Numbered from the stretch's first letter, positions 1 to 64,000 are shown. The stretch is 64,000 bases of DNA from Kofleriaceae bacterium (GCA_018057825.1 JAGPCY010000005.1:186001-250000), one strand, 5' to 3'. Numbers and translations: made by a program. The notes: generated from the letters alone by a model not told the origin.

Positions 1-29
1 TCGCGCCAGCGCAGCTCGTCGTCGGTCAT
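1..29 (-). CDS. 5' end of a gene leaving the window (partial)
   Basis: An ATG on the minus strand opens a reading frame (MTDDELRWR) that runs off the left edge. It lies 11 nt downstream of the stop of the NRDE gene on the same strand, so it is probably the next gene of that operon. Nine codons are too few to assign a function, and the call rests on position and the open frame alone. Confidence 0.4.
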
Positions 30-40
30 GGCCGGGGAGC

Positions 41-802
41 CTACCCCGGCGCCGCGACGTCGACGAAGTCAGTCTGGCACGGCGGGCCGTCGGCCCAGGC
101 CAGCCCGACGATCCGCCCGCGATCGAACGCGGCCAGGGTCGCGCTGCGCGTGCCGTAGCGATCGGTGTGGACGCACACCGCCTGGAGCGCCGGCCAGGCC
201 TCGGCCGGCACCGGCAACCCGGGGGCCATGGCCGGGACGATCGGCGGTCGCGCGTGATCGCCGAGCGCACCCGGGCCGCGAGCGCGCAGCTCGGCCCAGG
301 TCGCGACCTCGGCCAGGGCGGCGCGCAGGTGGGCCTGCTTGGGCTGGCCGGGCGCGTCGATCCGATCGTTGGCGAGGATCGTGATGCCCGGGGGCAGCTC
401 GACGAAGGCGCGGGTGCCGTCGCGCCGCAGGTACGCGACCTCGACGCCGTCGGCGTCGCCGTACACCAGGTTGCCGCTGGCGAACGCGGTGGGATCGAGA
501 GCGCGGGCGTAGGCCCCCATGGCCGCGCGATCGCCGGCCGCCAGCGCGGCCAGCACCCACTCGCCGCGCGATCGCGGCGCGCGGGGACCGGCGGGCTCGC
601 GCTGGTTGGTCACCGCGGCGAACCGACCGTCGGCGGCGATCGCCAGCCACGAGCCGCCGAGCACGTCGTCGCGGCCGCCGATCACCCCGGGCGCCAGCGT
701 CACCGGCGCGCGGGCCGGCCGGGCGTAGAGCTCGTCGCGGTTGGCGGCCAGCGCCAACGGCGCGTCGGCCAGCACCCCGCGCAGGATCGCGATCGTGCAC
801 AC
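41..802 (-). CDS. NRDE/TANGO2 family protein
   Basis: A 253-residue protein of the NRDE (TANGO2) family. It has the near N-terminal Cys2 and the family-naming Asn-Arg-Asp-Glu at residues 21-24, followed by the GGSWLA-like segment typical of the family. Animal TANGO2 is linked to heme and lipid handling, but the bacterial role is not established, so no reaction is proposed. The GTG start was chosen because it places Cys at position 2, as in most family members. Its start lies 8 nt after the stop of the small upstream gene, so the two probably share a transcript with the partial gene at the window edge. The frame stays open far upstream, but that part is antisense to real genes and is not coding. 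Confidence 0.85.
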   Translation of the reverse strand: MCTIAILRGVLADAPLALAANRDELYARPARAPVTLAPGVIGGRDDVLGGSWLAIAADGRFAAVTNQREPAGPRAPRSRGEWVLAALAAGDRAAMGAYARALDPTAFASGNLVYGDADGVEVAYLRRDGTRAFVELPPGITILANDRIDAPGQPKQAHLRAALAEVATWAELRARGPGALGDHARPPIVPAMAPGLPVPAEAWPALQAVCVHTDRYGTRSATLAAFDRGRIVGLAWADGPPCQTDFVDVAAPG

Positions 803-810
803 CGGTGGAC

Positions 811-1059
811 CTACAGCGACTCGGCGCGGACCTCGAGCTGGAACGCCCCGGCGGTGGCGGCCGCCGCGGCGCCGCAGGCCGCGGCCCAGGCCGCGCAGGT
901 CTCGTCGTCGACGTCGGCGCCGAGATCGACCCAGACCTTGATGTGACTGGCGTCGTCGCCCGACGGGTGGACCCGGACCTCGCGGGCCCGCCGGCCGTGC
1001 GCGTCGACGTACGCGGTCACGAACTGCTCGACCGCGGTCGCAGCCCGATTGATGTCCAT
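811..1059 (-). CDS. small conserved-looking hypothetical protein
   Basis: An 82-residue protein with no motif I recognise. Its amphipathic N-terminal helix (DINRAATAVEQFV) and the alternating pattern around residues 25-45 (VRVHPSGDDASHIKVWVDL) suggest a small alpha/beta fold. It starts with ATG, ends 8 nt before the NRDE gene, and is transcribed in the same direction, so it is the likely first gene of that operon. Only 46 bp separate it from the divergent 517-residue gene, so that gap must hold both promoters. Coding is supported by ordinary amino-acid composition compared with the shadow frames. Confidence 0.65.
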   Translation of the reverse strand: MDINRAATAVEQFVTAYVDAHGRRAREVRVHPSGDDASHIKVWVDLGADVDDETCAAWAAACGAAAAATAGAFQLEVRAESL

Positions 1060-1105
1060 GGCGCGAGTGTAGCCCAGGGCGTGGGGGCTGTGCTTTGCTG
1101 CCGCC

Positions 1106-2659
1106 GTGCACCCGGCGCTGCGCGACCACCGCCGCTACCTGGCGGCCCTGACCGCGGCCGCCGCCGGCGAGCCGCTCACCCACGCCAACCAGCTCGCCGC
1201 CCTGGCGCGCGAGGCCGCGGTGGCCGCGGCCGCCGCCGATCCGGCGGCGTGTCGCGCCGCGTCCGGCGATCTGTTCGAGTACGCCCGCGGCGCCTGGCTC
1301 GATCGCCTGTTGGCCCACGCTCGGATCGCGACGGCGATGGACGATCCGTGGACGACCCAGGCCATGGCCCTCGAGCTCGAGGCGGCCCTGGCGGCTCGCG
1401 ATCACCGCGACTGGGGCGAGCAGCTCGCGCGCGGCTCGGCGGCCGGCGCGCCGTGGCACGATCGCGCCACCGTCGCGCGCGCGGCGCCGGGCGCGGTCTT
1501 CGCGGCGGCGATGACGCTGGGCTGGGACCGCCGCGCCGGGGCGCGGGCCGAGGCCGTCGACGCGCTGGCCGCCCAGGTGGCGGCGTGGGCCGAGGTCCAG
1601 CGCTTGCCGGCGACCGGCGACGTCACCCGCTGGGCCCGGCTGTTCGCGCGGCCGCGCTACGCGCTCGGCTGGCCGTGGCTCGAGGGTGGGCTCGGGGCGG
1701 CGGCGGCGATCGTCGCGGCCGTGGTGTCGCCGCCGCCGGCCCTCGCGCCCGTCGAGGTCGGGTCGGCGTCGATGACGCTGGCGGCGATGGAGGAGCAGGC
1801 TCGGCGGTGGCGGGCCGGCCTCGCCGAGGCGCGCCCAGGCCCGGTCGCCGGTGACGAGCCGACCGCGGCGGGGCTGCGCGCCGCCTACGCGCCGCTCGCC
1901 ACGCTGCCCGGCGACGATCCCGTCGTGTCGGCGCTGCGCGCGGCGGCCCAGGCCATGCTCGCCGAGGGCGGTGACGTCGAGACCGCCCAGGGGCTCCTGG
2001 CGGTGTGGACCGAGCGCGATCTGCTGGCCGACCTGGCGGCGGCGCCGGTGCGGGCCGACGCCCACGCCACCCTGGCGCGGACCGCGGTCTGGCCGGATCC
2101 GATCCGCGCCGCCGGGGCCCGCGCGCTCCTGGCCGATCTGTCCGGAGTCCGGACCGGCTGCGAGGTCGATCTGGTGTCGATGTTCCACGGGGCCTGCGCC
2201 CGCCACGAGGCCACCTGGACTCGGGTGTTCGCCGACGGCGCGCTGGCGCCGATCGCGGCGGCGTGTTTGGCCGGCTGCGAGCCGGCGGCGGCGGGTGGCG
2301 CGGCGGCCGCGTGGCCCCTGGCCCGGGCCTTGGTCGGGGCCGACCCCGGCTACCTCGACTGGCCGCTGTGCGCCGAGGTCGTGGCCGCGATGGCGCGACC
2401 GGCGACCGAGGGCGCGGCCCTCGGCGAGTTCGGCCACGCGATCGCCGGCGACGCCCGGGCCTGGTTCGCCGTCACCGGGCGCGCCGCCGTCGGGCCCGCC
2501 GACGTCCGCGAGGCACTGCGCGCGAGCTGGGGCCAGGTGGCGGTCGCGATCCCCGGGGCCCTGCGCCTGTGGGGGCAGGTGATGCCGGCCTCGGCCTTCG
2601 GTCGGCGCGTGCCGGCGCGTCCACCGGTGCCGGGAAGGAGTCGGCCGCGCGATCCGTAG
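1106..2659 (+). CDS. hypothetical Ala-rich protein of the spike locus
   Basis: A 517-residue, strongly Ala-rich, mostly helical protein that I do not recognise. A hydrophobic Ala/Val stretch at about residues 195-212 could be a buried or membrane helix, and no signal peptide is seen. The start is a GTG. It lies 24 bp upstream of a beta-helix spike-tip gene and then a PAAR gene on the same strand. By analogy with type VI and related injection clusters it could be a chaperone, adaptor or effector for that spike, but this is inferred from neighbourhood only. The C-terminal 25 residues are Pro/Arg-rich and probably disordered. Confidence 0.7.
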   Translation: MHPALRDHRRYLAALTAAAAGEPLTHANQLAALAREAAVAAAAADPAACRAASGDLFEYARGAWLDRLLAHARIATAMDDPWTTQAMALELEAALAARDHRDWGEQLARGSAAGAPWHDRATVARAAPGAVFAAAMTLGWDRRAGARAEAVDALAAQVAAWAEVQRLPATGDVTRWARLFARPRYALGWPWLEGGLGAAAAIVAAVVSPPPALAPVEVGSASMTLAAMEEQARRWRAGLAEARPGPVAGDEPTAAGLRAAYAPLATLPGDDPVVSALRAAAQAMLAEGGDVETAQGLLAVWTERDLLADLAAAPVRADAHATLARTAVWPDPIRAAGARALLADLSGVRTGCEVDLVSMFHGACARHEATWTRVFADGALAPIAAACLAGCEPAAAGGAAAAWPLARALVGADPGYLDWPLCAEVVAAMARPATEGAALGEFGHAIAGDARAWFAVTGRAAVGPADVREALRASWGQVAVAIPGALRLWGQVMPASAFGRRVPARPPVPGRSRPRDP

Positions 2660-2683
2660 GATGTGGTACCTTCGAACCTCCGC

Positions 2684-3079
2684 ATGGACGACGACCCCAA
2701 AGAGAAGCTCGACCTCGCTGCGACCGCCACCGAGGCGAGTGAGATCGAGACCCGCCAGGTCTACCTGCGCGACGGCCGCACCCTGACGGTGTCGGGGCAG
2801 GGCAGCCAGGAGCTGGTCGAGATCCACGCGTCGTCGGGGATGCTCGAGCTGCGGATCAAGCTGACCGAGCAAGGCCCGGTCCTGCAGATGGAGAGCGTCC
2901 GCCTCCAGCTCCGCGCCAGCGAGTCGGTCGAGGTCGAGACCAAGCAGTTCACGGTCAAGGCCGAGGAGTCGGCGACGATCCAGTCCGGCGGCGAGGTCCG
3001 GCTGGCCGGCGAGGCCGATGTCCGCGTGGACGCCAACGGCGAGGTCCACGTGAAGGGCAAGATGATCTATTTGAACTGA
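2684..3079 (+). CDS. beta-helix spike-tip protein (VgrG C-terminal-like)
   Basis: A 131-residue protein. From about residue 25 to the end it alternates short beta strands of the kind found in the triple-stranded beta-helix of VgrG/gp5 needles (repeats such as VRLAGEADVRVDANGEVHV, ending KMIYLN). Whole VgrG proteins also carry gp27- and OB-fold-like domains; these are absent, so this is a stand-alone needle tip. The start ATG was preferred over a GTG 21 bp upstream because it yields the charged MDDDPKEK N-terminus. The next gene encodes a PAAR protein, which caps such needles. Assignment is by fold pattern, not by an invariant motif. Confidence 0.65.
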   Translation: MDDDPKEKLDLAATATEASEIETRQVYLRDGRTLTVSGQGSQELVEIHASSGMLELRIKLTEQGPVLQMESVRLQLRASESVEVETKQFTVKAEESATIQSGGEVRLAGEADVRVDANGEVHVKGKMIYLN

Positions 3080-3132
3080 ACTTATTGAGGGTTTGTCGCC
3101 AAACTGAACTTTCTTGAGGGTTTGTCGCCAAA
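3076..3132 (+). repeat. 29-bp tandem duplication after the spike-tip gene
   Basis: Two adjacent near-identical copies (3076-3103 and 3104-3132) share the core GAGGGTTTGTCGCCAAA. The first overlaps the stop codon of the spike-tip gene. The second copy forms the left part of the two-hairpin element that follows. This looks like partial duplication of that element. Confidence 0.85.
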
Positions 3133-3188
3133 CCCTCCCCCGCCAAGGGCGGGGCCCCCACCCGAGACGATCCGACCTTCAGCGTAGG
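3116..3188 (+). repeat. two-hairpin interspersed element, copy 1
   Basis: Hairpin 1 is GAGGGTTT / AAACCCTC with a 6-nt loop. Hairpin 2 is CCCCGCC / GGCGGGG with loop AAG. A GGGGCCCC run and the conserved tail ACGATCCGACCT follow. A second copy lies after lexA at 50784-50858 with the same order of parts and a compensatory change in hairpin 2. No T-tract follows, so it is not a textbook terminator, although termination or transcript protection remain possible. Confidence 0.75.
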
Positions 3189-3270
3189 CCTGCGAAGGCC
3201 ACCAGAGTCCGACGCCACCCGACCACCGGAGCACCACGAGAGACGAGACGGAGTGAGAGACGGAACGAAC

Positions 3271-3396
3271 GAGACGGAGTGGACGAGACGGAGTGGACGA
3301 GACGGAGTGGACGAGACGGAGTGGACGAGACGGAGTGGACGAGACGGAGTGGACGAGACGGAGTGGACGAGACGGAGTGGACGAGACGGAGTGGAC
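3271..3396 (+). repeat. 14-bp tandem repeat, nine exact copies
   Basis: The unit GAGACGGAGTGGAC is repeated nine times without a mismatch, with degraded versions on both sides (about 3240-3270 and 3397-3410). A 14-bp period is not a multiple of three, so the frames that run through it are not genuine coding. It fills the gap upstream of the PAAR gene. Exact identity implies recent expansion and likely length variation. Confidence 0.95.
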
Positions 3397-3442
3397 GAGA
3401 CGAACGAGGATGCGAGAGACCTGAACCGAGGACGAACACACC

Positions 3443-3829
3443 ATGCCCAACGCTGCGCGCAAGACCGATAACGTCCTCCACGACAACCCGCACTGTCACG
3501 CGCCGATCCATCCGCCGGCGCCGGTGCCGACGCCGGTGCCACACCCGCCGATCCCGCACCCGATCATCAGCGCGACCCAGCCGACGATCAAGATCAACAA
3601 CCTCGAGGCGGCGACCATCACCTCGATCACCAAGGTGTGCACGATCCCGTCGTGTGTGCCCAACGGCCCCGGCATGGTGGCCAAGGGCAGCACCAGCGTG
3701 ATCATGAGCGGCCTGCCGGCGGCGCGGATGGGCGACATGGTGGCCTGGGCCGGGTGCGTCGCGCCGATCCCGAGCCCGACCGGCAAGATCATCCCGCCGT
3801 GCTCGCCGACCGTCATCATCGGCGGCTGA
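3443..3829 (+). CDS. PAAR-domain spike-capping protein
   Basis: A 128-residue PAAR-type protein. The N-terminal third is Pro/His-rich. The rest carries the glycine- and metal-ligand-patterned repeats of the family (PSCVPNGPGMVAKGSTSV, GLPAARMGDMV, and a final PTVIIGG). PAAR proteins form the sharpened metal-binding cone on VgrG-type needles of type VI secretion and related contractile systems. The start is supported by GAGGA ten bases upstream. The preceding gene is a free beta-helix tip and the next is a methyltransferase 9 bp away. No sheath, tube or baseplate gene is in the window, so the set is an orphan spike module. Confidence 0.85.
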   Translation: MPNAARKTDNVLHDNPHCHAPIHPPAPVPTPVPHPPIPHPIISATQPTIKINNLEAATITSITKVCTIPSCVPNGPGMVAKGSTSVIMSGLPAARMGDMVAWAGCVAPIPSPTGKIIPPCSPTVIIGG

Positions 3830-3838
3830 CCTGACCGC

Positions 3839-4930
3839 GTGCTGAGCTCGCACCTCGAGCGGCTCGGGCTGGTGTGCCCGACCTGCCGCGCCTTCGGCCG
3901 CCCGGCGCCGCGCCTGGGCGTCGGCACCCTGATCCACGTCGAGCCCGGCCCGGGCGGCGATGACGACCTGATCGAGGGCGTGCTGGTGTGCCCCGGGTGC
4001 CTGCGCGAGCACCCGATCCTCGATGGCGTGGTGGTCGCGGTCGCCGACGTCGCGAGCTGGATCGAGCACCAGGGCGACGCGATCTTACGGCGCCACGATC
4101 TATCGCCGTTCACCGAGAGCATGCTCGGCGACGCGCTGGGCCGCGGCGGCTCCTTCGACAAGGAGCGCCACGATCTGTCGACCTACGGTCAGGCCCAGTG
4201 GTCCGATCGCGCCGAGGCCGACCCGCTGCCGGCGGCCGGCCGCATGCCTGAGCTCCTGGCCACCGCGCTCGCGACCCTGCCGGCGCCACCGACCGGGCTC
4301 TGGCTCGACGCCGGCTGCGCGCTCGGCCGCGGCACCCTCGACCTGGCCGCGGCCGGCGCCGAGCTGGTGGTCGGCGTCGATCTCAACATGGCCATGCTGC
4401 GTCGGGCCGAGGTCGCGCGGCGCACCGGCGTGATGCGCTGGCCGCGCCGTCGGGTCGGCCAGGTCTTCGACCCCGGGGTCGCGCGCTGCGACGACCTGCC
4501 CCGCGATCGAGTGGCCTTCGTGTGCGCCGACGTCGGGGTCTTGCCGCTGGTCGACGGCGCGGTCGCCGGCGCGCTGTCGCTCAACGTCCTCGACTGCGTG
4601 CCGTCGCCGGTCGCCCACCTGTGCGAGCTCGGGCGGGTGGTCGGCGACGGCGGCGCGGTGCTCTTGTCGACGCCCTACGACTGGGCGACCAACGCCGCGA
4701 CCATGGAGCACTGGCTGGGCGGCCACTCGCAGCGCGGCGAGCAGCGCGGCGCCAGCGAGCCCGAGCTGCGCCGGCTCTTGTCGCCCGAGCGCGCCGCCGG
4801 CATCGACACCGGCCTGACGATCGCCGCCGAGCGCGACGACGTGCCGTGGCTCCTGACGCTGAACGCCCGCTCGGTGATGCACTACCGGCTGCACCTGCTG
4901 CGGCTGGCGCGCACCGCTCGCGCCGCATGA
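3839..4930 (+). CDS. SAM-dependent methyltransferase with zinc-ribbon N-terminus
   Basis: A 363-residue protein. Residues about 12-60 hold two CxxC knuckles (CPTC, CPGC) like the Trm112/YcaR zinc ribbon. The C-terminal part is a class I methyltransferase with the SAM-binding glycine motif LDAGCALGRG followed by an acidic residue after the second strand (GVDLN). The substrate cannot be read from the sequence. The GTG start lies 9 bp after the PAAR stop, so it is likely co-transcribed with the spike module. It might modify an effector or spike protein, or it may simply be a neighbour. Confidence 0.75.
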   Translation: MLSSHLERLGLVCPTCRAFGRPAPRLGVGTLIHVEPGPGGDDDLIEGVLVCPGCLREHPILDGVVVAVADVASWIEHQGDAILRRHDLSPFTESMLGDALGRGGSFDKERHDLSTYGQAQWSDRAEADPLPAAGRMPELLATALATLPAPPTGLWLDAGCALGRGTLDLAAAGAELVVGVDLNMAMLRRAEVARRTGVMRWPRRRVGQVFDPGVARCDDLPRDRVAFVCADVGVLPLVDGAVAGALSLNVLDCVPSPVAHLCELGRVVGDGGAVLLSTPYDWATNAATMEHWLGGHSQRGEQRGASEPELRRLLSPERAAGIDTGLTIAAERDDVPWLLTLNARSVMHYRLHLLRLARTARAA

Positions 4931-4948
4931 TCGCGGCCTGACCGCGGC

Positions 4949-4969
4949 CTGACCGCGGCGGCCGGTCAG
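4949..4969. terminator. candidate bidirectional terminator hairpin
   Basis: CTGACCG and CGGTCAG form a 7-bp stem with a 7-nt loop between two convergent genes, overlapping the stop codon of the radical SAM gene. There is no T-tract. The motif GCGGCCTGACC is repeated just upstream. Confidence 0.4.
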
Positions 4970-6312
4970 CCGGCGGCGGCCAGGGCGTCGACGTGGTCGT
5001 AGGCGCCGTGGGCCTCGTCAGCCGGGAGCTCGCCGGTCCGGGCCTGGTACATCCGCCGGCGCAGCGCGGTGAAGCGATCGTAGTACTCGGCGATGTCGTC
5101 GGCCGACAGGTCGGGCAGGGAGAGGATCGACTCCCGGTGGTTGGCCGGGCGGGTCAGGTAGTCGGGCGGCAGGTAGCCGCGCTCCTTGCACACCCGGAAC
5201 AGCGCGGTGCCCGGGTAGGGGTAGAAGACGAAGTAGCCAAAATCGTGTACACCGAGCTCTTCGGCGAGATCGAGCGTCTGCTGTAGATCGTCGCGCGTCT
5301 CGCCGGGCAGGCCGAGCATGAAGTTGCAGGTCAGGAGGATCCCGGCCTCGCGGGTCCAGCGGAACACGTCCTTGAAGCGCTGGTTGGTGACCTGGCGATC
5401 CATGATCTCGCGCCGGACTCGCTCGCTGCCGCTCTCGACGCCGTAGGTGATCATCTGGCAGCCGGCGGCGGCGAGCTGGTGCAGCATCTTCTCGTTCACG
5501 GTCTCGACCCGGGCGTGGAGCGAGAACGGCGCGCCCAGCTCCTCGCCGTAGCGGCGGCAGAACTCGCGCACCCAGCCGTGGTTGATCGTGAAGGTGTCGT
5601 CGAGAAAGATCACGTAGCCGAGGCGGCCGTCGGCGCGCAGCTCGTGCAGCTCGGCCAGGACGTTGTCGTGGCTGCGCCGCCGCCCGTACTCGCCGGCCCC
5701 GGCCTCGTCGTAGAGCTGGTTGTACATCCGGGCCGCGCAGTAGGTGCACGGGAACGGGCAGCCGCGCTGGGTGCACATGTGCACCGTGCCGCGCGGCTCG
5801 TCGAGGACGTCGCGGGCCGCGAACGGCATGCGGTCGAGGGGCTCGAAGGGCGGCCGCAGCCCGGGCCGCGGCCGATCGCGCTTCCACAGGTTGGCGATGC
5901 GCCAGGTCGGCCGGCCGGCCTCGAGGGCGGTCACCAGCTCGAGGAGCGCCTCCTCGCCCTCGCCCAGGCAGGCGTAGTCGAAGCCGGGGCTGGCCAGGAC
6001 CTGCTCGGGGGCGAAGGTCGGGTGCAGGCCGCCGGCCACCACCGGCACCGTCGCCAGGTCGGGCTCCGACCGCAGCCGCGCCACCAGGTGGGCGCCGCGC
6101 AGCCACTGCCGGGTGGTCAGCGAGAACCCGAGCAGCTCGGGGCCGGCCGCCCGCACCGCCGCCACCACCTCGTCGTCGGACATCGCCACCGTCGCGCGCA
6201 CGAAGCCGACCTCGTGGCCGTGCTGCCGCAGATACGCGGCGAGGAACCCCGGCCCGATCGAGGCCACCGACCAGCTCCGCTCGGTGTCGACCTCGACGAA
6301 GACGACGCGCAT
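4966..6312 (-). CDS. B12-binding-type radical SAM protein
   Basis: A 448-residue protein with an N-terminal Rossmann-like B12-binding-type domain (about 1-130, with GGLHPTF) and a radical SAM domain carrying Cys185, Cys189 and Cys192 (CxxxCxxC) for the [4Fe-4S] cluster. The cobalamin His-containing DxHxxG signature is not obvious, so cobalamin use is uncertain. Family members do methylations, ring closures and other radical chemistry, and the substrate is unknown. It lies 12 bp downstream of a phytanoyl-CoA dioxygenase gene on the same strand, and a second radical SAM gene is divergent, so a small biosynthetic locus is plausible. Confidence 0.85.
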   Translation of the reverse strand: MRVVFVEVDTERSWSVASIGPGFLAAYLRQHGHEVGFVRATVAMSDDEVVAAVRAAGPELLGFSLTTRQWLRGAHLVARLRSEPDLATVPVVAGGLHPTFAPEQVLASPGFDYACLGEGEEALLELVTALEAGRPTWRIANLWKRDRPRPGLRPPFEPLDRMPFAARDVLDEPRGTVHMCTQRGCPFPCTYCAARMYNQLYDEAGAGEYGRRRSHDNVLAELHELRADGRLGYVIFLDDTFTINHGWVREFCRRYGEELGAPFSLHARVETVNEKMLHQLAAAGCQMITYGVESGSERVRREIMDRQVTNQRFKDVFRWTREAGILLTCNFMLGLPGETRDDLQQTLDLAEELGVHDFGYFVFYPYPGTALFRVCKERGYLPPDYLTRPANHRESILSLPDLSADDIAEYYDRFTALRRRMYQARTGELPADEAHGAYDHVDALAAAG

Positions 6313-6324
6313 GGCGACAGTGTA

Positions 6325-7068
6325 TCAGCCGACCGCGACCGCGAGGAGATCGTCCTCGAGGGCCTGGCCGTCGGTCCGCGGCGCGACCGCGCTGCGCGGG
6401 TGGGGGGCGTGGCGCGGCGCCCAGCGCGCGCTCGGCGCGACCAACGACAGCGCCCAGGCCCGGCGCGGCCGATCGGTGCGGTTGCCCGGCGAGCGATGCA
6501 GCACCAGGGTGTCGTGGGCGACCGCGCTGCCGGCCGGCGTCGGCGCTGCGACGCCGGGCCCGGCGACCTCGATCGGCGGCAGCGCCGCCCGCGGATCGTC
6601 GTCGGCCCAGAGGCCCCAAGCCGCCCGCAGCTCACCCACCCGATGCGTGCCGTAGGCGTAGTAGATGCAACCGTTGGCCGGCCCGCAGTCGTCGAGGGCG
6701 ATCCACAACGTGCAGCCGTCGGGGCGATCGAGGGGCAGGTACGAGTAGTCCTGGTGCCAGGCCATGTCCTCGCCGCCCGGCGGCTTCCAGAGCAGGTGCT
6801 CATGGAACAGCACCAGCGCCGGGGCCCCGATCGCGCGGGCCGCGGCCTGCGCCACCGTCGGCACCAGCGCCGCCAGCGCCGGCGAGCGCCGCCAGCCGTC
6901 GTGGACGATCGTCGCGTAGGGCCCGGTGGTCCCCGACGGCAGGAGCTCGTCCATCGCCGCCCGGGCCATCGCCAGGCCGTCGGCGTCGAGGACCGGGCCC
7001 AGGGGCGCGACCCCGCTGGTCGCGAACTGCGCGCGCGGGTCGTCGCCGGGCGGGGGCCACGCGGTCAC
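6325..7068 (-). CDS. phytanoyl-CoA dioxygenase family oxygenase
   Basis: A 247-residue non-heme Fe(II)/2-oxoglutarate oxygenase of the PhyH family. It shows HxD (in AWHQDYSYL) and a distal His with a downstream Arg (LHRSPGNRTDRPRR), which match the facial triad and 2-oxoglutarate-binding Arg. PhyH enzymes hydroxylate or halogenate lipids and natural products; the substrate here is unknown. The start is uncertain: GTG at 7068 was chosen, but an in-frame ATG at 7095 lies only 10 bp from the divergent start. It forms an apparent operon with the radical SAM gene 12 bp downstream. Confidence 0.85.
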   Translation of the reverse strand: MTAWPPPGDDPRAQFATSGVAPLGPVLDADGLAMARAAMDELLPSGTTGPYATIVHDGWRRSPALAALVPTVAQAAARAIGAPALVLFHEHLLWKPPGGEDMAWHQDYSYLPLDRPDGCTLWIALDDCGPANGCIYYAYGTHRVGELRAAWGLWADDDPRAALPPIEVAGPGVAAPTPAGSAVAHDTLVLHRSPGNRTDRPRRAWALSLVAPSARWAPRHAPHPRSAVAPRTDGQALEDDLLAVAVG

Positions 7069-7104
7069 CCCGCCAGCGTACACCGGCTGTGGCATGATCG
7101 CCCG

Positions 7105-9063
7105 ATGCGGGTCGTGGTCAGCCAGTTCGAGGGCATCGACGCCACGCCGGTCTTGCCGCTGGCCGCCGGCGTGCTGATCGCCACCGCCCGCGCCGATCCC
7201 GCGCTGGCCGGCCTCGAGCTGGGGATCGAGCTGGTGCGCCGGCCGATCGCCGCCGCGGTCGCGGCCTACGACCGCCCCGACGTCCTGGGCTTCGCGCTCT
7301 ACCCGTGGAACGCGACCTACGCGCTGACCGTCGCCGCCGCCGCCCGCGCGGCGCATCCCGGGGCGCTGATCGTCGCCGGTGGTCCGTCGGTGCCACGCCG
7401 GCCGGCGCAGGCCGAGGCCTTCCTGGCCGCCCACCCCGCGGTCGACGTCCTGGTCTTCGCCGAGGGCGAGCTGGCGTTTCGCGATCTGCTGCGGGCCCAT
7501 CGCGCCGGCCAGCCGTTCGACGACCTCGCCGGCCTGGCGTTTCGTCGCCACGGCCAGGTCGTGGTGACCGCGCCGCCGGTCCGCGTCCTCGACCTCGCGG
7601 CCACCGGCTCGCCGTTCCTCGACGGCACGTTCGACGCGCTGTGGGCCCGCCACCGCGAGCGCTTCGCGATGGCGCTCCTCGAGACCAACCGCGGCTGCCC
7701 GTTCTCGTGCACGTTCTGCGACTGGTCGCTGACCAAGAAGATCGTCGAGTACCCGCGGGCCCGCGTCGACGCCGAGCTGGCCTGGGTGGTCGATCACGGC
7801 CTCAGCCACGTCATGCTGGCCGACGCCAACTTCGGGATCCGCCCGCGCGATCTCGAGCTGGCGCGGGCCGTCGCCGGCCATCGCGCCCGCACCGGTCGGC
7901 CGACCAGCTTCTACTTCTACCTGACCAAGAACGATCACGCGCGCAACCTCGCGACCCTCGATATCCTCCACGGCGCCGGCATCGCCACCTGGGTCGGCCT
8001 CGCGGTGCAGGACTTCGATCCCGCGGTCCTGGCCGCGGTCGAGCGCGACAACATCCAGACCGCCGAGGCCGGCGCGCTGCGCGACCTGTGCGGCGCCCGC
8101 GGCATCCCGACCTACAACGAGCTGATCCTCGGCCTGCCCGAGCAGACCGCGTCATCGTTCCTCGCCACCCTGGCCGAGGCGACGCCGCCGTGGCCGCGCC
8201 ACGACTTCGTCCTGTTCCTGTGCCGACTGATCGACAACGCCGAGCTGGGCTCGCCAGCGTCGCGGGCGCGCCATGGCCTCATCACCCGGCGCTGTCAGTG
8301 GCTGGCCAGCGACGGGCGCGACGCGATCGTCGACGAGGTGCAGGAGGTGGTGGTCGGCACCCGCGACCTGCCGATCGCGGCCTGGCGCCAGGCCTACCGC
8401 GCCGGGTTCCTGACCGCCGCGCTCTACAACCTGCGGCTGGCCCGGGTGCTGCTCCACGCCGGCGAGGCCGCGGGCGCATCGCGGGTCGCGCTCCTGGGCG
8501 CCCTGGTCGACGCCCTGGCCGCGGCGCCGCCGGCCTCGGTCTACGGCGAGCTCTCGACGATCCTCGATCGCTACGCCGACGCCATCCTCGCCGAGGGGCC
8601 GCTGGTCCTGCCGGGCCCGGACGGCGGTCGCCTCGCGGTCGACGACGCCCTGGCCTGGGCGGCGCTGGCCCGCTACCCGGCGTTTCTCGAGGAGACCGCG
8701 GCGGCGCTCCGCGGCGTGATCGCGCCCGGCCCGCGCGCGCTCGCGATCCTGACCGAGGCGGTGCGCTACCAGGCGCTGATCACGCCGCGGCCCGGTGCGG
8801 CCGCCGCGATCACCAGCGAGCTGACCCATGACTGGCCGAGCTACCTGGCGGCCGGCGCGATCGGCGACGGTCCGCCGGCGCGGGCGACGGTGGTCACCTT
8901 CACGCCGCCGACCTACGCCGCGATCGATGACCTGGTCGCGTTCACGACGACCCACCTCGCGGTCGTTCGGACCCGGCTGGCGGTCGGCGAGGTGACGGCG
9001 CACCCGACCCGCGGCGGCCCGGTGCGCCCGCGGCCGCTCATGGTCCTGCCGGCCGGTGGGTGA
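7105..9063 (+). CDS. B12-binding-type radical SAM protein, large
   Basis: A 652-residue protein with an N-terminal B12-binding-like region (about 1-160, AGGPSVPRRP and FAEGELAFRDLL motifs) and a radical SAM core with Cys198, Cys202 and Cys205 in RGCPFSCTFC. The C-terminal 250 residues (about 400-652) have no recognised domain and may bind substrate. It is divergent from the dioxygenase/radical SAM pair across a gap of about 36 bp. It resembles oxidative radical SAM proteins of uncharacterised natural-product or lipid loci. The substrate is not predictable. The ATG start gives an N-terminal strand (MRVVVSQFEG) typical of the Rossmann domain. Confidence 0.85.
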   Translation: MRVVVSQFEGIDATPVLPLAAGVLIATARADPALAGLELGIELVRRPIAAAVAAYDRPDVLGFALYPWNATYALTVAAAARAAHPGALIVAGGPSVPRRPAQAEAFLAAHPAVDVLVFAEGELAFRDLLRAHRAGQPFDDLAGLAFRRHGQVVVTAPPVRVLDLAATGSPFLDGTFDALWARHRERFAMALLETNRGCPFSCTFCDWSLTKKIVEYPRARVDAELAWVVDHGLSHVMLADANFGIRPRDLELARAVAGHRARTGRPTSFYFYLTKNDHARNLATLDILHGAGIATWVGLAVQDFDPAVLAAVERDNIQTAEAGALRDLCGARGIPTYNELILGLPEQTASSFLATLAEATPPWPRHDFVLFLCRLIDNAELGSPASRARHGLITRRCQWLASDGRDAIVDEVQEVVVGTRDLPIAAWRQAYRAGFLTAALYNLRLARVLLHAGEAAGASRVALLGALVDALAAAPPASVYGELSTILDRYADAILAEGPLVLPGPDGGRLAVDDALAWAALARYPAFLEETAAALRGVIAPGPRALAILTEAVRYQALITPRPGAAAAITSELTHDWPSYLAAGAIGDGPPARATVVTFTPPTYAAIDDLVAFTTTHLAVVRTRLAVGEVTAHPTRGGPVRPRPLMVLPAGG

Positions 9064-9172
9064 TCGCCGCCCCGGCTCGACGGGCCATCGGGTCCGCCGC
9101 GACCCACGGACCCTCGCCGCGCCGCGCTGGCCGCGGTCGCGGGTCGGCCCGCGGCTTGCTCTCGCCTCCCGC

Positions 9173-10126
9173 ATGCATCGCCTCGCTGCCCTGATCCTCC
9201 TCGCCGCGGCCCTCGGCTGCGGCGGCAAGAAGTCCGACGACGCCAAGCCGGCCACCGAGCCGACCGCGGCCAAGCCGGTCGAGCCCGCGGCCAAGCCCGT
9301 CGAGCCGCCGCCGCCGCCGACCCCGGTGTACTCCCCCGAGACCGCCAAGGCCCTGGTCGCCGAGATGATCAAGTGCTCGAGCGACTACGGCTGCCAGGCT
9401 CTCGACACCCTGGTCGGCTTCGGCGCGCCCGCTGCTGCCGAGCTCCTGGCGTTGGCCGGCGACACCGCGGCGACCAAGGACGCGCGTGGGTTGGCGGCGG
9501 CGGCCTTGACCAAGCTCAAGGCCTCCGAGGCCGGGCCCAAGCTGGTCGAGATCGCCAACGCGATCGCTGACGATCGCCTGCTGCAGGGCGATCTCTACGA
9601 GGCGGCCGGCGCCTCCGGCGGCCAGGGGACGTTCGACGCTCTGATCGCCGAGTACGCCAAGGCCCGGGCGTCGTCCGACGACGATCGCGAGATCCCGCTG
9701 CGCCAGGGGCTCAAGGCCTTCCCGGCCCAGAGCGTGGCGTGGGCCAAGGACAACCTCCCGAAGGCGGCCAAAGACAACCAGGTGCCCGAGGCCGATCTGA
9801 TCACCGACAGCGCCACCGCCGCCGATCTCCCGGTGGTCGTCGAGCTCCTGGCCGCGGCCAAGGATCCGATGGCGCGGCATCGCCTGGCGGCCAAGGCGAT
9901 CGAGCTCGGCGACACCAGCCACTTCGGCGTGTTCGTCGCCGGCCTGTCGTCCAAGGACGAGTACGATCGCTCCGACGCCGCTAACTTCCTCGAGAACGTC
10001 GCCGACAAGGCCCCGGCCGAGCTCAAGGACAAGCTGATCGAGCTGCTCGAGGCGGGCAAGGCCGGCGATCGCGGCGGCCTGACCTCGATGGGCTACGACG
10101 GCGCGCTCAAGAAGCTGCGCCCGTAG
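9173..10126 (+). CDS. HEAT-like repeat lipoprotein
   Basis: A 317-residue predicted lipoprotein. The signal peptide ends in a lipobox with Cys16, then a Lys/Ala/Pro-rich linker (KPVEPAAKPVEPPPPP) to about residue 52. The rest is paired helices of HEAT/armadillo character (for example AAAELLALAGDTAATKDARG), so a scaffold or binding role at the envelope is likely. Two cysteines at about residues 68 and 74 could form a disulfide. No enzyme motif is present. It follows the radical SAM gene by 109 bp and is convergent with queE. A short GCGCC-TGA-GGCGC hairpin overlaps its stop. Confidence 0.75.
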   Translation: MHRLAALILLAAALGCGGKKSDDAKPATEPTAAKPVEPAAKPVEPPPPPTPVYSPETAKALVAEMIKCSSDYGCQALDTLVGFGAPAAAELLALAGDTAATKDARGLAAAALTKLKASEAGPKLVEIANAIADDRLLQGDLYEAAGASGGQGTFDALIAEYAKARASSDDDREIPLRQGLKAFPAQSVAWAKDNLPKAAKDNQVPEADLITDSATAADLPVVVELLAAAKDPMARHRLAAKAIELGDTSHFGVFVAGLSSKDEYDRSDAANFLENVADKAPAELKDKLIELLEAGKAGDRGGLTSMGYDGALKKLRP

Positions 10127-10154
10127 CGCCTGAGGCGCCCGAGGCGGGTCGCGC

Positions 10155-10802
10155 TCACGGGATCCCGAGGAGCTTGTGGGCCTGGAGCGACATCCGCCAC
10201 GGCGGGTGATCGCGGCAGTACGCGACGCACGCCGCGGTGGTGGCCGCGCGATCGGGGCCGTCCTTGGGCTGGAGGAAGAAGTGGCGGAAGTCGAGGCCGA
10301 GGAGCGCCGCGGGGTCGAGGGCCGGCCCGGCGTCGGCCTGCGGGTACACCAGCTTGAGCTCGTCGCCGGTGGTCACCACCAGGGGCGCGCCGGCCTTGGG
10401 CGACACGCACACCCAGTCGATGCCGTCGGGGATCGGCTGGGTGCCGTTGGTCTCGATCGCGATCGTCACCTCGCGCGCGGCCAGCGCAGCGATGAGCGGC
10501 GGGTCGAGCTGGAGCAGCGGCTCGCCGCCGGTGCACACCGCGTAGGGCCGGCCCGGCCGCGGGCCCCAGGCCGCGACCACCCGGTCCGCCAGCTCGGCGG
10601 CCGCGAAGCGCCCTCCGCCCGGGCCGTCGGTGCCGACGAAGTCGGTGTCGCACCACGCGGCGCAGCCGCCGGCGCCGCGCCCGCGATCGGCGGCGCGCCC
10701 GCTCCACAGGTTGCAGCCGGTGAAGCGCACGAAGACCGCGGCGCGGCCGGCCTGCGCGCCCTCGCCCTGCAAGGTCACGAACAGCTCCTTGACCGCGTAC
10801 AT
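10155..10802 (-). CDS. queE: 7-carboxy-7-deazaguanine synthase
   Basis: A 215-residue radical SAM enzyme that converts 6-carboxytetrahydropterin to 7-carboxy-7-deazaguanine in the queuosine (preQ0) pathway. Family signatures are LFVTLQGEG near the N-terminus, the Cys-rich insert starting CNLWSG, CDTDFVGTDGPGG, TGGEPLLQ, and ETNGT. The cluster cysteines lie at 30, 47 and 51, an unusual Cx16Cx3C spacing. The start ATG shares one base with the TetR gene's TGA (TGATG), so the two are translationally coupled. The other queuosine genes (queC, queD, queF) are not in the window. Confidence 0.88.
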   Translation of the reverse strand: MYAVKELFVTLQGEGAQAGRAAVFVRFTGCNLWSGRAADRGRGAGGCAAWCDTDFVGTDGPGGGRFAAAELADRVVAAWGPRPGRPYAVCTGGEPLLQLDPPLIAALAAREVTIAIETNGTQPIPDGIDWVCVSPKAGAPLVVTTGDELKLVYPQADAGPALDPAALLGLDFRHFFLQPKDGPDRAATTAACVAYCRDHPPWRMSLQAHKLLGIP

Positions 10803-11503
10803 CAGCCGCGCCCCGCGCTCGGCGCCGGCGCGGTCGGCGCCTCGAGGTAGCGCAACACCAGGAGCGCGGCGTGGCGCTGCACCGCCCGCGCGCGCTCGGG
10901 CGGCAGCGCGATCGACGCGTGGATCAGCGCCTCGACCGACTCGACGATCACCAGCGCCGCGGTCGCGACGTCGTCGATGCGGTGCTGATCGGTGCGCGCG
11001 CGCAGCAGGTTCTCGACCACCGACTTCGCCCGGCACATCGTCGCGCCCAGCACCGCCCGGGCCGCCGGGTGACTGGCGTGGGCGACCAGGGCGCGGTGGA
11101 GCTCGGGATCGACGTGGTGGGCGGCGAACAGCGCGTCGATCACCGCCGGCAGGGCCTCGGCGAACGGCCGGCCGATCGCGGCGGTGGCGTGATGCGTGAA
11201 GACCGCCCACATCTCGGCGTCGTGGCGCTCGAGGAGCGCCACCAGGAGCGCCGCCTTGTTGGGGAAGTACTGGTACAGCGAGCCGACGCTGACCCCGGCG
11301 ACCTCGGCGACTCGGTTGGTCGTCAGGTGGTCGTCGCCGTCGGTGCGGACCACCCGGGCGGCGGCGTCGAGGATCGCGGTCACCATCGCCTTCGAGCGGG
11401 CCTGGCGCGGCCGCTTGCGCCGGGTCGTCGCATCGTCGGGCCGGGCTGCCGGCGTGCGCCGCGCCGGGCGGGGCTCGGTCGCGACACGAGTGTTCGCTCG
11501 CAT
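10802..11503 (-). CDS. TetR family transcriptional regulator
   Basis: A 233-residue TetR-type repressor with a basic N-terminal tail (about 1-35), a helix-turn-helix at about 55-85 (LTTNRVAEVAGVSVGSLYQYF) and an all-helical ligand/dimerisation domain. It is translationally coupled to queE downstream and divergent from the Coq4-family gene. A perfect 8-bp inverted repeat lies in the intergenic region, and the half-site ATGCGAGC recurs at its own start codon and once more between, so autoregulation plus control of the divergent gene is likely. The ligand is unknown. Confidence 0.88.
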   Translation of the reverse strand: MRANTRVATEPRPARRTPAARPDDATTRRKRPRQARSKAMVTAILDAAARVVRTDGDDHLTTNRVAEVAGVSVGSLYQYFPNKAALLVALLERHDAEMWAVFTHHATAAIGRPFAEALPAVIDALFAAHHVDPELHRALVAHASHPAARAVLGATMCRAKSVVENLLRARTDQHRIDDVATAALVIVESVEALIHASIALPPERARAVQRHAALLVLRYLEAPTAPAPSAGRG

Positions 11504-11665
11504 TCGCGCAGGGTGACGGGCGCGCCGCCCCTCGTCAAGGTCGGATGCGAGCCAGGGGCGTAGGGCGCGTCGTGGTGGGCCCGGAGCCGGCCGAGGACCG
11601 CTGCGATCGCGCGGGGTTGTCGGTCCGCGCCGGGCGGCGCGGCGGCGGCGCAACGCGAGCTGACA

Positions 11666-11685
11666 ATGCGAGCTTTTGCTCGCAT
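11666..11685. promoter_or_regulatory. TetR-type operator palindrome
   Basis: A perfect inverted repeat ATGCGAGC-TTTT-GCTCGCAT, 10 bp before the ATG of the Coq4-family gene. The same half-site occurs at 11545-11552 and at the start codon of the divergent TetR gene. A weak CTGACA-N17-CATGTT promoter (11660-11688) would place the palindrome inside its spacer. A role as the TetR binding site is inferred. Confidence 0.6.
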
Positions 11686-11694
11686 GTTGTCGGT

Positions 11695-12360
11695 ATGCGC
11701 AACCCCCTCACCGCCGTCCGCCTCGCCCTCGCCGGTCTCCGCCTGGTCCGGGATCCCAACCGCCTGGAGCAGGCCATCGGCCTGGCCGACCGCCTGGGCG
11801 AGTCGCCGGCGTTCCTGCCGATCCTCGAGCACGTGCGGAGCCTGCCGGGAGGGCCAGCGGCCCTGGCCGACCGGCCCCGGGTCGCGATCGAGCTGCCGTA
11901 CCTGCGGACCCTCGCGCCCGGGACCTTCGGCCGGGCCACCGCTGACTTCCTCGACGCCCGCCGCCTCGACCCCGCCGATCTGCCGCACCGCCCGGCCAGC
12001 GACGAGCTCGGCTGGCTGCGCGCCCACCTGTTCGAGACCCACGACCTGTGGCACGTCGTCACCGGCTTCGACACCGACGTCGCCGGCGAGGCCGGCCTGC
12101 AGGCGTTCTACCTGGCGCAGTTCCCGGCCCGGCTGGCGTCCCTCTTGCTGGCGCTCATCGGCCTCAACACCTTCCTCTACGCCTTCGACGATCGCGACCG
12201 GCGCATGGACGCGATCGCCCACGGCTGGCGCCTCGGCCGGCAGGCCCGGCCGTTCCTGGCGGTGCGCTGGGCCGAGCTGTGGGAGCGGCCCCTGGCCCAG
12301 GTCCAGGCGGAGCTCGGCCTGCCGAGCGCGGCGGTGGCGCCGGTCGCGCGCGCGGCGTGA
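11695..12360 (+). CDS. Coq4-family protein
   Basis: A 221-residue member of the Coq4 family, required for ubiquinone synthesis in mitochondria and some bacteria. The zinc-ligand signature HDxxH-x11-E is exact: THDLWH followed by eleven residues and Glu. In eukaryotes Coq4 has been tied to C1 oxidative decarboxylation of coenzyme Q precursors; many bacterial members lie outside quinone loci, so the role here is open. The gene is divergent from a TetR gene and preceded by a likely operator. It is followed by a hexamer array and then the convergent enolase gene. Confidence 0.85.
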   Translation: MRNPLTAVRLALAGLRLVRDPNRLEQAIGLADRLGESPAFLPILEHVRSLPGGPAALADRPRVAIELPYLRTLAPGTFGRATADFLDARRLDPADLPHRPASDELGWLRAHLFETHDLWHVVTGFDTDVAGEAGLQAFYLAQFPARLASLLLALIGLNTFLYAFDDRDRRMDAIAHGWRLGRQARPFLAVRWAELWERPLAQVQAELGLPSAAVAPVARAA

Positions 12361-12372
12361 GGGGAGGGTAGG

Positions 12373-12522
12373 CGGAGGCGGAGACGGAGACGGAGACCGA
12401 GTCCGAACCCGAGTCCGAGACCGAGACCGAGTCCGAGACCGAGGCCGAGACCGAGGCCGAGGCCGAGACCGAGTCCGAGTCCGAGGCCGAGACGGAGGCC
12501 GAGTCCGAGACCGAGGTCGAGA
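12373..12522. repeat. hexamer array CSGAGN, 25 units
   Basis: Twenty-five uninterrupted hexamers of consensus CSGAGN on the plus strand fill the gap between the convergent Coq4-family and enolase genes, ending one base before the enolase stop codon. The last base varies as A, G or T but not C, apart from one variant unit ending AC. The unit contains no stop in any of the six frames. Confidence 0.95.
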
Positions 12523-12523
12523 G

Positions 12524-14363
<1,840 letters not shown>

Positions 14364-14367
<4 letters not shown>

Positions 14368-15671
14368 GCGAGCGCGAGCTCGGCGTCGCGCTCCTGGGCC
14401 TGGGCCACGTCGGCGCCGGCGTGGTCAAGCTCCTCGAGGACAACGCCGCGGCGATCGGCGCGCGCTTGGGCGGCCGGCTGGTGGTGCGGGCGATCGCGGT
14501 CCGCGAGCCGGTCGGCAAGAAGCGCCTGGTCGACGTCGATCCCGCGCTCCTCACCGCCGACGTCCACGCCGCGATCGACCGGCCCGACGTCGACATCGTG
14601 TGCGAGCTGATGGGCGGCGACGGCCTGGCCAAGGACGCGGTGATGGCGGCGATCGCCGCGGGCAAACACGTCGTCACCGCCAACAAGCTGCTCCTGGCCC
14701 GCCATGGCACCGAGGTGTTCGCCGCCGCCGAGCGCCACGGCGTGGACGTCTACTACGAGGCCGCGGTGTGCGGCGGCGTGCCGATCATCCGGGTCCTGCG
14801 CGAGGGCCTGGCCTCGGATCGGGTCACCCAGCTCCACGGCATCGTCAACGGCACGTCGAACTTCATCCTCACGACGATGGCCCGCGATGGCCGGGCCTTC
14901 GCCGACGCCCTGGCCGAGGCCCAGCGCCTGGGCTACGCCGAGGCCGACCCCAGCCTCGACGTCGGCGGTGGCGACGCCGCCCACAAGCTGGCGATCTTGT
15001 GCGGCCTGTGTTTCGGCGCCACCGTCGACGCTGACGCGATCCCGTGCGACTCGATCGCGGCGCTCGACCCGACCGACTTCGCCTACGCCGCCAAGTTCGG
15101 CTACGTCATCCGGCCCCTGGTGATCGGCCGCGATCATCCGACCGGCGTCGAGGCGCGAGTCCACCCGGCGCTGGTGCCGGCGCGCTGGCTCCTGGCCGAC
15201 GTCACCGGGGCCAAGAACGCGGTCTACGTCGAGAGCTACGCGCTCGGGCCGTCGATGTACTACGGCGCCGGCGCCGGCATGATGCCGACCGCGATGGCCG
15301 TGGTGAGCGATCTGATCGAGATCGGCCGCAACCTGCGGGCCCAGCTCACCGGCGTCGGGCCGACCCGTCGGCAGCGGGCCCTGGCGCCGCGGCCGCTCCT
15401 GCCCATGGCCGAGATCCGGTCGCGCTATTTCCTGCGCTTCTCGGTCGCCGATCGCCCGGGCGTCCTCGGCCAGCTCACCACGATCCTCGGCGCCCACGAC
15501 GTGTCGATCGAGCAGGTCGTGCAAGAGGCGCCCGGCGACGGCGCCGCGCCGGCCCAGGTCTTCGTCGTCACCCACGAGGCCCGCGAGGGCGACGTCGCCG
15601 CCGCCCTGGCCGGCATCGGCGCCCTGCCGGTGACCCTGGCGCCGCCGCGCCTGATCCGGATCGCCGCGTGA
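14364..15671 (+). CDS. hom: homoserine dehydrogenase with ACT domain
   Basis: A 435-residue NAD(P)-dependent enzyme reducing aspartate semialdehyde to homoserine, the branch point to threonine and methionine. It has the dinucleotide motif GLGHVGAGVV at 12-21, the conserved VVTANK, the GIVNGTSNFILT signature and the DPSLDVGGGDAAHK segment. The C-terminal 80 residues form an ACT domain (VADRPGVLGQLTTIL), usually a threonine feedback site. It starts inside the stop of the lipoprotein gene and its own stop overlaps the GTG of the thioesterase, so three genes are coupled. Confidence 0.95.
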
Positions 15672-16069
15672 TCGCCTCTCAGCGGGTCATCTTCGGCGAC
15701 ACCGACCAGATGGGGGTCGTGTACTACGCCAACTACCTGCGGTACTTCGAGGGCGCGCGCGCCGAGTACTGGCGGGCCCAGGGGCGCAGCTACCAGGACC
15801 TCACCGACCTCGGGGTCGCGCTGCCGGTGATCGAGGCCCACTGCCGCTACCGCAAGAGCGCGCGCTACGAGGACCTGCTCGCGATCGAGGTCGAGGTCAC
15901 CGAGCTGCGGGCGGCGTCATTGACGTTCGGCTACGTGGTCCGCCGCGACCGGGAGCTCATCGCCGACGGCTGGACCCGCCACGCGGTGATCGGCCCGACC
16001 GGCCGACCGCGGGCCTTGCCCGACGAGCTGCGCGCGCTCCTGCCGGTGCGGCCGTTGACCGCAGGCTGA
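15668..16069 (+). CDS. YbgC/FadM-type acyl-CoA thioesterase
   Basis: A 133-residue hotdog-fold thioesterase of the 4-hydroxybenzoyl-CoA thioesterase/YbgC group. The catalytic Asp lies in the signature GDTDQMGVVYYANYL, and RYRKSARYEDLL follows as expected. These enzymes release CoA from short- or medium-chain acyl thioesters; the substrate is not predictable. The GTG start overlaps the stop of homoserine dehydrogenase (GTGA), implying coupled translation. Confidence 0.88.
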   Translation: MIASQRVIFGDTDQMGVVYYANYLRYFEGARAEYWRAQGRSYQDLTDLGVALPVIEAHCRYRKSARYEDLLAIEVEVTELRAASLTFGYVVRRDRELIADGWTRHAVIGPTGRPRALPDELRALLPVRPLTAG

Positions 16070-16167
16070 GCGCGGGCCGAGCCCGCGCGACGACCGACGC
16101 GCGGACCGTCGCGCGCCGGCCCCAGGCGATTGCCTGGCCGGCGTCGCCCGTGGTCTAGTCGCAGGCG

Positions 16168-17163
16168 ATGAACGATCGCAACCTGGCCCTGGAAGTCGTT
16201 CGGATCACGGAGGCGGCGGCCCTGGCGTCGGCCCGGCTCATGGGCCGCGGCGATCGCAAGCTGGCCGATCACGTCGCGGTCGAGGCCATGCGCCGCGCCT
16301 TCGACACCATCGACATCCGCGGCACCGTGGTGATCGGCGAAGGCGAGCGCGACGAGGCGCCGATGCTGTACATCGGCGAGAAGGTCGGCGCCGGCTGGCT
16401 CGACAACGACGCCGACTCGCCGCGGGTCGACATCGCGGTCGATCCGCTCGAGGGCACGAACCTGTGCGCGACCGGCGCCCCCGACGCGATCAGCGTCATC
16501 GCGATCGCCGACGACGGCCAGTTCCTGAACGCGCCGGACACGTACATGCAGAAGATCGCGGTCGGCCCGGCGTGCCGCGGCCAGATCGATCTGCGCGAGT
16601 CGCCGACGTGGAACCTGCGCCGCATCGCCGCCGCCAAGGGGAAGCAGATCGAGGAGGTCACCGCGGTGATCCTCGATCGCGATCGCCACAGCGAGCTGAT
16701 CGCCGAGGTCCGGGCCGCCGGCGCCCGCATCCGCCTGATCGGCGACGGCGACGTCTCGGGCGCGGTCATGACCGCCAACAACGAGTCGGGCATCGACGTC
16801 TTGTTCGGCACCGGCGGCGCGCCCGAGGGGGTGATCGCGGCGGCGGCGCTGCGCTGCCTGGGTGGCGAGCTGCAGGGCCGGCTCAAGTTCCGCAGCGACG
16901 ACGAGCGGGCCCGCGCGGTGCGGATGGGGGTCAAGGCCGAGGACCACATCTACACCACCGAAGAGCTGGCCCAGGGCCACGTCATGTTCGCCGCCACCGG
17001 CGTGACCCAGGGCTACCTGCTCGACGGCGTGACCTTCACCGGCGGCGGGGCGACCACCCAGTCGATCGTGATGCGCTCGAAGTCGGGCACGGTCCGCCGC
17101 ATCCACGCCACCCATCGCTTCGACACCAAGCCGGCCTACTTCGCGGCCGGCGGCCAGAGCTGA
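16168..17163 (+). CDS. glpX: class II fructose-1,6-bisphosphatase
   Basis: A 331-residue GlpX-type phosphatase producing fructose 6-phosphate in gluconeogenesis. Family features are VIGEGERDEAPML, the metal-binding DPLEGTNLCATG, LIGDGDVSGAV, and FGTGGAPEGVIAAAAL. The length matches the family. The gene lies 98 bp after the thioesterase and is convergent with the kinase gene across a short GGGGCA-rich gap. No other gluconeogenic gene is adjacent, though enolase is 2.4 kb away on the other strand. Confidence 0.95.
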   Translation: MNDRNLALEVVRITEAAALASARLMGRGDRKLADHVAVEAMRRAFDTIDIRGTVVIGEGERDEAPMLYIGEKVGAGWLDNDADSPRVDIAVDPLEGTNLCATGAPDAISVIAIADDGQFLNAPDTYMQKIAVGPACRGQIDLRESPTWNLRRIAAAKGKQIEEVTAVILDRDRHSELIAEVRAAGARIRLIGDGDVSGAVMTANNESGIDVLFGTGGAPEGVIAAAALRCLGGELQGRLKFRSDDERARAVRMGVKAEDHIYTTEELAQGHVMFAATGVTQGYLLDGVTFTGGGATTQSIVMRSKSGTVRRIHATHRFDTKPAYFAAGGQS

Positions 17164-17215
17164 GCGGGGCGAGGCGGCGGAGCGGGGCAGGGGCAGGGGC
17201 AGAGCGGTCGATCGG

Positions 17216-19171
<1,956 letters not shown>

Positions 19172-19330
19172 GGTCTCCTCCAAAATGCCGGGTGCGACCG
19201 CCCGTGTGCAAGGCCCCGGGGGCAAGGCCTGGCCCCGGCCGTCGTGCGAGTGCCCACGACTGGTTGCACCCGCGATCGCCACCCGGAGGTCGCCGATCTG
19301 CTGGCCGGTGCCGCCCCGGCCGGTGCAATA

Positions 19331-22246
19331 ATGGTCGCCATGTCTCCGCGCTCGGCGGTCCTCGCCGTCCTCGTCGCCGCCACCGGCCTGGCCCAGGCCG
19401 CGCCCGCCGATCCTGCTGTCATCATCGACGACGATCCGGCGGCGATCCCCGAGCGCTGGCGCACCGGCGTCGCCCTCGGCGCCGATCGGTCCGGCGATCT
19501 GCGCAGGGCGGCGCGCGCGATCCTCGACGCCGCCGCGGTCGCGCCCGAGCGCGCGCTCACCCTCGCCGACGCCGCCGCCCTGGGCGCGCCGGTATCCGCG
19601 GCCTTCGAGCCGCCGCCGACCATCCGGGTCTGGCGCCGCGGCCTCGACGGCTCGACGTCGTCGTGCGCGGGGCGGGTCGACGTCCTGCCCTTCGAGCGCT
19701 ACGTCCGCGGCGTCTTGCCGCACGAGTGGATCCGCTCGTGGAACGCCGAGTCGCTCAAGGCCGGCGCGGTGGCGATCCGCACCTACGCCGCGTACTGGGT
19801 CGGGGCCGGCGGCAAGTACGAGTGCGCCGATCTCGACGACACCACCGCGTCGCAGGTGTACCGCGACGCGGTCTACCCCGAGAGCGACGCCGCGGTCCTC
19901 GCCACCGCCGGCGTCTACGTGGTGCGCGACGACCAGCCGGTCCTCGCCGAGTACAGCGCCGAGAACGGCGATCCCACCGCGACCGGCGTCAGCGAGCCGC
20001 TGTGCGCCGGACGCACCGTCAACGGCCACGGCCGCGGCACCTGTCAGTGGGGCACCCAGCGCTGGGCCCAGGACGGCCAGACCTGGGACTGGATCGTCGC
20101 GCACTACTACCCGGGGGCGACCCTGGCGACCCCGCGACCGGCGCTGGCGGCCACGCTGACCGGCGCCGCGCCGACCTTCGCGATGGCGAGCGGCGACGAG
20201 ATGGTGGTCTATCTCGAGTACGCCAACGACGGCAGCGCGACCTGGCGCCGCGACCAGATCTTCGTCGGCACCACCGGCCCGCGCGATCGCGCCAGCGCGT
20301 TCTGGAAGGCCGAGAACTGGCTCGATCCCGGGCGCCCGACCAGCGTCGACGCCGAGGTCGCGCCGGGCGCGGTCGGGCGGTTCACCTGGGCGATGGTGGC
20401 GCCCGAGGTCGATGAGCCCACGACCTTCGTCGAGACCTTCGGCCTGGTCACCGCCGACGGCGCGTGGTTCGGGCCGGCCGACGACGCGGTGGCCATGACC
20501 ATCACGGTCACGCCGCGCGAGACGGTGGACGGGCGGCCGGAGCAGGGCGGATGCTCGGCGGGCGGCGGCGACGTCGGGCTGGTGGCGATGTCGCTGGCGG
20601 TCGCCTTGGCGGTCGCGAGCCGTCGACGGCGGCTGGCCGCGATCGCGGCTGCGGCGATCCTCGGCTGTGCCGGCCCCGACGCCCCCACGCCCGGGCCGCG
20701 GTACGGCGACGCCGTCGGCGGCCCGTCGGAGCTGGCCGCGGTGTTCCGTCAGGTCGCGTCGGAGTCTGGCGTGCCGGCCGAGGTGCTGGCGGCGCTCGCC
20801 TACCACGAGACCCGCCTGGCGATGATCGCGCCCGAGCCCGACCACGATCACGGCCCGGCGGCCTGGGGCGTGTTCGCGTTGACCGATCACGACGGTCCCC
20901 GTGGCGTGGCCCGCGCGGCCGCCCTGTCCGGCCTGGCGGTCGAGCAGGTGCGCACCGATCCGCTGGCCCACGTCCGGGCCGGCGCCGCCCTCCTGGCCGC
21001 CCACGCCGAGGGCCGCCCGACCACGCTGGCCGGCTGGCGGACCGCCCTCGCGCGGTTCGGTGGCGATGGCGTCGTCGGCGCCGCGCTAGCCGACGGCGTC
21101 CTCGCGACCGTGGCCCGCGGCGCCCGCGGCGTCGACGACGCCGGCCGCAGCCTGACGGTGACCGCCCGTCCGATGCCGGGCCTCGACGAGCCGCCGGCCA
21201 CGCGGCCGGCCGCCCTCGGCTTCCCCGGCGCGCGCTGGGTCCCGGCGGTGGCCGGCAACTATCGGGTCGCCAACCGCGGCGCCGCCGACATCAACTACAT
21301 CGTCGTCCACACCACCCAGGGCAGCTACAACGGCGCGATCAGCTGGTTCCAGAACCCGGCCGCCGAGGTCAGCGCCCACTACGTGATCCGGTCGTCCGAC
21401 GGCGACCTGACCCAGATGGTCGACGACAAGGACATCGCGTACCACGACGCCTGCTTCAACACGAACTCGATCGGCATCGAGCACGAGGGCTTCGTCGCCG
21501 ATCCGGGCCGCTGGTACACCGAGGCGATGTACATGAAGTCGGCGGCGGTGACCGCGTGGTTGTGCGACGCCTACGGCATCCCCAAGGATCGGATGCACAT
21601 CTACGGACACGGGGACGCGCCCGACTGCTCGAGCCACACCGATCCCGGCCCGGGCTGGAACTGGGAGCACTACCTGGCGCTGGTCACCGGCAGCGGCGCG
21701 CCGACGCTGGGGGCCACCGCCGGCGCCCGCGAGTTCCCGACGACCATGACCAGCGGCGAGGAGGCGGTGGCCTACTTCGAGTTCGTCAACGACTCGTCGA
21801 TCACCTGGGGCCTCGACGAGACCCGCCTGGGCACCGCCGAGCCGAGCGATCGCGCGTCGGCGTTCTTCGTCGATGGCAACTGGCTGTCGCCGACCCGCGC
21901 CACCGGCGCCGATCACTCGAACTACGGCCCGGGCGTGACCGGCCGCTTCACGTTCGCGATCCGCGCGCCCGAGGTCGATCGCCCGACCGCGTTCCGCGAG
22001 GCCTTCCAGCTCGTGCAGGAGGGCGTCGGCTGGTTCGGCCCGGTGGTCTACCTCGAGGTGATGGTCTCGCCGCGCGGCGGTGGTTCGGGCTCGGGCTCCG
22101 GCTCGGGCTCGGGGTCGGGCTCCGGCTCGGGGAACGACCCCGGGGGCCAGGCCGAGGGCGGGTGCGCGACCGGCGGTGGCGGTGGGTTCGGCCTCTGTGC
22201 CATCCTGGCCGCGCTTGCGTTCCGTCGCCGCCGCGCTCGCCGCTAG
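19331..22246 (+). CDS. SpoIID-type protein fused in frame to an amidase lipoprotein
   Basis: A 971-residue reading frame that reads as two secreted proteins joined without a stop. Part 1: signal peptide (MSPRSAVLAVLVAATGLAQA), SpoIID-like domain (about 115-270), an Ig-like domain (about 290-395), then a MYXO-CTERM tail with Cys408, a hydrophobic helix and RRRR. Part 2 begins inside that tail: the Arg run, LAAIAAAAILGC (lipobox Cys446), a lytic-transglycosylase-like helical region (HETR), an N-acetylmuramoyl-L-alanine amidase-like domain (about 650-790), a second Ig-like domain homologous to the first, a Gly-Ser linker and another MYXO-CTERM tail. Both parts would act on peptidoglycan. An internal start (ATG 20588 or TTG 20606) could give a separate part 2. 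A missed stop or sequencing error cannot be excluded. Confidence 0.85.
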   Translation: MVAMSPRSAVLAVLVAATGLAQAAPADPAVIIDDDPAAIPERWRTGVALGADRSGDLRRAARAILDAAAVAPERALTLADAAALGAPVSAAFEPPPTIRVWRRGLDGSTSSCAGRVDVLPFERYVRGVLPHEWIRSWNAESLKAGAVAIRTYAAYWVGAGGKYECADLDDTTASQVYRDAVYPESDAAVLATAGVYVVRDDQPVLAEYSAENGDPTATGVSEPLCAGRTVNGHGRGTCQWGTQRWAQDGQTWDWIVAHYYPGATLATPRPALAATLTGAAPTFAMASGDEMVVYLEYANDGSATWRRDQIFVGTTGPRDRASAFWKAENWLDPGRPTSVDAEVAPGAVGRFTWAMVAPEVDEPTTFVETFGLVTADGAWFGPADDAVAMTITVTPRETVDGRPEQGGCSAGGGDVGLVAMSLAVALAVASRRRRLAAIAAAAILGCAGPDAPTPGPRYGDAVGGPSELAAVFRQVASESGVPAEVLAALAYHETRLAMIAPEPDHDHGPAAWGVFALTDHDGPRGVARAAALSGLAVEQVRTDPLAHVRAGAALLAAHAEGRPTTLAGWRTALARFGGDGVVGAALADGVLATVARGARGVDDAGRSLTVTARPMPGLDEPPATRPAALGFPGARWVPAVAGNYRVANRGAADINYIVVHTTQGSYNGAISWFQNPAAEVSAHYVIRSSDGDLTQMVDDKDIAYHDACFNTNSIGIEHEGFVADPGRWYTEAMYMKSAAVTAWLCDAYGIPKDRMHIYGHGDAPDCSSHTDPGPGWNWEHYLALVTGSGAPTLGATAGAREFPTTMTSGEEAVAYFEFVNDSSITWGLDETRLGTAEPSDRASAFFVDGNWLSPTRATGADHSNYGPGVTGRFTFAIRAPEVDRPTAFREAFQLVQEGVGWFGPVVYLEVMVSPRGGGSGSGSGSGSGSGSGSGNDPGGQAEGGCATGGGGGFGLCAILAALAFRRRRARR
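22081..22131 (+). repeat. coding Gly-Ser hexamer repeat
   Basis: GGCTCG/GGCTCC hexamers encode a (Gly-Ser)n linker before the terminal MYXO-CTERM tail of the SpoIID/amidase fusion. Unlike the intergenic arrays, the variable position here is usually G or C. Confidence 0.85.
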
Positions 22247-23543
22247 CTCGCTCGTCGCCGGCGCCGCCTGCGATGGCGCGGTCACGTTGACGATCGCCAG
22301 CGATCGCGCCGTGCCCGGCGAGCTCGACGGCTTCTGCGTCGGCGTCGCCGATCGCGATCTCGGCGGGGGACGCTTCGGGCGTCGCTACCGGCTGGCGCCG
22401 CCGCTCGACGGACTGCCCCAGACCCTGGCCCTCGAGCCGGGCGCCGCCGACGCCGCCTGGGCCTGGGCGGTCGGGACCCGGGCCGGGGTCCCGGTGGTCG
22501 ACGGCGCGGTCGCGGTCGACTTCGCGCGCGACGTCGCCGTGCGGCTCGATCGGTGCCCGGCCGCGCGCGCGGGGGCGATCGAGCTGTCGACGGTCGCCGG
22601 GCCTGGCGGGGCCTTCGCGGTGGCGTCGCGGGGGCCCGGCGGCACCCTGGCGGTCGCGGTCGCCGCCGATCGCGCCGCGGTGGTCGATGTCCGCGGCGGC
22701 GCGCTCGTCCTCGAGGAGCTCCCCGGGGTCGGTGGCGATGCGGTCGTGGCCGCCGATCTCGACGGCGACTGCGCCGACGATCTGGCGGTCGCCCGCGGCG
22801 GGGTGGTCGAGCTGTGGTGGCGCGCCGGCCGCGGCTTCACCCGCGGCCCCGACCTGGCGGGGGCGGCCGCCGCCCTGGCGGCTGCCGACGTCGACGGCGA
22901 CGGCGATCTCGACCTGGCGACTGGCGTCGGCGCGACCCTGACCCTGTGGCGCGGCGACGGCGTCGGCGGCTTCGCCGTGGCCGCCGGCGGCCTCGACCCG
23001 CGCGGCGCGGTGACCGCGGTGACCGCGCTCGCCTTCGGCGACCTCGACCGCGACGGCCACGCCGATCTGCTGGTCGGCCAGGGCGGCGGGCCGGTGGTTG
23101 CGCTCCTCGGCGATCCGGCCGGGGCCGGGGTCCTCACCGCCGCGCCGGGCGCGGTCCCGGCCACGCCGCGGACGGTCGCCGCGCTGACCCTGGGCGATCT
23201 CGACGGCGATGGCGCCGACGACGCGGTGGTCGCGGTCGCCGGCGCGCCGCCGCGGGTCCTCATCAACCGCGGCGGACGCCTCGAGGATCAGAGCTTCGTC
23301 CGGCTTCCGGACAACCTGGGCCCGGCGGTCGGCGTCGCGCTCGGCGACTGGAGCGGCGACTGCGCCGCAGATGTGATCGCCGCCGGGCCGACCTCGGCGG
23401 CGCTGGTCGGGGCGGACGGCGTCCTCGGCGCCGAGGCCACCTGGCCGGCCGCGACCGCGGCCCTGGCCCTCGATCTCGACGACGACGGCGCGGTCGATCG
23501 CCTGGTGGTCGGCCCCGACGGCGCGGCCTGGGGGCGGCGATGA
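22197..23543 (+). CDS. FG-GAP/VCBS repeat lipoprotein
   Basis: A 448-residue predicted lipoprotein. The signal peptide ends in VAGAAC, followed by a beta-rich region and at least five calcium-binding-like loops (DLDGDCADDL, DVDGDGDLDL, DLDRDGHADLL, DLDGDGADDA), the pattern of FG-GAP/VCBS beta-propellers. Such proteins are extracellular and bind ligands or calcium; no catalytic motif is seen. The GTG start was chosen; a TTG at 22215 is equally plausible. Either start lies inside the end of the upstream amidase gene in another frame. It ends in an ATGA overlap with the TPR-like gene, suggesting a co-expressed envelope set. Confidence 0.8.
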   Translation: MPSWPRLRSVAAALAASSLVAGAACDGAVTLTIASDRAVPGELDGFCVGVADRDLGGGRFGRRYRLAPPLDGLPQTLALEPGAADAAWAWAVGTRAGVPVVDGAVAVDFARDVAVRLDRCPAARAGAIELSTVAGPGGAFAVASRGPGGTLAVAVAADRAAVVDVRGGALVLEELPGVGGDAVVAADLDGDCADDLAVARGGVVELWWRAGRGFTRGPDLAGAAAALAAADVDGDGDLDLATGVGATLTLWRGDGVGGFAVAAGGLDPRGAVTAVTALAFGDLDRDGHADLLVGQGGGPVVALLGDPAGAGVLTAAPGAVPATPRTVAALTLGDLDGDGADDAVVAVAGAPPRVLINRGGRLEDQSFVRLPDNLGPAVGVALGDWSGDCAADVIAAGPTSAALVGADGVLGAEATWPAATAALALDLDDDGAVDRLVVGPDGAAWGRR

Positions 23544-24388
23544 GGGCGGTGGTCGCGCTGGTGGCGGTGGCGGTGCTGGCGCCCGGGGCCCACGCCGACG
23601 CGCCCGACGCGCGGGCCCGCGCCGCCCTGGCGTCGGGCGAGCGCCTGTTCGCCGACCAGGAGTATCGGCGCGCGATCAAGGTCCTCATCGGGGTGACCCG
23701 CGACGCCGCCGCCCCGCGCGCGCTGCGGGTCCGGGCCTGGGAGCTGATCGCCCTGGCCCGCTACATCGACGGCGATCTGGGCGGCGCCCGCGACGCCTTC
23801 GAGCGGCTGCTCGAGGCCGACCCCGGGTTTCAGCTCCGCGACACCTCGGGCTCGCCGCGCATCCGCCGGTTCTTCGATCAGGTCCGCGCCGAGGTCGTGC
23901 CGGCGGCGGCCGCCGCTGAGGTCGATCTGGAGCACGCGGCGCCGCGGGCCGCGACCGCCGGCGGCCGCGTCGAGCTCGAGGCCCGGGTGACCCGCGGTCT
24001 GCCCGAGGTCCGGGCGGTGGCGATCCTGTACCGCCGGCTGGGCGCCCTGCGCTACGACGAGCAGGTCGCGCGTCCGGTCGCCGACGATCGCTACCGCGCC
24101 ACCGTCCGCCTGCCGGCGGCCCGCCGCGGCTACGTCCTCGAGTATTTCGTCGAGGCCCGCGGGCCGGCCGGCGCGGTCATCGCCCGGGTCGCCGGCCCCG
24201 ACGCGCCGCTGTCGTTGCGGATCGATCCCGGCGGCGAGCGCGGTCGGCCCTGGTACGGCCGCTGGTACGTGATCGCCGGCGCGGCGGCGCTGGCCGCCGG
24301 GGCCACCGGCGCCGCGGTGTGGGTGGCGACCGACGGCGACGTCCCCGACGGCTCGCTGCCTCCGGGCCGGATCACCGTCACGCCGTGA
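23540..24388 (+). CDS. periplasmic TPR-like protein with C-terminal membrane helix
   Basis: A 282-residue protein with a cleavable-looking signal peptide (MRAVVALVAVAVLAPGAHA). A short TPR-like helical region follows (about 22-100: ALASGERLFADQEYRRAIKV, then YIDGDLGGARDAFERLLEADPGF). A beta-rich domain spans about 130-235, and a hydrophobic helix lies at about 248-268. Proteins of this layout are common beside PEGA kinases in myxobacteria. It is coupled to the FG-GAP gene by an ATGA overlap. No enzymatic residues are visible. Confidence 0.78.
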   Translation: MRAVVALVAVAVLAPGAHADAPDARARAALASGERLFADQEYRRAIKVLIGVTRDAAAPRALRVRAWELIALARYIDGDLGGARDAFERLLEADPGFQLRDTSGSPRIRRFFDQVRAEVVPAAAAAEVDLEHAAPRAATAGGRVELEARVTRGLPEVRAVAILYRRLGALRYDEQVARPVADDRYRATVRLPAARRGYVLEYFVEARGPAGAVIARVAGPDAPLSLRIDPGGERGRPWYGRWYVIAGAAALAAGATGAAVWVATDGDVPDGSLPPGRITVTP

Positions 24389-24472
24389 CCGGGGCCGGCG
24401 CGATGGCGCTTGACCGGCCCTGGCGCCCTCGGTAACAAGGCTCGACGGGGGCCACGCTCCCGGGGAGTCCAC

Positions 24473-25612
24473 ATGAAGAGCCTCGCTTGCCTCGCCAGCC
24501 TCGTCGTCGCCCTGGCCGCCTGTGGGGGCGGTGGCGACGGTCCGATCACCGTCATCGACGCCGCCAACAACGACGGCGGCGGCCTGGTCTGCGATCCGCT
24601 GGCCCCGGCCGGCGCCCAGGGCTGCGCCGCCAACGAGAAGTGCACCTGGATCCGGGTCCAGGGCACGTCGCCCAACATCCTCGGCAAGCTCGGCTGCGTC
24701 CGCGACGGCACCGTCGACGCCGGCGGCACGTGCAACTACGGCGCGATCGGCGAGAGCACCGGCTTCGACGACTGCCGCGCCGGCCTCATCTGCATCGGCG
24801 CCGGCCCCGGCGTGTGCCAGGACATCTGCGGCTTCGACGGCTCGGCCCGGTCGCAGTGCGAGGCCAACTTCGCCTGCACCCGCTACCGCAGCATCTTCAC
24901 CAACAACGGCCAGGGCGAGGTCCCGCTCGCCGGCGCGTGCAACGCGACCTGCGATCCCCTGACCCAGACCCAGACCGGCAACGGTCAGCCCTGTGGCACC
25001 AACCGCGGCTGTTACCTCTTGTCGAGCCAGACCGAGACCACCGCGGTGTGCGTCAACGCCGGCACCCGTCGCCACGGCGAGGTCATCGATCCGCCGTCGG
25101 CCAACGCCTGCCTGCCGTTCCACGCGCCGCGGGTCGCCAACCCGGCCATGCCCGACGTCTTCGAGTGCGGCGCCCTGTGCGCGCCGGCCGACGTCACCGC
25201 CGGGGTCAACGTCGCCTCCGAGGGCGGCATCGACGACGGTTCGGGGATGCCCAAGACCTGCGAGGCCCTGGGCGCCTCGCCGCCCGACAGCCCGACCACC
25301 GGCGAGTCGTGCCGCTACTGGTACGCCCGCGAGCGCTTCACCACCGGCTCGCCGTTCTCCAACACCGTCGGCTGGTGCCTCAAGCACGTCCTCAACTGGC
25401 GCGACACCAACGGCGACATGACCGGCGACGCGCCGGTCCCGCGCTGCATCGACATCGAGGCCGGCGGCGACACCCTGCCGCCGGTCGGCGTCGCCGACGA
25501 CGTCTCGTTCTGGTGCGTGCAGCGTCCGCCCAGCCTGTTCCAGCGCAGCCTGGCGCCGTCCAGCCTGGCGCCGGTCGGGTCCCACGACGACACGATGCTG
25601 TTCGATCCGTAG
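24473..25612 (+). CDS. Cys-rich lipoprotein, hypothetical
   Basis: A 379-residue predicted lipoprotein with lipobox LAAC (Cys17) and a Gly-rich start. It holds more than twenty further cysteines in short CxxxxC-like groups (CDPLAPAGAQGCAANEKC, CRAGLICIGAGPGVC), so it is probably a disulfide-rich extracellular protein. The repeated Cys modules resemble those of many myxobacterial surface lipoproteins of unknown function. The start is supported by GGGGAG seven bases upstream. It stands alone between the TPR-like gene and the FHA activator. I can assign no function. Confidence 0.75.
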   Translation: MKSLACLASLVVALAACGGGGDGPITVIDAANNDGGGLVCDPLAPAGAQGCAANEKCTWIRVQGTSPNILGKLGCVRDGTVDAGGTCNYGAIGESTGFDDCRAGLICIGAGPGVCQDICGFDGSARSQCEANFACTRYRSIFTNNGQGEVPLAGACNATCDPLTQTQTGNGQPCGTNRGCYLLSSQTETTAVCVNAGTRRHGEVIDPPSANACLPFHAPRVANPAMPDVFECGALCAPADVTAGVNVASEGGIDDGSGMPKTCEALGASPPDSPTTGESCRYWYARERFTTGSPFSNTVGWCLKHVLNWRDTNGDMTGDAPVPRCIDIEAGGDTLPPVGVADDVSFWCVQRPPSLFQRSLAPSSLAPVGSHDDTMLFDP

Positions 25613-25688
25613 CGCCGCGCCCCACGAAGACGAAAAAGCGCGCGCTGCACGCAACCGCGTCGCACGGCGATCGATATCGCTCGGTGCG

Positions 25689-27056
25689 ATGACGGTTCTA
25701 GCGCGAGAGTCCTATCCCCCCACCCAGTCAGGCCCCCACGGCCGCCGGGCCGCGGCGCGGGTCGCGGCGCTGCGTGACTTGTCGTCGGGCCTCGAGTACC
25801 CGCTGGCCGGCGACCGCCGCTACGTCCTCGGCAAGGGCGCGAGCTGCGACATCGTCGTGTCCGACCCGTGCGTGTCCCGGGTCCACTGCGTCCTCGAGCG
25901 TCAGGGCGACACCTGGTTCGTCCGCGACTCCGGGAGCCGCAACGGCACCTTCCTCAACCAGCGGCGCGTCGAGTGCGGCGAGATCACGCCGGGGACCGTG
26001 CTCGGGGTCGGCGCGACCCAGTTCGTCGCCCTCGGCCCGGCCGGCCAAGTCCGGGCCGGCTTCGAGCGCCTGATCGGGCGCGACCCGGCGCTCCTGGCCG
26101 CGATCGAGCTGGCCCGGCGCGCGGCCAGCGCCGACTGCAGCGTCCTCATCCTCGGCGAGACCGGCACCGGCAAGGATCTGGTGGCCCAGGCCATCCACGC
26201 CGCGTCGCGCCGCGCCACCGGCCGCTACCTCGCGCTCAACTGCGGCGCCATCCCCCACGAGCTCATCGGTTCGGAGCTGTTCGGCCACGAGCGCGGCGCC
26301 TTCACCGGCGCCACCGGCGAGCGCGACGGCGTCTTCGTCGCCGCCCACGGCGGCACGCTGTTTCTCGACGAGCTCGGCGAGCTGCCGACGGCCCAGCAGC
26401 CCCACCTCTTGCGCGCCCTCGAGACCCGCACCGTGCGCCGGGTCGGCGGCTCCGACGAGCAGCCCTTCGACGCCCGGGTCATCGCCGCCACCAACCGCGA
26501 GGTCGGCCTGGGCACCGAGCGCGGCGCGCTGCGGGTCGACCTGTACCACCGCCTGGCCACCGTCCTCATCCGCCTGCCGCCGCTGCGCAACCGGCCCGGT
26601 GATCTCGACGCCCTGGCCGGCGCCATGCTCGAGGAGCTCGGGCGCGAGCACGGTCCGCGGCGGCTGTCGGCGTCGGCGCGCCGCGCCCTGCGCGAACATC
26701 GCTGGCCGGGCAACGTCCGCGAGCTGCGCCAGGCCTTGACCCGCGCGGTGACGTTCTCCCTCGACGTGATCGATCCCGAGCACCTGTTCCCGACGCCGTG
26801 GGGCCAGCCGGCCGAGGCGGCCGAGTCGGGGGTGCCGTCGATCGGCGGCGAGCGACGGCCACCGCCGCCCGAGGCTGCGCTGGCCGAGGGGCCTGGACTC
26901 AGCCGCTACGACGCGATCGTCAAGGACGCGATGCGCGACGCCCTCGAGCGCCACGGTTCGATCCGCGGCGCCGCCGACTCCCTCGGCATGGCCAAGTCGA
27001 CCTTCGCCGACCGCGCCCGCCGGCTCGGCCTGTCGCTCGGGGGCCGCCGGAAGTGA
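25689..27056 (+). CDS. sigma-54-dependent activator with N-terminal FHA domain
   Basis: A 455-residue enhancer-binding protein. The FHA domain spans about 45-110 (YVLGKGASCDIVV, SRVHC, SRNGTFLN). The AAA+ domain follows with Walker A GETGTGKD (156-163), the sigma-54 contact loop GAFTGA (203-208) and RHRWPGNVREL-type segments. A Fis-type helix-turn-helix is at the C-terminus (SIRGAADSLGMAKSTF). An FHA in place of a receiver domain means the input is probably phosphothreonine from a Ser/Thr kinase, and the PEGA kinase 6.5 kb away is a candidate. Target promoters are unknown. Confidence 0.93.
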   Translation: MTVLARESYPPTQSGPHGRRAAARVAALRDLSSGLEYPLAGDRRYVLGKGASCDIVVSDPCVSRVHCVLERQGDTWFVRDSGSRNGTFLNQRRVECGEITPGTVLGVGATQFVALGPAGQVRAGFERLIGRDPALLAAIELARRAASADCSVLILGETGTGKDLVAQAIHAASRRATGRYLALNCGAIPHELIGSELFGHERGAFTGATGERDGVFVAAHGGTLFLDELGELPTAQQPHLLRALETRTVRRVGGSDEQPFDARVIAATNREVGLGTERGALRVDLYHRLATVLIRLPPLRNRPGDLDALAGAMLEELGREHGPRRLSASARRALREHRWPGNVRELRQALTRAVTFSLDVIDPEHLFPTPWGQPAEAAESGVPSIGGERRPPPPEAALAEGPGLSRYDAIVKDAMRDALERHGSIRGAADSLGMAKSTFADRARRLGLSLGGRRK

Positions 27057-27059
27057 AGG

Positions 27060-27197
27060 CCGAGGCCGAGGCCGAGACCGAGGCCGAGGCCGAGGCCGAG
27101 TCCGAGTCCGAGGCCGAGACCGAGGCGGAGGCCGAGGCCGAGACCGAGACCGAGGCCGAGGCCGAGACCGAGGCCGAGACCGAGAGCGAGACCGAGG
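27060..27197. repeat. hexamer array CSGAGN, 23 units
   Basis: Twenty-three hexamers begin four bases after the stop of the FHA activator and end about 13 bp before the aconitase stop codon, filling the gap between these convergent genes. Units are mostly CCGAGG, CCGAGA and CCGAGT. Confidence 0.95.
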
Positions 27198-27210
27198 CCG
27201 ACCGTCGCGC

Positions 27211-29943
<2,733 letters not shown>

Positions 29944-30031
29944 GGGGTCCTCGGGGGGTGCTCGGCCGCGGACCATACCACCGGCGGCGCGGCGCGCTCG
30001 CGCGCGGCCGACCGATCCGGCGCCGGGATCC

Positions 30032-31759
30032 TCATTCGGCTTCGAGGAGCAGCAGGTTGGCGTGGGGCGGCCGGCGCAGCGCCCGGTCGGAGGCCCGGGC
30101 GTCGGCCGCGGCGGCGGCGCGCAGGCCGGTCAGCGCTTCGCCCGGCAGCGCCGCGAGCTCGGCGCGCCAGGCCGCGGCGGTCGTCGGGTCGCCGGCCACG
30201 GTCGCGGCGCGGGCGCCCCACCGCAGGAGCTGACCGCGCCGGTAGGGCAGGGTCTCGACGGCGAGGCCGGCGGCGGCGCTGGCCTGCGCGGCCGACCAAC
30301 GCCCTTGGCGCATCGCGGTCCAGGTCAGGGCCAGGCGCAGCGACGGATCCCCCGGGGCCAGGGCCACCGCCTCGGTCAGCGCCGCGGCGGTGGCGTCGGG
30401 ATCGTGGGCGGTCTGCTCGAAGGCCATGGCGCGGGCCACGAGGTCGGCGGCCGGCGGGCGAGGCCGATGGGGTCCGGCGCTGGCGCTCACGCCCAGGTCG
30501 GGCGGCCGCGGCTGGTCGAGCTGCCACGCGCCGGGGGCGCCGTCCCAGTCGACGTCGAGCGTGATCCAGGCGCCGTCGCCGACCGGGGCCGCCGCCGCGC
30601 CCAGGTGCAGGCGACCGCGGGCCGGCTCGACCACGACGCTGTGGACCTGGCACGGCTGCGCGATCACGCCGCCCAGGTGGCGCTCGACGGTCGGCGCGTC
30701 GGGGTCGCGGCGGTCGGTCAACATCGCGACCAGCTCGTCGACGGTCGCGCCGCCGCGGTGCGCGGCCGCGGCGATCAGCTCGCGCAGCCGGGCCTCGCGG
30801 CGATCGGAGTGCAGCGCCCACGCCGGGGTCGCGGTGAGCTCGCCGTCGGCCATCGCCGGATCGCGGTAGCGGTTGGCGACGATCAGGTGGTCGGCGCCGG
30901 GCGGCGGCGCCACCACCGCGACGCGGTCGGCGTGGACCTCGAGGGCGATCGCGCGGCCCTCGCGCCACGATGACACCGCGACGCCCCAGGTCGACGCGGA
31001 CGGGAGCGCGCGGGCCAGGCGCTCGGCGTCGGCCAAGGTCTCGGCGCCGGCCGCGAGCTGATGGATCAGATCGACCACGGTGGCGCCGCGCCACCCGATC
31101 GCGCGATGGAAGCGGGTGTGGCTCGTGAACACCAGGCCGGCCTGGTTCCACACCGTGACCACCGGCGTGTCGCCGCCGCGGGTCGTGACGAAGGCGTAGG
31201 GCTGACCGCCCTCGGGGTGGCAGATCACCACCGCCGGCGCGGCGTCCCACACGCCGATGCCCGGGAAGTCGAAGTTGCGGGCGTGGCGCAAGACGCCGTC
31301 GGCCGACCGGCTGCCCCACACGACCGCGGTCGAGCACGCCGGCTGCGCGGCGGCCAGGCCGACGGCGCGCGCCGGCGCCGCGAACGGGCCCAACCCGACC
31401 CGCGCGGCGAGCCCGACGGCGTTCTGGAACAGATCCATGACCGCGAGGTAGCGCGACCAGGCCGGCGGATGACCGAGCGCGGCGAGGAAGGCCCGGCTGC
31501 GCGCCACCAGCGGACGGGGCCGGGCGGCCTCGAGGCGCGCCAGCCCGACCTCGGCGGCGCCGCCGACCACCGCGCGAGCCAGGCCGCGCAACGCGGCCGG
31601 CGCCTCGCCGGCCAGGAGGTCGGCCGGCATCCGCCGGTAGTGCGTGATGGCGGCGTCGGCGCCGCCGCTCGCGGCCAGGAGCTGACCATGGGCGTGGCCC
31701 ATCTCATCCTGGCGTCCGGCGACGCGGGCGATCCACAGCGGGCGAGGCGAGGCGATCAT
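30032..31759 (-). CDS. C45-type Ntn acyltransferase/hydrolase
   Basis: A 575-residue protein resembling the isopenicillin N acyltransferase (peptidase C45) family of self-processing Ntn hydrolases. The likely nucleophile is Cys142 in QPACSTAVVWG, which would become N-terminal after cleavage. It is followed by the family motif ARNFDF (160-165) and WNQAGLVFTSHTRF. The last 150 residues are helical and TPR-like. Family members form or break amide bonds on beta-lactams, acyl-amino acids or phenethylamines; the substrate is unknown. The ATG overlaps the TGA of the upstream TetR gene (ATGA), so both are expressed from one operator-covered promoter. Confidence 0.8.
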   Translation of the reverse strand: MIASPRPLWIARVAGRQDEMGHAHGQLLAASGGADAAITHYRRMPADLLAGEAPAALRGLARAVVGGAAEVGLARLEAARPRPLVARSRAFLAALGHPPAWSRYLAVMDLFQNAVGLAARVGLGPFAAPARAVGLAAAQPACSTAVVWGSRSADGVLRHARNFDFPGIGVWDAAPAVVICHPEGGQPYAFVTTRGGDTPVVTVWNQAGLVFTSHTRFHRAIGWRGATVVDLIHQLAAGAETLADAERLARALPSASTWGVAVSSWREGRAIALEVHADRVAVVAPPPGADHLIVANRYRDPAMADGELTATPAWALHSDRREARLRELIAAAAHRGGATVDELVAMLTDRRDPDAPTVERHLGGVIAQPCQVHSVVVEPARGRLHLGAAAAPVGDGAWITLDVDWDGAPGAWQLDQPRPPDLGVSASAGPHRPRPPAADLVARAMAFEQTAHDPDATAAALTEAVALAPGDPSLRLALTWTAMRQGRWSAAQASAAAGLAVETLPYRRGQLLRWGARAATVAGDPTTAAAWRAELAALPGEALTGLRAAAAADARASDRALRRPPHANLLLLEAE

Positions 31760-32418
31760 GGGCGCGGGCTCCTTGGGCGGGGTGCGGGACGTCGGCGCGG
31801 GCGCGGGCTGGCGGTCGGCCGCGGCGCCGCGGTCACGATCAGCGGCGCCAGCACGCGCCGCCACAGCTCCTCGACGGTCGCGGCCTCGGCGCCGCCGCGG
31901 GTGATCGACTGCACGATCGTGCCGTCGAGGACGGTGAGGACGAGATCGACGATGGCCTCGGGCTCACAGCGCGCGACCTCGCCGCGCTCGATCCCGGCGC
32001 GGACCCGGGCCACCAGATCGGCGCGCAGGATCGCGCCGGCGGCGCGGCCGCGGGCCAAGAGCACCTCGGGGTCGGTGTCGCCGGCGGCCCAGAGCTGGAA
32101 CAAGAGGATCACCAGATCGCGCCGCTCGCGCTGGTAGGCCACGGTGGCGCGAGCCAGCTCGCCGAGCGCCACGATCGGGTGATCGATCGTGGCCAGGCGC
32201 GCGGCGATGTGGGCGGCGTAGCCGCGGTAGACCTCCTCGACGGCGGCCAGGAGCAAGCCCGACAGGTCGCGGAAGTAGAAGTAGAGCGTCGGTCGCTTGA
32301 CCCCGAGCGCGGTCGCGAGCTCGCTCATCGTCGTGCGGCCGACGCCGCGAACCCGCAGGACCTCGAGGGCCTGGGTGACCAGGGCGGTGCGGCGGGCGGC
32401 GTCGAAGCGGCGGGCCAT
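31756..32418 (-). CDS. TetR family transcriptional regulator
   Basis: A 220-residue TetR-type repressor with helix-turn-helix at about 28-52 (TTMSELATALGVKRPTLYFYF) and a Pro/Arg-rich basic C-terminal tail. It is translationally coupled to the C45-type acyltransferase gene. Two near-identical palindromes flank its promoter, giving good evidence for autoregulation of the two-gene operon. The inducer is probably related to the acyltransferase substrate, which is an inference from operon structure. Confidence 0.9.
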   Translation of the reverse strand: MARRFDAARRTALVTQALEVLRVRGVGRTTMSELATALGVKRPTLYFYFRDLSGLLLAAVEEVYRGYAAHIAARLATIDHPIVALGELARATVAYQRERRDLVILLFQLWAAGDTDPEVLLARGRAAGAILRADLVARVRAGIERGEVARCEPEAIVDLVLTVLDGTIVQSITRGGAEAATVEELWRRVLAPLIVTAAPRPTASPRPRRRPAPRPRSPRP

Positions 32419-32421
32419 AAG

Positions 32422-32463
32422 CTGACAGGTTGTCAGTCTATGGATTGTCTGACAGGGTGTCAA
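32422..32463 (-). promoter_or_regulatory. promoter with two operator palindromes for the TetR/C45 operon
   Basis: On the minus strand, -35 TTGACA (32463-32458), a 17-bp spacer and -10 TAGACT (32440-32435) form a near-consensus sigma-70 promoter. CTGACA-GGT-TGTCAG (32422-32436) covers the -10 end and beyond. A near-copy CTGACA-GGG-TGTCAA (32449-32463) covers the -35. The centres are 27 bp apart. This fits steric repression by the TetR protein encoded just downstream. Confidence 0.75.
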
Positions 32464-32653
32464 GGAACGCGGCAACCTGCGGCAGGTCGGGTCGGCGAGG
32501 AAGGATCGGCGACGGCGTCCCGTAGATGGAGCGAGGGCGGACCTCCGCCGACCGCGGTCCGCGCCGGGCGCGCGCTCCGGCCTTGGGGATCCGGAATTCT
32601 CCGGCCCCATCCGTTCCTCTGCAAACCGGTTCGTGTAACCTCGCTTTCGTCCC

Positions 32654-33256
32654 ATGGCCGAGTCGCGGCGTCGCTCTTCCGATGACGATGTGGTCCTGCA
32701 AGGTCCAGAGGACCAGCGCATCCGGATCCCGATCGTGCACACCCCGACGGTGTGCGCCGGCGCGGCGACGGCGTACCTGTTGCGGAGGATCTGCTTCCGG
32801 GCCGGGGCCTACGCGCCGGGCATCCAGGAGTACGTGTTCTTCGAGCTGTCGAACTACGGCGTCGCCGGCGACTCGATCGACGCGGTCCAGCGCTGGTTCG
32901 GCTCGCGGCTGTCGGACCTGCAGGAGCTCGGCTACCGCCTGAACGCGCGCCGGGTCGGCGAGCCCACCCCGACGGTGCTCGACTGGGTCAAGGAGGGCCG
33001 TGGCTTCCGCGGCGCGATCCTGCCGACCAACTACCTGAAGATCCACCCCGAGGAGACCTCGTCGATCGACCACGCGGTCGCGATCGCCGTCGACCGCCTC
33101 GACGGCGGCACCGATGATGAGCTGATCATGGTCGACCCGTGGCCGGGGCCGGCGACGCCCGAGAAGGAGCGGCTGAAGCCGCCGCCGATCCTCGAGGCCG
33201 CCCACCGCGACAACAAGTTCCACGCGCTGATCTTCTACTGGGCTGGCTGGAGCTGA
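32654..33256 (+). CDS. candidate C39-fold cysteine peptidase-like protein
   Basis: A 200-residue protein without a recognised name. The order Cys34 ([14 protein letters not shown]), His140 ([10 protein letters not shown]) and Asp161 (IMVDPWPG) matches the catalytic triad layout of C39-like papain-fold peptidases, where Cys starts a helix and His and Asp-Pro lie in late strands. There is no leader-cleaving ABC transporter nearby and no signal peptide, so it would be cytosolic. It is not the canonical CGxAxL pattern, so the family assignment is inferred. The gene is divergent from the TetR gene and convergent with pirin across the longest hexamer array. Confidence 0.7.
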
Positions 33257-33280
33257 TCGGGAGGGGGCGGGGGAGAGGGG

Positions 33281-33550
33281 CGGAGGCGGAGGCGGAGGTG
33301 GAGTCCGAGGCGGAGGCGGAGGCGGAGGCGGAGGCGGAGGCGGAGACCGAGACCGAGGCCGAGGCGGAGACCGAGTCCGAGTCCGAGGCCGAGACCGAGA
33401 CCGAGGCCGAGACCGAGGCGGAGGTGGAGGCGGAGACCGAGGCGGAGACCGAGACCGAGGCCGAGGCCGAGGCGGAGTCCGAGTCCGAGACCGAGGCCGA
33501 GGCCGAGGCGGAGGCCGAGTCCGAGACCGAGGCGGAGACCGAGGCGGAGG
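33281..33550. repeat. hexamer array CSGAGN, 45 units
   Basis: The longest array: forty-five in-phase hexamers on the plus strand, starting 25 bp after the candidate peptidase stop and ending 34 bp before the pirin stop. The left end is rich in CGGAGG and the right end mixes CCGAGT, CCGAGA, CCGAGG and CGGAGG. The rest of the 327-bp gap holds nothing else I can see. Confidence 0.95.
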
Positions 33551-33583
33551 CCGGGAGCGAGGAACCCTCGGGCCCCCCGGCGA

Positions 33584-34387
33584 TCACCTCGACCGGAGTG
33601 CGGCGGCCGGCAGATCGATCCATAGGACCGCGCCACCGCGGTCGGCGGTCAGCGCGAAGGTGCCCGGGCCGGCCTCGGCGCCGTCGCCGGTCGCGAGGTC
33701 GAGGTGACCACCGCCGGGCGCGACGGCGCGGAGTGGACCGGTCAGGGCGACGAGGTACCCGGCGCGGCCGGGCGGCACGTCGACGCGCTCGCGGCCCCCG
33801 GCCGGCACCTCGAGCCACCAGACCTGGACGTCGGCGCGGAGCGGCATCGCCGGGTCGCCGGCGATGAGGTGCCGCCCCGGCCCGGCGCCGTCGAGCGTGC
33901 GGGCGAAGTACGCCGCGGCGCCGCCGCCGCGGTCGGGCTGAAACCAGAGCTGCAACATCCGGGTCGGCAGGTCGGTGTCGTTGCCCTCGGCGTGGACCAT
34001 GCCGTCGCGAGCCGAGATGAGCTGCGCGCTGCGAGGGCCGAGCGCCGCGCCGTGGGCCTGGTCGCCGTGGTGCGACAGCGTGCCGTCGATCACCACGCTC
34101 AGGATCTCCATCTCGCGGTGCGGGTGCAGCGGGAAGCGCGACCGCGGCGCGAACGTCGCGTCGGCCAGCACCAGCAGCGGTCCGAGCGGCTGGCCCCGGC
34201 CGGCGTGGGCGCCGACCGTCGCGACGAAGTGATCGCGCAGCGACAGCCACGGCAGCGCGGTGTGCGGGAGCGTGGCGACGGGGCGGTGGCGCAGGGCGGG
34301 CATGGGGCGTGCTCCGTCTTGGCTGCCGGTGCGGCAGCCGCCGAGGGCCGCGGCGGCGCCGAGAAGCAAGTGTCGACGGGTCAGCAT
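33584..34387 (-). CDS. exported pirin-family protein
   Basis: A 267-residue bicupin of the pirin/YhaK type. The N-terminal cupin has the metal-ligand pattern [15 protein letters not shown] with a His-His pair further on (SHHGD). The N-terminus [18 protein letters not shown] has a twin Arg and a lipobox Cys18, so the protein may be exported folded and lipid-anchored, which is unusual for pirins. Bacterial pirins include quercetinases and metabolic modulators; the role here is unknown. The gene is divergent from a LysR-like regulator with 75 bp between starts, a typical regulator-target arrangement. Confidence 0.85.
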
Positions 34388-34443
34388 GGGGCGGCGACCG
34401 CGGTGGTACCCGGTGGCGCCGCCGTTGACACCTCGGCGTTTGC

Positions 34444-34458
34444 GCACAATCTATGTGC
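34444..34458. promoter_or_regulatory. inverted repeat in the pirin/LysR intergenic region
   Basis: GCACA-ATCTA-TGTGC is a perfect 5-bp dyad five bases upstream of the LysR-type start. Position and form suit a LysR-type autoregulatory site controlling both divergent genes. The role is inferred. Confidence 0.45.
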
Positions 34459-34462
34459 GAAC

Positions 34463-35296
34463 ATGCACATCTCGTGGGATGACCTCCAGACCCTCGAGGC
34501 CCTAGTCCGGACCGGCAGCGTCGAGGCCGCCGGGCGTGAGTTGGCGCGGCGGCACTCCACGGTGTCGCGGCGGATCGCGGCGCTCGAGGCCGACCTGGGC
34601 GCGAGCCTGTTCGTGCGCGGCCCGCGCCTGGTGCCGACCGCCCTGGCGCGTCAGCTCGCCGCCGGCGCCGCGCCCATGCGAACCGCGGCCGGCCAGCTCC
34701 AGGAGATGATCGGGGCCGAGCGGCGCCGCGATCAGGGCCGCGTCGCGATCACCACCAGCGACGCCCTCGCGCCGCTCCTGTGCGCGGCGATCGCGCGCGC
34801 CCGGCTGGCGTCGACCCTCGCGGTCCGGATCACCGACCAGGAGCTCGCGCTGTCGCCCGGCCAGATCGATCTCGCGCTCCGCCCCAGCCCGGCCCCGGCG
34901 GGCAGCCTGCGCGGTCAGCGCCTCGGTCGCCTGCGCGTCGGTCTGTACCGGGCGGTCGACGCCGCGCCGACCTGGGTGCTGCCCGACGCCGCCCTGCGCG
35001 CCAAGGCGTCGATGCGCTGGTGGCGCCATGTCCCCGACGCCGCGCCGGGCTCGATCGTGTGCGACTCGCTGGTCGCGATGCGCGACGCCTGCCGGTTCGG
35101 CCTCGGTCGCGCCGCGTTCCCGACCGCGCTCGCGCACCAGGACGCTCGGCTCCGCCTCGACCGCGAGCTCGACGGCGGCCCGCCGTTGTGGCTGCTCGCG
35201 CCCGCCGGGCGGACGGCGAGCGCGGGGGTCCGCGAGGTCCAGCACCACCTGGCCGCCGCGCTGCGCGCGATCGACGGGGTGTTCGTCGCCGCGTGA
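34463..35296 (+). CDS. LysR-type transcriptional regulator
   Basis: A 277-residue LysR-type protein. The winged helix-turn-helix is at about 5-60 ([37 protein letters not shown]), followed by a somewhat short effector-binding domain (about 85-277) with weak similarity in the second half. Divergent transcription from the pirin gene suggests that gene is its target. The start ATG directly follows a dyad that could be its own operator. Confidence 0.85.
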
Positions 35297-35389
35297 GGCT
35301 GGGGGCCCTACGCGCACGACCGACCGATCGAAGGCGGATCGGCGGCGAAGGCCGTGCCACCGGGCGGCCGGTGCTGGCACAGTGTCGCC

Positions 35390-36787
35390 ATGAGCGGAAC
35401 CGTATGGACGCGCGCGCTGGCTCTGACCCTGGCCACGACCCTGGCCTGCGGCGGCGATGACGCCGCCCCGATCGACGCGCCGGCGGCGACCTGTGCGGTG
35501 GCGCCGATGGTGGCCGGCACGCCGGCGACCGACGGGCTGGCCGACGCCGCCGCGAGCTGCGGCGCGACGCCGTTCGCGTGGCGCCGCGAGGCGAGCCTCG
35601 GCAGCCTGACCGAGCGCACCGCCCGCACCGACTACGCGGCCGCCACCTTGGCGGCGCTGGCCCAGGCCGGCGGCGTGATCCTCCCGAGCCCGCCGGTCCA
35701 CGCGGTCGGCGTCATCGACGTCGGCTACGAGACCCAGGACCGCGGCGCGCGGGTGACCTCGTCGACGTCGATCGCGTACCCGACCGATCTCGCGGCCGGC
35801 GAGACCGTGCCGGTGCTCTTGCTCCTCCACGGCACCTCGGGCTTCCGCCGCGGCTGCGGCCCCACCGCCGACTCGACCTTCAAGCTCCTGGCGGCGGTGC
35901 TGGCCAGCTACGGGTGGATCGTCGCGACGCCTGATTACCTCGGCCTGGAGTCGCTCGGCGATGACTACCCGGCGCTCCACCCGTACCTCCAGGGCCAGTC
36001 CACCGCGATCGCGTCCCTCGACGCCGCCCGGGCGGCGCTCCGCCTCGCCGTCGAGGAGGGCCTGTGTCCTCGGCCCGAGCTGGCGGTGGTCGGCGGCTCC
36101 CAGGGCGGCCACGCGGCGCTCTGGGTCGATCGCCTGGCCCCGTACTATGCGCGCGAGCTCGAGCTGCTGGGCACCGTGGCGACCGTGCCGCCGTCGGATC
36201 TGGTGGCCCACTCGGACCGCGCGCTCCGCCAGCTCGTCGACGCCTCGGCCAACACGCTGGCGATGCTCACGGCCCAGGCGCCGTGGTACGGCCGCGACCT
36301 CAGCCAGGTGCTGCGGCCGCCGTATCTGACCTCGGTGCCCTCGGCGATGGCGGCGTCGTGCGATCCCGGCGGCGCGGTCGAGCCGACCTCCCTCGCCGAG
36401 GTCTTCACCGCCCCGCTCCTCGACCACGTGGCGACCGCCTCGGTCGCGACCTTCCCCGGGTTCGGCTGCCTGTTCGTCGAGAACTCGCTCACCGACACCA
36501 CGGTCGCGCGCATCAACCCGGCCTCGCCGTCCTACGGCATCCTGTTCGTCCTCGGCCAGGACGACACCCTGGTCGTCCCCGACCTCGAGCGCGCCGCCTA
36601 CGACGAGCTGTGCGCCGCCGGCCTGCCGCTCAGCTATCTCGAGTGCGCCGGCGCCAGCCACACCCGCGCCACGACCTGGTCGTTGCCCGAGATCCTCGAC
36701 TTCCTCGACGCTCGCCGCGCCCGCCAACCCTTCGCGCCGGCGTGTACGCGGCCCGCCGCCGTGATCTGCCGCGGCACGCCGAGCTGA
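35390..36787 (+). CDS. secreted lipase/esterase-like lipoprotein
   Basis: A 465-residue predicted lipoprotein (lipobox LAC, Cys20) with an alpha/beta hydrolase domain. The nucleophile Ser237 lies in VVGGSQGGH. The oxyanion-side motif is LLLLHGTSGFRRG, and the late Asp and His are in GQDDTLV and GASHTRA. Its layout resembles secretory lipases (the LIP family of fungi and actinobacteria) more than small esterases. Several Cys pairs fit an extracellular protein. It stands alone, with a hexamer array after its stop. Confidence 0.85.
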   Translation: MSGTVWTRALALTLATTLACGGDDAAPIDAPAATCAVAPMVAGTPATDGLADAAASCGATPFAWRREASLGSLTERTARTDYAAATLAALAQAGGVILPSPPVHAVGVIDVGYETQDRGARVTSSTSIAYPTDLAAGETVPVLLLLHGTSGFRRGCGPTADSTFKLLAAVLASYGWIVATPDYLGLESLGDDYPALHPYLQGQSTAIASLDAARAALRLAVEEGLCPRPELAVVGGSQGGHAALWVDRLAPYYARELELLGTVATVPPSDLVAHSDRALRQLVDASANTLAMLTAQAPWYGRDLSQVLRPPYLTSVPSAMAASCDPGGAVEPTSLAEVFTAPLLDHVATASVATFPGFGCLFVENSLTDTTVARINPASPSYGILFVLGQDDTLVVPDLERAAYDELCAAGLPLSYLECAGASHTRATTWSLPEILDFLDARRARQPFAPACTRPAAVICRGTPS

Positions 36788-36797
36788 CCCGAAGCAG

Positions 36798-36935
36798 CCT
36801 CGGCCTCCGCCTCGGTCTCGGTCTCCGCCTCGGTCTCGGTCTCCGCCTCGGTCTCGGTCTCCGCCTCGGTCTCCGCCTCGGTCTCCGCCTCGGCCTCGGT
36901 CTCGGCCTCGGCCTCCGCCTCGGTCTCGGTCTCCG
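36798..36935. repeat. hexamer array NCTSSG (minus-strand CSGAGN), 23 units
   Basis: Twenty-three hexamers of the same family as the other arrays, but with the GAG strand on the minus side. They fill the gap between the convergent lipase and RelA/SpoT-like genes. Confidence 0.95.
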
Positions 36936-36942
36936 TCTCGTC

Positions 36943-38016
<1,074 letters not shown>

Positions 38017-38098
38017 CCGCCCATTGTACTCCGAGCCCCCGCCCGATCGGGCAGCCTTGGACGCCAACCGCACGACCGGCCGGGCTATCGTCCACGCC

Positions 38099-38332
38099 AT
38101 GGCCTGCCCGTACTGTCACCAGCCCGCGACCGCCTTCCCGGTGGGCTTCACCTGGTGGGGGGGCGTCCTCGGCCCCAAGCTCCTCCACCACGCCAAATGC
38201 AGCGCGTGCGGTCGGGCCTACAACGCCAAGACTGGCAGGTCGAACACCACCGGCATCGTGATCTACTCGGTGGTGGTCGGCGCGATCGTGCTGGCGCTCA
38301 TGCTGGCGGTCCTGCCGCGGCTCTTGCGGTGA
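38099..38332 (+). CDS. small zinc-ribbon membrane protein
   Basis: A 77-residue protein with CPYC at 3-6 and CSAC at about 34-37, which form a zinc ribbon, then one C-terminal membrane helix (about 51-71, IVIYSVVVGAIVLALML). Similar small ribbon-plus-helix proteins are common and of unknown role. The gene is divergent from the RelA/SpoT-like gene with 82 bp between starts and convergent with thioredoxin 18 bp away. Conserved Cys spacing makes a real gene likely. Confidence 0.75.
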   Translation: MACPYCHQPATAFPVGFTWWGGVLGPKLLHHAKCSACGRAYNAKTGRSNTTGIVIYSVVVGAIVLALMLAVLPRLLR

Positions 38333-38350
38333 GCCGGCGGCGGTCGCCGC

Positions 38351-38680
38351 CTACAGGTGCTTCTTGACCTCGGCCTCGATCTTCGAGCGCGGGGCCGCGC
38401 CCGCGAAGCTCCACACGACCTTGCCGCCCTTGAACAGGAACAGCGCCGGGATCGACGTGACCCGGAGCTGCTGGGCGACGATCTGCTCGCGGTCGACGTC
38501 GACCTTGCCGACCGCCAGCTTGCCCTTGTACTCGTCGGCCAGGGCGTCGATCGTCGGCGCGATCTGCTTGCACGGGCCGCACCACACCGCCCAGAAGTCG
38601 ACCAGGGTCGGCAGCTCGGACTTGAGCACCTCGTCGGAGAAGTTGGTGTCGGTGATCGTCTTGACGTTGGTGCTGGCCAT
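38351..38680 (-). CDS. trxA: thioredoxin
   Basis: A 109-residue thioredoxin with active site WCGPC (Cys34, Cys37), the cis-Pro loop TSIPAL and the conserved VDFWA strand. It is a general cytosolic disulfide reductase working with thioredoxin reductase, which is not in the window. The start is well supported by AGGAG eight bases upstream. It is divergent from the small gene at 38782, about 100 bp away. Confidence 0.95.
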   Translation of the reverse strand: MASTNVKTITDTNFSDEVLKSELPTLVDFWAVWCGPCKQIAPTIDALADEYKGKLAVGKVDVDREQIVAQQLRVTSIPALFLFKGGKVVWSFAGAAPRSKIEAEVKKHL

Positions 38681-38781
38681 CGCGGAACTCCTGTCGTGGG
38701 AGGGAACCGAAGATGTACCCGCGGCCGCGGGCGGCGGCAAGCCGGCTTGGCGTCCCTGCCCGATCGGCCTATGATCCCGCC

Positions 38782-39078
38782 GTGGCCCGGTTGTTCATCT
38801 CCAACGCCAAGCTCGAGGCCTGGTCGACCGAGGGCAAGCTCGCGCTCGAGGGCTCGACCCTGCGCCTGCGCGAGCTGCCGCGCGCCTTCGCGGTCCGGCC
38901 GGCGGTGTACTTCGAGCGCGTCGCCGGCGGCGGCGACGATCCCAACCAGCTCCTGGGCACGGTCCACGACGAGGCGGCCCTGGCCGAGATGGGCGCCGAT
39001 CACATGATGACCTCGGTGATCTACGGCGACACCGCCTACGAGGTCGTCAACGGCTTCCTCGGGATCCCCGAGCTGTAA
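38782..39078 (+). CDS. small hypothetical protein upstream of the heme genes
   Basis: A 98-residue protein with no motif I recognise. The pattern ARLFISNAKLEAWSTEGKLA, then LRLRELPRAFAVRPAVYFERV, suggests a beta-rich fold like PilZ-type or a small scaffold domain, but no PilZ signature (RxxxR, DxSxxG) is present. The start is a GTG. It is followed after 6 bp by the HemX-like gene and so is probably first in the heme operon. Confidence 0.65.
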   Translation: MARLFISNAKLEAWSTEGKLALEGSTLRLRELPRAFAVRPAVYFERVAGGGDDPNQLLGTVHDEAALAEMGADHMMTSVIYGDTAYEVVNGFLGIPEL

Positions 39079-39084
39079 CCGGCG

Positions 39085-39906
39085 ATGACCGACGATCGCC
39101 TGCTCTCGGTCGCGCCGTCGCCGGCGTTCTGGGTCGCGGTGGGCCTCTACGGGATGGCCGCGCTCGGGCTCCTCGCGGGCTTTCTGCGCGCCCGGCCGTC
39201 GTGGAGCCGGATCGGCCGGGCGCTGGCGATCGCCGGCTTCGCGTGCCACGGCGTCGACATCGGCTGGCGCGGCGTGCTGTCGGTGCACCCGGCGGCCTCG
39301 GTGCGCGAGGCCCTGGGCTTCTTGGCCTGGATCATCGCCGGCGGGTACCTCCTCGGCTCGTGGCGCCGTCGGATCGATCTGGCCGGCGCGGTGCTGGTGC
39401 CGATGGTGGCGGTGGTGCTGGCGGCGGCGCGGCTGTCGCCGACCGGGGCCCCGCAGGAGGATCTGACGCTCCTCGGCCGCATCCACATCTCGATCGCGGT
39501 CCTCGGGGTGGCCCTGTTCGCCCTGGCCTCGGCCCTGGCCTGGAGCTACCTCCTCGAGGAGCGCAACCTCAAGCGCAAGCGGTTCGACGCCGCGTCGTTC
39601 CGCGCGCCGGTCGAGTCGCTGGCGCGGCTCGACGGCATGTCCCAACGGCTGGTGGCGGTCGGCTTCCCGCTGTTCACCGTCGCGATGGTCCTCGGCATGA
39701 TCTGGGTCGGCCAGCGCGGCAGCGGCATGGCGCGGCCGGAGTACGTCGCCGCGGTCGTGACCTGGCTGGCCTACGCTGGGCTCCTCGGCGGCCGCCTGGG
39801 CCTGGGCTGGCGCGGCCGCCGCGCCGCGTGGGTGACCCTGGCCGGGTTCGCCTTGGCGCTGTCGGTCTTGTCGATCTACTTCGTGCGGCGCGCGGTGGGC
39901 GCGTGA
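39085..39906 (+). CDS. CcsA/HemX-like membrane protein
   Basis: A 273-residue protein with about eight hydrophobic segments and the WxWxxxxx-poor layout of HemX/CcsA relatives (cytochrome c assembly family). A tryptophan-containing stretch (ALAWSYLLEERNLKRK) and conserved His residues at about 54 and 133 (ACHGVDIGW, RIHISIA) could bind heme. In many bacteria a HemX-like gene precedes hemA and tunes heme synthesis. Its stop overlaps the GTG of hemA (GTGA), supporting that role. Cytochrome c assembly is the alternative. Confidence 0.82.
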   Translation: MTDDRLLSVAPSPAFWVAVGLYGMAALGLLAGFLRARPSWSRIGRALAIAGFACHGVDIGWRGVLSVHPAASVREALGFLAWIIAGGYLLGSWRRRIDLAGAVLVPMVAVVLAAARLSPTGAPQEDLTLLGRIHISIAVLGVALFALASALAWSYLLEERNLKRKRFDAASFRAPVESLARLDGMSQRLVAVGFPLFTVAMVLGMIWVGQRGSGMARPEYVAAVVTWLAYAGLLGGRLGLGWRGRRAAWVTLAGFALALSVLSIYFVRRAVGA

Positions 39907-41249
39907 CCGCCGAGCTGTTCGTCGTCGGGCTGTCGTGGCGCACCGCGCCGGTCGCGGTCCGCGAACACCTGGCCTTCGCCGAGGACGAGCTGGCCCCGGT
40001 CCTGGCCGACGTCCGCGCCGCCGCCGGCGTGGCCGAGGCCATGCTGGTGTCGACGTGCAACCGGGTCGAGGTCTACGGCGCGGCCCCGGCTGGTGAGGGC
40101 GCGGCGGCCGCGGCCGCGGCGCGGCGGGCCCTGGTCGCGCGGCGAGCCCCGGTGCCGCCGGCGGTAACCGACGCGCTCTACGTCCGGGTCGGCAGCGACG
40201 CGATCGGTCACGTCTTCCGGGTCGCGGCCGCCCTCGACTCGCTGGTGGTCGGCGAGGCCCAGATCTTGGGTCAGCTCAAGGACGCCCACGGGCGCGCCAC
40301 CGCCGCCGGCGCGGTCGGTGCGGTGGTCGGTCGCTGCCTCGAGCGGGCCTACGGCGCGGCCAAGCGGGTCCGGACCGAGACGCCGATCGCCCGCGGCGCC
40401 GCCAACGTGTCGTCGGTCGCGGTCGAGCTGGCGGGCCGGGTGTTCGGAGATCTCCACGGCAAGCACGTGCTGGTGGTCGGGGCCGGCAAGATGTCGCGCC
40501 TGGCCGCGCGCCACCTGCGCGCCGCCGGGGTGTCGACGCTGACCGTGACCAACCGGTCGCCGGAGCGCGCCGCGGCCCTGGCCGCCGAGCTCGACGCCGT
40601 GGCCCGGCCGTGGGCTGAGCTCGAGGCGCTCCTGGTCAAGGCCGACGTCGTCGTCAGCTCGACCGGCGCGCGCCAGCCGATCCTGACCCGGGCGGTGATG
40701 AAGCAGGTGACCAAGGCCCGGCGCTGGCGACCCCTGGTGATCGTCGACATCGCCGTGCCGCGCGACGCCGAGCCGGCGATCGGCGAGCTCGACGGGGTGT
40801 ACCTGTTCGACATCGACGATCTCGAGCGGGTGGTCGCGGCCAACCTGGCCGAGCGCGCCAAGGCGGTGTCGACGGCCGAGCGGATCGTCGGGGTCGAGGT
40901 CGCGCAGTTCGAGCGCTGGCTCAAGGGCCAACGGGTGGTCCCGACGATCCGCGCGCTGCGCGATCACTTCAACCGGGTCGGGGCCCACGAGGTCGATCGC
41001 CTGCTCACCCAGCTCGCTCGCAAGGAGCTCGGTCCGGCCGAGCGCGACGCCGCGATCCGCCGCACCGTGGATCTGATCCTGGCCAAGCTGCTTCACGATC
41101 CGCAGACCGCCCTCAAGACCGACGACGCCGACGCGCTGGCCGTCGCCGCCCGCCGCTTGTTCCGCCTCGACACCGTCGACGCCAGCGAGGCCGAGCCGTC
41201 CGAGCCGCCATCGGCCGCGACGGAGCCCCTGCGCACCGCAGCGCGCTAG
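39903..41249 (+). CDS. hemA: glutamyl-tRNA reductase
   Basis: A 448-residue enzyme that reduces glutamyl-tRNA to glutamate-1-semialdehyde, the first committed step of C5-pathway heme synthesis. The catalytic Cys52 lies in MLVSTCNRVEVYG. Other signatures are GEAQILGQLKDA, the NADPH motif VLVVGAGKMSRLAA and VIVDIAVPRDAEP. The C-terminal 20 residues are low-complexity. It is coupled to the HemX-like gene through GTGA. The next gene is convergent across a hexamer array. Confidence 0.96.
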   Translation: MTAELFVVGLSWRTAPVAVREHLAFAEDELAPVLADVRAAAGVAEAMLVSTCNRVEVYGAAPAGEGAAAAAAARRALVARRAPVPPAVTDALYVRVGSDAIGHVFRVAAALDSLVVGEAQILGQLKDAHGRATAAGAVGAVVGRCLERAYGAAKRVRTETPIARGAANVSSVAVELAGRVFGDLHGKHVLVVGAGKMSRLAARHLRAAGVSTLTVTNRSPERAAALAAELDAVARPWAELEALLVKADVVVSSTGARQPILTRAVMKQVTKARRWRPLVIVDIAVPRDAEPAIGELDGVYLFDIDDLERVVAANLAERAKAVSTAERIVGVEVAQFERWLKGQRVVPTIRALRDHFNRVGAHEVDRLLTQLARKELGPAERDAAIRRTVDLILAKLLHDPQTALKTDDADALAVAARRLFRLDTVDASEAEPSEPPSAATEPLRTAAR

Positions 41250-41252
41250 CCT

Positions 41253-41450
<198 letters not shown>

Positions 41451-41455
41451 TCTCC

Positions 41456-42679
41456 TCACCGCGCCGGCGTCATCTCTGGCGCCGCCGCCACCACCGCCCG
41501 CGCGGCCACCAGGCCCAGGCCGCCGAGGCCAACCGCCGCCGCGGCGGCCGCGCCCACGCCGACCTGCTCCGCGACCGCCGCCGCGACCGCCGCGCCCGCG
41601 ACCATCGCCGCGCTGACCAGGAGCTCGTCCATCGCCGCCAGGCGGCCGATCGTGCGGTCGCTGGCGTGGCGCTGAAGCGCGGCGTGGGCGAGCGTCCAGT
41701 TCGTGCCGGTGCCGGCGCCCCACACCAGCGCGACCGCGATCAGCGCGACCGGCGAACGCGCCACCGCCAGCGCCGCCAGCGCCGCCAGGAGCGTGGCGAG
41801 GGCGACGCGCTGCGCCCGGCCGGGATCGCCGCCGCCGGCCAGGTAGCGACCGGCGAGCCACGGCCCAACCCCGGTGCCGACGCCGCGCACCGCCTGCAAG
41901 ATCCCGAGGGACAGCGCCGCCGGGCCGAAGGGCTGGGCGCTGGCCGCGATCAGGTTGAGGCCGATCCAGCCGGCGCCGCTCGCCAATCCGGCCGGGCTCT
42001 TGCCGAGGAGCGCGGCCAGGAGCGGCCGATCGCGCCACGCGGTGGTCATCGCGGCGGCGGTGTCGCTCGGGACCGCGGCCACGGCGGTGGTCAGCGGCAC
42101 CGGGGCGCGGGTCACCGGCAGCGGCGGCAAGCCTCCGTGGAGCCAGGCCGCCACCGCGAACGTCCCGGCGTCGAGGGCCAGCGCCAGCGTCGGCCCGAGC
42201 ATGGCCGCGGCGCCGCCGGCCGCCATGCCGAGGACGTAGGCCGCGCTCCAGGTCGCGGCCAGGGCCGCGTTGGCGGCCGGGAGATCGTCGGGGTCGACCA
42301 GGCGACGGACCGCGGCGGTCTCGGCCGCCGGCACCGCCGCGCCCAGCCCGCTCCGTGCGAGGAGCAGCAGCGGCAACGTGGCCAGCGCGCCGGTCGCCGC
42401 CGCGAGCGCCATCGCCGCGGTCAGCCCGGCCATCGTCAGCTCGACGGCGACCAGCACTCGTCGCCGATCGTATCGGTCGACCAGCGCGCCGGCGAGCGGC
42501 GCGACCACCGCGCCGGGCAGGGCGTGGGCGGCCAGGACCACGACCAGCGCCAGCGGGCCGCCGCCGCCGTCGAGGGCCAGGGCGCCGAGGGCGACGAACG
42601 ACAGCCAGTCGCCGAACTGCGACGCAGCCGCCGCGGCCCACAGCCGCGCAAAACCAGGACTCCGACGGACGAGCTCCAT
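41456..42679 (-). CDS. major facilitator superfamily transporter
   Basis: A 407-residue integral membrane protein with about twelve hydrophobic helices. The MFS loop motif between helices 2 and 3 is present (GALVDRYDRRRV). It resembles the MFS-3 (enterobactin exporter-like) group that includes drug and siderophore exporters. The substrate is not predictable. It starts at ATG, 155 bp from the divergent GH18 gene. Confidence 0.88.
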   Translation of the reverse strand: MELVRRSPGFARLWAAAAASQFGDWLSFVALGALALDGGGGPLALVVVLAAHALPGAVVAPLAGALVDRYDRRRVLVAVELTMAGLTAAMALAAATGALATLPLLLLARSGLGAAVPAAETAAVRRLVDPDDLPAANAALAATWSAAYVLGMAAGGAAAMLGPTLALALDAGTFAVAAWLHGGLPPLPVTRAPVPLTTAVAAVPSDTAAAMTTAWRDRPLLAALLGKSPAGLASGAGWIGLNLIAASAQPFGPAALSLGILQAVRGVGTGVGPWLAGRYLAGGGDPGRAQRVALATLLAALAALAVARSPVALIAVALVWGAGTGTNWTLAHAALQRHASDRTIGRLAAMDELLVSAAMVAGAAVAAAVAEQVGVGAAAAAAVGLGGLGLVAARAVVAAAPEMTPAR

Positions 42680-42834
42680 GGCGCTACCGTCCCACGGCGC
42701 TGCCAGTACGTCATCGAGACTGCCAATGGGTTGGCGGTCGGTTGGCGGTTGAGCAACCCGCGGTCATCGCCCGGCGGCGGCGCGGGCGCGTCAAGCCACT
42801 TCCCTCGCCGCCGCGCCTCGGGCATACCAGGGCC

Positions 42835-44607
42835 ATGCGAGCCTGGCTGTGCGCGCTCCTGGTGATCCTGGCCGGCCCGGCCGCGGCTGATCCGTCGGTG
42901 GAGGTCGCGCCGCCCACGGGAGCCGCGCCGCCGCCTGGCGCCTCGCCCCACGCCGCCGAGGCTGCGGCCCACGCCGACCGCCCACCGGCGGCCCGCCCCC
43001 GGCTCTCGCCGGAGCAACTCGCCGCCCTGGGCGCGCACCGGCGCGATCGCGCCGCCGCTCCGACCCGGGTGGTCTACGGCTACTACCCGTACTGGGTCGC
43101 CGATCTCGAGCGCATCCGCTGGACGGCCCTGACGCACCTGGCGTGGTTCTCGATCGAGCTCGACGCCACCGGCGCGATCACCAACCGCCGCGGCTGGCCC
43201 GACGCCGCCACCGTCGAGGCCGCCCACGCCGCCGGGGTCCGGGTCGACCTGACGTTCACGCTGTTCTCGGGCTCGGGGGTACTGGCCCTGACCCGCGACC
43301 CGGCCCGCCGCGCCGCCGCGATCGCCGCCATGATCCGCGAGCTCGAGGCCGGCGACGCCGACGGGATCAGCGTCGACTTCGAGGGCCTGATCGACGGCAC
43401 GCGCGAGCACTTCACGACCTTCATCGCCGAGCTGCGCGCCGGCCTCGACGCCGCCGGCCACGCCGACGCCGAGATCTCGATCGCCGGGCCCGAGGTCAAC
43501 TGGCCCGGCGCCGACGGCATCCCCGAGTTCGATCTGCCGCGGCTCCTCGACCACGCGACCTATTACTTCGTGATGGGCTACGGCTACTTCTGGTCGGGCT
43601 CGAGCACCGCCGGTCCGATCGGCATCCTCGACGTCGACGCTGCGTGGCGGGCCGCGACCGGCTGGTCGATGGAGCGCACGCTCGCGACCTTCGGCTCGGA
43701 GGTCGGCGCCGCCAAGCGCGGCCAGATCATCCACGGCGTGCCGTTCTACGGTCGCGAGTGGTTGACCGGCTCCGACGCGCCGGTCGCCGCCGCCGCCGGC
43801 CACGTCGGCTCGGTCACCTACGCCGCGGCCAAGGCGGCGCTGGCCGCGGGGCGCGCGCGGCGGTGGGACGCCGCGACCTCGGCGCCGTTCTACGCCTGGC
43901 AGGTCGGCGGTCAGTGGCATCAGGTCTGGTACGACGACGCCGAGAGCCTGGGCGCCAAGCTCGACATGATCGAGGCCCAGGACCTGGCCGGGGTCGGGAT
44001 CTGGGCCCTCAACTACGACGCCCCCCACCCCGAGCTGTGGGATCTCCTCGAGGCGCGCTTCCGCACCGAGCCGCCGCCGCCCGTCGGCAGCCGCGGCGCC
44101 CCGGCGCCGATCGCCAGCCTGCCGTTCCACGTCGAGGCCTCGACCGCCGACGGCCCGGGGCGCTACTTCAACCGCTACGCCTGCGCGCCGACCGTGCCCG
44201 AGGACGGCCGCGAGTGGGTCTACGCGCTGACGGTGTGTCAGCCCGGCCAGCTCACCGCCACCGTAGCCGACGGCGTGGGCGTCGACGTCGATCTCCACCT
44301 GCTCGGCGCCCTCGACGAGGCCGCCTGTCTGGCGCGCGACGACGCGACCTTGACGGTCGACGTCGCGGCCGGCACCTACTACCTGGTGGTCGACAGCTTC
44401 GTCGCCAACCAGGTCTCGCAGGAGGGCGCGTTCACGCTCGACGTCGGCTTCGCGCCGACCCCAGGCACGAGCTGCCCCGCGCCGCCGCCGCCGCCGCCCA
44501 TCGAGGAGGAGGCTGGTGGATGCTGCTCGGGTTCGCCCGCTGACGGTGCGTTGGCGCTGGCCCTGCCGGCCCTGGCCCTGATCGTGCGCTGCCGCCGTCG
44601 ACGCTGA
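42835..44607 (+). CDS. GH18 glycosidase-like secreted protein with MYXO-CTERM tail
   Basis: A 590-residue exported protein. Signal peptide (MRAWLCALLVILAGPAAA), Pro/Ala-rich linker, then a GH18 barrel (about 80-420) with catalytic Glu in DGISVDFEGLID. The first Asp of the usual DxDxE is Ser here, a pattern close to spore-cortex-type (YaaH-like) members, so the target may be peptidoglycan rather than chitin. A beta-rich domain (about 450-555) and a Pro-rich linker precede a MYXO-CTERM tail (GGCC, membrane helix, RCRRRR), which should direct surface anchoring by the myxosortase system. Confidence 0.88.
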   Translation: MRAWLCALLVILAGPAAADPSVEVAPPTGAAPPPGASPHAAEAAAHADRPPAARPRLSPEQLAALGAHRRDRAAAPTRVVYGYYPYWVADLERIRWTALTHLAWFSIELDATGAITNRRGWPDAATVEAAHAAGVRVDLTFTLFSGSGVLALTRDPARRAAAIAAMIRELEAGDADGISVDFEGLIDGTREHFTTFIAELRAGLDAAGHADAEISIAGPEVNWPGADGIPEFDLPRLLDHATYYFVMGYGYFWSGSSTAGPIGILDVDAAWRAATGWSMERTLATFGSEVGAAKRGQIIHGVPFYGREWLTGSDAPVAAAAGHVGSVTYAAAKAALAAGRARRWDAATSAPFYAWQVGGQWHQVWYDDAESLGAKLDMIEAQDLAGVGIWALNYDAPHPELWDLLEARFRTEPPPPVGSRGAPAPIASLPFHVEASTADGPGRYFNRYACAPTVPEDGREWVYALTVCQPGQLTATVADGVGVDVDLHLLGALDEAACLARDDATLTVDVAAGTYYLVVDSFVANQVSQEGAFTLDVGFAPTPGTSCPAPPPPPPIEEEAGGCCSGSPADGALALALPALALIVRCRRRR

Positions 44608-44810
44608 GCGCGCGGGCGAGGCCGGGGGATGCTGCCCGAGGTCGGCGCGCTGTCGCCTCGAGGCAGCGTCGACGCGTCGAGCGGTGGCTCCGCGCGGCGC
44701 GGATCGCGGGGGTTGCGCTGGTACGCGCGGTGCAAAGGCGGTGCAGCGGCAGCGGTCACCGCCCGGGCGCCCCGCCCATCGCCTCCCGCTCCGCCTCCGA
44801 AAGGCCCGCC

Positions 44811-45086
44811 ATGAGTCTCCATCGCCGCGCCACCGCGGGCCCTCGGCTCGCGCGCCGGGTGCGCCTCCGTGCGCTCGCTCGACCACCGTCTGGCCTGGTT
44901 CGCCAGGTCCGCGACGGCGCCGCCCTCGGCGCGGCCGCTGGCGCCGTGGTCGGCCTGGTCTGGCTGACCTTCGCCCACGGCCGGGCGCTAGGCGGTGCGG
45001 CGGTCCTAGGCGCCCTGGCCGGGCTCGGCGCCGGCGGGTGGTGGCTGTGGCGCGCCGGTCCGGCGCGCCGGCCGCTCCTCGGCTGA
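44811..45086 (+). CDS. small membrane protein, hypothetical
   Basis: A 91-residue protein with an Arg-rich N-terminal 35 residues and two hydrophobic helices (about 38-56 and 60-80). It has no known motif. The start ATG follows a purine-poor leader, so expression is uncertain. The 203 bp before it, after the GH18 gene, hold nothing I recognise apart from a few small GC hairpins. Composition is compatible with coding, but this is one of the weaker gene calls. Confidence 0.5.
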   Translation: MSLHRRATAGPRLARRVRLRALARPPSGLVRQVRDGAALGAAAGAVVGLVWLTFAHGRALGGAAVLGALAGLGAGGWWLWRAGPARRPLLG

Positions 45087-45166
45087 CGCGGTCGCTGGTC
45101 GCGACATGACCAAGTCGTGACGACCCCTCATGGCGCCCGGCCCGGGCGGCGCGGTATGCCGCCGCG

Positions 45167-46219
45167 ATGCTCCGCACCACCATCCTCGGGTTGGGCTCCT
45201 ACGTCCCCGATCGGGTCGTGACCAACGATGAGCTGCGCTTCCTCGACGACCATCACGTCCGTCAGGAGGCCCCGACCATGAAGACCGACGACGCCTGGAT
45301 CCAGCAGCGGACCGGCATCCGCGAGCGCCGGTTCGTCGAGCCCGGCACCTCGACCAGCGATCTGGCGGTGCTGGCGGCCCAGGCCGCGCTGGCCGACGCC
45401 GGCGTCGCCGCCGCCGAGGTCGACTGCATCATCGTCGGCACGCTGTCGCCCGACATCCACTTCCCGGGCGTCGGCGTGTTCCTGCAGCGCAAGCTCGGGA
45501 TCGCCGAGAAGACCACCTGCCCGTGCTTCGATATCCGCCAGCAGTGCTCGGCGTTCCTCTACGGCCTGCAGATGGCCGACGCCTTCGTCCGCACCGGCAC
45601 CTATCGGCGCGTGCTCCTGGTCGGCGCCGAGGTCCACAGCCACGCGATCGACTACTCCGATCGCGGCCGCGACGTTACGGTGCTGTTCGGCGACGGCGCC
45701 GGCGCGGTCCTGCTCGGGCCGGCCGAGACCGACGACCCGCGGGCCGGCGTCCTGTACAGCAAGCTCTACGCCGACGGCACCGGGGCCGAGAACCTGTACA
45801 TCAAGATCTTCGATATCTCGAAGGCGCCGTACCTCGCGTACGACACCCGCGATCGCGCGCTCAACGCCGACATCTACCCGCGCATGGACGGCAAGCGCGT
45901 CTACTTGCGGGCCGTGCGCGAGATGAACCTCGCGACCCAGCGCGCCCTGGCCGACACCGGCCTGACCTGGGACGACATCGACTGGTTCGTGCCGCACCAG
46001 GCCAACCTGCGGATCAACGAGCAGGTCGCGGCCCTGGCGCAGATCCCGATCGCCAAGTGCCTGAACACGATCCAGTTCTACGGCAACACCACGGCCGCCA
46101 CCGTGCCGCTCACGATCGACCACTGGCGGCGCGAGGGCAAGGTCAAGAAGGGCGATCGAGTGCTGTCGACGGTGTTCGGCTCCGGCTTCACCTGGGGCGC
46201 GGCGATCTTCCAGGTCTGA
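45167..46219 (+). CDS. 3-oxoacyl-ACP synthase III (KAS III-like)
   Basis: A 350-residue thiolase-fold condensing enzyme. The catalytic Cys127 lies in DIRQQCSAFLYGL, His in PHQANLRI and Asn in YGNTTAAT, the FabH triad. At 350 residues it exceeds typical FabH (about 320), with an insert near residue 30. It may therefore be the fatty-acid initiator or a KAS III homologue of secondary metabolism, and I do not assign a symbol. No other fatty-acid gene is adjacent. Confidence 0.9.
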   Translation: MLRTTILGLGSYVPDRVVTNDELRFLDDHHVRQEAPTMKTDDAWIQQRTGIRERRFVEPGTSTSDLAVLAAQAALADAGVAAAEVDCIIVGTLSPDIHFPGVGVFLQRKLGIAEKTTCPCFDIRQQCSAFLYGLQMADAFVRTGTYRRVLLVGAEVHSHAIDYSDRGRDVTVLFGDGAGAVLLGPAETDDPRAGVLYSKLYADGTGAENLYIKIFDISKAPYLAYDTRDRALNADIYPRMDGKRVYLRAVREMNLATQRALADTGLTWDDIDWFVPHQANLRINEQVAALAQIPIAKCLNTIQFYGNTTAATVPLTIDHWRREGKVKKGDRVLSTVFGSGFTWGAAIFQV

Positions 46220-46252
46220 CCTCCCGGTCTGACTTCCAGGTCTGGGCTCGGC

Positions 46253-46270
46253 CGGGGCCTCTTCGCCCCG
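46253..46270. terminator. candidate bidirectional terminator hairpin
   Basis: CGGGGC and GCCCCG form a 6-bp stem with a 6-nt pyrimidine loop between the convergent KAS III and histidine kinase genes. No long T-tract is seen. A GGTCTG motif is repeated three times just upstream. Confidence 0.35.
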
Positions 46271-46280
46271 CCGGGTCTCG

Positions 46281-47498
46281 TCACGCCCGCGGCAGCGTCA
46301 GCGTGAAGGTGGTGCCGGCGCCGGGCGCGGTCGTGAACTCGATCGCGGCGCCGTGCTCGTCGACCAGCGCGCGGACCGTGGCCAGGCCCAGGCCGGTGCC
46401 GTGGGGCTTGGTGGTGAAGTTGCGCTCCCACACCCGGGCCGCGATCTCCGGCGTCATGCCGACGCCGTCGTCGCCGATCGTGACCGCGATCGCGCGCGGC
46501 GTCGGGTAGGCCCGGACCGCGATCGTGCCGCCCGCGCCGACCGCGTCGCGGGCGTTCAGGCACAGGTTCAAGACGATCTGCTCGAGGTGGGTGGCCGGGA
46601 TCGCGGCGACCTCGTCGGCGGCCAGCTCGTCGAGGTGGACCTCGACCTTGGCGTGGTCGCGGACCAGCGTGACCACGATCGGCATCAGCCGCTCGATCAC
46701 CGCGCGCACCGGCAGCCGCGGGCCGTCGTCGGTGCCGCGGGCGCCGAACCGGCGGAGCTGACTCACCAGGTTGCCGCCGACCTCGGCGCACGATCGCAGG
46801 CGCTCCGCCAGGTCCGGCTGACCGGCGCGGGCCAGCTTGCCGCCGACCAACTCGACCGCCAGGAGCACGTTGGAGAAGTCGTGGGCCAGCCCGCGGCACA
46901 GGCTGTCGAGCAGCTCGAGCTGATCGGCCGACACCCGCATGCCGGTCTTGAGCCGGGCCTCGGCCTCGGCCGCGAGCCGGTCGGCCTGCTCGAGCTGGAG
47001 CGCGATCAGATCGCCGGCGGTCGACGCGAACGACAGCTCGTCGCTGGTCCAGGCCCGGGCCGGGCCGACGTGCTCGAAGCAGATCACGCCGATCACGGCG
47101 CCGTCGCGGAACACCGGCGCGTCCAGGAGCGCGCCGATGCCGAGCGGGCGGAGGTAGCCGTCGGCCAGCTCGGCGGTCGCCGGGTGGGTCAAGGCGTCGT
47201 CGGCCGCGATCACCCGCCGCGAGTTGGCGGCCTCCCAGTACGCCGGGAAGCGGTGGGCCGACAACAGCTCGCCACCGCTCCACTCGGCGGTCGAGCGGCA
47301 GTACCCGAGCACCAGCACCAGCCGCGTGTGATCGTCGGAGAACCGCCAGAACCCGACCCGCTCGGTGCGGACCGCGTCGGCGCACAGCCGAAGCGCGCCC
47401 TGCAGGCTCGGCACATGGCCGGCGCCGTCGACCCGGAGCCGCGCGAGCTCGAGCCGGGCGGTCTCGAACGCGACGCGCTTGTGGTCGTCCCCGGCCAT
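46281..47498 (-). CDS. GAF-domain sensor histidine kinase
   Basis: A 405-residue cytosolic histidine kinase. The N-terminal GAF domain spans about 25-165. The dimerisation helix follows with the phospho-acceptor His in GLAHDFSNVLLAV. The ATPase domain has the N-box NLCLNARDAV, GDDGVGM and GTGLGLATV. There is no membrane segment, so it senses an internal signal. No response regulator is next to it. It lies 27 bp downstream of murJ on the same strand and may be co-transcribed. Confidence 0.9.
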   Translation of the reverse strand: MAGDDHKRVAFETARLELARLRVDGAGHVPSLQGALRLCADAVRTERVGFWRFSDDHTRLVLVLGYCRSTAEWSGGELLSAHRFPAYWEAANSRRVIAADDALTHPATAELADGYLRPLGIGALLDAPVFRDGAVIGVICFEHVGPARAWTSDELSFASTAGDLIALQLEQADRLAAEAEARLKTGMRVSADQLELLDSLCRGLAHDFSNVLLAVELVGGKLARAGQPDLAERLRSCAEVGGNLVSQLRRFGARGTDDGPRLPVRAVIERLMPIVVTLVRDHAKVEVHLDELAADEVAAIPATHLEQIVLNLCLNARDAVGAGGTIAVRAYPTPRAIAVTIGDDGVGMTPEIAARVWERNFTTKPHGTGLGLATVRALVDEHGAAIEFTTAPGAGTTFTLTLPRA

Positions 47499-47525
47499 GG
47501 CACGACCGTACCACCAACCCTCGCG

Positions 47526-49094
47526 TCAGCGCCGGCGCAGGCGGCGGACGATCGCGCGCGCCTCGGGCACGCCCAGCGCGACCGTGGCGGCAGCGTAGGT
47601 CGCGGCCCCGGCCACCACCGGTCCGAGCGCGGTGATCGCGCGTGCGGCCAGGCTGCCGCCGCCGACGGCGTCCTCGAGGACCGCGGCCACCGACCACACC
47701 ACCCCGCCCATGACCGCAGCCGCGATCATCACCCGCGCTAGGTGATCGGCGAGCGCTCGATGGGGCAAGGTGGCGATGCCGCGATGGATCCCCAGGTAGA
47801 GGATCGCCGCGTTGGCGTAGGCCGCGGTCGCGGTCGAGGCCGCCAGCGCCTCGAAGCCGCCGCGCTCGTGGAGCAGCCGGTCGCCCAGGTAGTGGCCGAC
47901 GATCGCGACCGCGGCCGCCGCCGCCGCCAGGCGGGCGCGATCGAACGCGTAGGTCGCCGGCGCCAGCACCTTGATCGCCGCGTAGGCCGGCAGTCCCAGG
48001 GCGTAGACGTCGAGGGCGGCGCCGGTCGCCGCGGTGTCGCGCGGCGCGAACCGGCCGTGCTGGTAGATCAACCGGACGATGGCGTCGCCGTCGAGGACCA
48101 GGCCGACCATCGCCGGCACGCACAGAAATGAGATCAGGCGCAGGCCGTCGGCGACGTGGCTGGCCAACGCCTGGGGATCGCGGGCCGCGGCGGCGTCGGC
48201 GTAGCGGGTGGTCGATACGGTCGCGATCGCCACCGCGAAGATGCCGAGCGGGAGCTGCAGGAAGCGGAAGGCGTACCCGAGCCAGGCCACCGCACCGGGA
48301 TCTTGGGCCGCGAACATCGTGTCGATGAAGACGTTCAGCTGGATCGCCGCGCCGGCGATGATCGCCGGGCCCATCGTCACCACCACCCGGCGGACCGCCG
48401 GATCGCGCAGGCGGAGGTCGAGGCCGAGGCGCGGGCGCCAACCCAGGCGCCACAGGCTCGGCACCTGCAGCCCGAGCTGCGCCAGGCCAGCCAGGAGCGT
48501 GCCCACCGCCCAGCCGATCGCGACCTCGCGGGTCGACCGCCCCGACAGCGCGAGCCCGATCCCGATCGCGATCGAGACCAGGTTGAAGACCGCGGGCGAC
48601 AGCGCCGGCGCGACGAAGTGCTCGCGGGCCTGCTGCACCCCCATCGCGATCGCGGTGACGCTGGCGATGAGGATGAAGGGCACCATCGCGGTGAGGAGCG
48701 CGGCCGCGAGGTCGAGCTTGCCCGGCACGTTGGCGAAGTCGCCGAGGAAGAGCTCGGCCAGCGCCGGGGCCGCGAGCATCGCGAGGATCACCGCCAGCCC
48801 GACGGCGACCAAGACGTTGCCCAGGAGGCGCGCGCTCAGCCGGTGGGCCGCGGCCTCGCCGCGGTTGGTCAGCTCGGCGCGGTAGGCCGGGACCAGGGCC
48901 GCCGACAGCGCGCCCTCGGCCAGCAGATCGCGCCACAGGTTGGGCAGCCGAAACGCGCCGACGAAGGCGTCGGCGACGTTGGACGCGCCCAGGGTCGCGG
49001 CGAAGACCTGCTCGCGGATGAGCCCCAGGAGCCGCGAGGCAGCGGTGGCCGCCGACACCAGGCCGGCCAGCCGTCCGAGGCGTGCCGCGGTCAC
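47526..49094 (-). CDS. murJ: lipid II flippase MurJ
   Basis: A 522-residue polytopic protein of the MviN/MurJ family with about fourteen membrane helices. It is the candidate flippase moving lipid II across the membrane for peptidoglycan synthesis. Family features include the N-terminal AASRLLGLIREQVFAATLG and the Arg-rich first cytoplasmic loops (RLPNLWRDLLAEGALSAAL). Its start overlaps the stop of the upstream HEAT-like gene by 4 bp, so the two are coupled. Confidence 0.93.
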   Translation of the reverse strand: MTAARLGRLAGLVSAATAASRLLGLIREQVFAATLGASNVADAFVGAFRLPNLWRDLLAEGALSAALVPAYRAELTNRGEAAAHRLSARLLGNVLVAVGLAVILAMLAAPALAELFLGDFANVPGKLDLAAALLTAMVPFILIASVTAIAMGVQQAREHFVAPALSPAVFNLVSIAIGIGLALSGRSTREVAIGWAVGTLLAGLAQLGLQVPSLWRLGWRPRLGLDLRLRDPAVRRVVVTMGPAIIAGAAIQLNVFIDTMFAAQDPGAVAWLGYAFRFLQLPLGIFAVAIATVSTTRYADAAAARDPQALASHVADGLRLISFLCVPAMVGLVLDGDAIVRLIYQHGRFAPRDTAATGAALDVYALGLPAYAAIKVLAPATYAFDRARLAAAAAAVAIVGHYLGDRLLHERGGFEALAASTATAAYANAAILYLGIHRGIATLPHRALADHLARVMIAAAVMGGVVWSVAAVLEDAVGGGSLAARAITALGPVVAGAATYAAATVALGVPEARAIVRRLRRR

Positions 49095-49975
49095 GGGCGC
49101 CGCCGCGCCACCGCGGCGAGTCGTCCCCGCAACCCGCGGGGCGCGCGGTGGCGGAGCACCGTCAAGGCCCGGAGCGAGGCGGGATCGTCGTCGGCGGCCA
49201 GGCAGCGGGCGAGGGCCAGGATCGCCCCGGGATGCTCGAGGGGGGCGTCGACCGCCGCCCGAAGCGCCGCCCGGCCGTCGTCGCCCAGGGCGGCCAGCCC
49301 CGCGGCAGGGTCGTCGCCACAGGCGATCCCGATGGCGACCAGCCGGACGCCGGGATGCACCTCGGCCCGGACGCGCGCGGCGGCGGCGGCGACCAGGGTC
49401 GAGGGCGCCGGGGCCGGGATCGCCTCGAGGGCCGCCCGCCGGACCTCAGGATCGGGATCGGCGAGGAAGGGCGCCAGGGCCGCATCGAGGGGAGGGGCGG
49501 TCGCCGCGGTCGCGGCCCGGGTCGTCGTGAGGCGCGCCGCGATCCCGACCGCGTGGGCGCGCACGTCGGACCAGCGATCGGCGCGCGCGGCCACCGCGGC
49601 CCACGCGTCGGCGGCGGCTGCGAGGTCGTCGTCGGCCAGCTCGTCGGCGATCGCCCGGGTGTCGTCGAGGCGCGCGGCGATCGCGGCGGCGGCGGTAGCG
49701 GCGGCGCTGGCGAGGGCGCGATCCCAGCTCCCGGCCAGGGCCGCGAGCGGGACCAGGGCGGCGTCGGCGTCGGGGTGGTCGGGGAGCGCGGTGGCGATCG
49801 CCAGGGCGGTCTCGCGGTCGCCGCGTAGCCCTGCGGCGGCCGTGGCGATCGGCTGTGTGGCCACGGCGTGGCGCAGCGCCGCCAGGTCGCCCGCGCGGTA
49901 GAGATCGCGCGGCGATCGGGGGCCGGCCATGGCGACCGCGGCGGCCAGAGTTGCGCCGACCAGGACCACGCGCAT
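49091..49975 (-). CDS. exported HEAT-like repeat protein
   Basis: A 294-residue protein with a signal peptide (MRVVLVGATLAAAVAMA) and an all-helical, Ala-rich body with HEAT-like units (DPEVRRAALEAIPAPAPSTL). It has no catalytic residues. It is translationally coupled to murJ by a 4-bp overlap, so a periplasmic scaffold linked to the cell wall is a reasonable guess, but that is inference. The divergent gene is lexA, 123 bp away. Confidence 0.72.
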   Translation of the reverse strand: MRVVLVGATLAAAVAMAGPRSPRDLYRAGDLAALRHAVATQPIATAAAGLRGDRETALAIATALPDHPDADAALVPLAALAGSWDRALASAAATAAAAIAARLDDTRAIADELADDDLAAAADAWAAVAARADRWSDVRAHAVGIAARLTTTRAATAATAPPLDAALAPFLADPDPEVRRAALEAIPAPAPSTLVAAAAARVRAEVHPGVRLVAIGIACGDDPAAGLAALGDDGRAALRAAVDAPLEHPGAILALARCLAADDDPASLRALTVLRHRAPRGLRGRLAAVARRRP

Positions 49976-50039
49976 GGGTACCCATTACCGCCGTCGGCCC
50001 CGTGATGTCGACGATCGATGCGAAATCGCGGGCCAAAAA

Positions 50040-50080
50040 TTGACAGGTGATTGGGCGTTCAGTACGGTCATTCCGTTCAG
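50040..50080 (+). promoter_or_regulatory. lexA promoter with two GTTCAG half-sites
   Basis: TTGACA (50040-50045), a 17-bp spacer and TACGGT (50063-50068) form a promoter. GTTCAG occurs at 50057-50062 and 50075-50080, 18 bp apart, flanking the -10. From memory, the Myxococcus LexA box contains GTTCAG, so these are likely LexA autoregulation sites. GGAGGG at about 50087 is the ribosome site. Confidence 0.6.
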
Positions 50081-50098
50081 GTGCCCGGAGGGCCCACC

Positions 50099-50785
50099 AT
50101 GTCTGACCAACTGACCGACCGCCAGCAGCAGATCCTCGACTTCATCTCCGGATCGATCGCCGGCCGGGGCTTTCCGCCGACCCTGCGCGAGATCGGCGAG
50201 CACTTCGGGATCCGTTCGACCAACGGGGTCAACGATCACCTGAAGGCCCTGGAGAAGAAGGGCTTCCTGCGCCGCGAGGACCTGAAGTCCCGCGCGATGC
50301 GCCCGACCCACAACCCGAACCACAACGTCGTGTCGCTGGCCGAGCGCCGCCGCGCCGCCGGCGGGAACGTGGCGCCCATCGACGGCGACGACGAGCTGTG
50401 CGAGGTCCCGATCCTCGGCAAGGTCGCCGCCGGTCGGCCGATCCTCGCGGTCGAGCAGGCCACCGACACGGTGCGGGTCGATCGCGTCTTGCTCGGCGGT
50501 CACCGCGAGGTCTTCGGCCTGCGCATCGTCGGCGAGTCGATGATCGAGGACGGGATCTTCGACGGCGACTACGTCTTCGTGAAGAAGACCGCGACCGCGC
50601 GGGCGGGCGAGATCGTGGTCGCGATGATCGAGGGCGAGGCCACCGTCAAGCGCTACTACCCCGAGGGCGATCGCATCCGGTTCCAGCCCGCCAACTCGAA
50701 CATGGCCCCGATCATCGTCCACAAGGCCGAGTTCAAGTCGGTCGACATCATCGGGATCGTGGTCGGGATATATCGTAAGATCTGA
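50099..50785 (+). CDS. lexA: LexA repressor
   Basis: A 228-residue SOS repressor. The winged helix-turn-helix spans about 1-65 ([23 protein letters not shown]). The linker has an Ala111-Gly112 cleavage site in VAAGRP. Catalytic Ser147 lies in GESMIEDG and Lys184 in ATVKRYY. RecA-stimulated self-cleavage is expected. Its promoter carries two GTTCAG half-sites, consistent with autoregulation. The two-hairpin element begins just at its stop codon. Confidence 0.96.
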
Positions 50786-50858
50786 GGGTTTTTCGAAAAA
50801 ACCCTCCCCCGGCATTCGCCGGGGCCCCCTCCCAAAACGATCCGACCTGACGCGTGGG
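50784..50858 (+). repeat. two-hairpin interspersed element, copy 2
   Basis: Hairpin 1 is extended to ten base pairs (GAGGGTTTTT / AAAAACCCTC). Hairpin 2 is CCCCGGC / GCCGGGG with loop ATTC. The tail CAAAACGATCCGACCT matches copy 1 at 3116-3188. It starts on the last bases of the lexA stop codon. The position after a gene in both copies suggests a 3'-end role. Confidence 0.75.
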
Positions 50859-50913
50859 TGCGGTGCCCGGGTCATCGCTCGTGGTGGTGCGTGGGCGCCA
50901 GCGTGCGCATTGG

Positions 50914-51058
50914 GTTCGGACTCGGTCTCGGTCTCGGGTTCGGACCTCGGTCTCGGTCTCGGTCTCGGTCTCGGACTCGGACTCGGACTCGGACTCGGTC
51001 TCGGACTCGGGTTCGGACTCGGATTCGGTCTCGGGATCGGGTTCGGGATCGGGTTCGG
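50914..51058. repeat. degenerate hexamer array, about 24 units, after lexA
   Basis: The same NCTCGG family as the other arrays, but with more variants (GTTCGG, GATCGG), a 1-bp insertion near 50944, and a co-directional setting between lexA and the TonB-like gene. With copy 2 of the two-hairpin element it takes up most of the 415-bp gap. The remaining 51059-51200 shows nothing I recognise. Confidence 0.9.
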
Positions 51059-51200
51059 GGAACGATCCAGGCAACCGGTGGCGGGGGAGGGTGGTCCAAC
51101 CGGGGTGGCGCAGAGCTGTCCCATCTCGGGCGTGACACCCTTGTCAGGACCGGCCACGACGAAGGGCTCCCGTCGCGGCCGGGCCATGTCAGACTGAGGC

Positions 51201-53309
<2,109 letters not shown>

Positions 53310-53348
53310 CCACCCGCGGCGCCGGCGCGCCGCGATACACTGGACCTC

Positions 53349-54596
53349 ATGCCAGCGCTCCTCGACTGGGCCGAGGCGATGTGGACCGGGGCGACCACCG
53401 CCGATCACACCTCGATCATGATGGCCGGCATGGGCACGCCGCTCACCGAGGTCGCGCCCGGGGTCGGCTTCCTCGTCAACTTCGCCAACGTGATCGCGAT
53501 CGACGGCGGCGCCGACGGCCTGTGCCTGGTCGACACCGGCAGCTTCCTCACCGCCGACCGCGTGGCGGCCGAGGTCGGGCGGTGGCGCGCCCAGCCGGTG
53601 GTCGCCGCGGTCTACACCCACGGCCACGTCGATCACGCGATGGGCATGGCCGGCTTCGACGCCGCCGCGGTGGCCGCCGGGCGACCGCGGCCCCGGGTCT
53701 ACGCCCACGAGGCGGTGGCGGCGCGGTTCGAGCGCTATCGCCTGACCGCCGGCTGGAACCAGGCGATCAACACCCGACAGTTCCAGGTGCCGGGCCTGCG
53801 CTGGCCCACCGAGTATCGCTACCCCGACGTCACCTACCGCGATCGCTGGAAGCTCGCCGTCGGCGAGGTCAAGCTCGAGCTGCACCACGCCCTGGGCGAG
53901 ACCGACGATCACACCTGGGTGTGGATGCCGGCGACGAAGGTCTTGTGCCCGGGCGATCTGTTCATCTGGGCCGCGCCCAACTGCGGCAACCCGCAGAAGG
54001 TCCAGCGCTACGTCCGCGAGTGGGCCGACGCGCTCGACGCCATGCGCGCGCTCTGCCCCGAGGTCTTGCTGCCCGGCCACGGCCCGCCGATCGTCGGCGC
54101 CGACCGGGTCGCGACCGCGCTCACCGACACCGCCGCGCTCCTGCGCACGATCCACGATCAGACCGTGGCGGCGATGAACCAGGGCGCGACCCTCGACGAG
54201 GTGGTCGCCGCGGTCGCGATCCCGAAGGAGCTCTTGACCCGTCCGTACCTGCGGCCGGTCTACGACGATCCCGCGTTCATCATCCGCAACGTCTGGCGCC
54301 GCTACGGGGGCTGGTGGGACGGCAACCCGGCCCATCTGTTGCCGCCGCGCGAGGCCGCCCTGGCCCGCGAGGTCGCGGCGCTGGCCGGTGGCGCGGCCGC
54401 CCTCGCCAGCCGGGCCGAGGCCGTCGCCGACGACGATCTCGCGCTGGCCTGCCAGCTCGTCGAGTGGGCGGCGGCCGCCGCCCCCGACGACGCCGGCGTG
54501 GTCGCGCTGCGGGCCCGGCTGTACCGGCGCCGCGCCGAGGGCGAGACCAGCCTCATGGCCAAGAGCATCTTCACCGCCGCCAGCAGCCGGCGATGA
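53349..54596 (+). CDS. MBL-fold metallohydrolase, alkylsulfatase-like
   Basis: A 415-residue metallo-beta-lactamase-fold hydrolase. The zinc motif THGHVDHAMG gives His91, His93, Asp95 and His96, with later ligands in GETDDHTW, CPGDLFIW and LLPGHGPPI. The C-terminal part (about 330-400) is helical, like the dimerisation domain of alkylsulfatase-type members. The substrate is not predictable. It starts 39 bp after the TonB-like gene and overlaps the phosphoesterase gene by ATGA. Confidence 0.87.
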   Translation: MPALLDWAEAMWTGATTADHTSIMMAGMGTPLTEVAPGVGFLVNFANVIAIDGGADGLCLVDTGSFLTADRVAAEVGRWRAQPVVAAVYTHGHVDHAMGMAGFDAAAVAAGRPRPRVYAHEAVAARFERYRLTAGWNQAINTRQFQVPGLRWPTEYRYPDVTYRDRWKLAVGEVKLELHHALGETDDHTWVWMPATKVLCPGDLFIWAAPNCGNPQKVQRYVREWADALDAMRALCPEVLLPGHGPPIVGADRVATALTDTAALLRTIHDQTVAAMNQGATLDEVVAAVAIPKELLTRPYLRPVYDDPAFIIRNVWRRYGGWWDGNPAHLLPPREAALAREVAALAGGAAALASRAEAVADDDLALACQLVEWAAAAAPDDAGVVALRARLYRRRAEGETSLMAKSIFTAASSRR

Positions 54597-55774
54597 CGCT
54601 GGGCCAGCTCACCGGGATCGTGGTCGGCACCGCGATCCAAGTCGGCTTCCACTACTACCTGTGGCGGCGCCTGGTGCGCGACGGCGGCTGGCCGACGCCG
54701 GCCTACCGGGCCGCGACGGTCGCCGTGGTGGTGCTCGGGCTGTCGACCCCGGCGACGATCTGGCTCAACCGCGCCGACGTGCGCTGGATCGGGCCGACCC
54801 TGGGCTGGGTCAGCTTCCCGTGGATGGCGCTGGTCGCGATCACGACCAGCGTCCTGGTCGCGCTCGATCTCGGGCGCTGGCTGTGGCGCGCGGTCGCCGA
54901 TCGGCGGCGCGGCGCGGCCGACGTCGATCTGGCGCGCCGTCGGGCCCTGGCCCGGATGACCGGCGGCGCGGCCCTGGTCGCCGGTGCGGCCACCGTCGGC
55001 GCCGGCATGCGGAGCGCGCTGGCGGGCCCGTCGGTGGTGACAGTCGAGATCCCGGTGGTTGGCCTGGGCGCCGAGCTCGATGGCTTCACGATCGCGCAGG
55101 TCACCGATCTGCACGTCGGCCTGACGATCGATCGCGCCTACGTCGCCGACGTGGTCGCGCGGACCAACGCGATCGGCGCCGACGCGATCGCGCTCACCGG
55201 CGATCTGGTCGACGGCACGGTCGCCGCCCTGGCCGACGACGTCGCGCCGCTGGCGGCGTTGCGCGCGCCCCACGGGGTGTACTTCGTCACCGGCAACCAC
55301 GAGTTCTACAGCGGGGTCGAGGCGTGGCGCGTCGAGCTGGCCCGGCTGGGGCTCACCCCGCTGCGCAACCAGCACGTCGCGATCCGCCGCGGCGCCGCCG
55401 CCCTGACCCTGGCCGGCGTCGACGATCACACCGGGCGACGCTTCGGCGCCGAGCACGGGCCGCGCTACGACGCCGCGCTGGCCGGCCGCGATCCGAGCGC
55501 GCCCGTCGTCTTGCTCGCCCATCAGCCGCGCCAGATCAAGCACGCGATCCGCCATCGGGTCGCGGTCCAGCTCTCGGGCCACACCCACGGCGGCCAGGTC
55601 TGGCCGTGGCACTTCGTCGTCGCGCTGCAGCAGGGCGGGCGGGTCGCCGGGCTGTATCGCGAAGGGCCGACCACGCTGTACGTGTGCCGCGGCGCCGGCT
55701 ACTGGGGGCCGCCGGTGCGCGTCGGCGCGCCGGCCGAGATCGCGCGGATCGTGCTGCGGGCGGTGCCGGCGTGA
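54593..55774 (+). CDS. membrane-anchored metallophosphoesterase
   Basis: A 393-residue protein with about four N-terminal hydrophobic helices (1-140) and a metallophosphoesterase domain with DLHVG, GDLVDG, GNHEFY and GHTHGGQ, the di-metal motifs of the YkuE/calcineurin-like group. A likely substrate is a nucleotide-lipid or UDP-sugar lipid precursor at the membrane, inferred from related enzymes. It is translationally coupled to both neighbours (ATGA upstream, GTGA downstream), making a three-gene unit. Confidence 0.9.
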   Translation: MTLGQLTGIVVGTAIQVGFHYYLWRRLVRDGGWPTPAYRAATVAVVVLGLSTPATIWLNRADVRWIGPTLGWVSFPWMALVAITTSVLVALDLGRWLWRAVADRRRGAADVDLARRRALARMTGGAALVAGAATVGAGMRSALAGPSVVTVEIPVVGLGAELDGFTIAQVTDLHVGLTIDRAYVADVVARTNAIGADAIALTGDLVDGTVAALADDVAPLAALRAPHGVYFVTGNHEFYSGVEAWRVELARLGLTPLRNQHVAIRRGAAALTLAGVDDHTGRRFGAEHGPRYDAALAGRDPSAPVVLLAHQPRQIKHAIRHRVAVQLSGHTHGGQVWPWHFVVALQQGGRVAGLYREGPTTLYVCRGAGYWGPPVRVGAPAEIARIVLRAVPA

Positions 55775-56651
55775 GGCGCGCGTGGGCGCTGGCGGTGGCG
55801 CTCGTCGCGGCCTGTGGCTCGCGCGGACCTGGCCTCGATCGCGAGCGGGCCGCGGCGGTGTTCTCGCGGGTCGCGGTCGACACCGGCGGGGTGCACGGCC
55901 TGTCGGGCCTGGCCGTCGATGGCGATGGCCGGCTGTGGACGGTGGCGGAGCGCGGCGCCGTCGCGTTCGCGATCACCGTCGACGGCGGCGTCTCGACCGC
56001 GCGCCGTCACCCGATCGCGGGGTTGCCGCCCGGCGAGGACCTCGAGGCGGTGGCGGTCGCCGACGACGGCGGTCTGTGGCTGGGCACCGAGGGGCGCGAT
56101 CGCGGCGTCGCGCGGGTGTTTCACGCCGCGCGCGCCAGCGACGGCTTCGCGATCGATCGACCGGCGATCGAGCTGCGCGCAGAGACCGTGGGCGTCGAGG
56201 TCGGTGCCAACCATGGCGCCGAGGGTGTGTGCGCAGCCGCGGGCCGGGTCTACGTCGCGATCGAGACCGCCGGCCGCGACGACGACGGTCGGTGGGCGCC
56301 GGTCGTGGCCATCGATCCGGCGAGCGGCGCGCAGGTGGTCCGCCGGCTGCGCTTGACGAGCGACGCCGGCAAGCTGTCGGCCCTCGAGTGCTGGCGCGAC
56401 GGCGAGCGCGTGCGCGGCTGGGCGATCGAGCGCCACTTCGCGGTCACCCGGCTGCTCGCCTTCGACCTCGATGGCGCGGGCGCGATCGCGCCGACGGTGC
56501 TGGTCGATCTGGGGCCGGTCCTGCGCGGCAGCTTGAACCTCGAGGGCCTGGCCCGGTTGCCCGACGGCCGGCCGGTCGCCGCCGTCGACAACCAGTACCG
56601 CACGATCACCGGGCCCGACGAGCTCCTGGTCTTTCGCGCGGCGCCGCGACG

Positions 56652-56655
<4 letters not shown>
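55771..56655 (+). CDS. esterase-like/phytase-type beta-propeller lipoprotein
   Basis: A 294-residue predicted lipoprotein (lipobox AAC, Cys15) with a beta-propeller-like body. Motifs such as [37 protein letters not shown] and [13 protein letters not shown] recall the esterase-like domain of the phytase superfamily. Activity is uncertain. It is coupled to the phosphoesterase gene by GTGA, which hints at sequential action on phosphorylated substrates. Its TAG shares three bases with the TAA of the convergent collagen-like gene. Confidence 0.8.
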
Positions 56656-58415
<1,760 letters not shown>

Positions 58416-58427
58416 GGAGACCTCCAG

Positions 58428-58754
58428 CTAGCGTTGCGTGGCGCCGGTGACACCACCGCGGCGCTGGTAGTTGGGGGACGTCGACGAGCCGTCGCCGGAG
58501 CGCAGCGTGCCGAACAGCTTGTAGTTGGGGCTCTGGGCCTCGACCGCGCCGGTGACGACGCCGGTGCCGGGGTGGCCGACCGGGGCGTCGAGCCCGGCGT
58601 CGACCAGCGGCCCATCGACCAGGGTGGCGTCGACGAGCAACGCGTCGACGACGCCGGCGTCATCGATTCGAGCGTCGGTGATTTCTTTGCCCTTTTTCCC
58701 ACACCCGGCGAGGGCGAGGATCGCGACGATGGTCCACCCGCGCATGCCCAGCAT
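58428..58754 (-). CDS. small lipoprotein, hypothetical
   Basis: A 108-residue predicted lipoprotein with lipobox LAGC (Cys18) and a Lys-rich start. A repeated Asp/Val/Leu segment (DARIDDAGVV, LLVDATLVDG, PLVDAGLD) precedes a low-complexity C-terminal half. Such Asp-rich linkers are common on myxobacterial surface lipoproteins. A second in-frame ATG nine bases in (58745) is equally plausible. It is the likely first gene of the operon with the collagen-like gene. Confidence 0.7.
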   Translation of the reverse strand: MLGMRGWTIVAILALAGCGKKGKEITDARIDDAGVVDALLVDATLVDGPLVDAGLDAPVGHPGTGVVTGAVEAQSPNYKLFGTLRSGDGSSTSPNYQRRGGVTGATQR

Positions 58755-58906
58755 CGTCCGCGGTCAGGCCGCGCCGGTCAATCGCCAGCTCTGGCAACTC
58801 ACGGCCAAGCGACTCCCATCACACGATCGCCCACGCACCTTGCCCGTCGCCTGCGATGGACGACCAGGCCGCGCCCGCCGCCCTGGGTCCCTATACAACC
58901 CGCGCC

Positions 58907-59135
58907 GCTCCGAAACTCAGGGCGGCTTGGTTCACGTGCGGGGTTCCGGAAACCCCTGCGATGGGTCTCCGCCCCGCGCCCGCCGCTCCGAAACTCAGGG
59001 CGGCGTGCTTCACGTGCGGGGCAACCCTGCGATGGGTCTCCGCCCCGCGCCCGTCGATCCGGAACTCAGGGCGGCTTGGTTCACGTGTGGGGTTCCGGAA
59101 ACCCGTTGGAACGGGCCACCACCCCGCGCCCGCCG
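58907..59135. repeat. three tandem 71-78 bp repeats with palindromes
   Basis: Units start at 58907, 58985 and 59056. Each has CCGAAACTCAGGGCGGC or a close variant, then TTCACGTG, then in units 1 and 3 the palindrome GGGTTCCGGAAACCC. Unit 2 has a 7-bp deletion that removes it, and unit 3 is diverged at its right end. They lie upstream of the lipoprotein/collagen-like operon and downstream of the metalloprotease. Nothing else was recognised in 58755-59161. Confidence 0.88.
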
Positions 59136-59161
59136 CACCAGTTCCCTAGAAGAACGCAACG

Positions 59162-60097
59162 CTACTTGCCGAAGCGATACGTCGTGAACAGCGAGTCCAT
59201 CCGGGTGTCCTGACCCGCGGTGAACGTGTTCATGCACGCGTCGTCGGTGTAGTCCATGAAGTTGGTGATCGGGTCGACGCCGGGGAAACGCGAACCCGTG
59301 CAGGTGTCGCGGCCGGTCGGGCAACCGTAGGCCGCGCTGCGCTCGGCGGGGGTGTCAGCGACGCCGTCACCACCGGTGGTCGAGCGGACGCAGCCGCCCT
59401 GGAACGTGTGATAGAGGCCCATCCAGTGGCCGACCTCGTGGGTGCCGGTGTCGCCGAGGTTGTACGGCGCCGCGGTGCCGCCGGGGACCGACGAGTAGAG
59501 GATCACCACGCCGTCGTCCTTCGGACGGCTGGTGTAGCTCGACGGGAAGGTCGCCCAGCCGAGCAGGCCGCCGCCGGGGTTCGACGAGTAGATGTTGAGG
59601 TCGTCCGCGGTGCCGACGCGGAGGGCGTTCTTCATCGCGGCCTCGGCGGAGGTGCCCGGGCCGGCGGTGTACCAGGAGGCGTTGGTGGTGCGCGTGGTCT
59701 GGACCAGGTTGAACGACCAGCCGGTGCCCGCGTAGGCCGCGTTCAGCACGTTCATCTGCGCGGTGATCTGCGAGTCGGGGATGTTGCCGTTCGAGAGCGC
59801 CGTGCCGTTGTTGATGACGTGCCAGTAGACGTTGATCGTCCCACCGGTGGCGTTGCCGCCGACCTGATCCTTGCGCTCGGACAGGAAGGTCTCGACCTCG
59901 TCCTCGATCGCGAGGCGCTGCGCCTCGTCGAGGTCTTCGGTGCCGCACAGGCGCGCCGAGCCGTCGTAGTCGGCGGGCTGCTCGCCCTCGATGATCGGGC
60001 CGGTGTCCAGCGAGTCCTCGTCCTCCATCACGCAGGCGCCAGCGGCGAGCGCGGTCAGGGACACGAGCAACGAAGCGCGAAAGGCAGAACGACGCAT
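59162..60097 (-). CDS. M43-type zinc metalloprotease lipoprotein
   Basis: A 311-residue predicted lipoprotein (lipobox AAGAC, Cys22) of the pappalysin (M43) metzincin group. The zinc site is HEVGHWMGLYH (His220, Glu221, His224, His230) and the Met-turn Met281 lies in NFMDYTDD. A propeptide-like region covers about 23-85. It probably cleaves extracellular or surface proteins. Its own promoter must lie in the 383-bp gap upstream. It ends 26 bp from the 71-78 bp tandem repeats. Confidence 0.92.
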   Translation of the reverse strand: MRRSAFRASLLVSLTALAAGACVMEDEDSLDTGPIIEGEQPADYDGSARLCGTEDLDEAQRLAIEDEVETFLSERKDQVGGNATGGTINVYWHVINNGTALSNGNIPDSQITAQMNVLNAAYAGTGWSFNLVQTTRTTNASWYTAGPGTSAEAAMKNALRVGTADDLNIYSSNPGGGLLGWATFPSSYTSRPKDDGVVILYSSVPGGTAAPYNLGDTGTHEVGHWMGLYHTFQGGCVRSTTGGDGVADTPAERSAAYGCPTGRDTCTGSRFPGVDPITNFMDYTDDACMNTFTAGQDTRMDSLFTTYRFGK

Positions 60098-60480
60098 CAG
60101 GGGCTCCCTCGACTGAGAATGGAAAGTTCCGTTTCGGTGCGCAGCCCTACAGCACGCGGCGTTCCAATCCGCGGCGCGATCCCGGCGCGGTGGCGCGTGA
60201 CAGCGCGGTGACGCAGAACCGGATACTTGCGGCCGTCGCGAGGCGGATCTCTCCCCACGGGTACCGAGGGCGACCTACACCCGCCGACTGGGGCCAGACT
60301 GCGCAAGGTGGGGCCTCGCTGTGCCAGCCTGTCCTAGTACAAGCGGCGTTCCGCTACGCGTCGTCGTCGGTGGACGCCCCCGATGAACCCCGGTGCGCCC
60401 ACATCGCGCTGGCGGTCTCGCCGCGCCGGTTCCTTCGCCCGGGCCGGCCCGGCGGATCGCGCGACGTATATATTGCCCGC
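60098..60480. other. intergenic gap with a TATATT -10-like site
   Basis: The 383 bp between the divergent metalloprotease and phosphohexomutase genes contain no gene I can support. TATATT at 60469-60474, a rare AT-rich patch, lies seven bases before the GTG start of the mutase. A metalloprotease promoter is not clear. Confidence 0.5.
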
Positions 60481-62214
60481 GTGAACACCGTCGACCTCGC
60501 CCGCGCCTGGCTGGCCCGCGACCCCGATCCCGACACCCGCGCCGAGCTGGGCGCGCTCCTGGCCAAGGTCGAGGCCGGCGACGCCGCCGCGGCCGCCGAG
60601 CTCGCCGAGCGATTCTCGGGCCGTCTGGAGTTCGGGACCGCCGGCATCCGCGGCGTCCTGGCGGCCGGTCCCCAGCGCATGAACCAGCTGCAGGTCCGCG
60701 AGGTGACCGCGGGCCTGGCCGCCTACCTGGCGGCCGAGGTCCCCGACGCCCGGACCCGCGGCGCCGTGATCGGCTACGACGGCCGGCGCAAGTCGCGGCT
60801 GTTCGCTGAAGAGACCGCCGCGGTCCTCGCCGCCGCCGGCTTCGTCGTGCATCTGGCCGACCACCCATGGCCGACGCCGGTGACGGCCTTCGCGGTCCTG
60901 CGCCTTGGGGCCGCGGCGGGCGTGATGGTCACCGCGTCCCACAACCCGCCCGAGTACAACGGCTACAAGGTCTACTGGGGCAACGGCGCGCAGATCATCC
61001 CGCCCATCGACGGCGGCATCGCCAGCGCGATCGCCGCGGTCGCCGGGACTGCGATCTCCACCACCTCGCTCGACCGAGCGCGGGCCGACGGGCGGCTCCA
61101 CGCGCTGGGCGCCGCGATGGAGGACGCCTACGTCGCCGAGGTCCTCGCGCTCCAGGTCGCGCCGAGCGCGTCGCGCGCCGGGCTGCGCATCGCGTACACG
61201 CCGCTGCACGGGGTCGGCGCCGCCCTGGTCGAGCGGGTCCTGGCCGCCGCCGGCTTCGAGCCGGTCGCGACCGAGCCCAGCCAGCGCGAGCCCGACGGCG
61301 CGTTCCCGACGGTGGCGTTCCCCAACCCCGAGGAGAAGGGCGCGATGGATCGGGTCCTCGCGCTGGCGACCCAGACCGGCGCCGAGCTGGTCCTGGCCAA
61401 CGACCCCGACGCCGATCGGCTCGCGGTCGCGCTGCCCGATCCCTGGGCGCCGTCGGGCTACCGGATGCTGACCGGCGATCAGGTCGGGGTCCTGCTCGCC
61501 GACTATCTCCTGGCCCACGCGCCGGCCGGTCAGCGGCTGGTCGCGTGCAGCCTGGTGTCGTCGCAGATGTTGCGGTTCCTCGCCGCGTCCTGGGGCGCCG
61601 AGGCCAAGGAGACCCTGACCGGCTTCAAGTGGATCGCCAACGAGGCCATGGCCTGGCAGGCCGCGACCGGCGGCCGCTTCGTGCTCGGCTACGAGGAGGC
61701 CCTGGGCTACAGCGTCGGCGAGCTGGTCCGCGACAAGGACGGCGTGTCGGCGGCGATGGCCTTCGCCGAGCTCGCCGCCTGGGATCGCGCGCGCGGCACC
61801 ACCGTGGCCGCGCACCTCGACGAGCTGTACCGGCGCATCGGCCTGTTCGTGACCGAGCAGATGTCGCTGACCTTGCCGGGCGCCGACGGCGTCGCCGCGA
61901 TCAAGCGCGGCATGGCCCGGGTCCGCGCCCAGCCGCCGACCGCGCTCGGCCCGCATCCGATCGAGGTCGTGCGCGATCTCGCCAGCGGCGCCGACGGGCT
62001 GCCGCCGTCCGACGTGTTGATCTTCACGCTGGCCGGCGGCCGCCGCGTGATCATGCGGCCGTCGGGCACCGAGCCCAAGCTCAAGAGCTACTACGAGGTC
62101 CGGGTCGAGGTCGGCGGCGACGAGCCCCTGGCGGCGGCGCGGGCCCGCGGCGCGACCGAGCTGGCCGCGCTGCGCGAGGCCCACCAGGCGATCCTGCGCG
62201 AGGCCATGGCGTGA
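60481..62214 (+). CDS. phosphohexomutase (phosphoglucomutase/phosphomannomutase type)
   Basis: A 577-residue alpha-D-phosphohexomutase. The phospho-Ser153 loop is TASHNPPEYNGYK, the metal loop NDPDADR, the sugar-binding loop GYEEALGY and the phosphate-binding end RPSGTEPK. At 577 residues it fits the larger PgcA-like bacterial group acting on glucose or mannose phosphates. The GTG start lies seven bases after a -10-like site, so the transcript may be leaderless. The stop overlaps the next start by GTGA. Confidence 0.92.
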   Translation: MNTVDLARAWLARDPDPDTRAELGALLAKVEAGDAAAAAELAERFSGRLEFGTAGIRGVLAAGPQRMNQLQVREVTAGLAAYLAAEVPDARTRGAVIGYDGRRKSRLFAEETAAVLAAAGFVVHLADHPWPTPVTAFAVLRLGAAAGVMVTASHNPPEYNGYKVYWGNGAQIIPPIDGGIASAIAAVAGTAISTTSLDRARADGRLHALGAAMEDAYVAEVLALQVAPSASRAGLRIAYTPLHGVGAALVERVLAAAGFEPVATEPSQREPDGAFPTVAFPNPEEKGAMDRVLALATQTGAELVLANDPDADRLAVALPDPWAPSGYRMLTGDQVGVLLADYLLAHAPAGQRLVACSLVSSQMLRFLAASWGAEAKETLTGFKWIANEAMAWQAATGGRFVLGYEEALGYSVGELVRDKDGVSAAMAFAELAAWDRARGTTVAAHLDELYRRIGLFVTEQMSLTLPGADGVAAIKRGMARVRAQPPTALGPHPIEVVRDLASGADGLPPSDVLIFTLAGGRRVIMRPSGTEPKLKSYYEVRVEVGGDEPLAAARARGATELAALREAHQAILREAMA

Positions 62215-62999
62215 CCGCGGTCCTCGACGGGACCGCGCTCGGGCGGTGGGTCGAGATCGCCTTGCCCGAGCCGCCGTGGTCGTCGCCGGCGCCGTTCGTC
62301 GGCTTCGCCTACCTCGATCCCCAGGCTGGGATGTCGGCCAAGGGCGGGCCGGCCGATGAGCCGGGGTCGACCGTGCTGGTGGTGCGGCTGCCGATCGGCG
62401 CGCCGAGCCGGATCCTGTCCGAGGCCGAGGTCGCCGACCGCGGCCTGCCGACGCCACCGCTGTGGGTCGCCGCCTACGGGCCGCAGCCGCCGGCGGTCGC
62501 GCCGTGGCGGACCGCGCCGGCCCTGCGCGGTCGCTGGCATCGCCAGTTCCCCGACGACACCGCGGTCCTGTGCCACGACGGCGATCCGGTGCGCACCGGG
62601 GTCGCTCCCGAGGGCTGCTGGGTCCGGGTGGTCGAGCAGCACCCGGCGCCGGCCCGACCGGCGGCGCGCGCCGACGGCGCCGCGGTCCCCCTCGACGGCG
62701 CGGTCTATGTCGGCGAGCTGTTGACCACGCCGCGCCACCTGCGCTCGCTGGCGCCCGGCGATCGGGTGTGGTTCCTCGCCGACGCGGCCCGGCGCCACGC
62801 GCTCCAGGTCTCGCCAGCGTACCTGGCCGAGCGACCGGCCTGGACGGTCACGCCGTGTCCGCGCTGCGGTCTGGTCGAGCTGTTCGAGCCGCCGTCGCTG
62901 GCCGCCGCCGCCCGCTTCCCGGAGCAAGGCGAGGTCATGGCCTTCACCGTGCGCTGCCCGCTGTGTCCCCCGCCCGCCGCGCTGGCCCTGGCGCGCCGA

Positions 63000-63023
<24 letters not shown>
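62211..63023 (+). CDS. hypothetical protein with C-terminal Cys pairs
   Basis: A 270-residue protein I do not recognise. The first 200 residues are mixed beta and helix. The last 60 hold CPRCGLVELF and CPLC, which could bind zinc. It is coupled to the phosphohexomutase by GTGA, so they are made together. The last 24 bp overlap, in antisense, the C-terminus of the sigma-54 activator. No function is proposed. Confidence 0.7.

Positions 63024-64000
<977 letters not shown>

Follow-up and report, generated by a model that had tools for sequence, protein, structure and literature searches.

Why should one gene place a C-terminal sorting tag and a lipoprotein signal back to back in the middle of its product? 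The question is raised by a locus in the window (the whole stretch of DNA analysed, 64,000 nucleotides from a Kofleriaceae bacterium), where a single open frame of 971 codons, closed by a TAG at 22244-22246, encodes a SpoIID half and an amidase half without an intervening stop. The parts follow in the order SpoIID - Ig - MYXO-CTERM - lipoprotein signal - lysozyme-like domain - Amidase_2 - Ig - MYXO-CTERM (Table 1). An earlier reading of this DNA (below, the sequence-only reading) offered three explanations: a polyprotein cut into two anchored enzymes, a start inside the first tail, or a lost stop codon.

Two enzymes and two sorting signals in one frame

Family assignments of the two enzymatic domains are clear. 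The first scores 59-61 bits against PF08486 (cut-off 23) and 100-103 bits against TIGR02669 (SpoIID_LytB, cut-off 83.3), and its PHEW motif is invariant in the ortholog alignment; the second reaches 108-110 bits against PF01510 (cut-off 26), retrieves an AmpD structure by sequence (E 6.5e-7) and has the zinc ligands His, His and Asp in 37 of 37 homologues. Translation may begin at either of two ATG codons, 19331 or 19340, ahead of the N-terminal signal peptide. The Ig-like domains on the two sides of the junction are 44-47% identical, in agreement with the duplication described in the sequence-only reading. The linker ahead of the second tag (22084-22156 in the window) varies strongly by species, with (SG)n, (DPGT)n or (DPSD)n repeats.

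Table 1. Features of the fused gene, its downstream neighbour and comparable junctions (window positions unless a contig or locus is named)
Feature	Position	Strand	Basis or remark
SpoIID-amidase frame (putative polyprotein)	19331..22246	+	orthologous fused frames in G003, G006, G002, G009, G030
N-terminal Sec signal peptide MSPRSAVLAVLVAATGLAQA	19340..19402	+	sequence; hydrophobic N-terminus in orthologues; putative cleavage site
SpoIID/LytB lytic transglycosylase-type domain	19613..20125	+	PF08486, TIGR02669
Ig-like domain 1 (N_BRCA1_IG-like, weak)	20126..20530	+	PF16158 19.6 bits, below cut-off 28
Internal MYXO-CTERM tail	20546..20632	+	TIGR03901; anatomy kept in 6/6 orthologues
Internal lipoprotein signal	20621..20668	+	Arg431-434 n-region, LAAIAAAAILG h-region, lipobox Cys446
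Lysozyme/SLT-like helical domain	20720..21133	+	AlphaFold2 model, fold matches
Amidase_2 (AmpD-type N-acetylmuramoyl-L-alanine amidase)	21284..21652	+	PF01510, AmpD structure match, zinc ligands
Ig-like domain 2	21701..22120	+	likeness to Ig-like domain 1
Terminal MYXO-CTERM tail	22157..22243	+	Cys945 (22163-22165), helix, RRRRARR, then TAG; conserved in orthologues
FG-GAP-repeat lipoprotein gene	22197..23543	+	GTG start inside second tail, other frame
Internal tags, own genome	C18:64752, C38:82652, C12:129304, C43:98873 (among L178-L184)		then type I signal and OmpA-domain protein
Internal tags, own genome	C42:1843, C72:302910		each then lipobox
Internal tag, own genome	C76:1909		then signal-like stretch
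VanY - Ig - MYXO-CTERM - lipobox - amidase fusions	L114 (G148), L115 (G123), L116 (G160)

The lysozyme-like domain is the only fairly confident part of an AlphaFold2 model of the amidase half (pLDDT mostly 57-89, except for one loop). The best matches of this partly confident model are MltF, Slt and goose lysozymes, with Z scores of 7-10 (up to 10.2), and Foldseek on the amidase-half structure returned no match below E 0.001. The Glu at the catalytic position is present in 22 of 36 homologues and replaced by Gln in several; in several homologues the domain may be non-catalytic, perhaps a binding domain.

At the junction, the four arginines Arg431-434 (20621-20632) serve twice, as the end of the MYXO-CTERM tail, after Cys408 (20552-20554) and a hydrophobic helix, and as the n-region of the lipoprotein signal that leads to Cys446 (20666-20668). 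All of these elements lie in the one 971-residue frame, just as the sequence-only reading had them. The TIGR03901 score puts the internal tag on the borderline (for a cut-off of 20, 23.2 bits when the whole genome is scanned and 16.7-18.0 for whole proteins), and we count it as a MYXO-CTERM on its anatomy, which is complete: GGCSAGGG with the Cys, helix, RRRR. Its location is atypical, with 537 residues after it; the second tag is C-terminal, as expected of the family. The lipoprotein signal, RRRR-LAAIAAAAILG-C, fits the core PS51257-type pattern, as do those of 7 of 9 fused genes. To call it perfect, as was done earlier, is slightly generous, since position -2 is Leu, and its Cys is residue 446 of 971 instead of lying near an N-terminus. 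Stand-alone orthologues indicate what each signal would do: SpoIID-only proteins have the MYXO-CTERM tail as their C-terminal end and in most amidase-only proteins a lipoprotein signal forms the true N-terminus. A full-length AlphaFold2 model built on a five-sequence alignment has a mean pLDDT of 43 (about 33 for two short helices around the Arg cluster) and was discarded as evidence on a hairpin.

History of the fused gene

Is the single frame an accident? Among the 56 relatives searched for orthologues, five others have the fused frame: three are congeneric species (62-74% identity), one belongs to another genus of the family and one to another family of the order, with identities of roughly 57-74% over all five. 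The same in-frame join in five other genomes of two families, at this level of divergence, leaves practically no chance that the frame stems from a mistake in sequencing or assembly or from a stop codon lost recently by accident, an origin for which no evidence was found; in this sense, the lost-stop option of the sequence-only reading is set aside. That reading would have given way to a stop codon between the two parts in close relatives; in the relatives, a stop follows the SpoIID tail only where the locus has no amidase. Judged from these comparisons, the single fused gene is old and real.

The MYXO-CTERM Cys, the Arg cluster, the hydrophobic stretch and the Cys at the lipobox position are kept in all six fused orthologues, window included, although the junction sequence is otherwise hardly conserved. 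Because it persists in five other species in spite of this drift, we consider the succession Cys - helix - Arg - hydrophobic - Cys to be more than chance. A strict lipobox pattern fails in two orthologues, one with LLPAC (G006) and one with a short h-region, nine residues from Arg to Cys (G030).

On contigs that are long enough, the usual neighbours of the locus are a divergent kinase gene and, downstream, an FG-GAP lipoprotein gene and a further conserved gene. Counting the window, the census of this locus gives six fused genes, about ten amidases alone, three SpoIID genes alone and one contig that ends before the junction, and in none of the 20 syntenic or related loci examined do the two halves stand side by side as separate genes. 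Some species of one genus have just the amidase and others just SpoIID, and in the tree the amidases of this genus are nested, weakly supported (83-87), among those of the fused genes. A fused ancestor followed by differential loss of the halves is the likely history. In two of the SpoIID-only proteins, L042 (G005) and L048 (G011), the tail resembles that of the amidase and overlaps the next gene in the same manner, which suggests that the amidase was perhaps deleted between the two Ig-and-tail copies. One fused orthologue (G009) has a type 2 domain as its first Ig domain, suggesting gene conversion.

Recurrence of the junction and the question of an internal start

The tag census of this genome rests on a TIGR03901 scan that gave 72 matches, 57 of which have at least 16 bits together with a clear Cys and Arg cluster. 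Forty-nine of these tails are terminal and eight, window included, are internal. Directly after each of the eight internal tags comes an in-frame signal, either type I-like or lipoprotein (or, failing these, a signal-like stretch). TraB-model matches occur in all three of the four OmpA-type cases that were scanned against NCBIfam. This genome also has a strong MYXO-CTERM tail of 31.7 bits (G000:C43:79680, L185) with a 65-residue Pro/Ala-rich extension past its Arg cluster and no signal peptide.

In three genomes from a different family, the same junction also joins a VanY-type peptidase to the same amidase subfamily, again flanked by Ig-like domains. Both the MYXO-CTERM Cys and the lipobox-position Cys are kept in all three. 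In the amidase tree, the VanY fusions form a clade separate from the window's group and have stand-alone paralogues of their own family as sisters, so that this looks like an independent fusion. A profile built from 13 junctions found the layout in 20 of 20 inspected matches in relatives and in 12 of 12 across the phylum: an internal tag, then a type I or lipoprotein signal, then from 150 to more than 500 further residues. These 32 junctions, being selected by the profile, measure breadth and not frequency; the profile-independent frequency is the 8 of 57 in this genome. On this record the layout is recurrent in Myxococcota. Among the 32, L232 (G010:C105) brings in another peptidoglycan hydrolase: its internal tag lies between a phosphodiester-glycosidase (NAGPA) domain and a lipoprotein with the parts SH3 - M23 peptidase.

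Does such recurrence point to a function for the single gene? Stops between a MYXO-CTERM gene and a signal-peptide gene might simply be lost again and again, the sorting enzymes separating the products anyway and the single gene serving no purpose. This explanation, which concerns why there is one gene and is compatible with cutting, would account for the unrelated partners found at these junctions and for the loss of one or the other half in relatives. However, such back-and-forth predicts loci with separate halves, of which the genomes examined hold none, and it does not lead one to expect matching Ig-like domains on the two halves in both independent amidase fusions. We regard it as possible, if on the doubtful side.

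An alternative to one chain is a pair of overlapping genes in the same frame, in which a start inside the MYXO-CTERM tail (for example ATG 20588 or TTG 20606) would give a separate amidase besides the read-through product. In-frame ATG, GTG or TTG codons do lie within 10 codons of the Arg cluster in seven of the eight internal junctions of this genome and in five of the six orthologues, the three VanY fusions all have a GTG one or two codons ahead of the cluster, and the next gene does seem to begin inside the second tail. However, such codons are found in 35 of the 49 ordinary terminal tails as well and were rejected as uninformative about a second gene. None of the internal junctions has a Shine-Dalgarno-like site, and the position of the start is conserved nowhere among the six orthologues. 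In one of these (G030) there is no usable start at the junction, its sole TTG coming too close to the lipobox Cys (six codons ahead of it) to make a signal peptide; likewise, the C38 junction of this genome has no start codon before its signal. Moreover, a ribosome coming from upstream would read through anyway where there is no stop. An internal start at the first junction is thus unlikely, given the orthologue that has no usable start, the lack of a conserved position and a codon frequency like that of ordinary tails, and the corresponding option of the sequence-only reading is weakened.

The next gene provides a natural control. It most likely starts at GTG 22197, a codon that four genomes from two families share in this position: the internal start that is needed, at the second junction, appears conserved across these genomes, in contrast to those at the first. 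Read in the +1 frame, the second MYXO-CTERM tail also encodes the lipoprotein signal of this next gene (22197-22246). Arg codons of the CGC type, read one base later, become Ala-rich codons and so supply a ready h-region; beyond the tail, the +1 frame of most syntenic relatives is open for at least 200 amino acids, and its beginning is Ala-rich or resembles a lipobox.

A proposed polyprotein and its known counterparts

We consider it probable that the product is a polyprotein that myxosortase and LspA cut into two lipid-anchored enzymes. The N-terminal signal peptide would export SpoIID-Ig until the helix of the internal MYXO-CTERM halts transfer, leaving the Arg cluster in the cytoplasm; the same cluster, as n-region of the second signal, would then restart export. 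Its two helices would give the chain the shape of a short hairpin, with both enzymes on the outer side of the inner membrane. A myxosortase of the MrtX type would cut beside the modified Cys408, so that SpoIID-Ig stays anchored at its C-terminal end, Lgt and LspA would modify and cut at Cys446, making the amidase an N-terminal lipoprotein, and the amidase's own C-terminal tail would be processed at Cys945; the outer membrane may be where the products end up. In this way one mRNA would yield two enzymes in a 1:1 ratio, the amidase removing peptides from peptidoglycan and the SpoIID glycosidase attacking the glycan so stripped. The polyprotein option of the sequence-only reading thus stands, with the recurrence of the junction in its favour, and it is from the signals that we infer cutting at Cys408 and Cys446.

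The machinery that these steps would require has counterparts in this genome: LspA (114 bits), Lgt (128 bits, with three Lgt-family loci) and one locus matching the MrtX model NF040593 with 137.6 bits and E 2.1e-39. The last score lies below the curated cut-off of 180, and we class this locus as an MrtX relative without certifying it as MrtX. The authors of the MrtX paper (PMC11980579) describe MrtX as an intramembrane protease that cleaves MYXO-CTERM proteins, in a Cys-dependent manner, in Myxococcus xanthus and in Escherichia coli, and give the enzyme that lipidates the Cys as unidentified. The second Lgt-family gene of our genome (G000:C60:49074-49799, L137) sits between two MYXO-CTERM matches (C60:43964 and C60:54735) and is a candidate MYXO-CTERM acyltransferase.

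Must the second signal be cut? In the OmpA-type cases it should be, because their product is expected to leave the inner membrane for the outer membrane, and by analogy a second cut may be obligatory for the window's gene as well. The hairpin could instead stay in the inner membrane as part of an uncut bifunctional protein, tethering SpoIID and amidase, with the two signals as relics. A single frame conserved in six genomes is compatible with this, and coupling the two activities is reasonable for an enzyme that uses denuded glycan (PMC6635528). Relics, however, would not be expected to keep both Cys in six of six orthologues and in three of three members of an independent fusion, and similar junctions carry OmpA-domain products destined, it would seem, for the outer membrane; an uncut protein is therefore improbable. 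The cut polyprotein has a similar enzymatic rationale: Waddlia SpoIID cleaves denuded glycan made with the AmpD-family amidase AmpDh3 (PMC6635528), and co-producing SpoIID with an amidase appears sensible because SpoIID acts on peptide-free glycan, which was prepared in that one study with an AmpD-family amidase.

Could this be a general polyprotein strategy of Myxococcota, in which an Arg cluster common to a tail and the next signal, a hairpin and two standard sorting proteases (myxosortase with LspA, or myxosortase with signal peptidase I) would give co-produced surface proteins? We put this forward tentatively, with chances a little short of even. If true, about one MYXO-CTERM tag in seven of this genome would be so used, in the present case for a 1:1 supply of amidase and SpoIID glycosidase. 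In the general view, polyproteins are rare in bacteria. With standard sorting enzymes to do the cutting, a compact and recurrent junction would need no protease of its own, and it would explain how pairs of exported proteins come to be made in fixed ratio. The window's chain would also be a clean test substrate in the search for the enzyme that lipidates the MYXO-CTERM Cys, since the lipobox lies 38 residues downstream of that Cys in the same chain. As for annotation, genes of this kind can pass for errors, or only one half may receive a name.

Several known systems share part of this arrangement. The bacterial cytochrome b/c1 polyprotein (FbcH) is a single chain that is split at an internal signal peptide, giving two products that are exported or lodged in the membrane; unlike the window's gene, it has no C-terminal sorting tag, and the enzyme is type I signal peptidase and not LspA. 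Abdul Halim et al. in 2017 (reference 46 of PMC11980579) reportedly described, to judge by the title, an archaeosortase substrate whose tripartite signal is processed though not C-terminal; that case is archaeal and concerns a different enzyme, and its title speaks of no adjacent second signal. Full-text literature searches turned up no relevant bacterial polyprotein in which a signal peptide or lipobox lies inside the chain. The pairing of enzymes recalls the SpoIID-SpoIIP (DMP) machinery of Bacillus engulfment (PMC9600426), where an amidase likewise provides the denuded glycan on which SpoIID works; the window's case differs in its AmpD-type amidase (Amidase_2) and in the encoding of both enzymes by one gene.

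The closest counterpart is MXAN_5598 of Myxococcus xanthus, which has an internal MYXO-CTERM and for which a gene fusion with processing of the N-terminal part was proposed (Guo, Haft and Wall 2025, PMC11980579). Like the window's gene, it has a MYXO-CTERM in mid-frame followed by a second exported product, and four cases of our own genome resemble it further (a repeat-rich region, the tag, an OmpA-domain protein). The window's gene differs in that its second signal is of the lipoprotein type, that two peptidoglycan hydrolases are joined and that the second product ends in another MYXO-CTERM. A signal peptide behind the tag goes unmentioned in the passages considered, whereas here the sharing of the Arg cluster with the next signal peptide is explicit and recurrent. 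Our comparisons, then, add lipoprotein signals, peptidoglycan hydrolases and many loci to what was a single published case.
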